From positions 248,001-312,000 of the forward strand of contig JADLAY010000024.1 in the NCBI GenBank assembly GCA_020849765.1: 64,000 bases of DNA. Direction: 5' to 3'. Both the position numbers and the translations under genes were made by a program. Origin of the DNA: Anaerolineae bacterium (GTDB taxonomy: Bacteria > Chloroflexota > Anaerolineae > Aggregatilineales > Phototrophicaceae). Positions 1-64,000 of this stretch are shown here, piece after piece. Each line of letters starts with the position of its first letter. The first letter of the stretch is position 1. The notes under the pieces were generated by a model. That model was not told the origin of the DNA. It worked only from the letters and a program-made list of their open reading frames with translations, and did not search any database.

Positions 1-1
1 C

Positions 2-133
2 GGGCGCTGGCAGTCCACGCTGTGGATGCAAACCGAACGCCAGGTCACATCGTTTGGCGAAGACGAGGCGGGCGAGCTGTACCTGATCGACTACAAGGGT
101 GAAATTCTGCGCCTGACGCGCATCGGTGGCTGA
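2..133 (+). CDS. PQQ-dependent sugar dehydrogenase-like protein, C-terminal fragment
   Basis: Only the last 43 codons are in the window; the gene begins upstream. The visible peptide reads through to TGA at 131-133 and contains SFGEDEAGELYLIDYKGEI followed by a short Leu/Arg tail. This is the usual last beta-propeller blade of glucose/sorbosone (PQQ-type) dehydrogenases, which are secreted six-bladed propellers oxidising sugars. The family call rests on this blade motif alone. The PQQ and calcium sites, signal peptide and substrate cannot be judged. There is no visible link to the carbamoyltransferase genes that follow. Confidence 0.6.
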   Translation, partial: GRWQSTLWMQTERQVTSFGEDEAGELYLIDYKGEILRLTRIGG

Positions 134-210
134 GTCGCAGGCTTGAGAATTCGCCGCGCTGCCATTAACATCATCTCAAATCCACTTGATGAGGGGGTTC
201 GACAGCCTTA

Positions 211-438
211 ATGAGTATTCTCCAGCTTGCCTGGCAGCGATTCAACGTGATGGCGCGCGCCCTCGGCGACATGCAGGGGCGAGTCATCGCGACAATCCTG
301 TATTTCAGCGCCATTCTGCCATTTGGTTTATTGATGCAGCTCTCCGATCATCCGTTCAAGAATGCGACCAAAGCGCCGCATTGGGACAAGCGCGAGCCGG
401 TCGAACATCAACTAGAAGCAGCGAAACGGCAAGGATAG
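211..438 (+). CDS. Small single-pass membrane protein upstream of carbamoyltransferase
   Basis: A 75-residue protein starting at ATG 211 behind a GAGGGGG stretch (191-197). It has one hydrophobic segment at about residues 25-44, a charged N-terminus and a Lys/Arg/Glu-rich C-terminal tail, so one membrane pass is likely. It ends 5 nt before the carbamoyltransferase start, so the two are almost certainly co-transcribed. I do not recognise a named domain. Its position, beside a NodU-type carbamoyltransferase and a DUF5989 protein, suggests a membrane partner or anchor for the enzyme. That role is inferred from context only. Confidence 0.7.
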   Translation: MSILQLAWQRFNVMARALGDMQGRVIATILYFSAILPFGLLMQLSDHPFKNATKAPHWDKREPVEHQLEAAKRQG

Positions 439-443
439 GGCAA

Positions 444-2228
444 ATGTATATTCTCGGCATTTCGTGCTTCTATCATGACGCGGCGGCGGCGCTGCTCAAG
501 GACGGTGTCCTGGTCGCAGCGGCGATGGAAGAACGCTTCTCACGCAAGAAGCATGACAACAGCTTCCCGAAACAGGCGATTGAGTTCTGTCTGAGCGAGG
601 CGGGTATCCAGGGTGGCGACATCGAGTACGCGGTCTTCTACGAGAAGCCGCTGGTCAAGCTCGAACGCATCCTCCTGAGTGTGCTCGGCACGTACCCGAA
701 ATCTGCCGGGGCCTGGCGCGAGGCGCTGACGAACTGGGTGCGCGACAAGCTGTGGATCAAGAGCGTGATCGGCAAGGAAGTCGGCATCGACTACAACAAG
801 ATCCTGTTCTGCGATCATCACATGAGCCACGCGGCCAGCGCTTTCTTCGCCAGTCCCTTCCGCGATGCCGCGGTGCTGACCATCGACGGTGTGGGCGAAT
901 GGACGACGACGACGCTCGGCAAGGCGAGCAGCTACTGGGTGGGCGAAGAGGGCGTCAACGATGTATCGTTGTTCGCCGAGCAGCGCTTCCCGCAAAGCCT
1001 CGGCCTGCTCTATTCCGCCTTCACGGCCTATCTGGGCTTCCACGTCAACAACGGCGAATACAAGGTCATGGGCATGGCGCCCTATGGCGAGGCGCGCTAT
1101 GTCGACAAGGTGCAGAAGCTGTACACGCTCAACCCTGAAGACGGCAGCTTCAGCCTGAACCTGGATTATTTCGCCTTCCCATACTCGGCAGAGAACACCT
1201 TCAACCAGCGCTTCATCGACCTGTTCGGGCCGGTGCGCCCGGCGGAAGACGACTTCTTCACCATGAAGACGAACCCGGAGCGCAGCGCCGAACGCGAGGC
1301 GATGGAACGTAACCAACGCTACGCGGACATCGCCGCCAGCATCCAGCAGGTGACGGAAGACTCGCTGATCGCGATGGCGAATTACCTGCACCGCGAGACG
1401 GGCCTCAAGCACCTGGTCATGGCGGGCGGTGTGGCGCTCAATACCAAGGCCAACTACCGCATCCTCAACGAGACGCCGTTCGACGAGATCTACATCCAGC
1501 CCGCCGCCGGTGACGATGGTGGGGCGCTCGGGGCGGCTTTGTGGGCCTGGCACGTCGTGCTCGGCAAGCCGCGCGAGTGGGTGATGCCGCACGCGTATTG
1601 GGGCAAGGGTTATAGCGACGCCGAGATCGTCGACTTCCTGCGCTCGAAAGACGCCCAGTTCGAACGTTATGACGACGACGACAGCAAGATGCTCGACCGG
1701 CTGGCCGACGACATGACGCAAGAGAAGGTGATCGGCTTCTTCCAGGGGCGTTTCGAGTGGGGCCCGCGCGCGCTGGGCAACCGCAGCATCCTGGCCGACC
1801 CGCGCTTCGAGCGCATGAAAGAGGTCGTCAACACCAAGATCAAGTTCCGCGAGCCGTTCCGCCCGTTCGCGCCGGTCATCCTGCGCGACCGTGCGCCGGA
1901 GTACTTCGATTATCCGGGCGTGGCCGAGCATGAGGCACCGCGTTACATGCTGATGGTGGCGCCGGTCAAGGAAGACAAGTGGGATCAGATTCAGGCCGTG
2001 TGCCACATGGGCACGGGACGTTTGCAGGCTATTGAGCGTGAGACCAATCCCCGCTATTATGGCCTGATTGAGCGGTTTGGCGAGTTGACGGGCGTCCCGG
2101 TCATCCTGAATACCTCGTTCAACCTGCGTGGCGAACCGATCGTCAACACGCCACAGGACGCCTGGAACACATTCCAGAACAGCGATATCGACATTCTGGC
2201 GTTGGGCCCGTTCGTGGTGAGAAAATAG
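444..2228 (+). CDS. Carbamoyltransferase, NodU/CmcH family
   Basis: A 594-residue enzyme of the family that moves a carbamoyl group from carbamoyl phosphate, through carbamoyl-adenylate, to a hydroxyl of a sugar or natural product. The N-terminal Kae1-like domain opens with MYILGISCFYHDAAAALL and carries the metal-binding cluster CDHHMSH (His125, His126, His129). The C-terminal YrdC-like domain has FEWGPRALGNRSILADPR near residue 437, then PFRPFAPVIL and NTSFNLRGEPIVNTP. The full family length is present. ATG 444 was chosen because it gives the canonical N-terminus; an in-frame extension to 186 would overlap the upstream gene. Neighbours are small membrane proteins, as in sxt- and polysaccharide-associated loci. 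The acceptor is unknown. Confidence 0.95.
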   Translation: MYILGISCFYHDAAAALLKDGVLVAAAMEERFSRKKHDNSFPKQAIEFCLSEAGIQGGDIEYAVFYEKPLVKLERILLSVLGTYPKSAGAWREALTNWVRDKLWIKSVIGKEVGIDYNKILFCDHHMSHAASAFFASPFRDAAVLTIDGVGEWTTTTLGKASSYWVGEEGVNDVSLFAEQRFPQSLGLLYSAFTAYLGFHVNNGEYKVMGMAPYGEARYVDKVQKLYTLNPEDGSFSLNLDYFAFPYSAENTFNQRFIDLFGPVRPAEDDFFTMKTNPERSAEREAMERNQRYADIAASIQQVTEDSLIAMANYLHRETGLKHLVMAGGVALNTKANYRILNETPFDEIYIQPAAGDDGGALGAALWAWHVVLGKPREWVMPHAYWGKGYSDAEIVDFLRSKDAQFERYDDDDSKMLDRLADDMTQEKVIGFFQGRFEWGPRALGNRSILADPRFERMKEVVNTKIKFREPFRPFAPVILRDRAPEYFDYPGVAEHEAPRYMLMVAPVKEDKWDQIQAVCHMGTGRLQAIERETNPRYYGLIERFGELTGVPVILNTSFNLRGEPIVNTPQDAWNTFQNSDIDILALGPFVVRK

Positions 2229-2296
2229 ACTTGCACGCGGTCGGCGGCGAAACTGCCGCACCATCGTTGTGTTGGGGATTTGAGGAGACAAACGAC

Positions 2297-2467
2297 ATGC
2301 GGGATTTGATGGCACGCCTCGGCATCTGGGGCGAACTGATGCAGTTCCTGTGGCGGCGCAAGCTGTACTGGCTGGTGCCGATGATCATCCTGATCGGCAT
2401 CTTCGCGCTGCTGCTGATCCTGGGCAGCAATCCTGTGACCGCGCCGTTCCTGTACCCACTGTTCTAG
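2297..2467 (+). CDS. DUF5989 family membrane protein
   Basis: A 56-residue protein starting at ATG 2297 with GAGGAGA (2282-2288) correctly placed; the in-frame TTG at 2231 is less likely. The N-terminus is a short amphipathic helix containing FLWRRKLYWLVP, followed by one strong transmembrane helix and the C-terminal motif APFLYPLF. This pattern fits DUF5989, a tiny family repeatedly found immediately after NodU-type carbamoyltransferases. Its molecular role is unknown. Conserved adjacency suggests that it recruits the carbamoyltransferase to the membrane or to an acceptor-handling partner, which is inference. Confidence 0.8.
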   Translation: MRDLMARLGIWGELMQFLWRRKLYWLVPMIILIGIFALLLILGSNPVTAPFLYPLF

Positions 2468-2477
2468 GATTGGCGTG

Positions 2478-2825
2478 ATGGACTCGATCTGGATTGCAGT
2501 CGCCGTCGGCATCGCCTTCGGCCTGTTCGTCGGCAGCCGCATCGCGAAACGCTCGGAACAAGATGACGCGATTTATGGCGGCGACAGTGCAAAGACACTG
2601 CACCGGCTGGCGTCGATCGCGCTCGGCGGCGCTTTTCCCGCCGGGCTGCTGACGATCTTCCTGGCGCACAGCGTCGTCAGCGGCATCGTGATGGGCTTCG
2701 CCTTTGTCGGGACGGCCTTCGTGCTGCTGATCCTGTTCGCGCTGGTCGAGAATGGGCCGCGCGCGATCGCGCTCGAAGACGACCAGGGTTGGACGGAAGA
2801 AAAGGCTCGCTCGTCGGGCCTGTGA
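2478..2825 (+). CDS. Small multi-pass membrane protein
   Basis: A 115-residue protein, 10 nt after the DUF5989 gene. ATG 2478 is preferred to the adjacent in-frame GTG 2475. Hydrophobic stretches at about residues 3-22, 45-65 and 70-95 suggest three membrane helices. The tail is charged and contains a DDQGWTEEKAR stretch. I do not recognise a family. Tight spacing places it in the same transcription unit as the carbamoyltransferase, and a 9-bp hairpin after its stop (2839-2861) probably ends that unit. Confidence 0.65.
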   Translation: MDSIWIAVAVGIAFGLFVGSRIAKRSEQDDAIYGGDSAKTLHRLASIALGGAFPAGLLTIFLAHSVVSGIVMGFAFVGTAFVLLILFALVENGPRAIALEDDQGWTEEKARSSGL

Positions 2826-2838
2826 GTTTGATTTGACC

Positions 2839-2861
2839 AGGAGATGACTGCTTCATCTCCT
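2839..2861 (+). terminator. Stem-loop after the carbamoyltransferase module
   Basis: AGGAGATGA pairs perfectly with TCATCTCCT around a 5-nt loop. A weak T-containing stretch follows, not a full U-tract. It lies between the module and pheA, so it is a plausible transcript end. The missing U-tract lowers confidence. Confidence 0.5.
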
Positions 2862-2895
2862 CTATTGAGTTTCTGCGCAGACGGGAGCGATTGTC

Positions 2896-3735
2896 TTGGC
2901 GACCACGGTAGCATTCCAGGGGATTAAGGGCGCGAATTCTGAGTTGGCGATCCGGCAGCATCTCGGCGATAAGGTCGAAACGCTGCCGTGCGAATCACTG
3001 GCGGACTTGTTTGAGGCGCTCAATACCCAGCAGGTCGAGTACGCGCTGCTGCCGATTGAAAACGCGCTGGCGGGCGCGGTCGCCCAGGCGTATGAGTTAT
3101 TGATGGATTCGGATCTGCGCATTCAGGCGGACGTGATCCTGCACGTGCATCATGCGCTGCTGGCGCCAAGCGGCGTCAAGCTCAAGGATTTGAAGGTCGT
3201 GCGCTCGCACCCGCAGGCACTGGCGCAGTGTGAGCAGTTCCTGCGCCGCCACAAGCTGCAGCCGATTGCCTGGTACGATACCGCCGGGGCGGCCCACGAC
3301 CTGGCGCAAGAAGCGATCCGAGATGGCGTCGGCGTGCTGGCGACTGAACTGGCAGGCGAGTTATATGGGCTGGACGTGCTGGAGAGTCAGGTCGAAGACG
3401 TTCCGTTCAACTTCACACGCTTTTTTCTGCTAGGCCACGATGAGCCTCAAAGAGCTGAGTACAACAAGACGTCGATCGTGTTCGCGACGCGCCATCATCC
3501 GGGCGCGCTCTATGAATGCCTGGGCGAATTCGCCACGCGCGGCATCAACCTGACCAAGCTGGAATCGCGCCCGCGCCGCAATCGCCCGTGGGAGCCGGTC
3601 TTCTTCGCCGACTTCGAAGGGCATTGGCAAGATCCGGTGTGTATGGAAGCCGTGGCTCGCTTGCTACAGCGGGCGTCATTTGTCAAAATGTTGGGGTCAT
3701 ACCCGGCCTCGAAGACACAGTGGGTCGGAGACTGA
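2896..3735 (+). CDS. pheA: Prephenate dehydratase
   Basis: Converts prephenate to phenylpyruvate in phenylalanine synthesis. At 279 residues it has the monofunctional length, with no chorismate mutase domain. The catalytic dehydratase domain covers about residues 1-180 and carries the TRF motif in FNFTRFFLL (Thr174 catalytic). A C-terminal ACT domain carries LESRP (residues 222-226), the phenylalanine-binding signature that mediates feedback inhibition in this family. The start is TTG 2896 with GGGAGCG upstream; no ATG gives the conserved N-terminus. It is followed by asd, another amino-acid biosynthesis gene, after a 161-bp gap. Confidence 0.95.
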   Translation: MATTVAFQGIKGANSELAIRQHLGDKVETLPCESLADLFEALNTQQVEYALLPIENALAGAVAQAYELLMDSDLRIQADVILHVHHALLAPSGVKLKDLKVVRSHPQALAQCEQFLRRHKLQPIAWYDTAGAAHDLAQEAIRDGVGVLATELAGELYGLDVLESQVEDVPFNFTRFFLLGHDEPQRAEYNKTSIVFATRHHPGALYECLGEFATRGINLTKLESRPRRNRPWEPVFFADFEGHWQDPVCMEAVARLLQRASFVKMLGSYPASKTQWVGD

Positions 3736-3742
3736 GGATGAT

Positions 3743-3763
3743 GCTCAGTGCTCAGTGCTCAGT
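3743..3763. repeat. Three tandem copies of a 7-bp unit
   Basis: GCTCAGT is repeated exactly three times between pheA and asd. A 7-bp inverted repeat (CTACTTG at 3795-3801, CAAGTAG at 3812-3818) and a TTGACA (3833-3838) lie further downstream in the same gap. I found no convincing -10 for that TTGACA. Confidence 0.6.
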
Positions 3764-3896
3764 TGTTGAGGTTCGGGATTACAGTTGCCTGTGTCTACTT
3801 GATAAGAATGCCAAGTAGATAATGGATTGAGGTTGACAGTGTGGGTGGCCTCGACTTGAGGCGGAAAACAACGGGCAGAGAAGCAAAGGCAGAACG

Positions 3897-4997
3897 ATGC
3901 GCAAGATCAAAGTCGCTATCCTGGGCGCAACGGGGGCAGTCGGACAACGTTTCATCCAACTGCTCGAAAACCATCCCTGGTTCGAAATCCACGAGCTGAT
4001 TGGCAGCGACCGCAGCGCTGGCCGCACTTATGCCGAGGCGGCGCGCTGGGTGCTGGATGGTTCACCGCCGTCGACTGTGCGCGACAAGACCGTGCTGCCT
4101 TTGGATGCCGACTTTGAATCGCCGCTGGTGTTCTCCGCGCTGCCGAAGGAACCCGCCGTCGAGCGCGAACCGGCGCTGGCCGCTGCCGGGCACATCGTCT
4201 GCACGAATGCATCCGCGCATCGTATGGAAACGGACGTGCCGCTGCTGCTGCCGGAAGTCAACGCCGACCACGTCGGCCTGATCGAGGTGCAGCGGCGCAA
4301 GCGCGGTTGGACGACCGGCGCGTTGATCGCCAACTCCAACTGCACGGTGATGCCCGCGGTCATGTCGCTGGCGCCTTTGCGCGTCTTCGGCGTGGAGAAG
4401 GTGCATGCCGTCAGCATGCAGGCGATCAGCGGGGCAGGCTATCCCGGCGTCCCTTCGTTGGACATTCTGGATAACGTCATCCCATACATCGGCGGCAGCG
4501 AAGAAGAGAAGTTCCAGGAAGAAGCCCACAAAATGCTGGGCAGCCTGGAAGGTGACGAGGTGGTCGAGTTCCCGGCGATGGTCGGGGCGGCCTGCAATCG
4601 CGTACCGGTCGTCGATGGGCATCTGGTCGTCATCTCGGTCGGGCTGCGCGACAAGCCGTCGATGGACGAGATCATCGACGCCTGGGACAGCTACCGCGGC
4701 TCGTCGGACGTGATCGGGCTGCCGAGCGCGCCCGAACAGCCGTTGTATTACCTGCACGAGCACGACCGGCCGCAGCCGCGGCGCGACCGCAACGCGGGCA
4801 AAGGCATGAGCACGAGCATCGGACGCCTGCGCCCGTGCCCGATCCTGGATTACAAGTACGCCGCCCTGTCGCACAACACGATCCGCGGCGCGGCGGGCTG
4901 CAGCATCTTGAACGCGGAATTGCTCGCATCCAAGGGCTATTTCGACGTCTTCGAGTCGACTGTCACCGAAGCCGCAGGCATGAGCGCGGGCGATTAG
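3897..4997 (+). CDS. asd: Aspartate-semialdehyde dehydrogenase
   Basis: Reduces aspartyl-phosphate to aspartate semialdehyde, the branch point to lysine, threonine, methionine and diaminopimelate. The 366-residue protein has an N-terminal NADP-binding GATGAVGQ loop (residues 10-17), the active-site Cys149 in NSNCTV, and the substrate/histidine region QAISGAGYPGVPSLDI. NSNCTVMP and the GAGYPG pattern place it in the archaeal/fungal-like ASADH group and not with the E. coli type. ATG 3897 lies behind an AAGGCAGAACG stretch. A hairpin with a T-run (5060-5093) follows. Confidence 0.95.
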   Translation: MRKIKVAILGATGAVGQRFIQLLENHPWFEIHELIGSDRSAGRTYAEAARWVLDGSPPSTVRDKTVLPLDADFESPLVFSALPKEPAVEREPALAAAGHIVCTNASAHRMETDVPLLLPEVNADHVGLIEVQRRKRGWTTGALIANSNCTVMPAVMSLAPLRVFGVEKVHAVSMQAISGAGYPGVPSLDILDNVIPYIGGSEEEKFQEEAHKMLGSLEGDEVVEFPAMVGAACNRVPVVDGHLVVISVGLRDKPSMDEIIDAWDSYRGSSDVIGLPSAPEQPLYYLHEHDRPQPRRDRNAGKGMSTSIGRLRPCPILDYKYAALSHNTIRGAAGCSILNAELLASKGYFDVFESTVTEAAGMSAGD

Positions 4998-5059
4998 TCA
5001 TCCGGCGCGACGTGTCGGCAGGCGACACATCAACTGAAGCATTATCGCGTGATAAACAG

Positions 5060-5093
5060 AACCCGCGTAGCCAAATGAGCAGGCGCGGGTTTT
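5060..5093 (+). terminator. Rho-independent terminator after asd
   Basis: AACCCGCG (5060-5067) pairs with CGCGGGTT (5084-5091), followed by T residues. It lies between asd and the sqdB-like gene. Confidence 0.75.
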
Positions 5094-5129
5094 GAACTGA
5101 AGAACCAACAACCGAAAGCGGAGGTAGGG

Positions 5130-6332
5130 ATGCGTGTATTTATCGCCGGTATTGATGGATACCTGGGCTGGGCACTGGCACAGTATTTGACCGCGCGCGG
5201 TCATGAGGTCGCGGGCACGGACCGCTTCCTGCGGCGTGCGTGGGTCGAAGAGATGGGCAGCGCAAGTGCCATCCCGGTTTACAGCATGGAAGAACGCTTA
5301 CGCGCATTTGAAGAACATTATGGCAAACCCCTGAATTTCCGCGAGGGCGACCTGCTCGATTACCCATTCCTGCGCGGTTACCTGGAAGAGTTCCAGCCGG
5401 ATGCGATCGTGCACCTGGGCGAGATGCCGTCGGCGCCGTACTCGATGATCGATCAGGAGCACTCCGTCTTCACGCAGCATAACAACGTCATCGGCAGCCT
5501 GAATCTGCTGTGGGCGATGCGTGAAGTCTGCCCGGATGCGCACCTGGTCAAACTCGGCACGATGGGCGAATATGGCACGCCGAACGTCGATATCCCTGAA
5601 GGCTTCTTCGAGGTCGAATATCGCGGGCGCAAAGATCGCCTGCCGTTCCCGCGCCAGGCGGGCAGCTTCTATCACTGGAGCAAGGTCCACGACAGCGGCA
5701 ACACGATGTTCGCCTGCCGCATCTGGGGCCTGCGCTCGACCGACATCATGCAGGGCGTCGTCTTCGGCACGCGCATCGACGAAATGGGCGACGATCCGCG
5801 CCTGCGCAGCCGTCTCGATTTTGACCAGTGTTTCGGCACCGCGATCAACCGCTTCTGCTGCCAGGCCGCCATCGGCCACCCGCTGACGGTTTACGGGCGC
5901 GGCGGACAGACGCGCGGCTTCCTGCCACTGCGCGACTCGATGCAGTGCCTGACAATCGCGATTGAGAACCCGCCGGAGCGCGGCGAGTACCGCGTCTTCA
6001 ACCAGTTCGAAGAGTGCTACACGATCGAAGGGCTGGCGGAAAAAACGCGCGAAGCGGGGGCCGCCATCGGCCTCGACGTGCAGATCGAGCACTACGAGAA
6101 CCCGCGCACGGAGATGGACGAACACTACTACAACCCCGACCGCGAGCACCTGATCCGGCTCGGCTACAAGCCGACCCACGACGTGGTCGCCGAGATGAAG
6201 ATCATGCTCAAGGATTTGCTGGAGCACCGGGAACACCTGCTGAAATACAAGGACATCCTGGTGCCGGATATTCGCTGGGACGGTTCGCGCCGCCGGTCAC
6301 AGGTGATCGCGTCCGAAGCCGCCGTAAAATAA
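5130..6332 (+). CDS. sqdB: UDP-sulfoquinovose synthase (SqdB/SQD1-like)
   Basis: A short-chain dehydrogenase/epimerase-type enzyme that, in the SQD1/SqdB family, forms UDP-sulfoquinovose from UDP-glucose and sulfite for sulfolipid synthesis. The 400 residues match the family length. The Rossmann start is GIDGYLGWALA. LGTMGEYGTPNVDIPEG contains Thr144, and FYHWSKVHDS contains Tyr181 and Lys185, spaced like plant SQD1 Thr145/Tyr182/Lys186. GHPLTVYGRGGQTRGF and EYRVFNQFEE are also family signatures. A GGAGG sits 10 nt before ATG 5130. No sulfolipid glycosyltransferase is adjacent, so the final product (SQDG, a sulfonated glycan, or another sulfosugar) is open. Confidence 0.9.
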   Translation: MRVFIAGIDGYLGWALAQYLTARGHEVAGTDRFLRRAWVEEMGSASAIPVYSMEERLRAFEEHYGKPLNFREGDLLDYPFLRGYLEEFQPDAIVHLGEMPSAPYSMIDQEHSVFTQHNNVIGSLNLLWAMREVCPDAHLVKLGTMGEYGTPNVDIPEGFFEVEYRGRKDRLPFPRQAGSFYHWSKVHDSGNTMFACRIWGLRSTDIMQGVVFGTRIDEMGDDPRLRSRLDFDQCFGTAINRFCCQAAIGHPLTVYGRGGQTRGFLPLRDSMQCLTIAIENPPERGEYRVFNQFEECYTIEGLAEKTREAGAAIGLDVQIEHYENPRTEMDEHYYNPDREHLIRLGYKPTHDVVAEMKIMLKDLLEHREHLLKYKDILVPDIRWDGSRRRSQVIASEAAVK

Positions 6333-6363
6333 CCCGCAAGAGTCGGCCAACACGCTGCGAACA

Positions 6364-6400
6364 GGGGCACGACCATCGTGCCTCTTTCACCCCTTTTTAT
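6364..6400 (+). terminator. Terminator after sqdB-like gene
   Basis: GGCACGA (6366-6372) pairs with TCGTGCC (6376-6382) around a 3-nt loop and can be extended by two weaker pairs. TCTTTC and then a TTTTTATT run follow. Confidence 0.6.
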
Positions 6401-6432
6401 TCTCCATACTCGCGAATGAGGACAGCGCCGAG

Positions 6433-7749
6433 ATGACCGCGATCCAATTTATGCAATGGAACAAGCTCACCGCAGATGAGCGAGCACGCATCCTGCGCCG
6501 GGCAGAATCAGACATCACCAATCTGCTGCCGCTGGCCCAGGACGTGATCAACAAGGTGCGCACGAAGGGCAACAAGGCTGTCGTCGGCTATGCCCGCAAG
6601 TTCGATGCGCCGAATTTCCGCGCCAGCATGCTGCGCGCCAAACCGGCGGATTTCAAGGCCGCGCGCAAGGCGTTGAGCGCCGAAGTGATCGCGGCGATCG
6701 AGGCGGCACACGAGAACATCCAGCGCTTCCACGAAGAGCAGATGCCAGAGCCGATGTGGTTCACGCAGGTGAAGCCGGGCATGATGGCAGGCGAGAAGGT
6801 CTCACCGGTGACGAGCGCCGCGCTCTACGTGCCGCGTGGCAAAGGCGCCTTCCCGTCGGTCATGTTGATGCTGGCAACCCCGGCCAAGGTCGCGGGCGTG
6901 CCGCGTGTGGTCGTGGCGACGCCGCCGACGCCGGAGGGCAAAGCGGATGCCGCCTCGCTGGTCGCGGCGGAAGTATGCGGCATCGACGAGGTTTACGTGG
7001 TCGGCGGCATGCAGGCGATTGCGGCGCTCGCCTACGGCACCGAGACGATCCCGAAGGTGACGAAGATCATCGGGCCGGGGAGCAGTTACGTGAGCGCGGC
7101 CAAACGCGTCCTCTATGGCACGGTCGACGTCGGGCTGCCCGCCGGGCCGAGCGAGTCGATCATCCTGGCCGACGAGACGGCCGACCCGCGACTGGCGGCG
7201 CTCGATCTGCTGGTCGAGGCCGAGCACGGGCCGGACAGCGCGGCCATCTTCGTCACACACGATGAAGCGCTGGCGCACAAGGTGCATGAACTGCTGCCCG
7301 GTTACATCGCCGAACTGCCGGAGTGGCGGCGCAAATTCGTCGAGACGGTGCTCTCGAATTACGGCGGCGTCATGCTGACCGGCAGCCTGGAAGAATCGAT
7401 CCAGTTCGTCAACGACTACGCGCCGGAGCATCTCGAAGTGCTGACGGCGGAGCCGTTCGTGACACTGCAAAGCCTGCGCAACGCGGGTGAAATCCTGCTC
7501 GGCCACTACACACCGATCCCGACGGCCAACTATGCGCTCGGCCTGAACGCGATCCTGCCGACCGGCGGCTTCGCGCGCAGCTTCTCGTCGGTCAGCGTGT
7601 GGGACTTTCTCAAGCGCAGCGGCGTCGGCTACATGTCGCGCGAAGGTTATACGAATTTGCAGGGCACCGTCGCCACGCTGGCCGATTACGAGGACTTCCC
7701 GGCGCACGCGATGGCAATCCGCAAGCGCAACGAAGTGCTGGGCGTCTAG
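6433..7749 (+). CDS. Histidinol dehydrogenase-family protein, divergent
   Basis: A 438-residue, full-length HisD-fold protein. The NAD region (VVGGMQAIAALAYGTE, IIGPGSSYV, DVGLPAGPSES) and the catalytic pair in YAPEHLEV (Glu332-His333) are intact. Other HisD active-site positions differ. By alignment from memory to E. coli HisD, the zinc ligand Gln259 is Glu262, zinc ligand Asp360 is Asn366, and catalytic His367 is Ala373 (NYALGLNAILPTGG). His265 and His425 remain. It is therefore probably a dehydrogenase for a different amino-alcohol or diol, like other HisD paralogues such as the sulfopropanediol enzyme HpsN, and not the histidine enzyme. hisG/hisZ lie 2.7 kb away on the other strand. ATG 6433 gives the family N-terminus. 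Confidence 0.85.
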   Translation: MTAIQFMQWNKLTADERARILRRAESDITNLLPLAQDVINKVRTKGNKAVVGYARKFDAPNFRASMLRAKPADFKAARKALSAEVIAAIEAAHENIQRFHEEQMPEPMWFTQVKPGMMAGEKVSPVTSAALYVPRGKGAFPSVMLMLATPAKVAGVPRVVVATPPTPEGKADAASLVAAEVCGIDEVYVVGGMQAIAALAYGTETIPKVTKIIGPGSSYVSAAKRVLYGTVDVGLPAGPSESIILADETADPRLAALDLLVEAEHGPDSAAIFVTHDEALAHKVHELLPGYIAELPEWRRKFVETVLSNYGGVMLTGSLEESIQFVNDYAPEHLEVLTAEPFVTLQSLRNAGEILLGHYTPIPTANYALGLNAILPTGGFARSFSSVSVWDFLKRSGVGYMSREGYTNLQGTVATLADYEDFPAHAMAIRKRNEVLGV

Positions 7750-7863
7750 CGACGACGTCGATCTAATACACCGTCACCTCACCCCTGGCCCCCTCTCCGC
7801 ACGCAGAGAGGTGGAAGCACGAAGCAAGACAGGGTTGAGGATAGAGATGCCAAGTCAGACACA

Positions 7864-9108
7864 ATGGCAACCGATTTACTCGACCGGATACAGCACCTGC
7901 AATTTGACGATCGGGCGGCAGCGGAAGCGCTGCTGCTCGATTTTGTGCGCGGCCAGTTCACGCTCGACGTCGAACAGGTCGAACTGCGCCCGCTGGCGGT
8001 ATCGCTCAACTCGTTCAACGGCTTTCTATATCTGCGCGGCGGCGAGCGGCTGTTCTTCAAGACGCACACCGAGCCGGACACCATCATCGGCGAATACTAC
8101 AATGCCGAACAACTGGCCGAGGCGGGCTACCCGATCCTGCGGCCCAAGATGCAATCGACCGAGGCGGGTAAGCAGCTCTTGATCTACGACTATGTCGACG
8201 CGCCGTCGGTGTTCGACGTGGCCTGGACGATAGAGCAGGGCGACGATCGTGAATCGGGGGCGTTGAGTGCGGCCCACGAAGCGCTGGACGATGCGCTGCT
8301 TGCGATCTACGAGCGGACGCTGGCGGAGCAGAGCGCCGACGAGGCCGCGCGCGCGCCCGTGCACCAGTTGTTCTATCACCGGCTGACGGGCGGACGGCTC
8401 GAACGTTTCTACGGCCCGGACGCGCCGCCGCTCACGATCGACGGCGGGGCAGTCGCCTTCGCCGACGTGCGCCACCTCAAATGGACGATCAACGGCCAGC
8501 GTTACGACCTGTCGCTGGACGACATCATCGCGCGCGCCGTCGACTTGCTGCAACCGGCGCAGCCCGGCCCCAGCATTGCCGGGCATGGCGATGCGCACAA
8601 CGGCAACCTGTTCTATCACGCCGATGGGGCAGGCAGGGCGCACCTGACATACTTCGATCCGGCCTTTGCGGGGCGACATCATCCGCTGCTCGACCTGACG
8701 AAGCCGCTGTTTCACAATGTGTTCGCCATGTGGATGTATCACCCGGCGGACAAGGCGGCGCGGACGCAGGTGGCTGCCCAAGTGAACGGCGACCGCATCA
8801 TGGTGACTCATGACTACGCGCTGCATCCGATCCGGCGGATGTTCTGGCGCAGCAAGGTCGAGCGCGTCCTCATCCCGACGCTCAAACGGCTGAATGTCGA
8901 TGGGCAGCTGCGGGCGGATTGGCGGGCATACCTGAAATCGGCGCTGTTCTGCTGCCCGCTGCTGACCAAGAATCTGCTTGACGCGGACACCTATCCAACG
9001 GAGATCGCGCTGCTCGGCCTGGCACAGGCGGTCGAGATGGGCGCCGAGAGTGCAGGCATCCGCAGTCTGGTCGATGCGACGCTGGACGAGGTCGAGCAGG
9101 TGATTTAG
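7864..9108 (+). CDS. Aminoglycoside phosphotransferase-like small-molecule kinase
   Basis: A 414-residue protein of the APH/choline-kinase fold. The catalytic loop is IAGHGDAHNGNLFYH (the H-G-D-x-H-x-x-N pattern) and the metal-binding Asp sits in LTYFDPAF. The N-terminal lobe has a plausible ATP-contact Lys in RLFFKTHTEPDTI. It ends with a long helical extension. The substrate is unknown. The family covers antibiotic, choline, homoserine and sugar-amine kinases, and nothing here selects one. ATG 7864 is the first in-frame Met; a better-placed Shine-Dalgarno serves an out-of-frame ATG at 7847 that leads to no credible protein. It follows the HisD-like gene by 114 bp. Confidence 0.75.
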   Translation: MATDLLDRIQHLQFDDRAAAEALLLDFVRGQFTLDVEQVELRPLAVSLNSFNGFLYLRGGERLFFKTHTEPDTIIGEYYNAEQLAEAGYPILRPKMQSTEAGKQLLIYDYVDAPSVFDVAWTIEQGDDRESGALSAAHEALDDALLAIYERTLAEQSADEAARAPVHQLFYHRLTGGRLERFYGPDAPPLTIDGGAVAFADVRHLKWTINGQRYDLSLDDIIARAVDLLQPAQPGPSIAGHGDAHNGNLFYHADGAGRAHLTYFDPAFAGRHHPLLDLTKPLFHNVFAMWMYHPADKAARTQVAAQVNGDRIMVTHDYALHPIRRMFWRSKVERVLIPTLKRLNVDGQLRADWRAYLKSALFCCPLLTKNLLDADTYPTEIALLGLAQAVEMGAESAGIRSLVDATLDEVEQVI

Positions 9109-9156
9109 CTCGCGCGTGCATCTCTCCTGACCCATCAAAAACCTCAAAGCTCTCAC

Positions 9157-9185
9157 TTGACACGCTAATTTCGCAGGACTATGCT
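9157..9185 (+). promoter_or_regulatory. Sigma70-type promoter for the GNAT gene
   Basis: A perfect -35 TTGACA (9157-9162), a 17-bp spacer and -10 TATGCT (9180-9185) lie about 60 bp upstream of the acetyltransferase start. Confidence 0.7.
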
Positions 9186-9247
9186 TTCCTCGAAACTACC
9201 AGACGCGCCACAACGCGTCCTTACGAATCGAGATGGAGCTTGATGCC

Positions 9248-10213
9248 ATGATCTCGAAGACCGCACAGCAGATCGCAATCCGCAACTTTCGCTGGGAAGA
9301 TCTCCCCGCCGCGACCGAGGCGCGCCGTCAAACCACACTCCACGACAACGACGACCGCCTGGTCAGCCAAGACGAGTTCCGCCACGAACTGGAAACGCCC
9401 GACTACGATCCTCTACACGACGCGTTTGTGGCCGTGGCACCGAGTGGAGAAATCGCCGGTTTCTGCGACGGCGAGGTCGACATGGACAACCGGCGCGCCT
9501 ACGGCTATGGCTTTGTGGTGCCGGATCAGCGCCGCCAGGGCATCGGCGCGCACCTGCTTGAGGCGAGCGATGCGCGATTGACAGAGCAGATCGTCGCGAC
9601 TGGCGACTTGACCGGCGCATTCATCCAGCGCAACGCCAACGCGGTCAACGAGGGCGCCAATGTGCTGTTGATCGCCTCCGGCTACCAGGTGACGCGCTAT
9701 TTCTATCGCATGTTCATCGACCTTGACGGCGCGCCCGGCCCTACTCCGCTGCCGGAAGGTATCGTGCTGCGCGATGTCGATGGTGAGCGCGATCTTGAGA
9801 CGGTCTACCGGGCGGATCAGGAAGCATTTGCCGATCACTGGGGCTTTACACCGGCGCCGTATTCCGAGTGGAAGCACTATCTGGTCGACGATGGTCATTT
9901 CGATCCGGCGCTGTGGCGGATTGCCTGGGATGGCGACCAGATCGCGGGCGTCTGCCTGGCGCACGTGATCGCCGTGCCCGATGAGACCGGCTGGGTGCGG
10001 CATCTGGCGGTGCGCCGTCCGTGGCGCAAGCGTGGTCTGGGCCTAGCACTGCTGACGGATATGTTCGCCATCTTCAAGGGGCGTGGATTGGCGCGCGCCG
10101 GGTTGGGCGTCGATGCGGCCAGCACGACCAACGCGGTCGGTCTCTACGAGCGCGCGGGCATGCACGTCGGGCTAAAGTTCGTCAGTTACCGGAAGCCGCT
10201 CGCAAATCTGTAA
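9248..10213 (+). CDS. Tandem GNAT N-acetyltransferase
   Basis: About 321 residues holding two GNAT folds in series, the arrangement of mycothiol synthase-like acetyltransferases. The first (about residues 10-160) has the acetyl-CoA loop VVPDQRRQGIGAHLLEAS. The second (about 170-315) has HLAVRRPWRKRGLGLALLTD and a C-terminal NAVGLYERAGMH. Both P-loops look functional. The substrate is unknown. The in-frame ATG 9233 is possible, but ATG 9248 has GGAG 9 nt upstream and is preferred. It is a single-gene unit behind the promoter at 9157-9185. Confidence 0.85.
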   Translation: MISKTAQQIAIRNFRWEDLPAATEARRQTTLHDNDDRLVSQDEFRHELETPDYDPLHDAFVAVAPSGEIAGFCDGEVDMDNRRAYGYGFVVPDQRRQGIGAHLLEASDARLTEQIVATGDLTGAFIQRNANAVNEGANVLLIASGYQVTRYFYRMFIDLDGAPGPTPLPEGIVLRDVDGERDLETVYRADQEAFADHWGFTPAPYSEWKHYLVDDGHFDPALWRIAWDGDQIAGVCLAHVIAVPDETGWVRHLAVRRPWRKRGLGLALLTDMFAIFKGRGLARAGLGVDAASTTNAVGLYERAGMHVGLKFVSYRKPLANL

Positions 10214-10273
10214 CCTTTTGCGCCCCTCCGTATCTAAAGGGCATAGGCACTTTTGAGCAGGAGGTTAAGGCTC

Positions 10274-10495
10274 ATGGGATTTGCGAAGTTCATGGCAGGT
10301 ACGGCAGGGCGTCTGATTCGGATTATCGCGGGTATCGTCCTGATTCTGGTCGGTTTGCTGGTCGTCAAGGATACCGGCGGCATCATCCTCGCCATCGTCG
10401 GCGTGCTGCCGATCCTGGCGGGCGTCCTCAACGTCTGCTTGATCGCACCGATCATCGGCGCGCCGTTCTCCGGTAAAGAGGCCGCCAGCCGCTAG
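10274..10495 (+). CDS. DUF2892 (YgaP-like) small membrane protein
   Basis: A 73-residue protein starting at ATG 10274 with AGGAGG (10259-10264). Two hydrophobic helices, RIIAGIVLILVGLLVV and ILAIVGVLPILAGVLNVC, are separated by a Gly-rich turn and followed by a Cys-Leu-Ile-Ala-Pro segment, as in the DUF2892 domain. The function is unknown. Its TAG stop (10493-10495) overlaps the hisG TAG on the other strand in a shared CTAG. Confidence 0.75.
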   Translation: MGFAKFMAGTAGRLIRIIAGIVLILVGLLVVKDTGGIILAIVGVLPILAGVLNVCLIAPIIGAPFSGKEAASR

Positions 10496-11511
10496 GCCCC
10501 ATGCTCACCGAGGGCGGCACACAATCGCTCGAACGTGGGCGAACGATCCAGAAACAGATAACGCACGGGCGCGACGACCACATCCGTCGCGCCGTGCTCG
10601 CGCAGCACGTTGATGCCCACCAGCAGCGACTTATTCGACAAAATGAGCGTGATCGTGAACCACTGGTCGCCATCGCCGTCGCGAACGCCGTAGATCGGCG
10701 AGATGGTCGGCCCCTGCAAGCCGCGCGTGATCGGGTTGGCGGCAAGACGGCGGGCGATGTCGTCGATATTCGCGGCGCGCATGTTGACCGTCACCTGCGA
10801 GTAATGTTTCCCCTGCAGCGAGGCGTCGACGTACTCCAGCATCGTGTGCACGGCGTCCAACGCCGCACCGCCCGCGCGCAATGCTCCCCGATTGCCAATC
10901 AGACACGCCTGTGATTCCAGAATGATGCCATCGCTGATCGGCTTGAGATGATTCTCGCGCAGGGTCGTGCCCGTCTGCGTCAGATCGACCACGGCGTCGG
11001 CGTAGCCAATCGTCGGCGCCGCCTCGATGGCGCCCTCCGCATTGACGATCGTGAAGTGATGAATGCCCAGACCATGGAGAAATTTGCGCGCCATGTGCGG
11101 GTAGGTCGTGGCGATGCGGATGTTGCGCCGCTGGTATTCGCGGAAGTCGAGCGCGACGTCGGCGAAGTCGGCCATGGTCGAGACGTCGATCCACGACTCC
11201 GGCACGGCGACGAGTAGCTTGCACTCGCCGAAGCCCAGATCCTCGTGGATGACCATCACGTCGTCGTGCGGATACTCGTGGACGACGTCCAGCCCGGTAA
11301 CACCGAGCTGGGCCGTGCCGTCGGCGACTTTGTACAGGATGTCGATCACGCGCTGGAACAGCACGTCGAGATGCGGCACGGCAGGAATGGCGCCGGTGTA
11401 TTGGCGCGGATTGGGCTTATCGACGCGCAGGCCGCAGTCACGCAGAAAGTTCAGCGTCGGGTCGGCGATGGCGCCCTTGCTGGGCAGCGCGAGGGTGACA
11501 CGGTCGTTCAT
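10492..11511 (-). CDS. hisG: ATP phosphoribosyltransferase, long form
   Basis: The first enzyme of histidine synthesis, joining ATP and PRPP. At 339 residues it is clearly longer than short-form HisG. The catalytic domain carries RIATTYPHMARKFL and the PRPP-binding region DAVVDLTQTGTTLREN. After about residue 235 there is a C-terminal ACT-like regulatory domain (QVTVNMRAANIDDIARRL onward, ending VVVAPVRYLFLDRSPTFERL), the HisG_C type that binds histidine in long-form enzymes. Its ATG overlaps the stop of hisZ by 4 nt (ATGA), so the two are translationally coupled. Having both a long form and HisZ is unusual. Confidence 0.9.
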   Translation of the reverse strand: MNDRVTLALPSKGAIADPTLNFLRDCGLRVDKPNPRQYTGAIPAVPHLDVLFQRVIDILYKVADGTAQLGVTGLDVVHEYPHDDVMVIHEDLGFGECKLLVAVPESWIDVSTMADFADVALDFREYQRRNIRIATTYPHMARKFLHGLGIHHFTIVNAEGAIEAAPTIGYADAVVDLTQTGTTLRENHLKPISDGIILESQACLIGNRGALRAGGAALDAVHTMLEYVDASLQGKHYSQVTVNMRAANIDDIARRLAANPITRGLQGPTISPIYGVRDGDGDQWFTITLILSNKSLLVGINVLREHGATDVVVAPVRYLFLDRSPTFERLCAALGEHGA

Positions 11512-12926
11512 TGTGAGGCTCGCTTCAGTGCTTCGACCAGCGCCGCGATCTTGCCCGGCGCGTAATTCGTTCCGTCATAGCGCAAGGCGTCGTCCGTGGT
11601 CAGCGTCAGGTCGCAACCGGCGGCGTCGACGCTGTTCGAGGGCAGCAGGCGTACGGCGATCCCGTGCTCGCGCAAGGACTGCGCCCAATGCACGACCACT
11701 GGCGTATCGATCTGCGCGCTGCACAGTGTGAAGACGGGCGTGTTCGCATCGTCCGCGCCCGAAAGCGCCCGGCGCAGCGCGTCCACGTAATAGACAAAGC
11801 CGACCGCCGGAACTTCGTGCTGAGCGCCGATCAGTCGCGCCAGTTCGTCGTAGCGACCGCCACCGGCGATGTGCAGCGCATCTCCCGCATACAGTTCGAA
11901 GACGACGCCCGTGTAGTAATCCCAGTCGCGGACAAGGCCAGGCTGAATCTCAATCTGATCGGCACTCACGCCGTAATGCGTCAGCGTTTCGATCAGCAGC
12001 GCCAGCGTGCTGACGTGCGCACGGCCACGCTGGGCCAGCGGTGCGAACGCGTGCATCGCAGCCAGTGCATCCGGGTAATGGCCGCCCAGGTATATCCAAT
12101 CGGTCAGCACGTCGAGCACCTGCACGATCTGATCGCGCTGTGCGGCATGGCGATACTTGCGCAGCAAACGTCGGGAGATGTCCTGCTGGCTGCGGCCGCC
12201 CATGGTGACGCCGCGCTCGGTCGCGTCGAGCAGCGTGTTCAGGATCTCCTGAATCTGGCCGCTGTTCGAAGGATCGGGCATGTCGCCGCTGTTGGCGAGC
12301 GCGCCGTCCGCGATCAGGAAGGCGTCGTACTGGTCGAGCACATAGGTCTTGCCGAGCGCAGGGTCGCCGAGCGGCTCGATGTGGCGCAGCAGAAAGCTCT
12401 GTGTACGCGGATCGAGACCGAACGAGTCGATCAACTGGCGCGTCAGTTGGACGTCGCCGATCACCAGCCGCAGATCCTGTGCTCCAGCGGCGGCAGCGCC
12501 GTTGACGGCCATGGCGATGATCTCGGCGTCCGCACCCAGCCGCGACTCGGCATCGGCGCCCAGACCGATCAGCTCGGCACCGATGCTCAGACGCTCGTAG
12601 TCGATCTGGCTCGAAGCAGGATCATCTTCGAAGATGGTACCGCTGAACTGCCAGCGCGCGACGTGGCCCTCGCCAAGCTCCTGCATGTAGCGATGCAGCG
12701 CCGGCGTCGTGAATTCCGGGCGCAGCGCCAGTTGAATGCCGTAGCGCTCGAAGGTGAAGAGCCGGTGCAGGATTTGATCCCCGGCGCGCGACAGAAAGAG
12801 TTCGGCGCGTTCGAGCATCGGCGCATCGGCTGGCAGGTAGCCATAGAGCGCCATGTGGCTGCGCAGGCGTGTGGCTAAGCTGCGCACGCTCTCAGCGGTT
12901 TGATCGCGGAGAATACTGTTCGACAC
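11508..12926 (-). CDS. hisZ: ATP phosphoribosyltransferase regulatory subunit (HisRS-like)
   Basis: A 472-residue paralogue of histidyl-tRNA synthetase that in short-form systems forms the regulatory subunit of HisG. HisRS-derived segments are visible: RPEFTTPALHRYM, VRDWDYYTGVVFE and IAGGGRYDELARLIG. The motif 2 region reads SGTIFEDDP and not the synthetase Arg-containing pattern, so aminoacylation is unlikely. A degenerate C-terminal anticodon-domain-like segment (TPVFTLCSAQIDTPVVV onward) remains. The start is GTG 12926. It overlaps hisG by 4 nt, which supports HisZ over HisS. Confidence 0.85.
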   Translation of the reverse strand: MSNSILRDQTAESVRSLATRLRSHMALYGYLPADAPMLERAELFLSRAGDQILHRLFTFERYGIQLALRPEFTTPALHRYMQELGEGHVARWQFSGTIFEDDPASSQIDYERLSIGAELIGLGADAESRLGADAEIIAMAVNGAAAAGAQDLRLVIGDVQLTRQLIDSFGLDPRTQSFLLRHIEPLGDPALGKTYVLDQYDAFLIADGALANSGDMPDPSNSGQIQEILNTLLDATERGVTMGGRSQQDISRRLLRKYRHAAQRDQIVQVLDVLTDWIYLGGHYPDALAAMHAFAPLAQRGRAHVSTLALLIETLTHYGVSADQIEIQPGLVRDWDYYTGVVFELYAGDALHIAGGGRYDELARLIGAQHEVPAVGFVYYVDALRRALSGADDANTPVFTLCSAQIDTPVVVHWAQSLREHGIAVRLLPSNSVDAAGCDLTLTTDDALRYDGTNYAPGKIAALVEALKRASQ

Positions 12927-13031
12927 AATGCTTGTTACCGTATGCGGTCGTGTTAGCTGGAAAGAAGCTCATGATAGCGCGGGGGGGAGGGGGAAGCAAT
13001 GCAAGAATCGCGGGGAATGTGCGGTTCGCGT

Positions 13032-13056
13032 AGGGGTTTGGCGCCGCCAAACCCCT
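13032..13056 (-). terminator. Perfect 11-bp hairpin downstream of the L,D-transpeptidase gene
   Basis: AGGGGTTTGGC pairs with GCCAAACCCCT around a 3-nt loop. It lies 26 bp past the L,D-transpeptidase stop and upstream of hisZ. No U-tract follows on either strand, so it may be a terminator that does not need one or an mRNA-end stabiliser. Confidence 0.5.
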
Positions 13057-13081
13057 CCAATGCGGTCGTTCCAGGTGATAA

Positions 13082-14140
13082 CTAGCGATAATCGCCGCTG
13101 CTGTAGACGTAGACGGCCGGGCCGAGGTCGTTATCGACGCTGAAGTCGAACTCGTCCGAGGCCCAGCTGTAGAGCCAGGCTGCATCTGTGATCGAGAGGT
13201 TGACACAGCCATGGCTGCGACGGTAGCCAAAACCGTCATGCCAGTAGGCGCCGTGGAGCGCGATATCGCCGTCGAAGTACATCGTCCACGGCACTTCTTC
13301 CAGGAAGTAGAAGTCCGGCTTGCCCTCGGCGCCGCTCATCAGCGTGCGCGGATAGCGGACGTAAACGTGGAAGAAGCCCTCGTTGGTCGGCCAATCGCTC
13401 ATGCCGGACGAGACGAGCGACGTGTAGACCGGCGTATTGCCTTCGTAGGCGATCATGACCTGCTCGTAGAGGTCGACGCTGACCCAGCGCTCGGTGTCAA
13501 TTTCGGCGGGACGTTCGACCGGCAGGAACTTGGCGATCTGCGTCTGGATGATCCACTGGTCGATGCCGACCTGATACCAGCGCCAGCCGTCGACCTCGAC
13601 CGAGTCGTAGATGTTGACGACCTGGTAGCGCAGATAAAGCGGATCGGTTGTCAGCGGTTCGGCGCCCGGTGTTTGACTGGCGCGCGTGTGGACGAGCACC
13701 CAGGCGAACGGATATTGCAGTGACTCTTCGGGATTCTCAGGCAGGCGCACCCCGGCGAAACGTGAGACGGCCGCATCCTGCAAGACGGCGTTCGGCACCC
13801 ATTGGCTGTCGTTGATCATCGTCCAATCGCCTTCGACAGCATGGACGGTGACGAAATTGAAGCCCGCGTCGAGCGTGCCGACCGGCTGGCCGCCCGGTGC
13901 ATCGAGGATTGCCGTGGTGCCATTGACGCGGCGGTACACGCGGTCGTAAAGCAACTGCTCATTTGGCAGCATCTGCGTGACCGCCGGGCTTGGATAGGCA
14001 TTGATCAGCTCGTCGGCGATGCCGTGCGACGAGTCCTCGCAGGCTGCGTCGAGGCAGTTATCATCCGCGTGAACGGCGGCGGGCAGCAAGGTCAGGCTGG
14101 CCAGCAGGCCGAGTGTCAATAGGCGTCGAAGCGGCTTCAC
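13082..14140 (-). CDS. Secreted L,D-transpeptidase (YkuD domain) with N-terminal SH3-like region
   Basis: Predicted to form 3-3 peptidoglycan cross-links or attach wall proteins. The start GTG 14140 has AGAGGGA 6 nt upstream and gives a clean signal peptide (LLTLGLLASLTLLPAAVHA). The longer ATG at 14188 lies inside the predicted -10 box and is rejected. About 352 residues: an SH3-like segment at about 60-190, then a YkuD domain from about 210. The active site is ALHGAYWHDGFGYRRSHGCV, with the invariant His and Cys312. It is monocistronic and divergent from the SH3b gene. Confidence 0.9.
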   Translation of the reverse strand: MKPLRRLLTLGLLASLTLLPAAVHADDNCLDAACEDSSHGIADELINAYPSPAVTQMLPNEQLLYDRVYRRVNGTTAILDAPGGQPVGTLDAGFNFVTVHAVEGDWTMINDSQWVPNAVLQDAAVSRFAGVRLPENPEESLQYPFAWVLVHTRASQTPGAEPLTTDPLYLRYQVVNIYDSVEVDGWRWYQVGIDQWIIQTQIAKFLPVERPAEIDTERWVSVDLYEQVMIAYEGNTPVYTSLVSSGMSDWPTNEGFFHVYVRYPRTLMSGAEGKPDFYFLEEVPWTMYFDGDIALHGAYWHDGFGYRRSHGCVNLSITDAAWLYSWASDEFDFSVDNDLGPAVYVYSSGDYR

Positions 14141-14183
14141 GGCAGTTCCCTCTAGATCAGGTGTGTTCACGTCGGTTGATTTC

Positions 14184-14213
14184 AGCATATCATCGTTGCC
14201 AGAATCGTTTCAA
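14184..14213 (-). promoter_or_regulatory. Promoter for the L,D-transpeptidase gene
   Basis: On the minus strand, TTGAAA (14213-14208), an 18-bp spacer and TATGCT (14189-14184). It predicts a start of transcription near 14177, downstream of the ATG at 14188, which supports translation from GTG 14140. Confidence 0.55.
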
Positions 14214-14295
14214 CTGCGGTCAACCTACGCGCAAGCGCCGGGCAGGCAACGCTCACGGAGTTGTAGACATATCACTAGGTGGGACGTGAGATTAA

Positions 14296-14324
14296 TTGCT
14301 CCATAACGGGATAGGCTTTATACT
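14296..14324 (+). promoter_or_regulatory. Promoter for the five-SH3b gene
   Basis: TTGCTC (14296-14301), a 17-bp spacer and TATACT (14319-14324), followed by AGGAGG at 14387-14392 and ATG 14398. Confidence 0.65.
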
Positions 14325-14397
14325 CTGAAAAGATAAGTTTCGTTTTGTCTTGGCAATAGAACCATCACGCTGCGACACTGCTCATGAGGAGGTTCGC

Positions 14398-15858
14398 ATG
14401 AAGTTATTCTCTGGCAAACGGCGAGCGCTGGTATTGCTGCTTGCACTCTTGCTGCTGCCGATGTCGTTTCAGGCCGCCCTGGCACAACCGCAGTACGAGA
14501 TTCCGCTGCTGGTCACCAACACCAGCTTCCTGAACGTTCGCACCGGCCCCGGCGTGCAGTACACCACGCTGGTGACGGTCGTCGGCGGGAGCGAGCTTCC
14601 TGTGCTGGCCATAGGCAGCGATAGCGTCTGGTATCTCGTTTCGACACCTGTGGGCGTCGGCTGGGTCAACGTCGACTTCACACTGCCGCGCGGGAACTTC
14701 ACCGTCGTCCCGACGATCAACGTGAATGCGATCGGTGCGACCCTGTTTGCGCCGGTGACGGTGCCGACGCTGAGCATCGGCCTGGATGCCGGGCAAGGCG
14801 GCGGCCAGGCGGCAGCGCCGACCTCGACCGTCGAGCGCTTCCGCGCACAGATCAATGTGGAAGCGGTCAACCTGCGCCGCGAGCCGTTGGATAACTCCGC
14901 GCCGATCGCGATCGTGGGCGTGGATAAGACCGGCGTCAGCGATTACTCGATTGTCGGTCGCAGTGTCGACAGCCGCGGCGTCGAATGGCTGCAAATCGAC
15001 ATGCCCGGCATTGGCACCGGCTGGATCGAAGCGCCGAAGCTGACCCTGCGCCTGTCAGCGCGCTATCGCACGGTGCTGCAGGTCGTGGCGGATATCGTCG
15101 GCATGGTCGCCGACCCGGTCAGCAACGAGGGGATCGGGATGCCCGTCCTCCAGCGCAACCAGGAGATCTTCCTGCTCGACATCACGCCGAACGGCCTATT
15201 CGTCAAGGTTGAGACGGGCGACGGCATCGTCGGCTGGCTGCCATTCAACAGCGTGCAGACGCGCACCGGCACCACATCCGACGATCTGGCTGCGCAGGCA
15301 GCCTCCAACCCGCCAGCCGCGCAATTTGTGGACGGCCAGGGTGGCGGTGGCCCATCGCCCGTGCTGTTCCCGCAGTTGGAGCTGGCACACCTGATCGTCA
15401 ATACCAGCTATCTGAACGTCCGCAGCGGCCCCGGCCCGCAGTTCGCCAGCATCGCCACCGTCAGCGGCGGCACGTCGCTCGATGTCCTGGGCGTCGTCGA
15501 GGATGGCAGCTGGTTCTACGTGCGCGGCACGTTCGGCACCGGCTGGGTCTTCAACGAATTCACGCTCTTCCGCGGCGTCTACGACAACGTCCCGGTGATC
15601 ACGGGCAACGCGGCAGCCTCGCTGGCCGTCGTCCAAACGCCAGTCGCCATCTTCAGCACCGCGCTGACGCTGTATGCGGCGCCGGGTGTGAATTTCGGCG
15701 CCGTGGCCTTCATCAACGGCCCCGGCGAACTGCCGGTCGTGGCACGGACGGCCGATGGGACGTGGGTGCAGGTCAATTCATCCGCCGGGTTCGGCTGGGT
15801 GCTGGCGTCGCAGGTGATTGTCCGCGGCGACCCGAACCTAATCCCGGTCGTCGGCTAA
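14398..15858 (+). CDS. Secreted protein with five SH3b repeats
   Basis: A 486-residue exported protein. ATG 14398 follows a perfect AGGAGG, and the N-terminus is a signal peptide ending near ALAQ. Five SH3-like units are visible at about residues 36-101, 148-218, 224-288, 332-398 and 417-479. Units 1 and 4 keep the canonical LNVRTGPG/LNVRSGPG signature and unit 5 has the related LYAAPG. Units 2 and 3 are more divergent. No catalytic domain is present. Bacterial SH3b domains commonly bind peptidoglycan peptides, so a wall-binding or scaffold role is likely. It stands between the L,D-transpeptidase and LCP genes and ends at a strong terminator. Confidence 0.85.
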   Translation: MKLFSGKRRALVLLLALLLLPMSFQAALAQPQYEIPLLVTNTSFLNVRTGPGVQYTTLVTVVGGSELPVLAIGSDSVWYLVSTPVGVGWVNVDFTLPRGNFTVVPTINVNAIGATLFAPVTVPTLSIGLDAGQGGGQAAAPTSTVERFRAQINVEAVNLRREPLDNSAPIAIVGVDKTGVSDYSIVGRSVDSRGVEWLQIDMPGIGTGWIEAPKLTLRLSARYRTVLQVVADIVGMVADPVSNEGIGMPVLQRNQEIFLLDITPNGLFVKVETGDGIVGWLPFNSVQTRTGTTSDDLAAQAASNPPAAQFVDGQGGGGPSPVLFPQLELAHLIVNTSYLNVRSGPGPQFASIATVSGGTSLDVLGVVEDGSWFYVRGTFGTGWVFNEFTLFRGVYDNVPVITGNAAASLAVVQTPVAIFSTALTLYAAPGVNFGAVAFINGPGELPVVARTADGTWVQVNSSAGFGWVLASQVIVRGDPNLIPVVG

Positions 15859-15880
15859 CGCTCAAAGCACTTCACAAGCA

Positions 15881-15916
15881 AAGGCAGCCGCTGGAAATCG
15901 ACGGCTGCCTTTTTGT
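15881..15916 (+). terminator. Rho-independent terminator after the SH3b gene
   Basis: AAGGCAGCCG (15881-15890) pairs with CGGCTGCCTT (15902-15911) and is followed by a TTTTGTTT tract. This is a classic intrinsic terminator. Confidence 0.9.
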
Positions 15917-16009
15917 TTGCCTCCGCTCAAGCGGTGCTTGCTCCACGCGCGCAAAATCGGCGTCATAATCGTGAACATCGTCGACATCATCGTTCAAGGA
16001 CTGCGAATC

Positions 16010-17314
16010 GTGCTGGCTCCGCTGCGCAGAAGCGCTCTCGTCACACTTGTAATAATCGTAACATTTTCGGGCGCGGCACAGGCGCAAGATCCAACGCCAT
16101 CCCCGGACGCCATCCCAGAACCCGTGCCGATGCTGCAGACGGACGGCGACATCCTCAACGTCATGCTGCTCGGGAGTGATACGGATAACCCGCGCAACAG
16201 TGGGCGCACGGACGTGATCGTGATCGTCTCGATCAACTACTCGGCGGGCACGGCGGCGCTGCTCTCGATCCCGCGCGACTTCTACGCCTATATTCCCGAA
16301 CACGGCATGCAGCGGATCAACACCGCTTATGGCTATGGCGAGCAGGTGCGTGAGGGTGGGGGGCCGGAACTGCTGGCTGAGACGATCGCCTACAATCTCG
16401 GGCTCAAAGTCGACCGCTACGCGCGGGTCGACTTCAACGGCTTTCGCCGCCTGATCGACGACCTGGGCGGCGTCGAGGTCGCGGTCGACTGCGCGATTCA
16501 GGACTGGCGCCTGCGTGAGCCGACACTCGACCCGCAGATCGAGGAAAACTGGGAGTTGTTCACACTGCCGATCGGCGTCCAGCAGATGGATGGCAACCTG
16601 GCGCTGTGGTATGCGCGCAGCCGGCGCACGAGCAGCGATTTCGACCGCGGACGGCGCCATCAGGTCATCCTGCGCGCGATGCTGGCGCGGCTGCGCTCGT
16701 TGGGTTTGCTAGAGCAATACACGGACATCTGGGGGCAGATCCCGGAAGTGGTCGAGACGGATGTCACGCTTCAGGACATCGCCCGCATGATCCCGCTGGC
16801 GCTGCAAATGCAGGCCGATCAGATGTCGTCGTACACGTTCCGCCCAAACATCGAGCTGCGCTCATGGAGCACGCCGGAGGGTGCCAGCGTGCAGGTGCCG
16901 CAGCGCGAGGCCGTGCACAGCCTGATGCAGCAGTTTCTGACGCCGCCGACGGATTTGCAGGTCGCGCGTGAACATCCGCGCGTCGAGATCGTCAACGCGA
17001 GCGGTTTCGCCGACCTGTCGCGGGTAGCGGCGGATCGGCTGGCCTGGGAGGGTTTCGACGTCACCATCTCCAACGAACGAGCGCCGTATCAATATGCCAC
17101 GTCGCTGGTCGATTTCTCCGGGCAGGCGAAGGGCAGCAGCCTGGGTGTGCTGGAGCACGTGATGCGCGTCGACGATGGCAGCGTCACGATTGCGCCGGAT
17201 GCGGCGCGCGCGGTCGATTTCCGCGTCACGCTGGGCGGCAATTACTACGCCTGCACCTACAACGTCATGGTGCCGGTTGAAGTCGTGACCAACGCGGAGA
17301 GCGACGGATCGTAA
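16010..17314 (+). CDS. LytR-CpsA-Psr (LCP) family wall glycopolymer transferase
   Basis: LCP enzymes transfer lipid-linked glycopolymers onto peptidoglycan at the outer membrane face. GTG 16010 has AAGGA (15996-16000) upstream and gives a clean membrane/signal segment, so it is preferred over in-frame upstream codons that run into the terminator. The LCP domain (about residues 45-260) shows VMLLGSDTD, GRTDVIVIVS, LLSIPRDFYAYIP, RINTAYGYG, LIDDLGGVEVAVDC and YARSRRTSSDFDRGRRHQ, which carry the conserved Arg/Asp lipid and metal contacts. A LytR_C domain follows from about residue 320 (HPRVEIVNASGFADLSRVA). It ends 2 nt from the convergent yigZ stop. Confidence 0.9.
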   Translation: MLAPLRRSALVTLVIIVTFSGAAQAQDPTPSPDAIPEPVPMLQTDGDILNVMLLGSDTDNPRNSGRTDVIVIVSINYSAGTAALLSIPRDFYAYIPEHGMQRINTAYGYGEQVREGGGPELLAETIAYNLGLKVDRYARVDFNGFRRLIDDLGGVEVAVDCAIQDWRLREPTLDPQIEENWELFTLPIGVQQMDGNLALWYARSRRTSSDFDRGRRHQVILRAMLARLRSLGLLEQYTDIWGQIPEVVETDVTLQDIARMIPLALQMQADQMSSYTFRPNIELRSWSTPEGASVQVPQREAVHSLMQQFLTPPTDLQVAREHPRVEIVNASGFADLSRVAADRLAWEGFDVTISNERAPYQYATSLVDFSGQAKGSSLGVLEHVMRVDDGSVTIAPDAARAVDFRVTLGGNYYACTYNVMVPVEVVTNAESDGS

Positions 17315-17316
17315 GG

Positions 17317-17943
17317 TTAGGTATTGCCCGGCAGGACTTCTGCCTGGACGCGACCCGCGCTCAATTCTTGTAACTCGGATTGAAATAAATCGAGGTTTCG
17401 CTCCGGCAGCACGACCGTCAGTGCCACGTCCGTGGCAAAAGCGGTCGTTTCGATCGCGCCTTCTTGCGCCGCCACCAGCCGCGTGACTCGCTCGTACAGG
17501 GGATAGGGCAGATTGATCGCCAGGCGCACGCGTGGAATGCGTTCCTCAGTCGTGACACCTGCCAGGGCCGCGCGCGCCGCATCCGAATACGAACGAACCA
17601 GGCCGCCGACGCCGAGCTTGGTGCCGCCGAAGTAGCGCGTGACGACAATCAGCGTGTCACCGAGCTTGCTGCCGCGCAGGACGGCCATCACCGGCGGCCC
17701 GGCAGAACCGGACGGTTCACCGGCATCACTCATGCCCTCGATGACGCTGCTGCCGTGGCCGACGACGTAAGCGTAGACGTGGTGATTGGCATCTGGCATT
17801 TCGGCCTGGATGGCGGCGAGGAAGGCTTTGGCCTGGTCGACCGTCTCCACCGGCGTGATGGTGGCGATGAAGCGCGAGCGGGCGACGACATTCTCCGTGC
17901 GGAAAGTCGCCGCCGGGCGCCGGTAACCGCTGTGTTCCGCCAT
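17317..17943 (-). CDS. yigZ: YigZ/IMPACT family protein
   Basis: A 208-residue member of UPF0029. The N-terminal IMPACT domain has ARSRFIATITPV, ANHHVYAYVVG, SDAGEPSGSAGPPV and VVTRYFGGTKLGVGGLVR, all family signatures. A C-terminal DUF1949-type domain follows from about residue 135. The bacterial family has a ribosome/translation-associated RNA-binding fold of unclear function. The ATG directly follows the stop of the upstream ATPase gene (TAG then ATG), so the two form an operon. Confidence 0.9.
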   Translation of the reverse strand: MAEHSGYRRPAATFRTENVVARSRFIATITPVETVDQAKAFLAAIQAEMPDANHHVYAYVVGHGSSVIEGMSDAGEPSGSAGPPVMAVLRGSKLGDTLIVVTRYFGGTKLGVGGLVRSYSDAARAALAGVTTEERIPRVRLAINLPYPLYERVTRLVAAQEGAIETTAFATDVALTVVLPERNLDLFQSELQELSAGRVQAEVLPGNT

Positions 17944-19074
17944 CTACGAGTCGTCCCGGTTGGCGAGCACGTAGAGCTTGAACAGCGGCGGATGGATCTC
18001 AAGCTGCTGGGTCAGCTTATCCAGGCGCACGATGCGCTTCTGGATCAACTGGTTGAGCGCCTGTTCGGTCTCGGCGTTGATCTCGTAAGTGGCGAGGCGC
18101 GCAATCGCCTTGAGCAGATAATGCTCCGCCTGCGTCAGGCTCGACCAGATGACCTTGCACTCGGCGCGAATGGGGGACTTGGCCGCCAGGAATTGGGCGA
18201 CCGCCGTCGCCGATTCCTCGTTGGCCGGTACGTGCGAGACCGGGTCGATGATGCTGAAGGCCGAACGGAGCAGCCCCGCGTAGCCGCCCGTCAGGCGCAC
18301 GAGCAGCTGCGCCAGAGTGTCCGGCAGATACTTGCCACTGCGATTGCTCAGTTCGTTCAACATGCGCATCGCGTCGTTCTCGTCATACGGGCCGACGAAG
18401 TAGACGTTGTCGCTGAAGAGTTCCTCGAACGGCTCGAACTCGAGCTGCGGGATGCCATACTGGGCTGCGAGCACCTTGAGCGGCGCGCGCGTGAACGTCA
18501 GGTAAGCGAACTGGCTCTTATTGGCGTCGCGCAGGCCGCGCAGATTGTGGAACCACGTGATCGGCATCTGGCGCATGAGCGACTCGAACTCGTCGAACAT
18601 GAAGACGATCTTGATGCCGCGGCGCATGAAGAATTGCAGGCCCAACTCAAAATAGCGCACCGCCATGTAGGCATAGAGGGGGTTAGTGCCATCTTGCAGC
18701 GCCTGATACGTATCGAAGAAGCGGCGTGCATCCTCCGGGCCAAGCACTTCGCTCAACGGATAGAAGGCGAGATACATCCGGTGCATCAGCAGTTCGTAAC
18801 CGGCCCAGGCGCGGAGAGGGAGGTCGGCTTCGGCTGTCGTGGGCAGCGTGCCGAGCATGTTCGGGTCGATGATGATCGTCTTGAGCAGTTCGGCGTTCTG
18901 TTTGCCCAGGTAATGCGCCTGCACGTCAGGATTGGACAGGTGGCGCAGCAGGTTCGATTTGCCGACGCTGCCGATGCCGACCAGCGCGCACGATTGCGAC
19001 GCCAGCCAGCGTTCCATCACGTAACGGGTTTCTTCACTGCGAAAGTCGAGCGCGTATTTGCGAGCGGAAGCCAT
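17944..19074 (-). CDS. AAA-type P-loop ATPase with C-terminal winged-helix-like region
   Basis: About 376 residues. ATG 19074 has AAGGA 6 nt upstream; longer in-frame starts at 19128 and 19164 are possible but less well supported. Walker A is GIGSVGKSNLLRHL (residues 33-46). Walker B is IVFMFDEFES near residue 155. A sensor-like Thr/Arg follows in FAYLTFTRAPLKVL. The C-terminal roughly 75 residues (LTQAEHYLLKAIARLATYEI onward) look like a winged-helix. This architecture resembles Orc1/Cdc6-like and archaeal-type ATPases. The role is unknown. It is co-transcribed with yigZ and divergent from the queuosine transporter gene. Confidence 0.75.
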   Translation of the reverse strand: MASARKYALDFRSEETRYVMERWLASQSCALVGIGSVGKSNLLRHLSNPDVQAHYLGKQNAELLKTIIIDPNMLGTLPTTAEADLPLRAWAGYELLMHRMYLAFYPLSEVLGPEDARRFFDTYQALQDGTNPLYAYMAVRYFELGLQFFMRRGIKIVFMFDEFESLMRQMPITWFHNLRGLRDANKSQFAYLTFTRAPLKVLAAQYGIPQLEFEPFEELFSDNVYFVGPYDENDAMRMLNELSNRSGKYLPDTLAQLLVRLTGGYAGLLRSAFSIIDPVSHVPANEESATAVAQFLAAKSPIRAECKVIWSSLTQAEHYLLKAIARLATYEINAETEQALNQLIQKRIVRLDKLTQQLEIHPPLFKLYVLANRDDS

Positions 19075-19105
19075 GCGCGTTCCTTGCAGGTAATCATATT
19101 CATCC

Positions 19106-19133
19106 TTGTCATATTGTACCGTCATTCGATAAT
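19106..19133 (+). promoter_or_regulatory. Promoter for the queuosine-precursor transporter gene
   Basis: TTGTCA (19106-19111), a 16-bp spacer and GATAAT (19128-19133), about 37 bp before ATG 19170. GGGGGAG lies between. Confidence 0.55.
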
Positions 19134-19169
19134 GATCGCTGACTCTGGCGGGGGAGACGCACAAAAGCC

Positions 19170-19877
19170 ATGAAGACCCAATATCGCTACTACGATTTCA
19201 TCGTCGCCCTGTTCGTCTGCGTGCTCATGCTGAGCAATCTGCTGAGCAGCGCACGCCTGATCGACACCGGCTTGTCGATAGGGGGGTTCGCCTTCGCCTT
19301 CGACGCGGGCACGCTCGTCTTCCCGATCTCGTACATCTTCGGCGATATCCTGACCGAGATCTACGGCTACAAGCGCTCACGGCGCGTCATCTGGGCCGGG
19401 TTTGGCACAACGGCGCTGATGGCGTTCTTCATCTGGCTGGCGCGCCAGTTCCCACCGGAAGCCGGTTGGGCGAGCACGGTCGGCGACAATGCATACGATG
19501 CCATCCTTGGGGGTATCGGCGCGCTGGTCGTCGCCAGCTTGATCGCGTATCTGGCCGGGGAATTCGCCAACAGCTACGTACTGGCGCGCATGAAGGTGAT
19601 GACCGAAGGGCGCTGGCTATGGGCGCGCACCATCGGCAGCACGCTGGTGGGGGAGGGGATCGATACGCTGCTGTTCTTCCTCGTCTCAGGCGCACTAGGG
19701 GCGTTCCCGTGGGACATCATTCCATCGCTGATGGTGACGAATTACATCCTCAAGGTCGGCATCGAGGTCGTCTTCACACCGGTCACGATCCGCGTCGTCC
19801 ACGCGCTCAAACGGGCCGAAAACGAAGACGTCTACGACATCCACACCGACTTCAACCCGTTCCGATTGGACGCCTGA
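19170..19877 (+). CDS. yhhQ: Queuosine precursor transporter, YhhQ/VUT family
   Basis: A 235-residue inner-membrane protein with about six transmembrane helices. VFPISYIFGDILTEIYGYKRSRRVIW and ARTIGSTLVGEGIDTLLFF (each partly quoted) are the YhhQ signatures, including the acidic residues within membrane segments. The family imports preQ0/preQ1 or queuine for tRNA queuosine. No que genes are in the window. The gene is divergent from the ATPase gene and has its own promoter; the 5-prime leader is too short to hold a preQ1 riboswitch. Confidence 0.9.
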   Translation: MKTQYRYYDFIVALFVCVLMLSNLLSSARLIDTGLSIGGFAFAFDAGTLVFPISYIFGDILTEIYGYKRSRRVIWAGFGTTALMAFFIWLARQFPPEAGWASTVGDNAYDAILGGIGALVVASLIAYLAGEFANSYVLARMKVMTEGRWLWARTIGSTLVGEGIDTLLFFLVSGALGAFPWDIIPSLMVTNYILKVGIEVVFTPVTIRVVHALKRAENEDVYDIHTDFNPFRLDA

Positions 19878-19880
19878 GCC

Positions 19881-21023
19881 TCATTTGAGCGGCAGAACCA
19901 GCCGAACACAAGTACCGTCGCCTTCTGCCGAGGTGACCTGAATGGTGCCGCCGTGCAGTTCCGCGCGCCGCCGGATATTCGCCAGCCCCAGGCCCGTGCG
20001 CTTGAGATGCTCTTGATCAAAGCCGATGCCGTTATCCTCGACTTCCATCGTGAAATTGCGTCCATCACGGAAGACGCTGACCTGAATCCGGGTCGCTTTG
20101 GCGTGGCGAATGGCGTTACTGGCGACTTCCGACAGGATGAGACAGACGGCGTCGAAGGTGGGTGTGTCGAGCGGTGGATACTCGTCCGCGACGTCGATTT
20201 CGACGGTCAAGTCCGGCGGGATATGGAGCCGGTCGAGCACGGCGGTCAGCCCCTGGCGGATCGTCAGGCGCTGCGCATCCGCCGATTTGAGGTTCATAAT
20301 GTAGCGCCGGATGTCGCCAATGACGGCATCGAGCGCGCGCAGCGGGTTATCGAGCTGCTCCGGCGTGTCCGAATCGAGCCGGATCAACTGCAATTCCATG
20401 CCGACGGCATAGAGCGACTGAATCACGCTGTCGTGCAGCTCCATGCCGATGCGCTCGCGCTCCTCAAGAATGGATAGGCGAGACTGCTGCTCGCTGAGCT
20501 GGACACCGGCAATCGCCAGGGCCGCGTAGCTGGCCAAGGTCTCGATCAGGCGTTGATCCGCTTCCGTGAATGGCTCGCCGTTGTACTTATCCGACAGATA
20601 AAGCAGGCCGAACAGATGCTGGCCGATCTCGATGGGGACGCCGAGCAGGGTGGTCATGTCAGGGTGATTGGGCGGAAAGCCGGCGCTGCGCGGGTGCGAA
20701 TTAATCTCTTCGACGCGGATTGACGTACGATCGCGCATGATGGCGCCTAGCAGGCCTTTGCCCTGTGGGGGATGCGGCACAGCCTTGAATTCATCTTCGG
20801 TGACGCCGTTGACCAGGAAATGGCGAAAGCCGCCGTAACCATCCGGGATGCCGAGCGCAGAATAACGAGCACCAACGAGGACACTGGCCGTATGCGCAAT
20901 TTCCTGCAGAACACTGCGCAAACCGCCGTGCTGCGATGCCTTGACGACCGCCGCCGCTATGTTCTGCAGCGACGAGACGACGAGTGACATATTGGCGTCA
21001 TGATCATCATTACTTGTGATCAT
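19881..21023 (-). CDS. GAF-domain sensor histidine kinase, NarX/DegS type
   Basis: A 380-residue cytoplasmic kinase. An N-terminal GAF domain (about residues 25-175) includes LLGVPIEIGQHLFGLLYLSD. The HisKA_3 dimerisation/phosphoacceptor region is EERERIGMELHDSVIQSLYA, with the acceptor His in ELHDSV. The HATPase domain carries LSEVASNAIRHAKA (N box), VEDNGIGFD (G1) and GLGLANIRRRAELHGG (G2). It is divergent from the NarL-type regulator at 21124, its probable partner. The assumed start is ATG 21023; ATG 20990 is an alternative. A 12-bp motif repeated downstream of the regulator lies in its first codons (21009-21020). Confidence 0.85.
   Translation of the reverse strand: MITSNDDHDANMSLVVSSLQNIAAAVVKASQHGGLRSVLQEIAHTASVLVGARYSALGIPDGYGGFRHFLVNGVTEDEFKAVPHPPQGKGLLGAIMRDRTSIRVEEINSHPRSAGFPPNHPDMTTLLGVPIEIGQHLFGLLYLSDKYNGEPFTEADQRLIETLASYAALAIAGVQLSEQQSRLSILEERERIGMELHDSVIQSLYAVGMELQLIRLDSDTPEQLDNPLRALDAVIGDIRRYIMNLKSADAQRLTIRQGLTAVLDRLHIPPDLTVEIDVADEYPPLDTPTFDAVCLILSEVASNAIRHAKATRIQVSVFRDGRNFTMEVEDNGIGFDQEHLKRTGLGLANIRRRAELHGGTIQVTSAEGDGTCVRLVLPLK
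21009..21020. repeat. 12-bp motif copy at the histidine-kinase start
   Basis: ATTACTTGTGAT on the plus strand. Its exact reverse complement, ATCACAAGTAAT, is at 21883-21894, so the copies bracket the regulator gene. Related sequence occurs at 21860-21874 and 23327-23341. This is a candidate binding site for the adjacent LuxR-type regulator. Confidence 0.45.
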
Positions 21024-21123
21024 GGCGTTTCGAATTAGAATAGTCGGGGGCCATGTATGCTATATCCATATAAGGTTCCTTTTCACTTCTGATTATACAC
21101 AGTCTCGCGACTGGGGGCAGCAT

Positions 21124-21813
21124 ATGTCAAAAACCGTTCGTATCCTCATCGCCGACGACCATGCTGTCGTGAGAGCGGGATTACGGGCGCTCCTGGAACG
21201 CCGCGCAGGTTTCCAGGTCATTGCCGAGGCGGATACCGGCGAAGAAGCCGTCGCCAAGGCGGTTGAGTTCAAGCCCGACGTGGCGGTGCTCGACGTGCGC
21301 ATGCCGGGACTGTCCGGCATCGAAGCGTGCCGTAAGATCACAGAGCAACTGCCGGATTGCCGTGTGGTCATCCTGACGTCGTACGCGGAGGATGAATTGT
21401 TGTTCGCCGCTATCCGTGCCGGTGCCGCCGGTTACGTCTTGAAGCGGATCGGCGATAACGATCTGATCCAGGCAGTGGAGCGCGTCAGCAGTGGCGAGAA
21501 CATGCTCGACCCGGCCATGACCAGTGTCGTCTTCACAGAGATGCGCAAACAATCGATGGCGCAGCAGGGGTCGGTCTTTTCTGGTCTGACACCGCAAGAG
21601 CTCGCTGTGCTAGCTTACGTGGCGCAAGGTCTGACAAATCGACAGATCGCGGTCAAGCTGTATTTGGGCGAAGGCACAGTACGCAATTACGTCAGCAGCA
21701 TACTGAGCAAGATCGGCGTATCGAACCGAGCAGAGGCTGCGGCGTTCGCGGTGAAGCACAACATACACGAACTGGTGCCGCCGGACGAAGAAGGTTCGCA
21801 CAGTTCGAACTAG
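21124..21813 (+). CDS. NarL/LuxR-type response regulator
   Basis: A 229-residue regulator. ATG 21124 follows GGGGG and gives a canonical receiver start (VRILIADDHAVVRAGLRALL). Asp11/Asp12 and phosphoacceptor Asp57 (in VLDVRMPGLSG) are present, with the conserved Lys in GYVLKRIGDND. The C-terminal LuxR helix-turn-helix is LTPQELAVLAYVAQGLTNRQ followed by AVKLYLGEGTVRNYVSSIL. It is divergently paired with the GAF histidine kinase. A terminator follows at 21819-21855. Confidence 0.92.
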   Translation: MSKTVRILIADDHAVVRAGLRALLERRAGFQVIAEADTGEEAVAKAVEFKPDVAVLDVRMPGLSGIEACRKITEQLPDCRVVILTSYAEDELLFAAIRAGAAGYVLKRIGDNDLIQAVERVSSGENMLDPAMTSVVFTEMRKQSMAQQGSVFSGLTPQELAVLAYVAQGLTNRQIAVKLYLGEGTVRNYVSSILSKIGVSNRAEAAAFAVKHNIHELVPPDEEGSHSSN

Positions 21814-21818
21814 GATGC

Positions 21819-21855
21819 GAAAGGGGTCTGTTCATTCGGCCCCTTTCTTGTTTTG
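21819..21855 (+). terminator. Terminator after the response regulator
   Basis: GAAAGGGG (21819-21826) pairs with CCCCTTTC (21840-21847), followed by TTGTTTTG. Confidence 0.85.
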
Positions 21856-21859
21856 TGTG

Positions 21860-21874
21860 ATTACTTCATGATAA
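21860..21874. repeat. 15-bp direct repeat, copy 1 (flanks pfkB gene)
   Basis: ATTACTTCATGATAA, identical to 23327-23341. It is immediately followed by AAGTAAC, making an imperfect inverted repeat (TTACTT...AAGTAA), and then by ATCACAAGTAAT at 21883-21894. Confidence 0.7.
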
Positions 21875-21882
21875 GTAACATT

Positions 21883-21894
21883 ATCACAAGTAAT
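21883..21894. repeat. 12-bp motif copy downstream of the response regulator
   Basis: ATCACAAGTAAT, the exact reverse complement of 21009-21020. It lies in the 127-bp gap between the regulator terminator and the pfkB stop. Confidence 0.45.
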
Positions 21895-21940
21895 ATCTAC
21901 TCCTGAAAATGCGTGTCGCCACAGGCACTCAGGACCACTT

Positions 21941-23068
21941 TCAGATATTCAATCGCGACGGTTTGGTCGGCCAGCTCTGTGACAGGCGTTTCTGCGTTTC
22001 GTCCCAGGTGCGAATACCGCTGGTCGCATCTGCTGCTTCGACATTGCACGCGCCGACCGCCGACGCCACGCGTACAACGTCTTCCGGCTCCATGCCTTTC
22101 AGGATCGCCGCCAGCGCGCCTGCATAAGCTGAATCTCCGGCGCCCGTCGTGCCGACCAGATTGACCTCGAATGCAGGATGCCACACGCTGCAATCGTTCC
22201 ATGACTCGCTCAACGGTAAGACATCACGGAGCGTGTCGAGTGCTGCCTTATCAGCCGCTTGCAGCCAGATGCCATCGACGCCGAGCTTGACACCGGCGAT
22301 CTTGCAGCCCAGCGCGAGCATTTCGTTCGTCAGGTCGGCCACGTAATCCCTGGTGATGAGCACGTGCGCACGATGGCCATACTCCCGGAAGTCGTCCGGA
22401 CGCATCATGTAGAGGATTTCTTCGAGACTGGGCACGAAAATATCGACATACGGCAGTGTATTACGTAATATTTCGTACCATTTCGCCCGTCCTGAGTGAC
22501 CCGTCGCGTCCGGCATCGCCATATCCAGCGACGTGATGACCCCGCGCTCCTTCAATGGGCGCAGAATCTTGAGAATTTCTTCGCCTTCCCCGGCGTACAT
22601 GCGTGGCAGCAGCGGCGGATAGCCAAAATGGACGATTTTCGCCCGCGCAGCCACGTCAAAATCGACGTTTTCGGCCCCAAATTGGTCATTTGTGCCCGCA
22701 CAATGCAGGAAAATGCGGTCAGAACGCTCCGGCGAGAGCACGATCGTGTAGGAACTGGCGGCGCCAGGCAGTTTGGTGATGTGTTCGGCCAGCGCAGGGT
22801 CACGCGCAGCCAGAAAGCCTGTGATCATCTGCCCGATGGCGTCGTCGCCCACCAGCGACATGAGCCTGACATCCGTCCCAAGGCGATGCAGCGCCAACCC
22901 CGTGTTGGAAACCGCCCCACCTGTCGAAATCTGCATGGCGTCGACCTCGTACAGGCGGCCCGGCTGGATCAATGCCTTCGGCGGCACGTGATCCATGCCC
23001 GGAATCAGATCCACGCACAGATGTCCCACGACCAGAATGTCGAAGCCTGAACCCTCGTGAACTGCCAT
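21941..23068 (-). CDS. PfkB-family carbohydrate kinase
   Basis: A 375-residue ribokinase-like kinase. The N-terminus has DILVVGHLCVDLIPGM and the first PfkB signature region (GGAVSNTGLALHRLGTDVRL). The C-terminal signature is GTTGAGDSAYAGALAAILKG, with the catalytic Asp. The full family length is present and the substrate is unknown. It is convergent with the response regulator and lies between two exact copies of a 15-bp AT-rich sequence. An AT-rich patch near 22455-22475 contains a perfect 12-bp palindrome and uses rare codons (ATA, TTA) unlike the rest of the gene. Confidence 0.88.
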   Translation of the reverse strand: MAVHEGSGFDILVVGHLCVDLIPGMDHVPPKALIQPGRLYEVDAMQISTGGAVSNTGLALHRLGTDVRLMSLVGDDAIGQMITGFLAARDPALAEHITKLPGAASSYTIVLSPERSDRIFLHCAGTNDQFGAENVDFDVAARAKIVHFGYPPLLPRMYAGEGEEILKILRPLKERGVITSLDMAMPDATGHSGRAKWYEILRNTLPYVDIFVPSLEEILYMMRPDDFREYGHRAHVLITRDYVADLTNEMLALGCKIAGVKLGVDGIWLQAADKAALDTLRDVLPLSESWNDCSVWHPAFEVNLVGTTGAGDSAYAGALAAILKGMEPEDVVRVASAVGACNVEAADATSGIRTWDETQKRLSQSWPTKPSRLNI

Positions 23069-23433
23069 ACACCACCCTGACCATTCATCGCACGATCCCC
23101 CTGCCCTATCTGTCGATCTTGAGGGGTTCTCGTGAACACATCAATCTGTTTGAGAGGCACGCACTCCATCTTGAGCGCGCAACCTGCCGACGATTGTAAC
23201 GAGAGCAGCGCGCGTCCTCCAAATGAAATCCGGCGATGGAGCGCATGTCCACCCCACTCCCTCCTTCAAGGCGAGATCCCCCCACCCCATCTTGCCTGAC
23301 TGCCCACTCTGCGCGCGCAAAACAAAATTACTTCATGATAATGAAAGCCAAGATCGGGCGTTTGGTGCTATGGCGTCCCAGGACTTTCGAGAAAGAGTGC
23401 CCCACGCTAAAATGAAGCCGATCCAGCCGATTG
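23069..23433. other. Intergenic region between pfkB and Lon-N genes (365 bp)
   Basis: No credible gene: short frames here lack coding character. It holds the second 15-bp repeat (23327-23341), C-rich segments (CCACCCCACTCCCTCC, CCCCCCACCCC) and a possible -10 TAAAAT (23407-23412) ahead of the Lon-N gene. It must also hold the pfkB promoter, which I could not place. Confidence 0.6.
23327..23341. repeat. 15-bp direct repeat, copy 2
   Basis: ATTACTTCATGATAA, identical to 21860-21874. It lies about 93 bp upstream of the Lon-N gene and 260 bp upstream of the pfkB start. Confidence 0.7.
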
Positions 23434-24117
23434 ATGGAGCCCATTCTTCAAATCATGGAACGACTCCCGCTTTTTCCCTTGAATACCGTCCTTTTCCCAG
23501 GGATGCCGATTCACTTACACATTTTTGAAGATCGCTACAAACTGATGATTGCCCGCTGCATGGAGACTCACGCGCCGTTCGGCGTCGTGCTGCTGCAATC
23601 CGGCTCGGAAGTGGCTGGAGAAGGGTCAGAGCCAGAACCCTATGCGATTGGCTGCACGGCGCACATCACGCAGCTTCAGCCGCTGGGCGATGGCCGCATG
23701 AATCTGGTCGCCATGGGCCACGAACGCTTTCGCATCCTCGCCCGGCACAATGACGAGCCGTACATGACCGGCGATGTCGAAATCATGTCGCTCCAGGATC
23801 ACGATGCCGAGACACTCAGCAGCGACGCGCCGGAACTCCATCTGTGGATCAAGCGCTATCTGCAACTGCTCGAACGCGTCGAGAATGCCGAGTTCAGCAT
23901 TGCGCAGCTCCCGCGCGACACGCTGTCGTTGATGTATCTGGCGGCGACCATCCTGCGCATCACGCCCGCGGAAAAACAGGAACTCCTGACCGAGGACGAT
24001 CCGTTACATCTGGCAGCCTCGATCAAGGACTTGATGCGGCGCGAGGTCACGCTGCTGGAGATTATGGCCGCTCCAGTCACGACAGCGCCGTTCGTTGGCA
24101 ATTTCTCAATTAACTAG
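23434..24117 (+). CDS. LON peptidase N-terminal (substrate-binding) domain protein
   Basis: About 227 residues forming a stand-alone Lon N-domain, without ATPase or protease domains. The start region LPLFPLNTVLFPGMPIHLHI, then FEDRYKLMI and LVAMGHERFRIL, are the standard signature, with a helical C-terminal bundle (LPRDTLSLMYLAATILRI onward). Stand-alone Lon-N proteins are widespread, with unclear roles in proteostasis. ATG 23434 is given; ATG 23455 is equally plausible because neither has a good Shine-Dalgarno, and a -10-like TAAAAT lies just upstream. Confidence 0.85.
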   Translation: MEPILQIMERLPLFPLNTVLFPGMPIHLHIFEDRYKLMIARCMETHAPFGVVLLQSGSEVAGEGSEPEPYAIGCTAHITQLQPLGDGRMNLVAMGHERFRILARHNDEPYMTGDVEIMSLQDHDAETLSSDAPELHLWIKRYLQLLERVENAEFSIAQLPRDTLSLMYLAATILRITPAEKQELLTEDDPLHLAASIKDLMRREVTLLEIMAAPVTTAPFVGNFSIN

Positions 24118-24129
24118 ATCGACTCAAAT

Positions 24130-24160
24130 GCGCAAGGATGAATGAGCAGCCTTGCGTATT
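24130..24160 (+). terminator. Terminator after Lon-N gene
   Basis: CGCAAGG pairs with CCTTGCG around a 12-nt loop and is followed by TATTTG. It lies between the Lon-N stop and the amylosucrase start. Confidence 0.6.
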
Positions 24161-24189
24161 TGTCTGCCTGAACCTTGATAGTGAGTCGT

Positions 24190-26190
24190 ATGATAGATCC
24201 ACAATACGCTGACCACCTGACTCCCGGCCAATCCCTCTACCTGGATAGCCTGCTGGCCCTTGTGCGCGCGGTCGTGCCCGAAGACGTAGAGACATTTGAA
24301 CAACGCCTACGAGAGCAGTTTCCGCGCTTGTTCGCCCTGCTCAGACGACTTTATGGCGGACGACCGGACTTCGACGATCACGTGGCGCACATTGTCGTGA
24401 CGGCGGCGCGCATGTTCGCCGACCGCCCTGCCGAGCTCAAGCTGCTCGACAAAGCACGCGAACAGACGCCCAACTGGTTCCAGAGTGAAACAATGATGGG
24501 TGCCGTTTGCTACGTCGACCGCTTCGCCGGCACGCTGCGCGGGATGGCCGAGCACCTGGATTACCTGGACGAGCTGGGTGTCACCTACTTGCATCTGATG
24601 CCGCTGTTCAAATGCCCGGCAGAACAGAACGACGGCGGTTATGCCGTGAGCAGCTTCCGTGAAGTGCGCGCCGACATGGGCACGATGGACGAACTGGCTG
24701 CGCTGGCGACCACGCTGCGCGAGCGCGGCATCAGCCTCGTGCTCGACTTCGTCTTCAATCACACCAGCGACGAACATGACTGGGCATTGCAGGCGCGTAG
24801 CGGCGATCCAAAGTATCAGGCCTACTACCGGATGTTCGACGACCGGACACAGCCAGATGCGTACGAGCGCCATCTGCGCCCGATCTTCCCCGCGCAGCGA
24901 CCCGGCAGCTTCACCTACGACGCCGAGATGCAGAAGTGGATCTGGACGACGTTCTTCAGCTTCCAGTGGGACCTCAACTATGCCAATCCAGAGGTGTTCC
25001 GCGCGATGCTGGAAGAAATGCTGTTCCTCGCCAACGTCGGCGTCGAAGTGCTGCGCCTGGACGCCGTGCCTTTCATCTGGAAGCAGCTCGGCACGGACTG
25101 TGAGAATCTGCCTGAAGCGCATATGCTGATTCAGGCGTTCAATGCGCTGGTGCGCGTCGCCGCCCCGGCCATGCTGTTCAAGTCAGAAGCCATCGTCCAC
25201 CCGCGTAACGTCAAGAGCTACATCAGTTGGGAAGAATGCCCGCTGTCGTATAACCCGATCCTGATGGTCTCCATCTGGGAAGCGCTCGCGACTCAGGACG
25301 TGACGCTGCTGCGCACGACGATGGACAAGCGGTTTGCGCTGCCCGCAGACACCGCCTGGATCAACTACCTGCGCTCGCACGACGACATCGGCTGGGGCTT
25401 TGCCGATGAAGATGCGGCAGATATTGGCATCAACGGCGAGGATCACCGCTGGTTTCTCAACCTGTACTACATGGGGCGCTACACGGGCAGCAATGCCGTA
25501 GGCGAGCCGTTCCAATTTCAGGTCGATCCACGCTCGCACAAGCCGGACATCCGTATCTCCGGCACGCTGGCCTCGTTGATCGGGCTGGAAAAAGCCATGG
25601 CCGAGCGAGACAACGCCAAAGTCGAGCAAGCCATTCGCCGTATCATCCTGGCGCAGGGCTTGATCATGGCCGCGGGAGGCATCCCGCTCATCTACCTGGG
25701 CGACGAGATCGCGACACTCAACGACTACAGCTACCGGAAGCATCCGAAACACGCGCACGACAGCCGCTGGCTGCATCGCCCTAAGATGGATTGGGCGCGG
25801 GCCGGGCAGCGCAGCCACCCGGCGACGGTTGAGGGACGCGTCTTCCAGGCGCTGCGCACGCTGATCCAGATCCGCAAGCAGACGCCCGCCTTTGCCAATG
25901 GGGATACGCAGTGGCTCGACACAGGCAGCCGGCACGTGCTCGGTTTCATCCGGCAGCGAGAGCTGCTGGTGCTTGCCAATTTCTCTGGTCAACCGCAGTC
26001 GTTGGGGACTGAGTCGGGTCGATGGCACGTCGCGCCCGAAGCGCAGTGGACGAATCTGATCGATGGCCGCACTATCCACGGCGACGACCTCACGCTTGCG
26101 CCCTACGAACTGCTGTGGTTGCTAGCCGCGCCGCAGGACCCTAGTCCCGCACAAGGCGATAGATACACGGATGCAGACCGCGCAGATTGA
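24190..26190 (+). CDS. Amylosucrase (GH13 subfamily 4)
   Basis: Uses sucrose to build alpha-1,4-glucan, releasing fructose. The 666 residues include the amylosucrase N-terminal helical domain, the (beta/alpha)8 barrel and a C-terminal beta domain. NDGGYAVSSFREVRADMGT and SFQWDLNYANP match the subfamily. The catalytic residues are Asp291 (LRLDAVPFIWK), Glu333 (FKSEAIVHP) and Asp398 (RSHDDIGWGFADEDAA). These sit at a constant offset of 5 from Asp286/Glu328/Asp393 of the Neisseria polysaccharea enzyme as I recall it. The start is ATG 24190. The last 17 codons run past the homologous end and overlap the convergent methyltransferase gene by 50 nt. Confidence 0.93.
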   Translation: MIDPQYADHLTPGQSLYLDSLLALVRAVVPEDVETFEQRLREQFPRLFALLRRLYGGRPDFDDHVAHIVVTAARMFADRPAELKLLDKAREQTPNWFQSETMMGAVCYVDRFAGTLRGMAEHLDYLDELGVTYLHLMPLFKCPAEQNDGGYAVSSFREVRADMGTMDELAALATTLRERGISLVLDFVFNHTSDEHDWALQARSGDPKYQAYYRMFDDRTQPDAYERHLRPIFPAQRPGSFTYDAEMQKWIWTTFFSFQWDLNYANPEVFRAMLEEMLFLANVGVEVLRLDAVPFIWKQLGTDCENLPEAHMLIQAFNALVRVAAPAMLFKSEAIVHPRNVKSYISWEECPLSYNPILMVSIWEALATQDVTLLRTTMDKRFALPADTAWINYLRSHDDIGWGFADEDAADIGINGEDHRWFLNLYYMGRYTGSNAVGEPFQFQVDPRSHKPDIRISGTLASLIGLEKAMAERDNAKVEQAIRRIILAQGLIMAAGGIPLIYLGDEIATLNDYSYRKHPKHAHDSRWLHRPKMDWARAGQRSHPATVEGRVFQALRTLIQIRKQTPAFANGDTQWLDTGSRHVLGFIRQRELLVLANFSGQPQSLGTESGRWHVAPEAQWTNLIDGRTIHGDDLTLAPYELLWLLAAPQDPSPAQGDRYTDADRAD

Positions 26191-27184
26191 TGCGCAGTTG
26201 ATCTTCAAGTCGCCAACCAATTGACGCTGCCAGGACGCGCTCCATCAGCCGGATTTCGTGCGTGATCAGCACGAAGCGCGCGCCCGGCGCAGCGATACGA
26301 GCCGCCTCGTCGAACAGCAGCGGATACATGCGCTCGTTTTCGGCATGACTGCTCACGCGCTGGCCAAACGGTAGATCCGCCGTCAGAACATTGGCACAGG
26401 CGTCCGGCAGCGGCAGTTGAGTCACGTCGCCACGGACGAGATCGATCCGGCTGCGCCGGCGGGCTGCCTCCGCATTGGCGGCGCACACGCGCAGCGCGAT
26501 CGCGTCGATGTCGACGCCGATCGTACGCTGTGCGCCCATCCCGTCGAGTCGCTCGATCATGAGACTGCCCGATCCGCAGCCGAGGTTGACGTAGATGTCA
26601 TCTGAGCCGGGATTCGTCATCCAATTCATGGCGCGGGCGACCGTGGCATTGAGCGCGCCTTCAAAGTCGCGCACGCGCCAGGGACGCGTCGCCAGCGGCC
26701 GCGGCGAAATGCGGATCAGGCACTCCCAGCCCTTGTGATCCGGCGTCGGGCGAATGCGCACGAGCAAGTCGCCACGGTCGTCTGCGGGAGTCAGCTTGAC
26801 CTGATCGGCCAGTGATTGCTTGATCCGCTGCATGACGCTCGACTGCGCACCGGCGGCGGCGATGCCGAGCGAGTGAAATGTACCCGCAGGATGCGCATCA
26901 ACGATGGCTTTGACAGTGGCGGTGAGCGTCTTGAAGTTCTGGTCGCCGAGCAGCGCTTTGGGCCGTGGAACAGCAAAGGTCAGCACCCGATAGACCGCCT
27001 GTGTCATCCTCAGTCGCAGCAGCGGGCTCAGGCTGCCACTGTAGGTGAAGCGCACGCCGTCCGCGCGCGGATAGCCGGGGGCAACGTCTTTGACGCCGGT
27101 CACACCTTCTGTCAGCTCGTCGGCGGCGATGCGCGCCAGGCCTTCAACCACCTCGAGTTCGTACAAATTGCCGACCACGTTCAC
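26141..27184 (-). CDS. THUMP-domain RNA methyltransferase (Trm14/RlmL-like)
   Basis: A 347-residue SAM-dependent methyltransferase of the UPF0020 group. The N-terminal half (to about residue 165) is a THUMP-like RNA-binding domain. The Rossmann domain begins with motif I NLGCGSGSLMIERL, then GVDIDAIALRVCAANAEAA. Its catalytic motif is ADLPFGQRV, the D-x-P-F variant of N/D-P-P-F/Y used for base-nitrogen methylation. The target (tRNA guanine N2 or 23S rRNA) cannot be settled from sequence alone. It is convergent with the amylosucrase gene (50-nt overlap) and divergent from the SH3b gene. Confidence 0.85.
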   Translation of the reverse strand: MNVVGNLYELEVVEGLARIAADELTEGVTGVKDVAPGYPRADGVRFTYSGSLSPLLRLRMTQAVYRVLTFAVPRPKALLGDQNFKTLTATVKAIVDAHPAGTFHSLGIAAAGAQSSVMQRIKQSLADQVKLTPADDRGDLLVRIRPTPDHKGWECLIRISPRPLATRPWRVRDFEGALNATVARAMNWMTNPGSDDIYVNLGCGSGSLMIERLDGMGAQRTIGVDIDAIALRVCAANAEAARRRSRIDLVRGDVTQLPLPDACANVLTADLPFGQRVSSHAENERMYPLLFDEAARIAAPGARFVLITHEIRLMERVLAASIGWRLEDQLRINLRGLHPCIYRLVRD

Positions 27185-27256
27185 CGCCGCACCCCTCGCA
27201 CAACTATGGTAAGATTCGCGCGTTTGCGATTCAGAAGTTTAGGAGACGTCTCGCCT

Positions 27257-28150
27257 ATGCGAGTCAAAGTTACGAGCATTATACTGGCGATCTGCCTCAT
27301 GTTCTGGGGCGCCATCAGCGCCTCGGCGCAGGATGCCGATGCGGATACGGAAGATACGACAGAAGAAGTGACGGTTCAGGCCTACCGGGCCGTCAACGTG
27401 CGCAGTGCGCCGTCGGTGGGCAGCAGCATCCTCGCCCAGCTCAATCCGGGTGACAACGCGCCCGTGCTGGCGCGCAGCAGCGAAGGCAGTGACTGGCTGT
27501 TGATCCAGGTCGACGATCAACAGGGTTGGGTCGCCTTCTTCGTGGTCGTCGTCAGCGGCGATCTTTCCACGCTCCCGATCGAAGAAGTCGAACTCACGCC
27601 GGAAGCCAGCGCGGACATCCTCGACGAAGATGCCGCGCTAGCACTAGCGCCGAGCGGCGTCAGCGCGATCGCCTTTCGCCGGGCGAATGTCCGCTTGCTG
27701 CCCAGCACCAACTCCGAGGTCGTCACCATCCTGGAGCGAGGCACAGTGGCCCCGGTGCTGGCACGCAGCGATGAGGATAACGGGTGGGTTCAGGTCGAAA
27801 CAGAGCAAGGCGTTGGCTGGGTCGCATACTATCTGGTGACGATCAACGGCGACCTGGACGACCTGCCGATCATCGAACACGAACCGATCCCGGCGCCCAC
27901 AGCGACACCGGCCCTGGTCAACGCACTCACCGTTGCAGCACGTTACAACATCAACCTGCGCACCGAACCAACGTTAGCATCCGACACGATCATGGTCGTC
28001 CCGTTCGAAAGCGAGATCATCGCCGACGGGCGGGACGAAGATGCCCGCTGGATACGCGTAAGCTACGAGGATCAGGTCGGCTGGCTGCTAGCCGCGCTGG
28101 TCACGACACAGGACGACGTTGATTTCAGCGCGCTGCCGGTCGTCAATTAG
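27257..28150 (+). CDS. Secreted protein with three SH3b repeats
   Basis: A 297-residue exported protein. ATG 27257 follows AGGAGA (27241-27246), and the signal peptide ends near ASAQ. Three SH3b units lie at about residues 38-103 (AVNVRSAPSVGSSIL), 134-200 (ANVRLLPSTNSEVV) and 217-290 (NINLRTEPTLASDTI), each followed by a GWV/GWL strand. Acidic Asp/Glu-rich and Pro/Thr linkers join them. There is no enzyme domain. It is a second member of the SH3b secretome seen at 14398. The short gap to the divergent methyltransferase gene holds the promoter. Confidence 0.85.
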   Translation: MRVKVTSIILAICLMFWGAISASAQDADADTEDTTEEVTVQAYRAVNVRSAPSVGSSILAQLNPGDNAPVLARSSEGSDWLLIQVDDQQGWVAFFVVVVSGDLSTLPIEEVELTPEASADILDEDAALALAPSGVSAIAFRRANVRLLPSTNSEVVTILERGTVAPVLARSDEDNGWVQVETEQGVGWVAYYLVTINGDLDDLPIIEHEPIPAPTATPALVNALTVAARYNINLRTEPTLASDTIMVVPFESEIIADGRDEDARWIRVSYEDQVGWLLAALVTTQDDVDFSALPVVN

Positions 28151-28168
28151 GCGCTCAGCTGTGCCGCA

Positions 28169-28477
28169 TCAGCCGCCGTAGGCGTTCGGGATATCGGACA
28201 CCTGCGCGGCGATGTAGGGTTCCTGTTCCTGGATCTTCAGAGCCGCATCTTCACTCAGAAGCACTTGCCCCTTGAAGTAGAGCACGTCGTTGAAGCTGTC
28301 GTAGCGATAACGCCGGCTGACCCAGCCGTACAGGTTGTGCTGAAAAACCGCCTCGAACTGAACCGCCTCATCCTCCGCGATGATGGTTTCATTGACGATC
28401 CAGACCGGCGCATACTGGGTCAAATGAGATTTCGCTTTTGCGTCGCGTCGCTGCAAAATGGTTTCCGCGCTCGTCAT
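28169..28477 (-). CDS. Hypothetical protein
   Basis: About 102 residues, starting at ATG 28477 with AAGGA 8 nt upstream. The longer in-frame ATG 28507 sits next to a -10-like TACAAT and is less likely. It is a soluble, mixed alpha/beta protein with an aromatic-rich centre (FQHNLYGWVSRRYRYDSFND) and a Gln/Glu-rich C-terminal helix. There is no signal peptide, membrane segment or recognised domain. It is convergent with the SH3b gene (18-bp gap) and divergent from purH. Confidence 0.7.
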   Translation of the reverse strand: MTSAETILQRRDAKAKSHLTQYAPVWIVNETIIAEDEAVQFEAVFQHNLYGWVSRRYRYDSFNDVLYFKGQVLLSEDAALKIQEQEPYIAAQVSDIPNAYGG

Positions 28478-28576
28478 CCGGGCTGTCCTTGTGACCAGTG
28501 AGTTCATATCAATAGTCCCTATTGTAGCGACGGTTTGAGGTTTCTCACAAGGGATGTATGCGCCGCGCGCCGACGT

Positions 28577-28582
28577 TATAAT
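28577..28582 (+). promoter_or_regulatory. -10 box upstream of purH
   Basis: A consensus TATAAT, 35 bp before ATG 28617. No good -35 lies at the right distance, so this is tentative. I saw no purine-riboswitch or PurR-box structure in the short leader. Confidence 0.4.
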
Positions 28583-28616
28583 CTAGCCCATTCCGTTACG
28601 CATGAGGGGAATAGCC

Positions 28617-30158
28617 ATGCCGCGCGCGCTTTTGAGTGTCTCTGACAAGACAGGATTGATCGATTTTGCATCCCAGCTGAGCTATCTCGGCTTCGAGATC
28701 GTCGCCAGCGGGGGCACGGCGCAGACATTACAGGATGCGGGCCTCAAGGTCACCTCGGTTGAGAAGCTGACCGGCGCCCAAGAGATGCTGGGAGGCCGCG
28801 TCAAAACGCTGCATCCGGCCGTCCATGCGGGCATCCTCTCACGCCGCACGCCGCAAGATAACGCCGAGCTAGAAAGCGCCGGTTATGAGGACATCGAGCT
28901 GGTCATCTGCAACCTGTATCCATTCCAGCAGACGATTGCCAAGCCGGGCATCACGCTGCAGGATGCCATCGAGCAGATCGACATCGGCGGTGTGGCGCTG
29001 CTGCGCGCTGCGGCCAAGAATTTCCTCAACGTGACGGTCGTTTGTGACCCGGCGGATTACGACCGGGTGGCCGCCGCGCTCGCCTACAGCAACGAGGCTG
29101 ATCTGGCGCTGCGCCGCGACCTCGCGATCAAGGCCTTCGCCCACACCCGCGACTACGACACGGCGATTCACGCGTTTCTCTCGCGCGACCTGGCGCCGAA
29201 CATGGCCGCGAGCGATGCGCTGCCGCCGCAGCTTTCAATCGCCGCGCATCAAGTGGAGACGCTGCGCTACGGCGAGAACCCGCATCAGAGCGCGGCCTAT
29301 TACAGCCAGGATGGGCGCGGCGGCCCGCTCGGCGGGACGGTGCTCGGCGGCAAGCAGCTTTCGTACAACAACATCCTCGACCTCGACGCGGCGTGGCGCG
29401 CGGTCAGCAGCTACGACGTGCCTGCGGTCGTAATTGTCAAGCATCTGAACCCGACCGGCATCGCTACCGGCGCGACCATCGCCGATGCATACCCGGCGGC
29501 GCTGGCATCGGACTCGCTGTCCGCGTTCGGCGGCGTCATCGCCGTCAATCAGACTGTGGATGAAGCCTTTGTCAGCGCACTCGGCTCGCTCTTCATCGAG
29601 GCAATTGCCGCGCCGTCGTTCAGGGACGAAGCTGTGGCGCAGCTGAGCGCCGGACGCAAGAACTGCCGTTTGCTGCAAGTGCCGCAGCCGTTCGACGGCA
29701 CCGGGATCGAGATTCGCACGGTGCATCGCGGGCTGCTGGTGCAGCGCTCCGACATGGGCGATCCCGATCACACGCTGCTCAAGACAGTAACGCTGCGCAC
29801 GCCGACCGGCGAAGAAATGACCGCGCTGCGCTTCGGCTGGAAGGCCGTCCAACACGTCAAATCGAACGCGATCGTCATCGCCGGGGCGAATACGACCTAT
29901 GGCATCGGCGGTGGCCTGTCGAGCCGCGTCGATTCGGTCAAGCTGGCGGTCGAGAAAGCCGGTGAGCGTGCCCAGGGTGCCGTGCTGGCTTCGGACGCCT
30001 TTTTCCCATTTCCCGACGGTATCGAGACGGCGGGCGCGGCGGGCATCACAGCCATCATCCAGCCCGGCGGCTCTATTCGCGACTCGGAAGTGATCGAGAC
30101 CGCCAACCGACTGGGCATGGCGATGATCTTCACGGGCACGCGCCATTTCCGCCATTGA
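28617..30158 (+). CDS. purH: Bifunctional AICAR transformylase / IMP cyclohydrolase
   Basis: Catalyses the last two steps of IMP synthesis. The 513-residue protein has the normal length. The N-terminal MGS-like cyclohydrolase domain has LLSVSDKTG, ASGGTAQTL, GGRVKTLHPAVHAGIL and CNLYPFQ. The transformylase domain has LRYGENPHQSAAYY, VVIVKHLNPTG and the C-terminal DAFFPFPDGIETAGAAGI. The active-site Lys-His pair is in VKHLNPTG. ATG 28617, preceded by GAGGGGA, is preferred to ATG 28602. Confidence 0.97.
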   Translation: MPRALLSVSDKTGLIDFASQLSYLGFEIVASGGTAQTLQDAGLKVTSVEKLTGAQEMLGGRVKTLHPAVHAGILSRRTPQDNAELESAGYEDIELVICNLYPFQQTIAKPGITLQDAIEQIDIGGVALLRAAAKNFLNVTVVCDPADYDRVAAALAYSNEADLALRRDLAIKAFAHTRDYDTAIHAFLSRDLAPNMAASDALPPQLSIAAHQVETLRYGENPHQSAAYYSQDGRGGPLGGTVLGGKQLSYNNILDLDAAWRAVSSYDVPAVVIVKHLNPTGIATGATIADAYPAALASDSLSAFGGVIAVNQTVDEAFVSALGSLFIEAIAAPSFRDEAVAQLSAGRKNCRLLQVPQPFDGTGIEIRTVHRGLLVQRSDMGDPDHTLLKTVTLRTPTGEEMTALRFGWKAVQHVKSNAIVIAGANTTYGIGGGLSSRVDSVKLAVEKAGERAQGAVLASDAFFPFPDGIETAGAAGITAIIQPGGSIRDSEVIETANRLGMAMIFTGTRHFRH

Positions 30159-30176
30159 TCGAAGGCGAACACAGGC

Positions 30177-30205
30177 TTGTCACGCGTTTTCGGCTTTGCT
30201 ATACT
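30177..30205 (+). promoter_or_regulatory. tRNA-Thr promoter
   Basis: TTGTCA (30177-30182), a 17-bp spacer and TATACT (30200-30205), 12 bp before the tRNA. It gives a short 5-prime leader. Confidence 0.75.
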
Positions 30206-30217
30206 GAATCGCGCAAC

Positions 30218-30289
30218 GCCACTCTAGCTCAACGGCAGAGCAAACGCTTCGTAAGCGTTAGGTTGTGGGTTCAAATCCCACGAGTGGCT
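30218..30289 (+). tRNA. tRNA-Thr (anticodon CGT)
   Basis: A complete cloverleaf. Acceptor stem GCCACTC (30218-30224) pairs with GAGTGGC (30282-30288), with discriminator T. The D arm is GCTC/GAGC, the anticodon arm AACGC-TTCGTAA-GCGTT with anticodon CGT, and the T arm GTGGG-TTCAAAT-CCCAC. CCA is not encoded. It reads ACG threonine codons, which are common in this GC-rich sequence. It has its own promoter and a terminator right after it. Confidence 0.96.
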
Positions 30290-30298
30290 ATTCCTACT

Positions 30299-30336
30299 TG
30301 CCCGCACCCTTCCACCCAGGAATGCGGGCATTTTTG
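30299..30336 (+). terminator. Terminator after tRNA-Thr
   Basis: TGCCCGCA (30299-30306) pairs with TGCGGGCA (30323-30330), followed by TTTTT. It lies 18 bp before the udk start, so udk expression would need read-through or a separate promoter. Confidence 0.85.
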
Positions 30337-30353
30337 TGCCTGTCGGAGGGCAG

Positions 30354-30998
30354 ATGACCCTAAACCCCCGTCCCGTCACGATCGCTGTCGCCGGTGGCTC
30401 CGGTTCCGGCAAGACCACCGTCTCCAATGCCATCCTCGACCGCGTCGGCAGCCACAACATCGCTTACCTGCCGCATGATGCCTACTACAAAGATTTGCGC
30501 GATCTTTCGCACGAGCAGCGCCTCGCGATCAACTTCGATCATCCGGACTCGCTGGATACGCAGTTGATGGTCGAGCACATTCGCCGCCTTCAGGACGGCC
30601 AGCCGATCGAGATCCCGATCTACGACTTCACACGTCACACGCGAACTGAAGAGCGAATCCCAATAGCCCCCCACCCCATCATCATGGTCGAGGGCATCCT
30701 GGTGCTGGCAGAGGCCGCCCTGCGCGAAGTGTTCGACGTCAAGATCTTCGTCGATACTGACGCCGACCTGCGCTTCATCCGCCGCCTTCAGCGCGACATC
30801 GTCGAGCGCGGACGTTCGGTCGACTCGGTGATCAAGCAGTACCTGGCGACGGTTCGCCCGATGCACCTGGAGTTCGTCGAGCCGAGCAAGCGCTACGCCC
30901 ACGTGATCATCCCCGAAGGTGGCTTCAACGAAGTCGCCATCGACATGGTGGCTGACCGCATTCGGAGCCTGCTGCGAGAGCGTGCCGACAGGGATTGA
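30354..30998 (+). CDS. udk: Uridine kinase
   Basis: Phosphorylates uridine/cytidine in pyrimidine salvage. At 214 residues it has the usual length. The P-loop is GGSGSGKTT near residues 14-22. YLPHDAYYKDL, NFDHPDSLD, PIYDFTRHTR and VEGILVLAE are the Udk substrate and metal signatures. RRLQRDIVERGRS is the lid region. ATG 30354 follows GGAGGG. Its stop codon overlaps the -35 box of the downstream T-box transcript. Confidence 0.95.
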   Translation: MTLNPRPVTIAVAGGSGSGKTTVSNAILDRVGSHNIAYLPHDAYYKDLRDLSHEQRLAINFDHPDSLDTQLMVEHIRRLQDGQPIEIPIYDFTRHTRTEERIPIAPHPIIMVEGILVLAEAALREVFDVKIFVDTDADLRFIRRLQRDIVERGRSVDSVIKQYLATVRPMHLEFVEPSKRYAHVIIPEGGFNEVAIDMVADRIRSLLRERADRD

Positions 30999-31024
30999 CA
31001 GTAAGAGACAGACACTGCTACACT
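30995..31024 (+). promoter_or_regulatory. Promoter of the T-box/valS transcript
   Basis: A perfect TTGACA (30995-31000), an 18-bp spacer and TACACT (31019-31024). Transcription would start near 31031, just before stem I of the T-box. Confidence 0.7.
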
Positions 31025-31029
31025 AACCG

Positions 31030-31297
31030 CAACCCTATATCGAACAACGATGACCAGGATGTGCGCTTCATCCGCTGACGCAAGAGAGTGCGGGTCACAG
31101 GCTGCAAGCCCGCTCGCCAAGAGAAGCGCCGGTCACCTGCGAGTTGCATCGCCGAAGGTTTGATCAGTAAGCGGTGCCGGGAGATGCCCGTTATAGCGAA
31201 AACGAGCGCGCTGCGCGGCCTTTAAGCCACCAGCGAAGCAAGGTGGTACCACGGAAGTAAGCCCCTTTCGTCCTTGTGTGATGGAAGGGGCTTTTTG
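31030..31297 (+). promoter_or_regulatory. T-box riboswitch (tRNA-sensing leader) for the valS operon
   Basis: The T-box core AGGTGGTACCACGG is at 31241-31254. It is followed by the terminator AAGCCCCTT (31259-31267) with AAGGGGCTT (31285-31293) and a T-run. The UGGU bulge would pair with a tRNA 3-prime end carrying discriminator A. Stem I can be closed by ATCGAAC (31039-31045) with GTTTGAT (31158-31164), followed by a GATGA/GAA kink-turn-like element and the AGAGAG and GGCTGCAAG apical features. In that fold the specifier loop contains GTT (31143-31145, followed by G), a valine codon, which fits valS. The specifier assignment was made by hand and is tentative; the T-box itself is clear. Confidence 0.9.
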
Positions 31298-31314
31298 ATT
31301 GCGAGCGCGACGCC

Positions 31315-32100
31315 ATGTTCACACTCAGCAACGACACAAGCGGGTTTTACGACGCTATTGCGGAGTATTACACCTATTTCTATCGCGACTGGGAGACGCA
31401 GCTCCAGCGCGAAGGACTGGGATTGAAGGCGATTTTTCGCAATCGAGGCGTCAACTCCGTGCTGGATGCATCGTGCCGCGCAGGCGCGCAAACGATCCCG
31501 TTGGCGATGCTCGGCTATGAAGTCTGCGCGACCGACCCCAGCGCCGGGATGCTGCGCAAACTGGAAGAGATCGCGCACGGCTACGGTGTGCTGCGTAAGA
31601 TCCGCCACGCCCAGGCGGATTTCGCCAGCTTGCCGATCGTCTTCCAGGGGCCGTTCGACGCCGTGATCAGCAAGAACAACGCGCTGCCGCACCTGCTGCG
31701 CGACGTCGAGATCGAGGGCGCGCTGCGCAATCTGTACGATCTGCTGCGTCCCGGCGGCACGCTCGTCATCGGCATGCGCGATTTTGCGCCGCTGATGGAG
31801 ATGCGTCCGCGTTTCATCCCCGGCTTCGTCCACGAACTGGATGAGGGCGGCGAACTGATCACGTTCGACGTCTGGGATTGGCAGGATGGTCCGCCGGTCA
31901 TCGCTACGCAGAGCCTGTACATCGTCCATGGCGACGGGCAGGACTACAAGACGATCAAGCGGCGGGTCATGTATCGCCCGTTGTCGACCGACGAGGTCAA
32001 AGTCGCGCTGCTGGAGACGGGCTTCGAAGACGTGATCGATCAGCCAGACCGCGCTGAACGCGTGCTGGTGGCGCGCAAACCATTGACCGCAGAGAAATAA
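31315..32100 (+). CDS. Class I SAM-dependent methyltransferase
   Basis: A 261-residue protein with a Rossmann methyltransferase fold. Motif I reads VLDASCRAGAQTIPLA, where the usual second Gly region is Cys-Arg-Ala-Gly. Then ATDPSAGMLRKLEEIA (motif II acidic), FDAVISKNNALPHLL (motif IV) and LLRPGGTLVIGMRD (motif VI) follow. It belongs to the glycine N-methyltransferase-like group; the substrate is unknown. It is the first gene after the T-box terminator and 40 bp ahead of valS, so it should be co-regulated by charged tRNA. ATG 31315 is the first in-frame start after the T-box terminator. Confidence 0.8.
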   Translation: MFTLSNDTSGFYDAIAEYYTYFYRDWETQLQREGLGLKAIFRNRGVNSVLDASCRAGAQTIPLAMLGYEVCATDPSAGMLRKLEEIAHGYGVLRKIRHAQADFASLPIVFQGPFDAVISKNNALPHLLRDVEIEGALRNLYDLLRPGGTLVIGMRDFAPLMEMRPRFIPGFVHELDEGGELITFDVWDWQDGPPVIATQSLYIVHGDGQDYKTIKRRVMYRPLSTDEVKVALLETGFEDVIDQPDRAERVLVARKPLTAEK

Positions 32101-32140
32101 GCAAGCACGAAACACGAGCAGTCATAAGGTAGAGGAACGT

Positions 32141-34768
<2,628 letters not shown>

Positions 34769-34779
34769 CGCACGTATCG

Positions 34780-34806
34780 CTGGGGGCGAGTGACGCTCGT
34801 CCCCAG
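34780..34806 (+). terminator. Strong hairpin after valS
   Basis: CTGGGGGCGAG pairs with CTCGTCCCCAG (11 bp, one G-U pair) around TGACG. It lies 12 nt after the valS stop without a U-tract, resembling the hairpin at 13032-13056. Confidence 0.55.
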
Positions 34807-34827
34807 GGCTATCTCCTCACTCCCCAC

Positions 34828-34856
34828 TTCAACCCCGCTGCAACACCCGCTATACT
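34828..34856 (+). promoter_or_regulatory. Promoter for the LysM gene pair
   Basis: TTCAAC (34828-34833), a 17-bp spacer and TATACT (34851-34856), 40 bp before the TTG start. The -35 is weak. Confidence 0.5.
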
Positions 34857-34895
34857 ACGCCCGTTACGAAGGTGCGACGGACTGAGGACGAACTG

Positions 34896-36275
34896 TTGTC
34901 ACAGGTCTACAAAACGTGTCCGATTTGTGGAGCGACCGCCCATCACAACGCGGTGATCTGCCCGACGTGCGGGACGACACTGACCGATGTGAACGTCGTC
35001 ACCAATGAACCCCAGGCGAAAAAAGGCTCGTCTTCCGCTGCACGCTACGACTACCGCTACGGCGAAACCGACCTTTACGAAGGTTCGCTGCGCCGCCGCG
35101 GCGAGATGTTCATCTTCGGCGGCATGATGGCGCTGGCCGCCGTCATCTGCATTGGCGCGGTCGTGCTGTTGGCGCTCCGTTTCCTGGGCGCAGACATCCT
35201 GCCGACCACCGCGCAAACCACCGATACGCCTACGCCTGTGGCGACTATCGGCGGCGTCAGCGTCGACTTCGTCACGAGGACTGCGCTGCCGATCCAGACC
35301 AACACCGCGCGTCCGCTGCCCAGCCTGATCACCGTCACACCCGCGCCGCCGACAGCGCCACCCACTTCGACACCGGCCCCGTGCATCCGCCAGGTGGCGG
35401 CGGGCGATAGTCTGCTCGGCCTCGCGCTGAGCTGTGGGCATCGCGATCTCGACGTGATCGATCTGATTGTCGCCACCAATCAGCTAAGCGCACCAGAAGC
35501 GATCCAGGTCGGTCAGGAGTTGATTATCCCATGGCCGACGCCGACGCTCGATCCGAGCCAGCCGACTCCCCCACCCGACTCTGGAAATACCAGCACCGAT
35601 GGCGGTGGTGGCGGTGCTAGCGATACCGGTGCGTCCGCAGGAGACACGGCGGCGATTGCGTTCGCGACGGAGACGCTGCAGCCAGGCGTCGCCTGGCACA
35701 CCGTGATCAAAGACGAAACGATGCTGTCCATCGCTGTGCAGTACGGCGCGAATGCGGAAATCCTGTCTCAGTTGAACCCTGAGGTCGAGTTCTCGCAGTG
35801 CGATTTCGGCATGGATAGCGGCGGCCCGCGCTGCATCGTCACCTTGATCGAGGGCCAACAGATCCGCGTGCCCGCGCCGACACCGACGCCGACCATTCCG
35901 CCGACGCCATCCGGCAGCGAAACGCCGACGCCGACAGCCACGCCGACCTTCAACGCGCCTGCGTCACTCAGCCCCGGTGACCGCGCCCTGTTCCAGCAAG
36001 ATGAGCTTGTCACCCTGCGCTGGGTCACGACCGGGACGCTCGGCCCGAACGAGGTCTATCGCATCCAGGCGCGTGATACGACCCTCGGCGTCGATCACAC
36101 GGACGATACACACGAGTTATTCTACGTCGTGCCGGTTGAGTGGCAGGGCACCGATGGCCGCCGCCACGAATTCGCATGGTCGGTCAGCGTCATCAACCTG
36201 GACGCGCCGGACACGCCGATCTTCACGACTGAGACACGCACTTTTATCTGGGAAAGCCGAGCAGGAACCGCTTGA
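34896..36275 (+). CDS. Zinc-ribbon, membrane-anchored protein with two LysM domains
   Basis: About 459 residues from TTG 34896, which has GAGGA 7 nt upstream; GTG 34872 is an alternative. An N-terminal zinc ribbon has Cys8, Cys11, Cys22 and Cys25. A single transmembrane helix lies at about 70-97, so the ribbon is cytoplasmic and the rest external. LysM 1 is at about 163-213 (QVAAGDSLLGLALSCG). LysM 2 is at about 267-327 and has a Cys-containing insert (CDFGMDSGGPRC). Thr/Pro linkers join them. The C-terminal domain (about 352-455) is beta-rich and Ig/FN3-like (LVTLRWVTTGTLGPNEVYRI). It overlaps the next gene, its paralogue, at TGATG. A wall-binding receptor or scaffold role is inferred. Confidence 0.85.
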   Translation: MSQVYKTCPICGATAHHNAVICPTCGTTLTDVNVVTNEPQAKKGSSSAARYDYRYGETDLYEGSLRRRGEMFIFGGMMALAAVICIGAVVLLALRFLGADILPTTAQTTDTPTPVATIGGVSVDFVTRTALPIQTNTARPLPSLITVTPAPPTAPPTSTPAPCIRQVAAGDSLLGLALSCGHRDLDVIDLIVATNQLSAPEAIQVGQELIIPWPTPTLDPSQPTPPPDSGNTSTDGGGGGASDTGASAGDTAAIAFATETLQPGVAWHTVIKDETMLSIAVQYGANAEILSQLNPEVEFSQCDFGMDSGGPRCIVTLIEGQQIRVPAPTPTPTIPPTPSGSETPTPTATPTFNAPASLSPGDRALFQQDELVTLRWVTTGTLGPNEVYRIQARDTTLGVDHTDDTHELFYVVPVEWQGTDGRRHEFAWSVSVINLDAPDTPIFTTETRTFIWESRAGTA

Positions 36276-37351
36276 TGAAATCGATCATTCGCGCCGCGCT
36301 CATCTTCGTCCTGGTCGCAGCGATGGCAGGCTGCGCCAATCCGCCAGAGATTCCGACACCGACGCCGATCCTCGAAGCGCTGGCGACCGCGACTGAGACA
36401 CCACAGCCGACGGCAAGTCTGACACCCACACCGACCGCCGCTCTGGAAGTTGCGCCGCCGACCGAGATGCCGACGCAGCCCGTGACGAACGAACCGGCGG
36501 CCACGCCGACGCCGTCGGTCGTCGAGTACGTGATTCAGCCCGACGACACGCTGATCTTCATCATCCAGCAGTTCGGCTACCGCGATTTGAGCGTGCTCAA
36601 CGAGATTGTGCGCATTAACCCGAACCTGCCGAGTGCGGATCGACTGCCGGGGCCGGGCAGCACAATTCTGATCCCGCTGCCGACACTCGCGCCGACGCTG
36701 CCCGCCGATGTTCAAACGGCGACGGCGCAGTCTGGCGTGCCGCAGATTTCCCTGGCCATCGAGACGACCATCGTGCCGCACGTGGTGCGCGAGGGCGAGA
36801 CGATCCTGGGCATCGCTGAGCAGTACCGGACGACCCTGCGCGTCCTCCGTGACCTCAACCCGCAGATCGGCTTCTTCAACTGTGACCTGAGCAACCCCAG
36901 CGGCGGCCCGGACTGCCGTGTCCTGCTGGATACCGGCGCGGCGGTCAACGTGCCCGCGCCGACCACCACACCGACGCTTTCGCCGACACCGTCCGGCAAC
37001 GAGACGGCCACGCCGACGCCGACGTTTGCGGCACCGCGCGTCAGCTTCCCGCCGGTTGATGCCATCATCAACGCGGCTTCGACGTTTACGCTGCAATGGG
37101 TCAGCGCCGGTGTACTGGAAGCCCAGCAGGTCTATCTGGTGCAGATCGAGAACCAGACGACCGGCACCACCTTCAACGACATCACGCGCGCCACGTCCTA
37201 CCGCCTGCCATCGGACATCGCGCCGACGGGCGGCGAGCGTCAGCAGTATCGCTGGCGCGTGTCCGTGGCGCAGCAAAACGCCGACGGGCGTTATGCCGTG
37301 GTCGGTGCCGAGGGTGAATGGCGTCCGTTCACGTGGGGTACGGGCGGCTGA
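36275..37351 (+). CDS. Lipoprotein with two LysM domains, paralogue of the preceding gene
   Basis: A 358-residue protein starting at ATG 36275, which overlaps the previous stop by one base. A lipobox-like MAGC places the lipidated Cys at residue 20. Thr/Pro-rich spacers surround LysM 1 (about 84-137, YVIQPDDTLIFIIQQFG) and LysM 2 (about 168-229, HVVREGETILGIAEQY). LysM 2 has the same kind of two-Cys insert (CDLSNPSGGPDC) as its neighbour. The C-terminal beta-rich domain (about 250-355) also matches the neighbour (FTLQWVSAGVLEAQQVYLV). Same operon and same ectodomain, but a lipid anchor in place of a transmembrane helix. Confidence 0.87.
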   Translation: MKSIIRAALIFVLVAAMAGCANPPEIPTPTPILEALATATETPQPTASLTPTPTAALEVAPPTEMPTQPVTNEPAATPTPSVVEYVIQPDDTLIFIIQQFGYRDLSVLNEIVRINPNLPSADRLPGPGSTILIPLPTLAPTLPADVQTATAQSGVPQISLAIETTIVPHVVREGETILGIAEQYRTTLRVLRDLNPQIGFFNCDLSNPSGGPDCRVLLDTGAAVNVPAPTTTPTLSPTPSGNETATPTPTFAAPRVSFPPVDAIINAASTFTLQWVSAGVLEAQQVYLVQIENQTTGTTFNDITRATSYRLPSDIAPTGGERQQYRWRVSVAQQNADGRYAVVGAEGEWRPFTWGTGG

Positions 37352-37354
37352 TCG

Positions 37355-39139
37355 TTAAGCTCCGGCGCGCCCGAATTCGCGTTCGAGCTGCTCGCTGCTC
37401 ATGTGGATCATGGTCGGGCGACCATGCGGGCACGTTAGCGGCGAGTCGCAGCGCTCAAGCTGGCGGATCAAGCCCTGCATCTGCTCCAGGCTGAGGATCT
37501 GACCGGCTTTGACGGCGGCCTGCTTGCACACGCGCAGGACGATCTTGTCCTCGATGCGCGCCTGGCCTGGCTTGTTGCCCTGATACAGGTCTTCCAGAAT
37601 GCCGCTGATGACCGCCGCCGGTTCGCGATCGGCCAGCATGGCCGGGACGCTGCGCACGACGAACGTGTTCTGGCCGAACGGCTCGACGTCGAAGCCGAAC
37701 GCCTGCAGCGCCGTCAGATTGTCTTCGAGCAGGCGTGCCTCGTCGGGCGACAGATGCAGCGTCTGTGCCGCCAGCGCAAACTGCGCGATCATGCCTTGCT
37801 GCTCGTGCTCATCCATGAACTGCTCGTAGAGGATGCGCTCGTGCGCCGCGTGCTGATCGACCAGATACAAGCCCGCTGGCCCCTCGGCGACGATGTAGCT
37901 GGCGGCCACCTGGCCGATGACGCGCAGCAGCGGCAGCGTGCGCGGTTTCGCCGGGGCACCGGGGCCATAGGGAACGGCCGTGGGATCGTTCTCGTCGTAA
38001 GCGACATCCTGGTGCTGTTTGCGCGCATGCTGCCCTGGATCGGCCAGGTCGAGCGAGAGATCGAGCTGCGCGGCTTCGTAGCGATCGGCCCAGGCGCGGC
38101 TCGGCTCGCCGGGAGCGCTGAAGCGCCCGGCAAAGATGCCCGGCGTCTGCGCCTGCTCGATCACAGCGCGTCGCACGGCCTTCTGAATCGCCGAAAAGAC
38201 CGCGTCGCCATTGCGGAAGCGGACTTCAGCCTTGGTCGGGTGGACGTTGACGTCGATCTCTTCCGGTGGGATTTCGATCATGAGCACGGCCACGGGATAG
38301 CGCCCGGTCATCAGCAGGGTGTGATAAGCCTGGATGACGGCGTAGGTCAGGCTGTTGTCGACGATCCAGCGCCCGTTGACGAACAACGTGATGCGCGAGC
38401 GGTCGGCGCGATTGAGGCTCGGCGCCGACGTGTAGCCGTAGACGCGAATGCGCTCGCTCTCGCCGTTGTCGACCTCGATCATTTGCTTGCCGTGTTCGAG
38501 ACCCAGGGCCGCGGTGATGACGTCGCCTAGAAAGCCGCTGCCGTGCGTACGGAAGATCTCGCGGCCATCCTGCTCCAGGATGAAACGCACGCTGGGATAA
38601 GCCATTGCGTAGCGCGTGATCACGGCGGCGATCTGGCGCTTTTCGGTGTTCTCGGTCTTGAGGAATTTGAGGCGCGCGGGCGTGTTGTAAAACAGATTCT
38701 CGATCGTCAGCACGGTACCCGATGGCGCGCCGATGCTTTTACGATCGCGCAGGTGGCCGCCCTCGATCAGCATCCGTGTTCCCGCCTGCTCGTCGATGTG
38801 GCGCGTCGCCAGCGTGACGCGGCTGACGGCGGCGATGCTGGCCAGCGCTTCGCCGCGAAAGCCGAGCGTATGCAGCCGCGACAGGTCGTCCAGCGCGCGC
38901 AGTTTGCTGGTGGCATGGCGCATGAAGGCCGTCTCGACCTCGTCGGTGTGAATGCCGCTGCCGTCGTCGGCGACGACAATACGTTGGCGCCCGTCGCCCT
39001 CAATCGAGATTCTGACCTGCCGTGCTTGAGCATCAAGCGCGTTTTCGAGCAGCTCTTTGACGACCGAAGCCGGGCGTTCCACCACTTCGCCGGCGGCGAT
39101 CTGGGCGACGACTTCTTCCGGCAGCACCGCGATGCGCAT
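37355..39139 (-). CDS. mutL: DNA mismatch repair protein MutL, endonuclease type
   Basis: A 594-residue MutL. The N-terminal GHKL ATPase has ELLENALDAQARQ, VADDGSGI and TLGFRGEALASI. The C-terminal dimerisation domain carries the nickase motif DQHAAHERILYE (near residue 427), plus CKQAAVKAG and CPHGRPT, the zinc-site motifs of endonuclease-type MutL. This form makes the strand nick itself and is used in bacteria without MutH and Dam. ATG 39139 has GAGG 9 nt upstream; the in-frame TTG 39154 is rejected. No mutS is in the window. It lies 61 bp downstream of a histidine-kinase gene on the same strand. Confidence 0.96.
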   Translation of the reverse strand: MRIAVLPEEVVAQIAAGEVVERPASVVKELLENALDAQARQVRISIEGDGRQRIVVADDGSGIHTDEVETAFMRHATSKLRALDDLSRLHTLGFRGEALASIAAVSRVTLATRHIDEQAGTRMLIEGGHLRDRKSIGAPSGTVLTIENLFYNTPARLKFLKTENTEKRQIAAVITRYAMAYPSVRFILEQDGREIFRTHGSGFLGDVITAALGLEHGKQMIEVDNGESERIRVYGYTSAPSLNRADRSRITLFVNGRWIVDNSLTYAVIQAYHTLLMTGRYPVAVLMIEIPPEEIDVNVHPTKAEVRFRNGDAVFSAIQKAVRRAVIEQAQTPGIFAGRFSAPGEPSRAWADRYEAAQLDLSLDLADPGQHARKQHQDVAYDENDPTAVPYGPGAPAKPRTLPLLRVIGQVAASYIVAEGPAGLYLVDQHAAHERILYEQFMDEHEQQGMIAQFALAAQTLHLSPDEARLLEDNLTALQAFGFDVEPFGQNTFVVRSVPAMLADREPAAVISGILEDLYQGNKPGQARIEDKIVLRVCKQAAVKAGQILSLEQMQGLIRQLERCDSPLTCPHGRPTMIHMSSEQLEREFGRAGA

Positions 39140-39200
39140 TAGCCAATGCCTCAACCTTCACGAACAGACGTGCGGATCATAGCCCAGGGGCGCCGCATTT

Positions 39201-40259
39201 TCAATCTTGGCGTGCGGCGCGTCCGACAATCGGCAGCGACATGTAGAAGCAGCTCCCCTGGCCCAGCTCGCTTTCGACCCAGGCGCGTCCGCCATGATGG
39301 AGCGCCACGCTGCGCACGATGAACAGGCCCAGCCCCGTGCCTTTGACCTTCTTTGTCTCCTGGCGCACGATGCGCGAGTGTCGCTGGAACAGGCGCTGCT
39401 GATCCTCAGGGCTGATGCCGAGGCCACTGTCGCAGACGGCGATAATGACTTCGTCGCCCATGCGCTGCACTTCGACGTTGATGTCGCGGCCATTCGGCGT
39501 GTACTTGACTGCGTTGTCGAACAGATTACTGACCGCCCGTTCCAGCATGTTGGCGTCCGCAGAAAAGATCGGCACGTCTTCACCGATGGTCAGGTGTACG
39601 TGCAGATCGGGCTTGTCGGCGGGCATCGGATAGCTTTTGACAATGCGCCGGACGATCTCGCCGGGGTCGCACGGCTGGCGGCTCATCTCGTAGAACCCGG
39701 TCTCCGGGTCGAAACGGCCCGCGTCCTGGATATTTTCGAGCAGCCCCGTGAGCACGGTCAGGCCGGACTGAATCTTGCCCAGGAAGGTGCGCTGCTGCGG
39801 GTTATCCGGGGCCAGCGTCTGCTGGAGCATGCTGGTGAAACCGACGACGGACGTCAACGGTGTGCGCAGATCGTGGGAGATCAATCGGATGTATTCCGCC
39901 TGGCTGCGCACTAGGCGGTGCGTCTCGCTCACATCGCGCAGGAAGATCACCCAGCCGTGGGGCGCATCTGCGCCACCAATCAGCTCGATGTACGGTCGAA
40001 AGCGTCTATCCTCGGCGGGCGTCCACTCGGCCAGACCGTGGTCGTCCTTCAGCCACTGCGCCAGGTACTCGCCGCCGGGCAGTTCGATCAGGTAAGGTGG
40101 CGCGGCCTCGTCCAGATGGAACAAGGCTTGCGCGGCCTCGTTCCACGCAACCAGTTGTTGATCGAGATTTACGAACAGCACCGGGTATGGCGTCGCGTGC
40201 AGCAGTGCTTCCAGCATCACTGCCGCGTCACCGAAGGCCGTAAGTTGCCGCATATTCAT
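39201..40259 (-). CDS. PAS-domain sensor histidine kinase
   Basis: A 352-residue soluble kinase. A PAS-like domain (about residues 15-125) has PYPVLFVNLDQQLVAWNEAA. The HisKA box is YIRLISHDLRTPLTSVVGF with the acceptor His in SHDLRTP. The HATPase has LERAVSNLFDNAVKY, VCDSGLGI and GTGLGLFIVRSVALHHGG. There is no membrane segment. It is divergent from the receiver-CpaE fusion at 40473, a likely partner across a 213-bp gap. The adjacent mutL appears functionally unrelated. Confidence 0.88.
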   Translation of the reverse strand: MNMRQLTAFGDAAVMLEALLHATPYPVLFVNLDQQLVAWNEAAQALFHLDEAAPPYLIELPGGEYLAQWLKDDHGLAEWTPAEDRRFRPYIELIGGADAPHGWVIFLRDVSETHRLVRSQAEYIRLISHDLRTPLTSVVGFTSMLQQTLAPDNPQQRTFLGKIQSGLTVLTGLLENIQDAGRFDPETGFYEMSRQPCDPGEIVRRIVKSYPMPADKPDLHVHLTIGEDVPIFSADANMLERAVSNLFDNAVKYTPNGRDINVEVQRMGDEVIIAVCDSGLGISPEDQQRLFQRHSRIVRQETKKVKGTGLGLFIVRSVALHHGGRAWVESELGQGSCFYMSLPIVGRAARQD

Positions 40260-40410
40260 CGGAACCGACTTTCTTTGGCGTCAGGCATTTATCCCACTAT
40301 ACACGCATACCCGTTGCTGCGGCGCAGTGGGATTCTGATCCGATCCTTTCAGGCTCATTTTGGCAATGGGCTTGTCACAAGTCAATTCTCTGCTGCACTC
40401 CGTTATATGC

Positions 40411-40416
40411 TATACT
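40411..40416 (+). promoter_or_regulatory. -10 box upstream of the receiver-CpaE gene
   Basis: TATACT at 40411-40416, about 57 bp before ATG 40473. The surrounding CGTTATATGCTATACTGCG is AT-rich for this sequence. A TTGTCA at 40372-40377 is too far away to be its -35. Confidence 0.35.
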
Positions 40417-40472
40417 GCGACTCATAGAGTGACAATTAATAAGACCCCAGTGCAACTTGACAAAGAGGTCTC

Positions 40473-41636
40473 ATGGCAGAGCGCATACTGGTCGTAGATG
40501 ATGACCTGGACAGTTTAAAACTCATCGGCCTCATGCTCCAGAGGAATGGCTACGAGGTATCGGCGGCCAACACCGGTTCACAAGCACTGACAAAAGCGAT
40601 GGCTGAACACCCGGATCTGATCATCCTCGACGTGATGATGCCGGACATGAATGGCTACGAGGTCTGCCGCCGCCTGCGCCTCAACGTGGACACCAAGACC
40701 ATTCCGATCATTATGTTCACGGCCAAGACTCTCATCGACGACAAGGTTGCCGGTTTCGAAGCGGGCGCGGATGACTACCTGACCAAGCCGACGCACCCCG
40801 CGGAACTCGCCTCGCGCGTCAAAGCCATCCTCCAGCGCACCGCACAGCGCCGCCAGCAAGCCAATATGTCCCCGGCCATCGGCATCGTCGGGGCCAAAGG
40901 CGGCGTCGGCACGACGACTCTGGCGCTCAATCTGGCGGCAGCCCGAGTCATGGCGGGCGATACCGCGATCGTGGTCGACTACCGGCCCGGCGCGGGCACG
41001 ATCGGCCTGTCGCTCGGCTTCCCCCAGGCGCATGGCGTCGCCAGTGTGCTGCAGCGGCCGCCCGGTGAGATTACGCCGCGGCTGGTCGAAGCGGAACTGA
41101 CCACCCACGCGTCCGGTCTGCGCGCGCTCCTCTCGTCGGCCCAGGCGCAAGAGCGCCAGTTGACCATCAACACCGACGCTGTTATCGCCACGACGCGCGC
41201 GCTGCGTCAGCTTGGACGCCCGGTGTTCGTCGACCTGGGCGCCGGTTACACCTCGCTGGTGAGCAACCTCCAGCGCGAACTCGATCACATCATGGTCGTC
41301 ATCGATACCAACCCGATCTCGTCGATGATGGCGCGCGAACTGCTCAACGAGATGCACAATTGGAGCGGTAACGAACCTCATCGCACGAGCGTGGTCGCCG
41401 TGCAGCACGTGGCTCAGGCGAAACAGCTCACCTGGCAGGATTTCGAGCGCATCGTCGGCCAACCTATCCGTTCCGTAATTCCCCCGGGTTCTGATATTAT
41501 CTTGCAGGCGGTGCAGGCGCGCGTGCCACCTGTGACGCTCCAGCCCGCAGTGATGTTTTCGAATCAAGTGATTAAATTGGCAGAGGACATTCACGTCAAG
41601 GTACAGCTCGCGGCGCAGCAAGCCATCCCTGAGTGA
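40473..41636 (+). CDS. Response-regulator receiver fused to CpaE/MinD-like ATPase
   Basis: A 387-residue fusion. The receiver domain (residues 1-125) has the acidic pocket VVDDD (residues 7-11), phosphoacceptor Asp53 in ILDVMMPDMNG and the conserved Lys in DYLTKPTHP. From about 133 it is a P-loop ATPase with deviant Walker A VGAKGGVGTTTLALNLA, as in CpaE/TadZ and MinD proteins that localise pilus or septum machinery. No tad/flp pilus genes are in the window. ATG 40473 follows GAGGTC. The flanking histidine kinases could phosphorylate it. Confidence 0.88.
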   Translation: MAERILVVDDDLDSLKLIGLMLQRNGYEVSAANTGSQALTKAMAEHPDLIILDVMMPDMNGYEVCRRLRLNVDTKTIPIIMFTAKTLIDDKVAGFEAGADDYLTKPTHPAELASRVKAILQRTAQRRQQANMSPAIGIVGAKGGVGTTTLALNLAAARVMAGDTAIVVDYRPGAGTIGLSLGFPQAHGVASVLQRPPGEITPRLVEAELTTHASGLRALLSSAQAQERQLTINTDAVIATTRALRQLGRPVFVDLGAGYTSLVSNLQRELDHIMVVIDTNPISSMMARELLNEMHNWSGNEPHRTSVVAVQHVAQAKQLTWQDFERIVGQPIRSVIPPGSDIILQAVQARVPPVTLQPAVMFSNQVIKLAEDIHVKVQLAAQQAIPE

Positions 41637-41680
41637 GAAGAACCGACGCAACTTAATCTTAGTCGCGGTTAAGTATTTGA

Positions 41681-42445
41681 ATGAATACTGAGATTGCCAT
41701 CGCTCAAGTAGCGAGTCTTATTCGCGACTCACGAGCGACCGTAGCCTTCACCGGCGCAGGGATTAGCACCCCGTCCGGCATCCCTGATTTTCGCAGCCGC
41801 ACCTGCGGTATGTGGGAAAAAGTCAATCCGATGGAGGTCGCCAGCCTGTTTGGATTTCGCCAGAATCCCCGTGCCTTCTACGACTGGGTTCACCCGCTCG
41901 CGCGGCTCACCCTGGACGCGCAGCCGAATGCAGCGCACAACGTCCTCGCTCGCCTCGAAAAGATGGGGCACCTTATCGCCATCATCACGCAGAACATCGA
42001 CATGCTGCACCAGCGCGCCGGGAGTTCGCTCGTCTACGAACTGCACGGCCACTTCCGTGAAGCCACCTGCACGCATTGTTTCACCACATACCCCGGCCTG
42101 CCGCTCCTGGAGCAGTTTCTCGCCGACAGCCAGATCCCGCGCTGCCCACGTTGTGGCGGAGTGATCAAGCCTAATGTAATCTTGTTTGGTGAGCAGTTGC
42201 CGCTGCAAGTGCTCCGTGCGGCGCAGGATGCTGCGCGGCGGGCGGATGTCATGCTGATCGTCGGCTCATCACTTGAGGTGGCACCGGCGAGCGACATCCC
42301 CATCATTGCAACGCGTTGTGGAGCCAAGCTGGTCATCATCAACCTTGAGCCGACCGACTTCGACCAGCGGGCCGATGTCGTCATTCACGAAGATGCGGCG
42401 GTCGTGCTCCCCAAAATCATGCGTTACGTGGAGGAGCAACTTTGA
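41681..42445 (+). CDS. NAD-dependent protein deacylase, Sir2 family
   Basis: A 254-residue sirtuin. The NAD-binding GAGISTPSGIPDFRS (residues 25-39), TQNIDMLHQRAG, and catalytic His in LHGHF are all present. The structural zinc site has two Cys pairs, CTHC and CPRC. GSSLEVAPASDIP completes the Rossmann fold. Bacterial homologues remove acetyl or longer acyl groups from metabolic enzymes. Its stop TGA overlaps the TTG start of the next kinase gene, so the two are translationally coupled. Confidence 0.95.
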   Translation: MNTEIAIAQVASLIRDSRATVAFTGAGISTPSGIPDFRSRTCGMWEKVNPMEVASLFGFRQNPRAFYDWVHPLARLTLDAQPNAAHNVLARLEKMGHLIAIITQNIDMLHQRAGSSLVYELHGHFREATCTHCFTTYPGLPLLEQFLADSQIPRCPRCGGVIKPNVILFGEQLPLQVLRAAQDAARRADVMLIVGSSLEVAPASDIPIIATRCGAKLVIINLEPTDFDQRADVVIHEDAAVVLPKIMRYVEEQL

Positions 42446-43686
42446 CGGATCGGGATAGGAGCGGTGATGCGTCGACCTGGGATCAGGTGCAGCAGCGCCT
42501 GTATCGCTATGAACGCATCCTCGAAATCAGCCAGGAGCTCGCGGTCACGTTCGATCATCAGGCTCTCCTTCGCCTGATCGTGAATGCCGCCAGCGAACTG
42601 ACCAACTCCCAGGCCTCGTCGATCCTGCTGCTGGATACCGTCTCCGGCGAACTGCGTTTCGAGATGGCATCCAACATGACCTCCCGCGATTTCGAAAACA
42701 TTGTCGTGCCGATCGACGGCAGCATTGCCGGCTGGGTCGTCACGCATGGCGAGGCGCGCGTCGTCCGCGATATCGCCGCCGATCCGGGCTTTTCGCAGCA
42801 GGTAGAGGATGCGACGCAGGTGCGGACGCAGAACTTGCTCGCGGTGCCGCTCAAGTCGCGCCGTGGGCAGGTCATTGGCGTGCTGGAAGCGCTCAACAAG
42901 CGCGAGCGCGCGACTTACGAGGATGACGACATCAAGATGCTGACGCTGCTGGCGCTGCACGCCGCCACGGCGATTGAGAATGCGCGGTTGTTCCAGCAGA
43001 GCGACTTCATGGCCGAGATGGTGCACGAACTGCGCACGCCGCTGGTCGCGCTCAAGACGAGCACGGCGCTGCTCTCGCGCCCGGATCTCCCGGCAGAACG
43101 ACACGCCGACATCATCGAGACTCTGCAATCGGAGACCGAGCGGCTGGTGCGCCTCACGTCGGAATATCTCGACCTGGCACGCCTGGAGAGTGGACGCGCC
43201 CAGCTCGAAATCAGCGAGGTGCCGCTCAGTAAGCTGCTTTACGAGTGCGTCGACATCGTGCGTCCGCAGGCCAGCGAGCGCGGCATTCAGATTCAGGATG
43301 CGATCTCGGATTTTGCCGTGCGCGCGGATCGAGGCAAGGTCAAGCAGGTGCTGCTCAACCTGCTCAGCAATGCCGTCAAGTACAACCGGGATCACGGCGT
43401 CATCGACATCCGCGTCACCCCGCGCGAGGACAATGCGACCGCCTTCGCGCAGATCGCCGTCGCCGACACCGGCTACGGCATCCCTTACGAGTCGCAGCGC
43501 CATCTGTTTGAGAAGTTCTACCGGGTGGCGGATACGGCCGGGTTCACACAGGGTACCGGTCTCGGTCTGACGATCGCGCGTCACATCATCGAGGCACACG
43601 GTGGCAACATCTGGCTCGAGAGCGAGCCGGGCAGCGGCAGTACCTTCTTCTTCACATTACCGGCGGTCAACCGACTGCTGGCGTAA
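42442..43686 (+). CDS. GAF-domain sensor histidine kinase
   Basis: A 414-residue soluble kinase starting at TTG 42442, with GAGGAGC just upstream inside the sirtuin gene. A coiled start leads to a GAF domain (about 35-185; SILLLDTVSGELRFEMA, NLLAVPLKSRRGQVIGVLEA). The HisKA region is FMAEMVHELRTPLVALKTST. The HATPase has VLLNLLSNAVKYN, VADTGYGIP and GTGLGLTIARHIIEAHGG. Coupling to a sirtuin is unusual. Its last 20 nt overlap the convergent dehydrogenase gene. Confidence 0.9.
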   Translation: MTDRDRSGDASTWDQVQQRLYRYERILEISQELAVTFDHQALLRLIVNAASELTNSQASSILLLDTVSGELRFEMASNMTSRDFENIVVPIDGSIAGWVVTHGEARVVRDIAADPGFSQQVEDATQVRTQNLLAVPLKSRRGQVIGVLEALNKRERATYEDDDIKMLTLLALHAATAIENARLFQQSDFMAEMVHELRTPLVALKTSTALLSRPDLPAERHADIIETLQSETERLVRLTSEYLDLARLESGRAQLEISEVPLSKLLYECVDIVRPQASERGIQIQDAISDFAVRADRGKVKQVLLNLLSNAVKYNRDHGVIDIRVTPREDNATAFAQIAVADTGYGIPYESQRHLFEKFYRVADTAGFTQGTGLGLTIARHIIEAHGGNIWLESEPGSGSTFFFTLPAVNRLLA

Positions 43687-44623
43687 GCAGGACCTTCAGC
43701 GCGCCGGGCTGTGCCGCCCGATCGAAGGCGTCTAGCGCCCGATCGAGCGGGTAGACGGCGTCGATCATCGATTCGACCTCAATCAGCCCTTGCGCCAGCA
43801 GACGCAGCGCCGCGTCGAATGGCCCACAACGACTGCCGATGACTTTGATCTCGTGGACGACGACATGCGAAATATCGAGCGCGGGGTTGTGCGCATAGGT
43901 GCTCTTGAGCACAATCGCTCCCCGCGGGCGCACCATCTTGAGCGCCTCGGCAAAGCCCGATTCGTCGCCGGTGCACTCGACCACGACGTCGATGCTCTTG
44001 TCGGCAATCGCCTCTCGCTCCACGGCGGGAACGCCCCACCCTGCCAGCAGTTCCGCCTGCCGATTGCGACGAACGATAACTTGCACGTCCGCACCGGTCA
44101 AACGGAGCACCTGTGCCGCCAGCAGCCCCATCTTGCCAGCGCCGATCACGACGACGCGGTCGCGGGGTGAAATGTGCACCGCTTCGAGGATTTGCAGGCA
44201 GGCCGCCAGCGGCTCGACAAACGTCGCCGCACGATCCGGAATGGAATCGTCGACCATGTACAGATTGGCGACTGGCAGTTTGAAGTAATCCGCAAACACA
44301 CCCGCGTAGTCAGAAATGCCGAGTGTCTTGCGGTGGCGGCACTGGCTTGGGATGTCACGTCGACAGAAGTCGCATTCACCGCAAGCGATGTTGATCTCGC
44401 CGACGACGCGGCGCCCCAACCAATTGTTGTCACCCTCAACGACTTCGCCGACAAACTCGTGACCGAGAATGCCGGAGAAGTCTTTGTAACCGCGCGTCAG
44501 TTCCAGATCCGTATTGCAGATGCCGGCCAGAAGAGGCCGAATGATGACCTCATCGTCAGCACGGGCAGGCTCAGCCGCATCCGTCGCCAGCCTGAGCGCT
44601 CCATTGAACGTCACAGCCCGCAT
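43667..44623 (-). CDS. Zinc-dependent medium-chain alcohol dehydrogenase
   Basis: A 318-residue MDR enzyme. The catalytic zinc site is CNTD with GHEFVGEVVEG. The structural zinc loop ACGECDFCRRDIPSQC has four Cys. The Rossmann loop is VVIGAGKMGLLAAQVLRLTG. It is somewhat shorter than classical ADH (about 340-350). The substrate is unknown; related short forms act on polyols or threonine-like alcohols. It begins 4 nt after the secF stop, so it is the last gene of the yajC-secD-secF run, although no functional link to protein export is evident. Confidence 0.88.
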   Translation of the reverse strand: MRAVTFNGALRLATDAAEPARADDEVIIRPLLAGICNTDLELTRGYKDFSGILGHEFVGEVVEGDNNWLGRRVVGEINIACGECDFCRRDIPSQCRHRKTLGISDYAGVFADYFKLPVANLYMVDDSIPDRAATFVEPLAACLQILEAVHISPRDRVVVIGAGKMGLLAAQVLRLTGADVQVIVRRNRQAELLAGWGVPAVEREAIADKSIDVVVECTGDESGFAEALKMVRPRGAIVLKSTYAHNPALDISHVVVHEIKVIGSRCGPFDAALRLLAQGLIEVESMIDAVYPLDRALDAFDRAAQPGALKVLLTPAVG

Positions 44624-44627
44624 CAGG

Positions 44628-45581
44628 CTACCCCGCTGCGCTGGGCTGCGCGGCGACCGCCGGATGAGTAAACGGCAGCTCGCCTTTTTCCCAGGCGACC
44701 AGCAGCGGCACCGCGATGAAGATTGACGAGTACGTGCCGGTCAGCAGGCCGATGAACAGGATAGTGATGAACTGGCGGATGCTTTCACCGCCGAACAACA
44801 TGATCGCGATCATGATGAAGAAGGCGTTCAACTGGGTCGCCAGCGACCGGTGCATCGTCTCCAGAATGCTGCGGTTAACGATGGCCTCGTAGGGTTCACC
44901 GAGATGGCGCGGGATATTCTCACGGATACGGTCGAACATGACGATCGTGTCCTGGATCGAGAAGCCGACGACCGTCAGCAAGGCCGTCAGAAACAACGCA
45001 TCGACCTCCCAGCCGAGCAGCAGGCCCAACAAGGACATAACCCCGGCTACGACGAGCACGTCGTGTAACATGGCGACAATCGCGCAGATGCCGTAGCGCA
45101 GTGCTTTCGGCACAGTGCGGAAGGCGAGCACGATGAAGCCGGTCACGACCACCGCCGCCGCCGCAACGGCGAAGAAGGCCGCCTGTGTCGCTTCTTGCCC
45201 GACCGTCTCGGACAGCGTCTCGACCCGGATGCTGCCGGTATCGACCGGCGCGATCTCATTGAGCGCCGCCACGATCTGGTTGGTCACGGCCTGTTCTTGA
45301 AACTGCGCGCGGATTGACCAGTGGTTCTGATCCGGGTCGCCCAGGCGTTGGATCAGCGGGTTGGAATTGCCGAAGCTGGTGAAGACGTCGCGGATGTTGC
45401 TCTCGTCGGCGCCGCTTTCGAGAAACGTCACGTCGTACAAACTACCGCCCTCAAAGTCGATGCTCAGGCGCATCAACGCGCCGGTCGTCGCCAGCGAATA
45501 GAGCATGATCAAGATGCCCGGTATGATGACTGCGGCGGAGACCAGAAAATACAGACGCCGCTTTTGCACAATGCTGAACAT
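44628..45581 (-). CDS. secF: Protein translocase subunit SecF
   Basis: A 317-residue inner-membrane RND-type protein with six predicted helices. SIDFEGGSLYDVTF is the SecF periplasmic-domain signature, and TVVGFSIQDTIVMFDRIRENI is the conserved proton-relay helix region. With SecD it uses the proton gradient to pull proteins through SecYEG. It lies 18 bp after secD. ATG 45581 gives the canonical start. Confidence 0.97.
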   Translation of the reverse strand: MFSIVQKRRLYFLVSAAVIIPGILIMLYSLATTGALMRLSIDFEGGSLYDVTFLESGADESNIRDVFTSFGNSNPLIQRLGDPDQNHWSIRAQFQEQAVTNQIVAALNEIAPVDTGSIRVETLSETVGQEATQAAFFAVAAAAVVVTGFIVLAFRTVPKALRYGICAIVAMLHDVLVVAGVMSLLGLLLGWEVDALFLTALLTVVGFSIQDTIVMFDRIRENIPRHLGEPYEAIVNRSILETMHRSLATQLNAFFIMIAIMLFGGESIRQFITILFIGLLTGTYSSIFIAVPLLVAWEKGELPFTHPAVAAQPSAAG

Positions 45582-45599
45582 TGATTGCCTCTTTTCGAA

Positions 45600-47072
45600 T
45601 CAGACGCCGAGCAGCCACTGGCGCTCGTGCACCGGCTTTTCGAACAGCTTGACGAGTACATGCAGGAAGGTGCGCGTGACGAGCACTGCGGTGAACAGGT
45701 TGAGTACGAGGCCGAGGGCCAGCGTAATCGCGAAGCCGCTGACGATGCTCGCGCCCGGCGTTTGCCCGAACAGGAAGAGGACGAAACAGATGATGATCGT
45801 CGAGATGTTCGAGTCGCGGATGGACTGCCACGCGCGGTCGAAACCGGCGTCGAGTGCGTCATCGACCTCACGTCCGGCGCGTAGTTCCTCTTTGATACGC
45901 TCGAAGATCAGGATGTTGCCATCGACTGCCGTACCAATCGAGATCAAGAAGCCTGTGATGGCGGGCAACGTCAATGTCACCGGGATCAGCTTGAAGGCAG
46001 CAAGGTTGAGCAGGACGAACACCAGCAGTGCCATATCCGCCGCGATGCCGGGCACACGGTAGTAGATGAGCATGAAGGCGAGCACGACGAGCACGCCGAT
46101 GATGCCCGCGCGGATACTCAGGTTAACGGACTCCTGGCCGAGCGTCGCGCCCACGCGCTCGCTTGATTCGACGCGCAGCGGGATCGGCAGTGCACCGGAA
46201 CGAAGCTGCAGCGCCAGCTGCTGGGCTGATTCCTGGTCGAAGTTGCCCGTGATCTGACCGTTGGTCGAGATGCGGCTCTGGATAGTCGGCGCCGACAGGA
46301 CGACCCCATCGAGCACAATTGCCATGGCGCTGCCGGTATTGGCCTGCGTGTAGTCGCCGAAGATCTGGGCGCCCTCTTCCGTGGTCTCAAAAACGATGAC
46401 CCAGCTCCCATCCTGCTGGACGCCTGCTGAAGCGGCCTGCAAGCCAGAACCGGTCATGACGGTTTCAAACGGCAGCCCTGTACGCGGGTTAACCAGCGGT
46501 GCCGGGCCATTGTCTGTCGTGTCCACGTCTTCCAGACTGCGCGCTTCCTGTATGCGAAGCTGCTCAGTCGTCATGATCTTTTTGCCTTCGAGTTCGCGCA
46601 CTTCCGCGCCGGTCAGGCCGCTGAAATTGACGAATTCGAGCAGCGCCGTTTGTCGGATGGTGTCGATAGCCTGCTGCGGGTCGGAAATGCCCGGCAGCTC
46701 GACCAGAATGCGGCTGCTGCCCTGCACCTGGATGGCGGGTTCGTTCACGCCGAGCGCGTTCACGCGCCGAGCGACGTTGTTGGCCGCCTCACGCAGATCG
46801 TCGATATTGTACGAGCCGGGCGGCAGTTCCGACTGGAGCAGCACGCGCAGGCCGCCGACGAGATCCAGGCCGAGGCTCTGGCGCACGTCCAGCCGCAGTT
46901 CCTGGGTGCAGTCGCCGTTCAAGTCGATATGCAAGCCTTCCTGAGGAATGTCAGCCGGGTTCTCGTAACACGAGTCAGGCACGTTGGTGATCAGGGTACC
47001 CGGCAGCGCCACCCACAGCGAAAACAGCGTGAGCGCGACGATGACGAGAAACCAGCGCATGTGTGTACTCAT
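45600..47072 (-). CDS. secD: Protein translocase subunit SecD
   Basis: A 490-residue partner of SecF. An N-terminal helix is followed by the periplasmic P1 region, with LGLDLVGGLRVLL and RILVELPGISDPQQA. The C-terminal RND domain has GTAVDGNILIFERIKEELR and a six-helix set. The start is ATG 47072 with GAGGA 6 nt upstream. It sits between yajC and secF; a 9-bp GC-rich hairpin lies in the 99-bp gap to yajC. Confidence 0.97.
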   Translation of the reverse strand: MSTHMRWFLVIVALTLFSLWVALPGTLITNVPDSCYENPADIPQEGLHIDLNGDCTQELRLDVRQSLGLDLVGGLRVLLQSELPPGSYNIDDLREAANNVARRVNALGVNEPAIQVQGSSRILVELPGISDPQQAIDTIRQTALLEFVNFSGLTGAEVRELEGKKIMTTEQLRIQEARSLEDVDTTDNGPAPLVNPRTGLPFETVMTGSGLQAASAGVQQDGSWVIVFETTEEGAQIFGDYTQANTGSAMAIVLDGVVLSAPTIQSRISTNGQITGNFDQESAQQLALQLRSGALPIPLRVESSERVGATLGQESVNLSIRAGIIGVLVVLAFMLIYYRVPGIAADMALLVFVLLNLAAFKLIPVTLTLPAITGFLISIGTAVDGNILIFERIKEELRAGREVDDALDAGFDRAWQSIRDSNISTIIICFVLFLFGQTPGASIVSGFAITLALGLVLNLFTAVLVTRTFLHVLVKLFEKPVHERQWLLGV

Positions 47073-47088
47073 AGGATGTCCTCATGGA

Positions 47089-47112
47089 CACGGGGCGTGT
47101 GCTCGCCCCGTG
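47089..47112 (-). other. GC-rich hairpin between yajC and secD
   Basis: CACGGGGCG pairs perfectly with CGCCCCGTG around a 6-nt loop, in the spacer between yajC and secD. No U-tract follows toward secD, so it is not a standard terminator. It could set differential mRNA stability or partial attenuation. Confidence 0.5.
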
Positions 47113-47171
47113 CTATCGACGTGGAATGGGTCATATTGTTCCCTGTGGTGGCCTATACCGCAAGGCCGGAG

Positions 47172-47477
47172 TTAGGCTTGCCCTTTGCGCGCGCTCTCTG
47201 CGACCTTGTCCGGCTCGTATGGCTGGACGAGTGCGACGGAGATCATGCGAACGACGACGCCGGGTGCGATCTCGACATGCGCAATGCCCTGATCCGCCTC
47301 GACGCTGACGACGCGGCCAATGATGCCGCCATACGTGATCATCTCGTCGCCCTCTTGTAGTTGGCGCACGTACTGCTGGCGCTTCTGAAAGTCGCGCTGG
47401 CGCGGGAAGATTACGAGTGACCAGTAAGCGCCAATCCCAAGCAGCAAGACGACGGCAAACAATAATGTCTGTTCCAT
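47172..47477 (-). CDS. yajC: Preprotein translocase subunit YajC
   Basis: A 101-residue protein with one N-terminal transmembrane helix, followed by FPRQRDFQKRQQYVRQLQEG, GDEMITYGGIIGRVVSV and VEIAPGVVVRMI, the YajC signature. It associates with SecDF. It is the first gene of the export operon; a promoter should lie in the 220-bp divergent gap at 47478-47697. Confidence 0.95.
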   Translation of the reverse strand: MEQTLLFAVVLLLGIGAYWSLVIFPRQRDFQKRQQYVRQLQEGDEMITYGGIIGRVVSVEADQGIAHVEIAPGVVVRMISVALVQPYEPDKVAESARKGQA

Positions 47478-47602
47478 GCGGGAATGCCCTATCTATGCGT
47501 AATTCGAATGAAATGCGATTATAGCCCCCCACCCTACCCGCGTAAACGCGGTCTCTGCCCATGCCTGACGTATGACTTTGTGACCATCTCGCATCCCGCA
47601 CG

Positions 47603-47631
47603 TTGCCTGCTACGAGAGGACGGACTACAAT
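47603..47631 (+). promoter_or_regulatory. Promoter for the secreted protein at 47698
   Basis: TTGCCT (47603-47608), a 17-bp spacer and TACAAT (47626-47631), 66 bp before ATG 47698. Confidence 0.55.
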
Positions 47632-47697
47632 ACGGGGCCGGTCGGCGATGGAACAGACACATCGTGGCCGCATGTGATCAGGTTCGAAAGGCATGTC

Positions 47698-48780
47698 ATG
47701 AGAGCACGTATTTCCCGCGGGGCCCTGCTCTGCGTCTTCATCGCCTTACTGTTGGTCCCGCTGGCCGTCAGCGCCGGTGAGCAAACCATCAGCATCAATG
47801 GTGACGGTAGTGCGGTCTGGTTTGTCAGCGGCGAGCAAACGTTGGTCATGAATGGCTTTGATCTGCTGTCCTTCAACGTCGCCCTGCCGGCCACGATCGA
47901 CCGCGTCAGCCTCGCGGTGGATACGCCCGTGCCCGGCAGCGCTGTCGAGGTTGTGATCTACGAAGACGCGAACGGCGGCTCGCCCGTCGATGCGACTCTG
48001 GTGGGACGGACCACCGTCGACATCCAGCAGGCGGGCACCTTCACAGCCACCTTCCCCACGCCGGTCACGGTGACCCAGCGCGCGCTTTGGGTCGGCTTCT
48101 ATCTGCCGGTCAACTTCCGCTTCCTCGCGGATACATCGGGCACATCGGTGCTGACTTATTGGGCCTGGACGCCGAGCAGCACGTTCGACCTGGCGAACCT
48201 CAGTTCAGCGGGCGTCCTCGGCCCTGCCGACGGCACCGCGCCGGTCAACATCAATCTGAACGGCAAGGCGCGTATTTCATTCGAGGTTACCTCCTCGCCG
48301 AATGCGACGCCTGGCACGCCGGTCGCCGTTCCGACTCAGCAGACTGGCCCCGCCGGTAGCGATCTGTCGGTGATGCAGACGTTCCCCAACTGCGGGCAGG
48401 TCCTCTGGGATACCGCCGACGAGTTCGTCACCTTCAGGAACGATCTGGATGCCTACTGCACGATCGAGGCGAGCTGGAAGTCTCCCGCCTCGCCGCAGGG
48501 ATACGACCGCCGCGGCGACCTGTATGACATTCTGTTCTTCCGCAGCGGTGGCAACGTGCTTTCCGATCGCCTGGAGAATCAGGTGACCTTCTGCATTCGT
48601 CCGGCCGCCGCCGACCTGCCGACCGCAGTCATCGGCGTCGCCTGGGGTTCGCCGCGTCGTTGGCGCATTCAGCCAACGCTGCGCTTCGGCGACCTGATCT
48701 GTGCGGACATCCGCCGCGGTGGCAGTCTGTCGTACTTCGTGCCGAACGGACTGCCCACGGCCACACCGCAGAACTTTTAG
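47698..48780 (+). CDS. Secreted protein of unknown function
   Basis: A 360-residue exported protein starting at ATG 47698 with AAAGG 6 nt upstream. The signal peptide (LLCVFIALLLVPLAVSAG) is clear. The N-terminal domain (about 25-205) is all-beta, with WVGFYLPVNFRF and repeated Thr/Val strands, like a carbohydrate-binding or jelly-roll fold. A Pro/Thr linker follows, then a C-terminal domain with three Cys (near FPNCGQVL, DAYCTIEA and VTFCIRPA) plus one in GDLICADI, suggesting two disulfides. I recognise no family. It is a separate unit upstream of the NERD-like gene. Confidence 0.7.
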   Translation: MRARISRGALLCVFIALLLVPLAVSAGEQTISINGDGSAVWFVSGEQTLVMNGFDLLSFNVALPATIDRVSLAVDTPVPGSAVEVVIYEDANGGSPVDATLVGRTTVDIQQAGTFTATFPTPVTVTQRALWVGFYLPVNFRFLADTSGTSVLTYWAWTPSSTFDLANLSSAGVLGPADGTAPVNINLNGKARISFEVTSSPNATPGTPVAVPTQQTGPAGSDLSVMQTFPNCGQVLWDTADEFVTFRNDLDAYCTIEASWKSPASPQGYDRRGDLYDILFFRSGGNVLSDRLENQVTFCIRPAAADLPTAVIGVAWGSPRRWRIQPTLRFGDLICADIRRGGSLSYFVPNGLPTATPQNF

Positions 48781-48823
48781 TCTGTGATTTTGACTCGCTA
48801 GCGCATCAAGAAGGGCTTGTACT

Positions 48824-49558
48824 GTGCGCATCGTTACCGATGAGAAACTGGTCAGCCGCAATCGCAAACTGGCACAGTATTTGTTCTTCATCAGCTTTGG
48901 CTTGCTCGGCATCGGCTTGTTCGTCGCCGGGCGACAGATCCAACCGGAAAACGAAATTGACGTCGCTCTCGGCCTGATCCTGCCGCCGCTGATCCTGGTT
49001 CTGGCCTATGGGCTAACGTACTTCTCCGTGCGGACAACCAATCTGTGGGTGCGCCAGCCGCGCCCGGAGACGGCCATCGCCGAGGGCTTGAAGGGCCTCA
49101 GCTCAAAGTCTGTCCTCTACAACTACTACCACTTCCCCGCCCGCCACGTGCTGATCTGCCCGCAGGGCATCTTCGCCATGGTCACGCGGTATCAGGATGG
49201 GCGCTTCGTCAATCAGGGTGATAAGTGGCAGAAGCAGAGCGGCATCGGTGGCAAAATTGCCAGCCTGTTCCGCTTTGACTCAATTGGCAACCCGACGGCG
49301 GATGCGTATCGTGCAGCTCAGCACGTTCAGGGGATCTTCAAGAGTATGGGCAAGGATGTTGAAGTACAGCCATTGGTTGTCTTTGTCGATCCTCGTGTCA
49401 ATCTGGTAGTGAATGATCCTGTTGTACCCGTGTGTCATACCAACGTGAAACACGAGTTAAGTCTGAAACAGTACATCTACGATCTGGGGAAACCTCAGGC
49501 AATGCCGCTTACCCAGGAGGAACTCGACTCCTTTGAGGAACAGAGTGTGAAAGCGTAA
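48824..49558 (+). CDS. Membrane protein with NERD-like domain
   Basis: A 244-residue protein from GTG 48824 with AAGAAGGG upstream. Two transmembrane helices (about 19-38 and 46-66) are followed by a soluble domain with ETAIAEGLKGL, HVLICPQGIFAMVTRYQDG and a YRAAQHVQGIFKSMG helix, a pattern like NERD (nuclease-related) domains. The core Asp/Glu/Lys catalytic set of active NERD nucleases is not obvious, so nuclease activity is uncertain. The terminator at 49646-49677 serves it and possibly the convergent SPFH gene. Confidence 0.65.
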   Translation: MRIVTDEKLVSRNRKLAQYLFFISFGLLGIGLFVAGRQIQPENEIDVALGLILPPLILVLAYGLTYFSVRTTNLWVRQPRPETAIAEGLKGLSSKSVLYNYYHFPARHVLICPQGIFAMVTRYQDGRFVNQGDKWQKQSGIGGKIASLFRFDSIGNPTADAYRAAQHVQGIFKSMGKDVEVQPLVVFVDPRVNLVVNDPVVPVCHTNVKHELSLKQYIYDLGKPQAMPLTQEELDSFEEQSVKA

Positions 49559-49610
49559 GGTGTTGAACCGTTGTGAGGACGAAAACCAGATGCTATTAGC
49601 CTCACTTTGG

Positions 49611-49625
49611 TCATGACTACGCGAA
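49611..49625. repeat. 15-bp direct repeat, copy 1 (flanks SPFH gene)
   Basis: TCATGACTACGCGAA, identical to 50845-50859. A third, degenerate copy ATGACTACACGAA lies at 49704-49716, immediately beside the SPFH stop. All are in the same orientation. Confidence 0.7.
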
Positions 49626-49645
49626 GCAACTGAGGATCAGGCATC

Positions 49646-49677
49646 AAAAAACGGAGGGCGAACATCCCTCCGTTTTC
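49646..49677. terminator. Bidirectional terminator between NERD-like and SPFH genes
   Basis: AAAACGGAGGG (49648-49658) pairs with CCCTCCGTTTT (49666-49676). Flanking A and T runs make it usable in both directions for the two convergent genes. Confidence 0.85.
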
Positions 49678-49718
49678 AATTCTCTCGTGAACGTCATTCA
49701 ATGATGACTACACGAAGT

Positions 49719-50813
49719 CTATTCCATTTCGGACAGCCGCTGCTGCCACTTCTCAACCAGACGGTTGTAGACCGCCTCCGAAATCTCGCCGTTTGCCAGC
49801 TTCATGTCGAGCGAGTCGAGCATCGCCTGGACTTCGGCTTTGGTCTGCGGTGAGGCGCTTGCAGCAGGCGAACTCTCAGTCTGCTGAGGCTGATTCTGGC
49901 CCTGATTCTGCGCGGCCATGTTGGTCATCATCTGCTGCATCATTAGCTGCTGCTGCATCAACTGGCGCTGCATCTCGGCCATATCCGGGTTGAGCGCCGC
50001 GCCGATCTGCTGGCCGACGCCCAGGCCGACACCCGCGCCTGCCAGCGCGCCGCCCATACCTTCGTTTTCCGCCGCTTTCTGGGCGATATTGAGCCGCTGC
50101 ACGCGCTCCCAGACGTCCAGGCTGACGTAATTGCGCAGTTCATCCAGCGACACATCGCCCTTCGCCTGGAACGGATTGGCTTCGAACGCCTTGATGCGCA
50201 GGCCCATGGCAGCGAACTTCTCGTTAACACGCGAAAGCAGCGCACCCTCGAGGTCGTTGAGCAGCCTGTTGGCATCGGGCACGCTCGCCGCGCCGGACTT
50301 CAGGATCAGATCGCTGATCTCGCCGAGCAGCATACTCTGGATGCGATCCTTGATGTCACGCAGGCGCACGACCGGCTTCCCAACGCCGTACTGCTTGACG
50401 AAGCGCATCGCTTCGTCGACGCCGATGTCGATCACGCCGTGGGTGATCAGCAGGACGACGCCCATACCACGCCCTGGCGTCTCCATCACAATCGGCGGGT
50501 TCGTCCCCCACCCTACCTGCGGCATGTCCTTCAGATTGACGAAATACAGATCCGCCGTGAACGGGGTGCGCCCGCTCGTCGCCAGGCCGATCAGGCCCGA
50601 CAGGATCGGCAGGTTGGCGGTCGACAGTGTGTGCCTGCCCGGCCCCAGCACGTCGAGGGCTTCCCCACCCCGGACGAAGACCGCCGCCTGGCTTTCGCCC
50701 ACGATCACCTGCGACCCCATGCGCCAGTCGCCGCTGCCTTCCTGCGGCTCACGATAGGCCAGTTCGTCGTCCAATACGTTGACGTGATCGATGACGTCGA
50801 TAATACGCGGCAT
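49719..50813 (-). CDS. SPFH-domain protein (virion core protein/YdjI-like) with SHOCT-like tail
   Basis: A 364-residue protein. The N-terminal SPFH/band-7 region (about 25-235) has SQVIVGESQAAVFVRGGEA, GPGRHTLSTANLPIL and KFAAMGLRIKAFEANPF, as in the YdjI subgroup annotated as virion core protein-like. A Gly-rich segment, a Met/Gln-rich stretch (MQRQLMQQQLMMQQMM) and a C-terminal SHOCT-like helix pair (MLDSLDMKLANGEISEAVYN) follow. There is no transmembrane helix. In Bacillus, YdjI takes part in envelope-stress localisation. It is the last gene of a four-gene minus-strand run and is bracketed by 15-bp repeats. Confidence 0.85.
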   Translation of the reverse strand: MPRIIDVIDHVNVLDDELAYREPQEGSGDWRMGSQVIVGESQAAVFVRGGEALDVLGPGRHTLSTANLPILSGLIGLATSGRTPFTADLYFVNLKDMPQVGWGTNPPIVMETPGRGMGVVLLITHGVIDIGVDEAMRFVKQYGVGKPVVRLRDIKDRIQSMLLGEISDLILKSGAASVPDANRLLNDLEGALLSRVNEKFAAMGLRIKAFEANPFQAKGDVSLDELRNYVSLDVWERVQRLNIAQKAAENEGMGGALAGAGVGLGVGQQIGAALNPDMAEMQRQLMQQQLMMQQMMTNMAAQNQGQNQPQQTESSPAASASPQTKAEVQAMLDSLDMKLANGEISEAVYNRLVEKWQQRLSEME

Positions 50814-50844
50814 TGAAACCCCCTTGCGTTTCAGAATGATTGGT

Positions 50845-50859
50845 TCATGACTACGCGAA
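50845..50859. repeat. 15-bp direct repeat, copy 2
   Basis: TCATGACTACGCGAA in the 48-bp gap between the SPFH start and the upstream gene. The preceding TTGG(T) is also shared with the copy at 49611. Confidence 0.7.
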
Positions 50860-50861
50860 AC

Positions 50862-51395
50862 TTATTTATCCTGAGCGATCTGCGTGATGACGTCGTCACG
50901 CAGCTTGAAGGCTTCATTCGCCTCGACGGCCAGTTGATCGAGCGAGTCGATGGCGTCGGTCACGCCGCTATTCTCGCGCACAGCGCTGTCGAGCGCGGTC
51001 AGTGCTTCGTCCAACCGGTCGACGAACCGAAGCTGCGCCTCGTCGAAGCTGTAGAGATGCTCCAGCGCCATGGCGTCGACCTTCTTCAGCTCGAAGAAGC
51101 CCTGGTAACCCGGCGCAGCCGCCTTGACCCGGTCGTGATACGTCTGCCACTTGGTGCGCGCACTTTCGAAATCACTCATCTTCGAGAGGCCACCCTCGGT
51201 ATCCACCAGACGCTTGCCGATTTGCGCCATCCGTGCCAGCCGCGTCGCCACTTCCGCTGATACGTGATCGCGGATCATGCGGTCGGCAGCGCGCCGCGCT
51301 GTCAGGTCGAGATAGCCGGTGAAACCGGGTATCCGCTTCATCAGACCGGGCAACGCATCGCGCTGGCTGACGATCCGCTCGTAGAGGTCACTCAT
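50862..51395 (-). CDS. Helical hypothetical protein in SPFH operon
   Basis: About 177 residues from ATG 51395, which has a perfect AAGGAG 8 nt upstream. It is predicted almost entirely alpha-helical and soluble, with heptad-like stretches (LRFVDRLDEALTALDSAV) and a conserved-looking start (SDLYERIVSQRDALPGLMKR). No family is recognised. It lies 48 bp upstream of the SPFH gene on the same strand, so it is a plausible partner of the SPFH assembly. Confidence 0.72.
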   Translation of the reverse strand: MSDLYERIVSQRDALPGLMKRIPGFTGYLDLTARRAADRMIRDHVSAEVATRLARMAQIGKRLVDTEGGLSKMSDFESARTKWQTYHDRVKAAAPGYQGFFELKKVDAMALEHLYSFDEAQLRFVDRLDEALTALDSAVRENSGVTDAIDSLDQLAVEANEAFKLRDDVITQIAQDK

Positions 51396-51481
51396 GCACA
51401 AAACTCCTTTGAGAACAGAAGCAGATTCATTTTACCCCGGAAAGCATGCATCGAATCCCCCTTAAACATGGGGAATCCACC

Positions 51482-52000
51482 TCAGCCGACGAAGTACTCC
51501 GTCCCGCAGAAGCGGCAGGTGACGACACCCTTACCGGAGATCTTGAGTTCGCCGCCGCAGTTCTTGCATTTATCGAGCTTGCGCAGCTCCTGGGCTTGCA
51601 TCGAATACAACGTGCCCTCGTCCCAGTTGATGTAACCACTGAAGACTTGCAGGCCGACGAGCTGGTGCACGAGATCCTTGATTTCGGTGACGGGCACGCT
51701 CAATTCCATGGCGACGTCGGCAATATCGACCTGGCCGCGGCTGCGCACGATGTCCATCAGCCGCCGCTGCTTGCGCATGACCGTCTCCTGCTGCGATTCG
51801 GTACCGCCGCGCACGTACAGGAAGATGCCCACGCCGACCAGAATCGCAACCGGGATGAAGGCGATCCCGGCGCCGAGCACCGCCCCATCCGCTTCCAGCG
51901 CGCCCGCCTGCGTTTGCGTCGCCAACCACAGCCCGGCGATCACTGCGATGCCGAGACCGGCCACGGAAAGTATGACGCCGAACAGACGATTACCATTCAT
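51482..52000 (-). CDS. Membrane protein with winged-helix-like and zinc-ribbon domains
   Basis: A 172-residue protein with two transmembrane helices (about 5-27 and 42-64), then a helical segment resembling a winged helix (MRKQRRLMDIVRSRGQVDIA). The C-terminal zinc ribbon has CKNCGG and CRFC. The soluble part is cytoplasmic if the N-terminus is inside. The function is unknown. It lies 30 bp after the DUF2207 gene and before the helical and SPFH genes. Confidence 0.72.
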   Translation of the reverse strand: MNGNRLFGVILSVAGLGIAVIAGLWLATQTQAGALEADGAVLGAGIAFIPVAILVGVGIFLYVRGGTESQQETVMRKQRRLMDIVRSRGQVDIADVAMELSVPVTEIKDLVHQLVGLQVFSGYINWDEGTLYSMQAQELRKLDKCKNCGGELKISGKGVVTCRFCGTEYFVG

Positions 52001-52030
52001 TCACTGCCTCCACATTATTGTCGAAGTGCA

Positions 52031-53959
52031 TCATCCAAAGCCACGGCTGCCGCCACCACTGCCACCGCCGCCGCTGAAGCCGCCGCCGCTCCAACTGCTG
52101 CCACCGCTGCTCCAGCGACCGCTGCCGCCGGATTGCTGTGGTCGGCTCGTCATCACGCGCGAAGCAGAATTGAGCATCGTCGTCAGGCTGGACGACATCT
52201 CGCTCAGCCCGCGCGCCATCTGACCGGACAGATCGCCGAGCGAGCCATCACCGGCCCGCGCCAGATCGCCGGGCAGGCCGCCTCGACTGCTCAGATCACG
52301 CGGGAAAGCACTGCCGGGGATGTAGCCACGGCTGTAGGGGCCACCCCAATGACGCGGAAAATACCAGGGCGGCAGCGGCGCGTACGTCACTTCGTTGAAG
52401 TGGCGGAACCAGGTCTGCTCGATGCCGAACGCGACAGCGTACGGGATGTACTCCGCCAGCCGATCCGCCGCGTTCTGCACGTCGTCATAAGATTCCAGAT
52501 TGCGCAGATACTGGCGGAAGGCGTTCCACTTGGCCGCTTCCTCCGCGCCCTTGCGTGTCTTGGCAGGCATGACCGAACTAAGCACCAGCATGACGACACC
52601 GACGATGCCGATCGCGATTGGTAGTGCAACTAGGGCCTCGCTGACGCGACTGGCGCTGCTCACGAAGAAAAAGATGAGCAGGAAAGCCAGTACGACCACA
52701 GCGCCACCGCCCATGCCCCAGGCCGTGCGCACACTCTGCGGCGAGCGCTCGAAGAACCCCTCCTTGACTGCCTCGTCGTAGAGGCTGTTCTGGATCTTCG
52801 GGATGACGGTGTAGAAGCGGTTGCGCAGCGAGTCCATCGTCCGTTCCATGCGGCTGCCGGTAAACAGATGCTCCAGCAGTTCCGCCTCGTATTCACGCAG
52901 GCCGGTCGGCGGCTTGTCCGTCCGCTTGAAGGTAAAGGTGCTCTTCGAGCCGATGCCGAGGAAGCCCTCGGTCTGATCTTCCTCGATCACGAGATAGCCG
53001 CGCTGCCCGAGATCGAGAATCGTCGACAGCACATCGCGCACGTCCGCGCGCTCATCCACCAACGTGCCCGCGACCGCCGCAGGCAAATCCGACGGCGGCT
53101 CGCTCAGGTATTCCGGCACGACGCCGATTTCCGGGTCGCGCCCATGGGTCCGATAGCGCACGATCATCCATAGCGAACCGCCGAGGCTGATCAGCAGCGA
53201 GCCTGCGCAGACGGCCAGCGTCACCAGCGGGCGTGTTTGCTCGTCGTAGGTACGCTGTACGTCGAACTGGCTCTGCCAGGAGGGCGCGTTCGCCTCCGGA
53301 TTGTGCGGGTACTGCACACGGATGCCGAACGATTCGTACGGCCCCACCCCATTAATTGCTGATGCCGTGACGACACTGCCCTTCACGTCAACTTCGCCGG
53401 CCGCACCATACGTCTCGACTGGATCAACGCCCTCGCGCGGCGCATAGGCCTGTGGCAGTTCGACCGTGATCGATGCACTGCCGATGCCAAAGCCAAAGTG
53501 CTCGTCGGGGATGGCATCCCACCACAGTTGGTCGCCACCGTTGTAGATGCGCAGCGCGCCGTTGACCGTGTAACTGATCTCGAAGTGCCGGGTGGTGTTG
53601 TAGACCGGCTGCGTGAAGTAGTACGTGATCGAAAGCTCGCCGCTCGATCGTTCGACGCAATAGGTGCCTGCGCGCTCGGCGCACTGCTGGCTGAGCGGCG
53701 TCTCGCCGTCGTAGACTTGAATATTGGCGATCGAGTCGAGCCGGTCGGTCGGGATGACCGCCGAGCCAAAGGTAAATCGTCCATCAAAACGCACGTCGTA
53801 GATCTCGCGCACATCGAATTGATTGCGCGCGGTATCGACGTTATCAATCATCACATCCCAGCGATTCCAGAACACTGAGCGCGTCTGCGCCTGGGCCGGT
53901 GCGACCAGCACCAGCGCACACACTGCAAAGACACATGCGCTCAGCAGGCGCTTCATCAT
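52031..53959 (-). CDS. DUF2207 membrane protein
   Basis: About 642 residues from ATG 53959 (or 53956) with GGAGGA upstream. Longer in-frame codons are antisense to the LysM gene and are rejected. After the signal peptide comes an extracytoplasmic DUF2207 domain (about 25-225; RNQFDVREIYDVRFDG), one transmembrane helix (about 248-270), a cytoplasmic region (VLSTILDLGQRGYLVIEED), a further helix pair (about 413-462) and a Gly/Ser-rich tail ending in a GGGF/GGGSGGG pattern. This is the standard DUF2207 layout. The function is unknown, and in other bacteria it is often near LemA or SPFH genes. Confidence 0.88.
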   Translation of the reverse strand: MMKRLLSACVFAVCALVLVAPAQAQTRSVFWNRWDVMIDNVDTARNQFDVREIYDVRFDGRFTFGSAVIPTDRLDSIANIQVYDGETPLSQQCAERAGTYCVERSSGELSITYYFTQPVYNTTRHFEISYTVNGALRIYNGGDQLWWDAIPDEHFGFGIGSASITVELPQAYAPREGVDPVETYGAAGEVDVKGSVVTASAINGVGPYESFGIRVQYPHNPEANAPSWQSQFDVQRTYDEQTRPLVTLAVCAGSLLISLGGSLWMIVRYRTHGRDPEIGVVPEYLSEPPSDLPAAVAGTLVDERADVRDVLSTILDLGQRGYLVIEEDQTEGFLGIGSKSTFTFKRTDKPPTGLREYEAELLEHLFTGSRMERTMDSLRNRFYTVIPKIQNSLYDEAVKEGFFERSPQSVRTAWGMGGGAVVVLAFLLIFFFVSSASRVSEALVALPIAIGIVGVVMLVLSSVMPAKTRKGAEEAAKWNAFRQYLRNLESYDDVQNAADRLAEYIPYAVAFGIEQTWFRHFNEVTYAPLPPWYFPRHWGGPYSRGYIPGSAFPRDLSSRGGLPGDLARAGDGSLGDLSGQMARGLSEMSSSLTTMLNSASRVMTSRPQQSGGSGRWSSGGSSWSGGGFSGGGGSGGGSRGFG

Positions 53960-54027
53960 TGCATTCCTCCGTAGGTAAACCCCACAACAATCATCATAGT
54001 CCCGGTCAGGATGCGGAGCAACATTGT

Positions 54028-54055
54028 TTGCCCGCGCAGATGCCTGTAGGATAAT
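54028..54055 (+). promoter_or_regulatory. Promoter for the LysM-glycosidase gene
   Basis: TTGCCC (54028-54033), a 16-bp spacer and GATAAT (54050-54055), about 45 bp before ATG 54101. Confidence 0.5.
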
Positions 54056-54100
54056 GTGTACAGCCTCATCGCGCCGCGCACGTTCAGGAGCTTTTGTCCC

Positions 54101-55483
54101 ATGCGCAAGACGCTCAGCCGGAACAGTCTCTCCAGCCTCATCACTCTCGCCATGCTCTTCAGCTTCGCTTTGCTGCCCGCCGCCGCTCAATCGACACCGA
54201 CGAATGAGCCGGGCACGCCAGCGCCACAAGCAACCGATGCGCCGACGCCCGCACCCACCGAAGCCCAGACGACCTACACCGTCCAGCGCGGCGACACGCT
54301 CAACCGCATCGCCACACGCTTCGGGACGACCGTCAGTGCGCTGATTGAGGCTAACAAGCTCACGAATGCCAATCTCATCCATCCCGGTCTAGAGCTTGTC
54401 ATCCCAGGGGCACCTGCGCCAACCCAAATTCCTGGGGTAACCCCCGCCCCGGCGGCCAGCGTCACGACCGGCATCGCAGCGTATTTTGCCGGTCAGGACG
54501 CAGCCGATGTCGTCACTCAAATCGAGCGTCTGAACGTGTCGTGGGTCAAAGTCGAGGTGTTGTGGCATGACGTCGAGCCTGAGCCAGGCGAATATGCCTT
54601 TGACCAGCTTGACGCAGTTGTCGACGCGCTGGCGCAATCCGAATTACACATCCTGTTCACCGTCTGGGCGGCGCCGGATTGGGCGCGCAGCAGCGCCGAA
54701 GAAAATGGCCCACCGGATGATTTCAGCGCTTACGCAGGCTTTGTCCGTCTGCTGGCGGATCGCTATTCTGGCCGGGTGGATGCTTACGAGATCTGGAGCG
54801 AGCCGAATTTGCGCCGCCAGTGGAACAACCCGACGCATGGCATCAGCGCGGCCAGCTATGCTGACCTGCTGCGCCCGGCCTACGCCGCGATCAAAGCCGG
54901 TGATCCGGACGCCCTCGTCATCAGCGCCGGGCTGGCGCCAACCGGTTTCAACGACGGCGTCAACGCTATCGACGACCGTCTCTTCTTGCGCGATCTGTAC
55001 GTGAGTGGGCTGGCAGATATCAGCGACGCGGTCGGTGCGCATCCGGGCGGCTGGGCCAACCCGCCGGACGCCCGCTGCTGCGATCAACCGGAAGGCGTCG
55101 ACACGCACTATGACAGCCGCAGCTTCTTCTTCCTGGATACGCTGGCCGATTACCATCAGATCATGGTCGAGAGCGGCGACGCGGCAACGCCGATCTGGGT
55201 GACGCGCTTCGGCTGGGGATCGAGCGAGGACACGACCCCGCCGCCGGCGATCAACATTTTCTACAGCTACACCAGCCTGAGCGAACAGGCCACTTACACG
55301 CCGCGCGCGCTCGAACTCGGTGCGGAACTCGGCTACGTCGGCGCCATGTTCGTCGACAACCTGAACGGCTGCATCGCTGTACCGGATGACGCCGAAGCCT
55401 GCTACACCAGCCTGCTCGATCCGTCCGGGCAGCCGCGACCAGTCTACGACGCGCTCGCCAACCGCGTCGTAGCAGAGGGATAG
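54101..55483 (+). CDS. Secreted LysM protein with glycoside hydrolase-like (clan A) domain
   Basis: A 460-residue exported protein. ATG 54101 has AGGAG 10 nt upstream and a signal peptide ending near PAAAQ. A LysM domain (about 59-103, YTVQRGDTLNRIATRFG) is followed by a TIM-barrel domain (about 125-455). The acid/base motif is YEIWSEPN (Glu234). At the usual nucleophile position in W-V-T-E-F-G-W, this protein reads WVTRFGWGS, with Arg369 in place of Glu. It may therefore be a non-catalytic wall- or glycan-binding protein. It is divergent from the DUF2207 gene. Confidence 0.82.
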   Translation: MRKTLSRNSLSSLITLAMLFSFALLPAAAQSTPTNEPGTPAPQATDAPTPAPTEAQTTYTVQRGDTLNRIATRFGTTVSALIEANKLTNANLIHPGLELVIPGAPAPTQIPGVTPAPAASVTTGIAAYFAGQDAADVVTQIERLNVSWVKVEVLWHDVEPEPGEYAFDQLDAVVDALAQSELHILFTVWAAPDWARSSAEENGPPDDFSAYAGFVRLLADRYSGRVDAYEIWSEPNLRRQWNNPTHGISAASYADLLRPAYAAIKAGDPDALVISAGLAPTGFNDGVNAIDDRLFLRDLYVSGLADISDAVGAHPGGWANPPDARCCDQPEGVDTHYDSRSFFFLDTLADYHQIMVESGDAATPIWVTRFGWGSSEDTTPPPAINIFYSYTSLSEQATYTPRALELGAELGYVGAMFVDNLNGCIAVPDDAEACYTSLLDPSGQPRPVYDALANRVVAEG

Positions 55484-55520
55484 CGCCAAACCTGCGATCG
55501 ACGAACTGTGTCGTTATTGC

Positions 55521-56837
55521 TCAGCCCAGATACGCCTGGAGTACAGCAATATACAGTGGGATCAGGCAGGCGACGGCGAAAAAAGCCAGGATCGCCAGCG
55601 CGATGGTAACCAGATCGAGCACTGGCGGCAAATCGCCCTGGCGGTCGTTCGGCGGCGGGTAGAGCGGCTGGCTGCCCGTCTGCAAGCGCCGCGAGTCCGA
55701 CGTGGCCGGTTCGTACGGTGTCGGGATGACGGTCGGCAGTGGCTGAGGTTGCGCCTGCGCACGGTTGTACAGCGGTGATGACGGCGCGTTCGGCGCCAGT
55801 TCGAAGCGCTGGGTCGGCAGCGGCTCCACACCCTGCGGCAGCGATTGCTGCGACTGCGGCGTCACCGGCGGCAGATTCTGCTGCGTGGGCACGGCATAGG
55901 GCGGCGGCGTCTGGCCGGTGGGATAGCCCGTGACCGGCTGTTGATTCTGGATCGTCGGTGCGGCGGGCGGCGGCGTACTCACCTGCGCGATGTTCGGCTG
56001 CGTGTACTGGCGCCCGCGATCGCGATAGCTTTCCAGGATGCGGCCCAGCTGATCCGCCATGCGGTAGCGCATGCCCGGCTCTTTGCTCATCACCTTGTGC
56101 ACGATCTGGACGATGTTCTCCGGCACCGCCGGGTTGAACTCAGAAACGAGCGGCGCAGGTTCGCGAATGTGCGCCAGCGCCAGTTCTTGCTGGTTGTTGC
56201 CCATGAACGGCAGGCGCCCCGTCAGCATCTCGAACAGCACGATGCCGATCGAGTAGACATCCGATGCGGGCGTCGGCTTCTCGCCGCGAGCTTGCTCCGG
56301 CGCGAAATAATGCGGACTCCCCCACACGATCTGTTGGCGCTCGCCGGGTGCGGCCTCACTGAACGCCTGCGCGATGCCGAAGTCGGTCACTTTGATCAGG
56401 TCGTCCTTAGTGACGAGCATGTTCTGCGGCTTCACGTCCGCGTGCACGATTCCCGCACGATGCGCAAAGCCGATGCCCGCGCAGATCTGAATGCCGAGGC
56501 TGAGCGCCCGTTCGACCGGCAAGGCCCCATTGGCCTTGATGATCTTCTTGAGATCCTGGCCCTCGATGAACTCCATGACGATGTAGTGCGTCGCGCCCTC
56601 ATTGCCAACGTCATGAACGGTCACAATGTTGGGGTGCTGCAGATTGGCGACGCTGCGTGCTTCGTTGCGGAAGCGCGCCAGGAACGCCGGATCGTTGGTC
56701 AGGCTGGGTCGCAGGATCTTGATCGCGACCGTCCGCCCCAGCACCTGGTCGATGGCCTTGTAGATGACGGCCATGCCGCCCGACCCCTGCTGGGCAACAA
56801 GGCGATAGCGATTGTTGAGGATGGTCTCACTTGACAT
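55521..56837 (-). CDS. Membrane-anchored Ser/Thr protein kinase, PknB-like
   Basis: A 438-residue kinase. The N-terminal kinase domain (about 10-270) has the Gly loop QGSGGMAVIYKA, Lys40, Glu59, the catalytic loop VHADVKPQNML (Asp134, Lys136, Asn139), and DFG at 152-154. The loop reads H-A-D and not H-R-D, so it is a non-RD kinase. A long Pro/Gln-rich linker (about 285-400) leads to a C-terminal transmembrane helix and a very short outside tail, with no PASTA domains. It lies 26 nt downstream of the dNTPase gene on the same strand. Confidence 0.9.
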   Translation of the reverse strand: MSSETILNNRYRLVAQQGSGGMAVIYKAIDQVLGRTVAIKILRPSLTNDPAFLARFRNEARSVANLQHPNIVTVHDVGNEGATHYIVMEFIEGQDLKKIIKANGALPVERALSLGIQICAGIGFAHRAGIVHADVKPQNMLVTKDDLIKVTDFGIAQAFSEAAPGERQQIVWGSPHYFAPEQARGEKPTPASDVYSIGIVLFEMLTGRLPFMGNNQQELALAHIREPAPLVSEFNPAVPENIVQIVHKVMSKEPGMRYRMADQLGRILESYRDRGRQYTQPNIAQVSTPPPAAPTIQNQQPVTGYPTGQTPPPYAVPTQQNLPPVTPQSQQSLPQGVEPLPTQRFELAPNAPSSPLYNRAQAQPQPLPTVIPTPYEPATSDSRRLQTGSQPLYPPPNDRQGDLPPVLDLVTIALAILAFFAVACLIPLYIAVLQAYLG

Positions 56838-56863
56838 GGACTGCTCGCTTCAGGTTTTGCGTC

Positions 56864-58015
56864 TCAAGGGCGCACGGTTGGGTCGAACAACTGACGATAT
56901 TCCTGGATCGCGCTTCTGTCGGTCATGCTGGCGATGTAATCGGCAATCGTTCGTTCAAGACCACGGGCTTCCACATGCGCCTGATAATCGTCCGGCATCT
57001 GACGCGGCTCTGCTCTCAGCGCTTCGAACAACTCACGGATGAATCGTGCCGCGCGCTGCTGCATTCGGATCACGCGGTAATGGCTGTACATCCGCGCGTA
57101 CAGGAACTTGCGCAGTTCGAGCCGCATCGTGTCCATTGTATCACTGTAGGCGACGACGTTAACCGTGTGGTTTTGGATATCTTCCGGCGTCGTCGGCTTG
57201 AGCGCTTCCAGATTGGCATTCGTCCGCGCGAGCACGTCATTCACCAGCAGACCGACCAGCTCGCGGATCAGGCTGTGCCGTGTCACTTCGTCGAGCGCGC
57301 CGCCGCGCCAACCGACCCGGTCGCAGATCAGCCGCCAGATCTCAAGCGCCTCCAGCTCGTGCGTGGAGAGCACGCCCGCCATCAGTCCGTCGTCAAGGTC
57401 GTGCGCGGTGTAGGCCAGCGCATCGGTGATGTCCGCAATCTGCGCTTCAAGGCTGCCGCGCATTGACGGGTCAAGGCCGACGGCTTCGCTGAGGCCGAAG
57501 TTCGTCTCGTGCTTCGCCAGCCCCCACAACGTCTCGAGTGTGAGGTTGAGGCCGCGCCAATTCGCGTAGCGCTTCTCAAGCTCGGTGACGACGCGATAGC
57601 TCTGATAATTGTGGTTGAAGCCGCCGTGATCGCGCATCAACGCATCCAGTTCCCACTCACCTGCGTGGCCGAACGGCGGATGCCCCAGATCGTGCGCCAG
57701 GCAGATCGCCTCGACCAGATCTTCGTTAGCGCCGAGCGTACGCGCCAGAGTGCGGCCAATCTGCGTAACTTCCAGCGTATGCGTCAAGCGCGTGCGGTAG
57801 TAATCGCCCTCGTCGTTGACGAAGACCTGCGTCTTGTATTCCAGGCGACGAAAGGCCGCCGAGTGCAGGATGCGGTCGCGATCGCGCTGAAAAGCCGTGC
57901 GGTATTCCGGCTCGCTGTCCGGGTAGATACGGCCCTTGCTCTCGCCACTCTTGAGCGCGAACGGAGCGAGACTCTGCATTTCGAGTTGTTCCAGGTCGTG
58001 TCGCGTGAATGCCAT
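56864..58015 (-). CDS. Deoxyguanosinetriphosphate triphosphohydrolase-like protein (HD domain)
   Basis: A 383-residue dNTPase. ATG 58015 follows GGGGAGTGA, and longer in-frame starts are rejected. The N-terminus has QRDRDRILHSAAFRRLEYKT. The HD metal site has RLTHTLEVTQI, then AHDLGHPPFGHAGEWEL and a downstream Asp in AYTAHDLDD. It fits the bacterial dGTPase type 2 group, which controls dNTP pools. It is co-transcribed with the Ser/Thr kinase and divergent from the coiled-coil gene. Confidence 0.92.
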   Translation of the reverse strand: MAFTRHDLEQLEMQSLAPFALKSGESKGRIYPDSEPEYRTAFQRDRDRILHSAAFRRLEYKTQVFVNDEGDYYRTRLTHTLEVTQIGRTLARTLGANEDLVEAICLAHDLGHPPFGHAGEWELDALMRDHGGFNHNYQSYRVVTELEKRYANWRGLNLTLETLWGLAKHETNFGLSEAVGLDPSMRGSLEAQIADITDALAYTAHDLDDGLMAGVLSTHELEALEIWRLICDRVGWRGGALDEVTRHSLIRELVGLLVNDVLARTNANLEALKPTTPEDIQNHTVNVVAYSDTMDTMRLELRKFLYARMYSHYRVIRMQQRAARFIRELFEALRAEPRQMPDDYQAHVEARGLERTIADYIASMTDRSAIQEYRQLFDPTVRP

Positions 58016-58093
58016 CAGAATCACTCCCCGTAGCAGGGCGCTTTCGCCTATTCTACCGCGCCCGGCAGTCGACGCTGCAAATCCGGTAGACAT

Positions 58094-58101
58094 GTTATAA
58101 T
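58094..58101 (+). promoter_or_regulatory. Extended -10 promoter of the coiled-coil gene
   Basis: A TG-n extension (58093-58095) precedes a consensus TATAAT (58096-58101), 35 bp before ATG 58137. No -35 is recognisable, which is tolerable for an extended -10. Confidence 0.45.
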
Positions 58102-58136
58102 GCGCTCAACGAAGTCACCCTAGCGGGATGTACTGT

Positions 58137-59363
58137 ATGGATACTCAACAAATCGCGAAGATGATCGAATGGCTGGACGAAGAACGCCGCCGCGATAAAG
58201 CCTTGATCGCCACGCTGCAGGAACGTCTTGCAGCCCAACAGCAAACCATCGACTCGCTGAGCCGCCGCCTGAACAGCATCGAATCCGACCAGAGCGTCAT
58301 GCAGGTGCAGTCGAATGGCGTCGGCACGTCGCTCGACGTGGTCGAACAGATCCGCCGCGATTTGCAGACCGCGATGGAAAGCCTGGAAAACAAGCGCGCC
58401 GCCGCCGAACGCGAACTGGAACGACGCGCCGAACTCGCCCGCGAGCCGATCTCGCGCTCCGTGCGCGAACTCACGGACAAAATGAGCCGTTACGAGCGCC
58501 AGGCGACCGAACTCCCGGCCATGGGCGTCGAGCGTGACCGCGTGGCTTCGGTCGTGGCTGAGCTGCAGCAGCGCTTCGACGACCTGACCAAACGCCTGGA
58601 AGAGCCGGAACGCCGCATCACCTTCCTCGAAGAACAGCGCAGGCAGGATACGCGCCGCCTGTCCGAGACCGAGTCCGAAATGCCGGAACTGCGCAAAGCC
58701 ATCGACCAGATCCGACCGAAGTTGACGCTGCTGGAAGATCTGGCGCTGCGCAACGAGCGCAAAGTGCAGGACGTGCTCAATGGCGACCGTGATCGCCGGG
58801 AGCAGATGCAGCAGTTCCTCGACCAGCAGAACCTGATCCTGCAGCAGCGTGACCAGCAGATTCAGGACATCACCCGGCGCTTTGGCGAGCAGGACAGCGT
58901 CATGCAGCGTAACCTGGAGCGCTTCGAGACGTGGGCCGAAGCCTACCGCGACATGAAGCGCATCGTCGACGACTTCGAACGCATCGGCGATCGACTCGAA
59001 CGACGCATCAACGAGGTCGCCGAAATGCAGCGCCTGAGCGAGAACCGCTTCCGCGAGGAATGGGTCGAATGGACGGATAACGACCAGAAGCGCTGGAAAC
59101 AGTTCACGCTCTCCAACGACGAGGTCTGGCGCCTGCACGATAAGGAGTTCGAACGCTTCGTCCAGCGCATCGCCGAGGTCGAGCAGAAGCTCGAACCGCT
59201 CGACGACAGCATCAGCCGCCTGTGGGCCCTGGAACGTGAGCGCGCCCAGCTTTACCGCGAGCGCTATCAGGCCCTGCTGCTGGAGTACGACTCGGCAGCG
59301 AGCAGCGTCCCGCCGCAGCGCGTGGTCACCCAGGAAGCCAACAATGGCGCAGCGACGTCATAG
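58137..59363 (+). CDS. Long coiled-coil protein
   Basis: A 408-residue, highly charged, almost wholly helical protein with continuous heptads from about residue 5 to 370. Stretches such as DEERRRDKALIATLQERL are typical. There is no signal peptide, membrane segment or enzyme motif. ATG 58137 has GGGA 8 nt upstream; ATG 58128 is an alternative. It is monocistronic upstream of selB (49-bp gap). It could be a cytoskeletal, filament or DNA-associated scaffold, but only the coiled-coil nature is seen. I recognise no named family. Confidence 0.8.
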   Translation: MDTQQIAKMIEWLDEERRRDKALIATLQERLAAQQQTIDSLSRRLNSIESDQSVMQVQSNGVGTSLDVVEQIRRDLQTAMESLENKRAAAERELERRAELAREPISRSVRELTDKMSRYERQATELPAMGVERDRVASVVAELQQRFDDLTKRLEEPERRITFLEEQRRQDTRRLSETESEMPELRKAIDQIRPKLTLLEDLALRNERKVQDVLNGDRDRREQMQQFLDQQNLILQQRDQQIQDITRRFGEQDSVMQRNLERFETWAEAYRDMKRIVDDFERIGDRLERRINEVAEMQRLSENRFREEWVEWTDNDQKRWKQFTLSNDEVWRLHDKEFERFVQRIAEVEQKLEPLDDSISRLWALERERAQLYRERYQALLLEYDSAASSVPPQRVVTQEANNGAATS

Positions 59364-59412
59364 CGCGCGGCGCCTGCTCTTGCAGCTTCAACGACACGAT
59401 AGACACTAGATC

Positions 59413-61272
59413 ATGCGCGTCATAGGCACCGCAGGCCACGTCGATCACGGCAAGTCAACGCTCGTGCGACGCCTCACCAATATCGATCCGGATCGTCTCG
59501 CCGAGGAAAAAGCACGCGAGATGACCATTGACCTCGGCTTCGCCTGGCTGCCGCTGGCCGACGGCGAGCTGCTCGGCATCGTCGACGTGCCCGGACACCG
59601 CGATTTTATCGAGAACATGCTGGCCGGGGTCGGCGGCATCGACGCCGCGCTGCTCGTGATTGCCGCAGACGAGGGCATCATGCCGCAGACGCGCGAGCAC
59701 CTGGCGATCCTCGACCTGCTCGGCATCACGCGCGGCCTCGTCGTGCTGACCAAGATCGACCTGGTCGACGATGCCGAATGGCTCACACTCATAGAGAGCG
59801 ATATCTACGATGCGTTGAGCGGCACGGCGCTGGCCGATGCACCCATCGTGCGCGTCTCGGCTTTTTCGGGCGACGGCATCCCCGAACTCGTCGCGGCCAT
59901 CGAGCATCTGGTCACGGATCTGCCGCCGCGCCCGGACTACGGCTCACCGCTGCTGCCTGTCGATCGCGTCTTCACGATGACCGGCTTCGGCACGGTCGTC
60001 ACCGGCACGCTGACGAGCGGCGCTTTTCGCGTCGGCGACGAGGTCGAGATCCAGCCGAACGCGCGGCGCTCGCGCATCCGCACCCTGCAAAGCTATAAGC
60101 AATCCGTTCAGGTCGCGCTGCCGGGCAGCCGTGTTGCCGTCAATCTGGCGGGCGTCGACAAAGACGAGCTTGCCCGCGGCGACGTGCTGGCCCTGCCCGG
60201 TCGCCTGCAGCCGACGTACTTGATTGACGTGCATTTCCGCCATCTGCCGGATGCGGCACACGCGCTGCGTCACAACGCTCAGGTCAAGATCTTCACCGGC
60301 GCGGCGGAGGCAACCGCGCACGTGCGCCTGCTCGACGCTGAGATGCTCGCACCCGGCGCGGAAGGCTGGCTGCAACTGCGGCTCGACATGCCGCTGGCCG
60401 TCTCGCGCGGCGATCGCTTCATCCTGCGCCGTCCCTCCCCGGCGGAAACCATCGGCGGCGGAGTCATCGCCGACCCGCATCCTGCCCGGCGCTGGCGGCG
60501 CTTCCAACCGGCCGTGATCGAGCAGATCGAGCTGCGGCTCCTCGGCAGCCCGGCGGAGCGGCTGGCCCAGCTTGCGGGCGGTGGCGAACCGGTCAAACGC
60601 GCGGCGCTCCAGCAGGCGGCTGGCATGAATCAGGCGGAGTTCGATGCGGCGTTGGATGAGTCGCTGACGACTAACTTGATGATTGCCCTGCCGGGCGACG
60701 TTTACCTGAGCGGCGAACGCGCCCGCGGTTTGCACAACACCATGCTGAGCGAATTGGGTATCTTCCATCGCGATAACCCGCTGCGGGTCGGCATGGCGCG
60801 TGAGGCGCTGCGCAGCCGCCTCGGCGTCAAACAGGCGACGCTCACCGCCCTGCTGGCGCTGCAAACGGATATCGTCGCCCAAGACTCACTGCTGCTCCTG
60901 GCCGATCATCAGGTCAACTTCACGAACGCCCAACTCAGCCAGATCGAACGACTGCGCGCAGCCTTCGACAGCGCACCCTTCACCCCGCCTTCGTTTGACG
61001 AGGCGGCACAGATCGTCGGCGAGGATGTGCTGCTGGCTTTGATCGAGTTGGGTGACGTCGTCCGTGTCCAGGTGGATGTGATCTTCGCCCGCGCGGCCTT
61101 TGAGGAGTTGGTCGCGGGCGTACTGGCGCTGATTGACGAGGCAGGTTCGGTGACGGCGGCCATGGTGCGCGATGCTTTCGGCACCTCGCGCAAGTATGCG
61201 ATCGGACTGCTCGAGCACCTGGATGCGCAGGCCATCACCAAACGCGTCGGCGATGCGCGCGTCCGCCGTTAG
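59413..61272 (+). CDS. selB: Selenocysteine-specific elongation factor SelB
   Basis: Brings Sec-tRNA to UGA codons marked by SECIS hairpins. The 619-residue GTPase has GTAGHVDHGKSTLVRRL (P-loop), the switch region EMTIDLGFAWLPL, DVPGHRDFIENMLAG and TKIDL. Domains II/III carry VDRVFTMTGFGTVVTGTL. The C-terminal winged-helix array (about 360-619) ends in EEAGSV-like and FGTSRKYAIGLLEHLDAQ, the SelB RNA-binding end. IDLGF in place of the EF-Tu switch pattern and the C-terminal repeats separate it from EF-Tu. No selA, selD or tRNA-Sec is in the window. Its stop overlaps the murA stop in TTAG. Confidence 0.95.
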   Translation: MRVIGTAGHVDHGKSTLVRRLTNIDPDRLAEEKAREMTIDLGFAWLPLADGELLGIVDVPGHRDFIENMLAGVGGIDAALLVIAADEGIMPQTREHLAILDLLGITRGLVVLTKIDLVDDAEWLTLIESDIYDALSGTALADAPIVRVSAFSGDGIPELVAAIEHLVTDLPPRPDYGSPLLPVDRVFTMTGFGTVVTGTLTSGAFRVGDEVEIQPNARRSRIRTLQSYKQSVQVALPGSRVAVNLAGVDKDELARGDVLALPGRLQPTYLIDVHFRHLPDAAHALRHNAQVKIFTGAAEATAHVRLLDAEMLAPGAEGWLQLRLDMPLAVSRGDRFILRRPSPAETIGGGVIADPHPARRWRRFQPAVIEQIELRLLGSPAERLAQLAGGGEPVKRAALQQAAGMNQAEFDAALDESLTTNLMIALPGDVYLSGERARGLHNTMLSELGIFHRDNPLRVGMAREALRSRLGVKQATLTALLALQTDIVAQDSLLLLADHQVNFTNAQLSQIERLRAAFDSAPFTPPSFDEAAQIVGEDVLLALIELGDVVRVQVDVIFARAAFEELVAGVLALIDEAGSVTAAMVRDAFGTSRKYAIGLLEHLDAQAITKRVGDARVRR

Positions 61273-62594
61273 TGCGGGATGTGCAGGCCGTCGCCCTCTT
61301 TGGCCGTACTTTCGACTTCGACACGCTCAATCTGAGCGCCGAGCGCGCGCAACTTCTGCTCGACGTTGGCATAGCCCTTGTCGATCTGGTGCACGTTGGA
61401 AATGCGCGTCTCGCCCTTGGCCGCCAATGCCGCCAGCAGCAGCGCCATCCCCGCGCGAATGTCCGGGCTGCTGATGTGTGCCACGCCGCGCAGCGCCGAC
61501 GGCCCCTGCACCAGCACACGATGCGGATCACACAGCGTGATCCGTGCGCCCATCTGCACCAGCTTGTCGGTGAAGAAGAAGCGGCTCTCGTACATCCAAT
61601 CGTGAAAGAGCACCGTGCCTGCGCACTGCGTCGCCATCACCAGCGCGATACTCATCAGATCCGGCGGGAAGGCGGGCCACGGCTGCGCCTTGATGATCGG
61701 GATACGATTGCCGAGATCGGCCTGAATCATCATCGCCTGGCCGGGCGGCACGTAAATGTCGCTGCCACGCGTCTCCCAGACGACGCCCAGCCGCTCGTAG
61801 ACCAGCGCAATCATATCCAGATACTGTGGGTCGGCACTTTCGAGCGTGATCGCCCCGCCGGTCATGGCCGCCGCGCCGATGAAGCTGCCGACCTCCATGA
61901 AGTCCGCGCCGATGCGGGCCTCGCCGCCGTGCAGCCGCTCGACGCCCTGGATCGTCAGCCGGTTGGAGCCGATGCCCTCAATCTGCCCACCAAGCGCGTT
62001 CAACATGCGACACAAGTCCTGCACGTGCGGCTCACTGGCGGCATTGTTGATGACCGTCGTGCCCTTCGCGAGCACCGCCGCCATGAGGGCGTTCTCGGTC
62101 GCCGTCACGCTCGCTTCAGGCAGCAGAATCGTCGCGCCGTGTAATTCCGACGCGCGCATTGTGAAAACGCCGTCGTAGTCGATGTCCGCGCCGAGCTTGC
62201 GCAGCGCCACCACGTGGCTATCCAGGCGCCGTTCGCCGATGGCATCCCCACCCGGCGGTGGCAGAATAATCTCGCCCATCCGGCCCAGCAGCGGCCCGGC
62301 GAAGATAATGCTTGAGCGCATCTTGCCAGCCAGCTGCTTATCGACCTGCGACGTCGTGATGTTCTGAGCATGTACCCGCAGCGTGTCGGCATTCAGCCAT
62401 TCGACCGCCGCGCCCAGTTGGCGCATGATCTCGATGCCCGTGCGCATGTCCAGGATGTCCGGCACGTTGGTCAGGATGACCGGCTCGTCGGTCAGCAAAC
62501 AGGCGGCCAGCATCTTAAGCGCCGCATTCTTGTTGCCGCCGGGCTTGATCGTTCCGTTGAGCGGCTCACCGCCGCGGATGATGAACTGCTGCAT
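61269..62594 (-). CDS. murA: UDP-N-acetylglucosamine 1-carboxyvinyltransferase with Cys-to-Asp active site
   Basis: The first committed step of peptidoglycan synthesis. The 441-residue protein has the usual length. ATG 62594 gives MQQFIIRGGEPLNGTIKPGG, and the active-site Lys22 is in GGNKNAAL. The catalytic loop reads PPPGGDAIGERR, with Asp117 where most MurA have Cys (E. coli Cys115). The same substitution is known in Mycobacterium, Chlamydia and Borrelia, where it gives intrinsic fosfomycin resistance while keeping activity. It follows the S-adenosylmethionine hydrolase-family gene by 24 bp and is convergent with selB. Confidence 0.96.
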   Translation of the reverse strand: MQQFIIRGGEPLNGTIKPGGNKNAALKMLAACLLTDEPVILTNVPDILDMRTGIEIMRQLGAAVEWLNADTLRVHAQNITTSQVDKQLAGKMRSSIIFAGPLLGRMGEIILPPPGGDAIGERRLDSHVVALRKLGADIDYDGVFTMRASELHGATILLPEASVTATENALMAAVLAKGTTVINNAASEPHVQDLCRMLNALGGQIEGIGSNRLTIQGVERLHGGEARIGADFMEVGSFIGAAAMTGGAITLESADPQYLDMIALVYERLGVVWETRGSDIYVPPGQAMMIQADLGNRIPIIKAQPWPAFPPDLMSIALVMATQCAGTVLFHDWMYESRFFFTDKLVQMGARITLCDPHRVLVQGPSALRGVAHISSPDIRAGMALLLAALAAKGETRISNVHQIDKGYANVEQKLRALGAQIERVEVESTAKEGDGLHIPH

Positions 62595-62618
62595 AAGCAA
62601 CCAATCTCTATCGCGCGC

Positions 62619-63461
62619 CTACTCGATGCGCACTTCGACCACGTCGCCCAGGTGCACGCCGAGGCGTTCGGCGGCGCTGCCGTGATTGACCGAAATCTCC
62701 AGAAAGCCGCTGCTGCCGATTAACGCGACCAGCTCGCCCTGCCCGACCTGCGCATAGGTTCGAGAGACGCCGTCGATCTTCGCACTGCCCATGTGGCAGG
62801 ACGCTTTGCTCGCGCTGAAGCGCTGCGGCTTGCGCACACTGCCGAAGGCCGGAGTCAGGACGAGATCATCGCCGCTCGCCCAGGCCAACGCCCCCAGGCT
62901 CGTCACGATATTACCGTAGTGATCGATATGCAGCACTTCACCCGTCAAACGATTCGCCTCCAGAGCCAGGGTTGGCTGCGGCAGCTTCTGCGGATCGCGC
63001 ACGCGCCCGCCCAACCGATCCAGCGACTCCCCTGCCGCCAGATAAGCCGCGGCCGGTGCAAACACGTCGCGCCCGTGAAACGTGCTGCTGACCTGCGCCA
63101 GTTGGTGCGCCGGGCTCGTCAACTCGTTGATCACGGCGTAAGGATAGCGGCGCAGGACGTAGCTCAAGACGCCGTTGTCCGGCGCGACGAAGAAGTAATC
63201 CCCCGCCCGCGCGGCGATCGCGCGCCGCTGGCTGCCGACACCCGGATCGACCACCACCAGGAAGACCGTCCCTTTCGGGAAGTAGCCGAAGGCAGTCATC
63301 AGCACGAAGGCGCCCTGGCGCACATTCTGCGGCTCGATGGCGTGCGTCAGGTCCACAAACTGCGCATCCGGGCAGATCCCGGCCATCACGCCTTTCATCA
63401 CGCCGACGTAGGCATCCTGAGTCCCGAAATCGGTCAACAAAGCGATCAACGGCATCGGCAT
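62619..63461 (-). CDS. SAM hydroxide adenosyltransferase (DUF62 / SAM hydrolase family)
   Basis: A 280-residue enzyme of the fluorinase/duf62 fold that, in the non-halogenase branch, splits S-adenosylmethionine to adenosine and methionine using water. LLTDFGTQDAYVGVMKGV, VVDPGVGSQRRAIAA (Asp and Arg of the triad), PDNGVLSYVL and FHGRDVFAPAAAYLA (His) give the Asp-Arg-His triad of the hydrolase type. The 23-residue fluorinase-specific loop is absent. The C-terminal beta domain begins near LTGEVLHIDHYGNIVTS. The start is ATG 63461; an ATG two codons later is also possible. It is co-transcribed with murA. Confidence 0.92.
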   Translation of the reverse strand: MPMPLIALLTDFGTQDAYVGVMKGVMAGICPDAQFVDLTHAIEPQNVRQGAFVLMTAFGYFPKGTVFLVVVDPGVGSQRRAIAARAGDYFFVAPDNGVLSYVLRRYPYAVINELTSPAHQLAQVSSTFHGRDVFAPAAAYLAAGESLDRLGGRVRDPQKLPQPTLALEANRLTGEVLHIDHYGNIVTSLGALAWASGDDLVLTPAFGSVRKPQRFSASKASCHMGSAKIDGVSRTYAQVGQGELVALIGSSGFLEISVNHGSAAERLGVHLGDVVEVRIE

Positions 63462-63527
63462 TTCGACCTTTACAGCTTGGCGCTCGTACGCCTTTGTGGT
63501 TCAATTCTGCCATAGCAATCATCCGAA

Positions 63528-64000
63528 ATGAACGCGCAACCCATGCAGCAGCCTCAATTCGTCACCCTGGAACGCGCAGCCGACCTGATTGAGGACGGCA
63601 TGACAATCGCCCTCGGCGGCATGACGGTCTACCGGCGGCCCGTCGGCTTCGTGCGAGCGCTGCTCCGCCGTCCAACGCCAGTGAAAGACCTGACGCTGTT
63701 GTGCTTCACAGCGGGCTTCGAGTCGGATCTGCTCGTCGGCGCAGGCTGCGTCAAGTCCGTGCGCTCGGTCTATTTCGGGCTGGAGTCGTTCGGGCTGGCG
63801 CCAATGTTCACCGAGGCCGCCGCCCGCGAAACCATCGACATCATCGAGGAAACCGAACTCAGCCTGTCGATGGGGATGCGAGCACGGATGCACAACGTCG
63901 GCTTCATGCCCTCGCGCGCCTGGATCGGCACCGACCTGCCCCGACTGCGCCCGGATGTCAAGACGGTCACCGACCCGTACAGTGGCGAACAACTGACCGC
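63528..64000 (+). CDS. CoA-transferase family I, subunit A (partial)
   Basis: About 157 residues are visible before the window ends. ATG 63528 follows a short divergent gap. The sequence FVTLERAADLIEDGMTIALG is the glutaconate/acetate CoA-transferase subunit A start, followed by LTLLCFTAGFESDLLVGAG and RMHNVGFMPSRAWIGTDL. The active-site Glu of this family is on subunit B, expected just downstream. The substrate cannot be assigned from this fragment. Confidence 0.85.
   Translation, partial: MNAQPMQQPQFVTLERAADLIEDGMTIALGGMTVYRRPVGFVRALLRRPTPVKDLTLLCFTAGFESDLLVGAGCVKSVRSVYFGLESFGLAPMFTEAAARETIDIIEETELSLSMGMRARMHNVGFMPSRAWIGTDLPRLRPDVKTVTDPYSGEQLT

Follow-up and report, generated by a model that had tools for sequence, protein, structure and literature searches.

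The question raised by this locus is what four neighbouring genes on one strand of an Anaerolineae contig may accomplish together. They code for a DUF2207 membrane protein, a small membrane protein with a zinc ribbon (ZNR), a helical protein (HEL) and an SPFH protein. The original prediction, made within a stretch of 64,000 nucleotides (the window), had taken them for a membrane-domain scaffold with a regulator, perhaps for envelope stress.

The gene cluster

The four genes reside where they had been predicted, all on the minus strand, with gaps of 30, 86 and 48 bp (Table 1). HEL starts with ATG, preceded by AGGAG, and the unit, an operon by computation, is closed past its last gene, SPFH, by a strong intrinsic terminator, which was missed by the scanner and revealed by RNA folding. 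A sigma-70 promoter scan gave matches no more frequent than in shuffled sequences. Genes nearby include NERD, SecD, a kinase and a dGTPase, and the neighbourhood is broadly syntenic within the family.

Table 1. Features of the four-gene unit in window coordinates
Feature	Position	Strand	Basis
DUF2207 membrane protein, 642 aa	52031..53959	(-)	Pfam and by-eye sequence reading
ZNR, 172 aa	51482..52000	(-)	AF2 model, PCI matches, Foldseek, invariant Cys
ZNR winged-helix part, about residues 74-140	51581..51781	(-)	Model, Foldseek, PCI matches
HEL, 177 aa, four-helix bundle	50862..51395	(-)	AF2 model, SPFH-adjacent conservation
SPFH, YdjI-type (Band_7_1), 364 aa	49719..50813	(-)	PF13421
Intrinsic terminator closing the unit	49640..49685	(-)	RNA folding, -18.3 kcal/mol (z -3.69)
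Intergenic motif TTCGCGTAGTCATGA, between HEL and SPFH	50845..50859	(-)	
Intergenic motif TTCGTGTAGTCATCA, directly past SPFH stop	49702..49716	(-)	
Intergenic motif TTCGCGTAGTCATGA, past terminator	49611..49625	(-)	

The DUF2207 and SPFH proteins

The assignment of the first gene product to the DUF2207 membrane proteins was confirmed by Pfam, with PF20990 (DUF2207_C) matched at 1.8e-43 (149.5 bits, cut-off 33) and the N-domain, PF09972 (DUF2207), at 2.9e-10 (41.1 bits, cut-off 24.4). Inspection of the sequence by eye indicated a signal peptide, membrane helices and a Gly-rich tail; the N-domain is probably extracytoplasmic and DUF2207_C cytoplasmic. A TPM domain of the YdjH type was not detected in this protein by Pfam at E ≤ 1.

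The last protein of the unit had been described as YdjI/SPFH-SHOCT. Its SPFH part stands, with Band_7_1 (PF13421) at 2.6e-31 over residues 29-212 (109.3 bits, curated cut-off 24), whereas SHOCT finds no Pfam support at E ≤ 1, the C-terminus being SHOCT-like by eye only. No membrane helix is seen by eye, and a PDB sequence search returned no convincing relative. PF13421 is also matched in the genome of B. subtilis, where we take YdjI to be its member. Among the SPFH homologues the C-termini vary and comprise zinc ribbons, excisionase-type HTH domains (PF12728, 3.9e-11) and SHOCT-like ends.

ZNR and the question of a regulator

The AlphaFold model of ZNR (pLDDT 86.3) displays the predicted architecture of two membrane helices, a winged helix and a zinc ribbon, the latter of the C4 type with Cys145, Cys148, Cys162 and Cys165 invariant across 42 sequences. 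In Pfam only sub-threshold zinc-ribbon, PCI and wHTH matches were obtained; PCI is matched in 29 of the 42 family members and reaches 17 bits on the window protein, below the Pfam cut-off of 22. A PDB sequence search gave no convincing relative. With regard to fold, 46 of 50 among the Foldseek matches listed for the winged helix are titled COP9, proteasome, UFL1-DDRGK1/E3-UFM1 or TREX-2 (best E 4.2e-3), and superposition on VIA yielded Z 7.7 and rmsd 2.0 with 76 aligned. At these marginal E-values, the winged helix appears similar in fold, and weakly in sequence, to the PCI/DDRGK domains for protein interaction found in the proteasome lid, the COP9 signalosome and UFL1-DDRGK1; unlike those systems, ZNR has no alpha-solenoid and no UFM1 or proteasome context. 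DDRGK1, too, is membrane-anchored.

These features bear directly on the regulator of the original prediction, in which ZNR would control transcription from a membrane tether and the operon would encode a sensor with its regulator. A winged helix next to a zinc ribbon would suit such a role, as would the repeated intergenic motif near the genes and the excisionase-type HTH that some SPFH homologues carry. However, the recognition helix carries one basic and two acidic residues, the net charge of the winged helix ranges from -9 to +3 in 42 homologues and is mostly zero or negative, and the best fold and family matches are interaction domains of the PCI/DDRGK type. Because the winged helix is PCI/DDRGK-like and not basic, ZNR is unlikely to be a DNA-binding regulator; this part of the prediction found no support, and the sensor-regulator pair is very improbable.

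The HEL family

The third protein is indeed helical, as had been expected; its AF2 model is a confident four-helix bundle (pLDDT 93.1). The family is characterised by short N-terminal helices, the motifs IPGFxGY and RRxADRxxR, and the residues P23, Y28, R35, D38, R42, G96, L111, D118 and R166, which are invariant in 23 diverse members. Neither a significant Pfam family nor, by PDB sequence search, a convincing relative was found for HEL. All 23 diverse members match NCBIfam NF047596 (LIMLP_15305) at E ≤ 0.1 (best 5.9e-15), and residues 4-171 of the window HEL align to positions 7-174 of this 175-position profile, at 21.1 bits and thus below the equivalog cut-off of 210. At the level of superfamily profile similarity, HEL resembles LIMLP_15305, a family with a Leptospira link; in the literature searched it is mentioned in one paper, where it figures solely as a neighbour listed in a table of RNAs. 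The description of the four as orphan families was half right: the NCBIfam family matched by HEL has a name but is unstudied, and for DUF2207 a stress phenotype in S. mutans is given in the available text of PMC10457818.

The best PDB match of the HEL fold, IncA (Z 12.9, rmsd 3.1, 143 aligned; Foldseek E 0.033), was rejected as fold identity, its scores lying within the tool's range for unrelated helical bundles. A known anti-phage system was likewise discarded after PADLOC had given nothing meaningful for the four cluster proteins.

HEL might also be thought to replace PspA, as a membrane-acting effector in the PspA slot of the Bacillus pspA-ydjGHI operon, all the more as it accompanies SPFH where operon or genome is without PspA and has short N-terminal helices before its helical bundle. 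These helices, on the other hand, are of low hydrophobicity and have hydrophobic moments that are no more than moderate, profile comparison detects no relation between the two families (hhalign probability 0.3), and in seven loci both genes are present next to each other. The latter two findings led to the rejection of HEL as a divergent form of PspA, and its service as a substitute is quite improbable. PspA/ESCRT-III is absent among the best HEL Foldseek matches listed, which excludes nothing.

Conservation and the HEL-SPFH core

HEL is present in 51 of 61 genomes. Adjacency counts (allowed distances: HEL-SPFH ≤ 2.5 kb, ZNR-HEL ≤ 2.7 kb, DUF2207-HEL ≤ 4 kb) place it next to SPFH in 49 of 50 relatives' loci, the 50th contig ending there, in 29 of the 40 loci fetched from the phylum draw, and in 53 of 80 SPFH loci of a genome-wide scan, the last from about nine phylum-level groups named by the record titles of metagenome bins. 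The remaining 11 of the 40 phylum-draw loci have no adjacent SPFH; a strong SPFH match lies elsewhere in nine of these genomes, weak matches only in two. The complete order DUF2207-ZNR-HEL-SPFH, whose absence from related genomes would have spoken against the original prediction, is kept in 29 of the 50 relatives' HEL loci. It also occurs outside the class. All four genes stand in order in 11/40 phylum-draw and 14/53 genome-wide-scan HEL loci. ZNR and DUF2207 are often missing, and one genome (L250) has DUF2207-ZNR-SPFH without HEL. HEL and SPFH are also adjacent in L231, a locus titled Bellilinea caldifistulae, which is a cultured relative. Conservation of the cluster is far above chance, and its core unit is HEL-SPFH.

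Along these lines, Band_7_1 was found at E ≤ 1e-30, a cut picked after the list had been inspected, in 61/65 HEL-positive vs 9/335 HEL-negative Chloroflexota genomes, and at E ≤ 1e-15 in 62/65 vs 29/335; the draws behind these counts are assumed, from their agreeing handles, to be of the same 400 genomes. These genomes are related, and Fisher values on such counts are not independent evidence.

Conserved synteny without joint function would be in keeping with the broad synteny of the family neighbourhood, including the nearby genes named above. Yet HEL-SPFH persists in groups where the other neighbours differ, and the same four genes appear in permuted order in L163 and L181 (titled Actinomycetes/Actinomycetota), such that mere synteny is hardly credible.

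Linkage to PspA and DUF4178

PspA is absent from the window operon; the source genome's own divergent PspA stands alone on contig 34, the operon being on contig 24. In the relatives, no PspA was seen to share a contig with HEL at a distance of 300 kb or less (place lists compared by eye; many contigs are short). In other lineages, PspA lies between HEL and SPFH in at least seven loci (L120, L123, L124, L154, L167, L169, L174), always as PF04012 at E ≤ 1e-46; HEL loci with a neighbouring PspA may be more numerous than counted, the three-sequence profile missing the divergent PspA of the source genome. DUF4178, a PSP-operon partner according to the available text of PMC11237479, is fused to HEL in L167 (1.5e-18) and L169 (2.8e-21), marginally so in L154. 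L248 lacks HEL; there, PspA is grouped on one strand with DUF2207 and with a ZNR-type membrane module that carries DUF4178. Five of the 51 HEL-bearing relatives have no PspA detectable with PF04012 or a profile including the divergent form. As all five possess the full four-gene operon (L080, L076, L071, L079, L081), an obligate link to PspA is disfavoured.

The same five relatives argue for a PspA-independent, flotillin-like microdomain scaffold, in which SPFH-HEL assemblies would organise membrane proteins or fluidity and the PspA linkage would be a later add-on. Only seven of the HEL loci fetched have PspA next to HEL (a lower bound), and a general adaptor platform would be expected to show the kind of swapping observed among SPFH C-termini. 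The fusion of HEL to a PSP-operon domain beside PspA, and the arrangement in L248, count against a microdomain scaffold, which we regard as unlikely, albeit worth keeping in mind.

Known systems and proposed function

In B. subtilis, PspA is brought to the membrane by the SPFH protein YdjI, which depends on two membrane partners (PMC8581546, available text). YdjG features two zinc ribbons, an NTF2-like domain and one membrane segment, and YdjH a TPM domain (PMC11237479, available text). In both pspA-ydjGHI and the present cluster, genes for two membrane proteins, one of which has zinc ribbon(s), accompany a YdjI-type SPFH gene; among the Chloroflexota, some have PspA added to the cluster. In contrast to pspA-ydjGHI, the window operon is without PspA and includes the extra HEL gene, DUF2207 replaces the TPM protein, and ZNR has two membrane helices, a PCI-like winged helix and a single ribbon. 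In the PSP operons of PMC11237479, DUF4178 is found beside PspA, whereas here it is fused to HEL or to a ZNR-type module; the available text describes no HEL, ZNR or SPFH of the window type, and the spermidine-synthase operon was not seen at the loci studied. The gene set DUF2207, ZNR, HEL and SPFH was not found in the literature searched, most subscription papers lying outside the search, nor was a paper on PspA, SPFH and DUF2207 together.

By analogy with Bacillus PspA-YdjGHI, we lean towards a phage-shock-like (PSP-like) sub-membrane scaffold for envelope maintenance. The scaffold of the original prediction fits an SPFH protein of the PF13421 type shared with B. subtilis, whose YdjI recruits PspA, and a cluster joined by PspA and DUF4178 in other lineages; its stress function is a conjecture. 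In such a scaffold, DUF2207, with its predicted extracytoplasmic domain, and ZNR, with its two membrane helices, would serve as membrane anchors and possibly as sensors. On the cytoplasmic side, ZNR would contact partners through its zinc ribbon and winged helix. SPFH may oligomerise on this DUF2207/ZNR platform, with HEL as its usual adaptor. PspA, where present, would be an optional client, as PspA is of YdjI, and in some lineages the platform would work without it.

It is relevant here that DDRGK1 and ESCRT winged-helix proteins nucleate assemblies at membranes in eukaryotes and archaea, and that PspA is a relative of ESCRT-III. HEL-SPFH could then be the widespread, undescribed core of a membrane-maintenance machine capable of acting independently of PspA, its tether being a membrane protein whose winged helix is truly of the PCI/DDRGK type; it would be the bacterial counterpart of these membrane-anchored winged-helix adaptors, with PspA as optional effector. 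This bolder version is speculative and distinctly unlikely.

Implications

HEL proteins, for which there is no Pfam family, gain a context shared with two orphan membrane families, and with it a testable hypothesis, and HEL is a probable partner family for YdjI-type SPFH proteins in many bacterial groups. Since DUF2207 proteins are present in well-known bacteria too, the result extends past Chloroflexota. PSP-like platforms may run without PspA. If the PCI/DDRGK-like winged helix of a bacterial membrane anchor proves genuine, it would bear on the origin of such adaptor domains.

Operon Layout and Intergenic Motif

The four genes and their surroundings are compiled in the table, in which ZNR (two membrane helices, winged helix, zinc ribbon) and HEL (helical) are labels coined in the present analysis. 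The intergenic gaps along DUF2207-ZNR-HEL-SPFH amount to 30, 86, and 48 bp, and a strong hairpin with a T-run lies 3' of SPFH. A Pfam search of the window's SPFH protein returned no SHOCT match, at variance with the label in the original prediction. The 6.35-Mb genome contains five occurrences of the motif TTCGYRTAGTCAT, of which three fall in non-coding DNA around SPFH; within the loci of relatives (genomes of the same genus, family, and order) the 12-base core of the motif gave 30 matches, predominantly in the spaces between genes or past their ends, vs 7 in one shuffle. In 21 of the 50 loci from relatives, the LysM/glycoside-hydrolase-like gene is divergently oriented and no more than 4.5 kb from HEL, and the orientation of the NERD gene is kept in many relatives, often 2 kb more distant.

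Genes and motif sites in and around the operon (window coordinates)
Feature	Position	Strand	Assignment
DUF2207	52031-53959	minus	Pfam, both domains supported
ZNR	51482-52000	minus	weak Pfam domain matches only
HEL	50862-51395	minus	no Pfam family
SPFH	49719-50813	minus	Pfam Band_7_1 (PF13421)
TTCGYRTAGTCAT	50845-50859, 49702-49716, 49611-49625	minus	non-coding, around SPFH
LysM gene	54056-55483	plus	secreted LysM + glycoside-hydrolase-like protein; divergent, upstream of operon
NERD gene	48824-49558	plus	NERD-domain membrane protein (Pfam 6.4e-7); convergent with operon

The HEL and ZNR Proteins

AlphaFold models HEL confidently (pLDDT 93.1) as a four-helix bundle that also has two short helices at the N-terminus. 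In 23 members drawn from many groups, nine residues never vary, and the majority of these fall within the IPGFxGY and RRxxDxxxR regions or close to a Y-x-x-D motif. All 23 match NCBIfam LIMLP_15305 (NF047596) at E ≤ 0.1 (best 5.9e-15), the window protein scoring far under its cut-off, and HEL thus enlarges a named, uncharacterized family. PDB structure matches were no better than the helical-bundle background, and an identity with PspA was ruled out by profile comparison.

In the ZNR model the second of two membrane helices continues into the winged helix, followed by the zinc ribbon, whose four cysteines are conserved without exception in 42 members. The most frequently matched Pfam family is PCI (29/42, best 5.9e-6), with DDRGK matched by five of the 42 (best 6.7e-4); among 50 Foldseek matches listed, 46 are titled COP9, proteasome, UFL1-DDRGK1, or TREX-2, no match being strong (Foldseek best E 4.2e-3; VIA Z 7.7). 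In charge, the winged helix is for the most part neutral to acidic, and the recognition helix is not basic (one basic and two acidic residues), which speaks for binding of protein rather than DNA and makes the regulator role originally proposed unlikely.

Conservation of the Gene Set

HEL is carried by 51 of 61 genomes of the genus, family, and order. The genes were mapped by profiles in all 50 loci besides the window's own: SPFH lies directly downstream of HEL on the same strand (≤150 bp) in 49, and in the remaining one the contig stops before SPFH could be seen. Upstream of HEL, ZNR is found in 37 loci and DUF2207 in 30; the complete ordered set is present in 29 of the 50, so that the predicted four-gene unit is real and conserved.

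Among 400 Chloroflexota genomes drawn, 65 have HEL (54/58 of the same class, 11/342 of other classes, counted by eye). Band_7_1 at E ≤ 1e-30 accompanies it in 61 of the 65 vs 9 of the 335 HEL-negative genomes; ZNR (E < 1e-20) occurs in 31 of the 400, 27 of which also have HEL. Forty of the 65 loci were analyzed, including all 11 from outside the class: SPFH lies ≤2.5 kb downstream of HEL in 29, and the ordered four-gene set is found in 11, two from other classes (L116, L121). Eleven loci are without SPFH, eight belonging to one family with HEL located elsewhere; nine of these 11 genomes hold a strong Band_7_1 gene at another site, two weak matches only. HEL is found away from SPFH in L136, L137, L142-L145, and L148, all from one family of the class; in L137, L143, and L148 it is flanked by genes that, named by eye, resemble those of an aldolase on one side and a xanthine dehydrogenase on the other.

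Four loci were inspected from the nine SPFH-positive, HEL-negative genomes. DUF2207-ZNR-SPFH is retained in L250 and DUF2207 with SPFH in L249, both missing HEL, which is therefore not indispensable in every lineage; in L251 and L252, SPFH has different neighbors.

Beyond the phylum, the SPFH alignment was scanned against one genome per species. Among the best 80 loci of a longer list, 53 have HEL upstream of SPFH, by record title from Chloroflexota, Armatimonadia, Eremiobacterota, Actinomycetes, Fermentibacteraceae and allies, Edwardsbacteria, Planctomycetota, Deltaproteobacteria, and Ignavibacteria. The 27 HEL-less loci, mostly titled Bacillota, Planctomycetota, or Deltaproteobacteria, largely represent an SPFH type with different, zinc-ribbon neighbors (18 of 27 inspected). 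Two Actinomycetota-titled loci (L163, L181) show the order HEL-SPFH-DUF2207-ZNR. The SPFH C-terminus varies by lineage (L115, L129, L138, L151, and others): it is SHOCT-like, consists of tandem zinc ribbons (L120, L123, L124), or forms an excisionase-type HTH (in L138, PF12728 at 3.9e-11).

Relation to the Phage-Shock System

In seven loci (L120, L123, L124, L154, L167, L169, L174) a PspA gene (PF04012, E ≤ 1e-46 in all) sits between HEL and SPFH. HEL is longer in these loci; of three tested for DUF4178, a domain listed among phage-shock-operon proteins in PMC11237479, L167 and L169 score above the cut-off and L154 slightly below. L248 groups DUF2207 and PspA with a ZNR-type membrane module that is fused to DUF4178, and in two other Chloroflexota (L246, L247) such a two-helix module-DUF4178 fusion adjoins DUF2207. 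In B. subtilis, as described in PMC8581546, PspA reaches the membrane only with YdjI, an SPFH protein, and two membrane proteins, YdjG and YdjH; none of PMC8581546, PMC9239133, and PMC11237479 uses the term DUF2207 in its main text.

An obligate role for PspA is opposed by the window operon itself, which is without PspA, the genome's own copy being divergent, solitary, and on a different contig. PspA was found in 55 of the 61 relatives' genomes; five of the six lacking it have HEL, all five with the complete four-gene operon. A second search of these six, with a profile including the divergent PspA, found none, and three control genomes were positive. Either the platform is independent of PspA, or its partner in the PspA-less relatives has escaped recognition.

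Proposed Function

The genomic links are computed, and we infer each step of what is most likely the mechanism. DUF2207 and ZNR would serve as membrane anchors, perhaps sensors; the cytoplasmic part of ZNR would collect SPFH, together with HEL as its partner, into a scaffold beneath the membrane, which may stabilize the membrane or, where PspA is present, hold it. An S. mutans DUF2207 mutant is described as acid- and peroxide-sensitive (PMC10457818), a phenotype from another context, consistent with a stress role. The functional sphere first proposed, a membrane scaffold perhaps for envelope stress, was well guessed; the main new element is an undescribed partner family, HEL.
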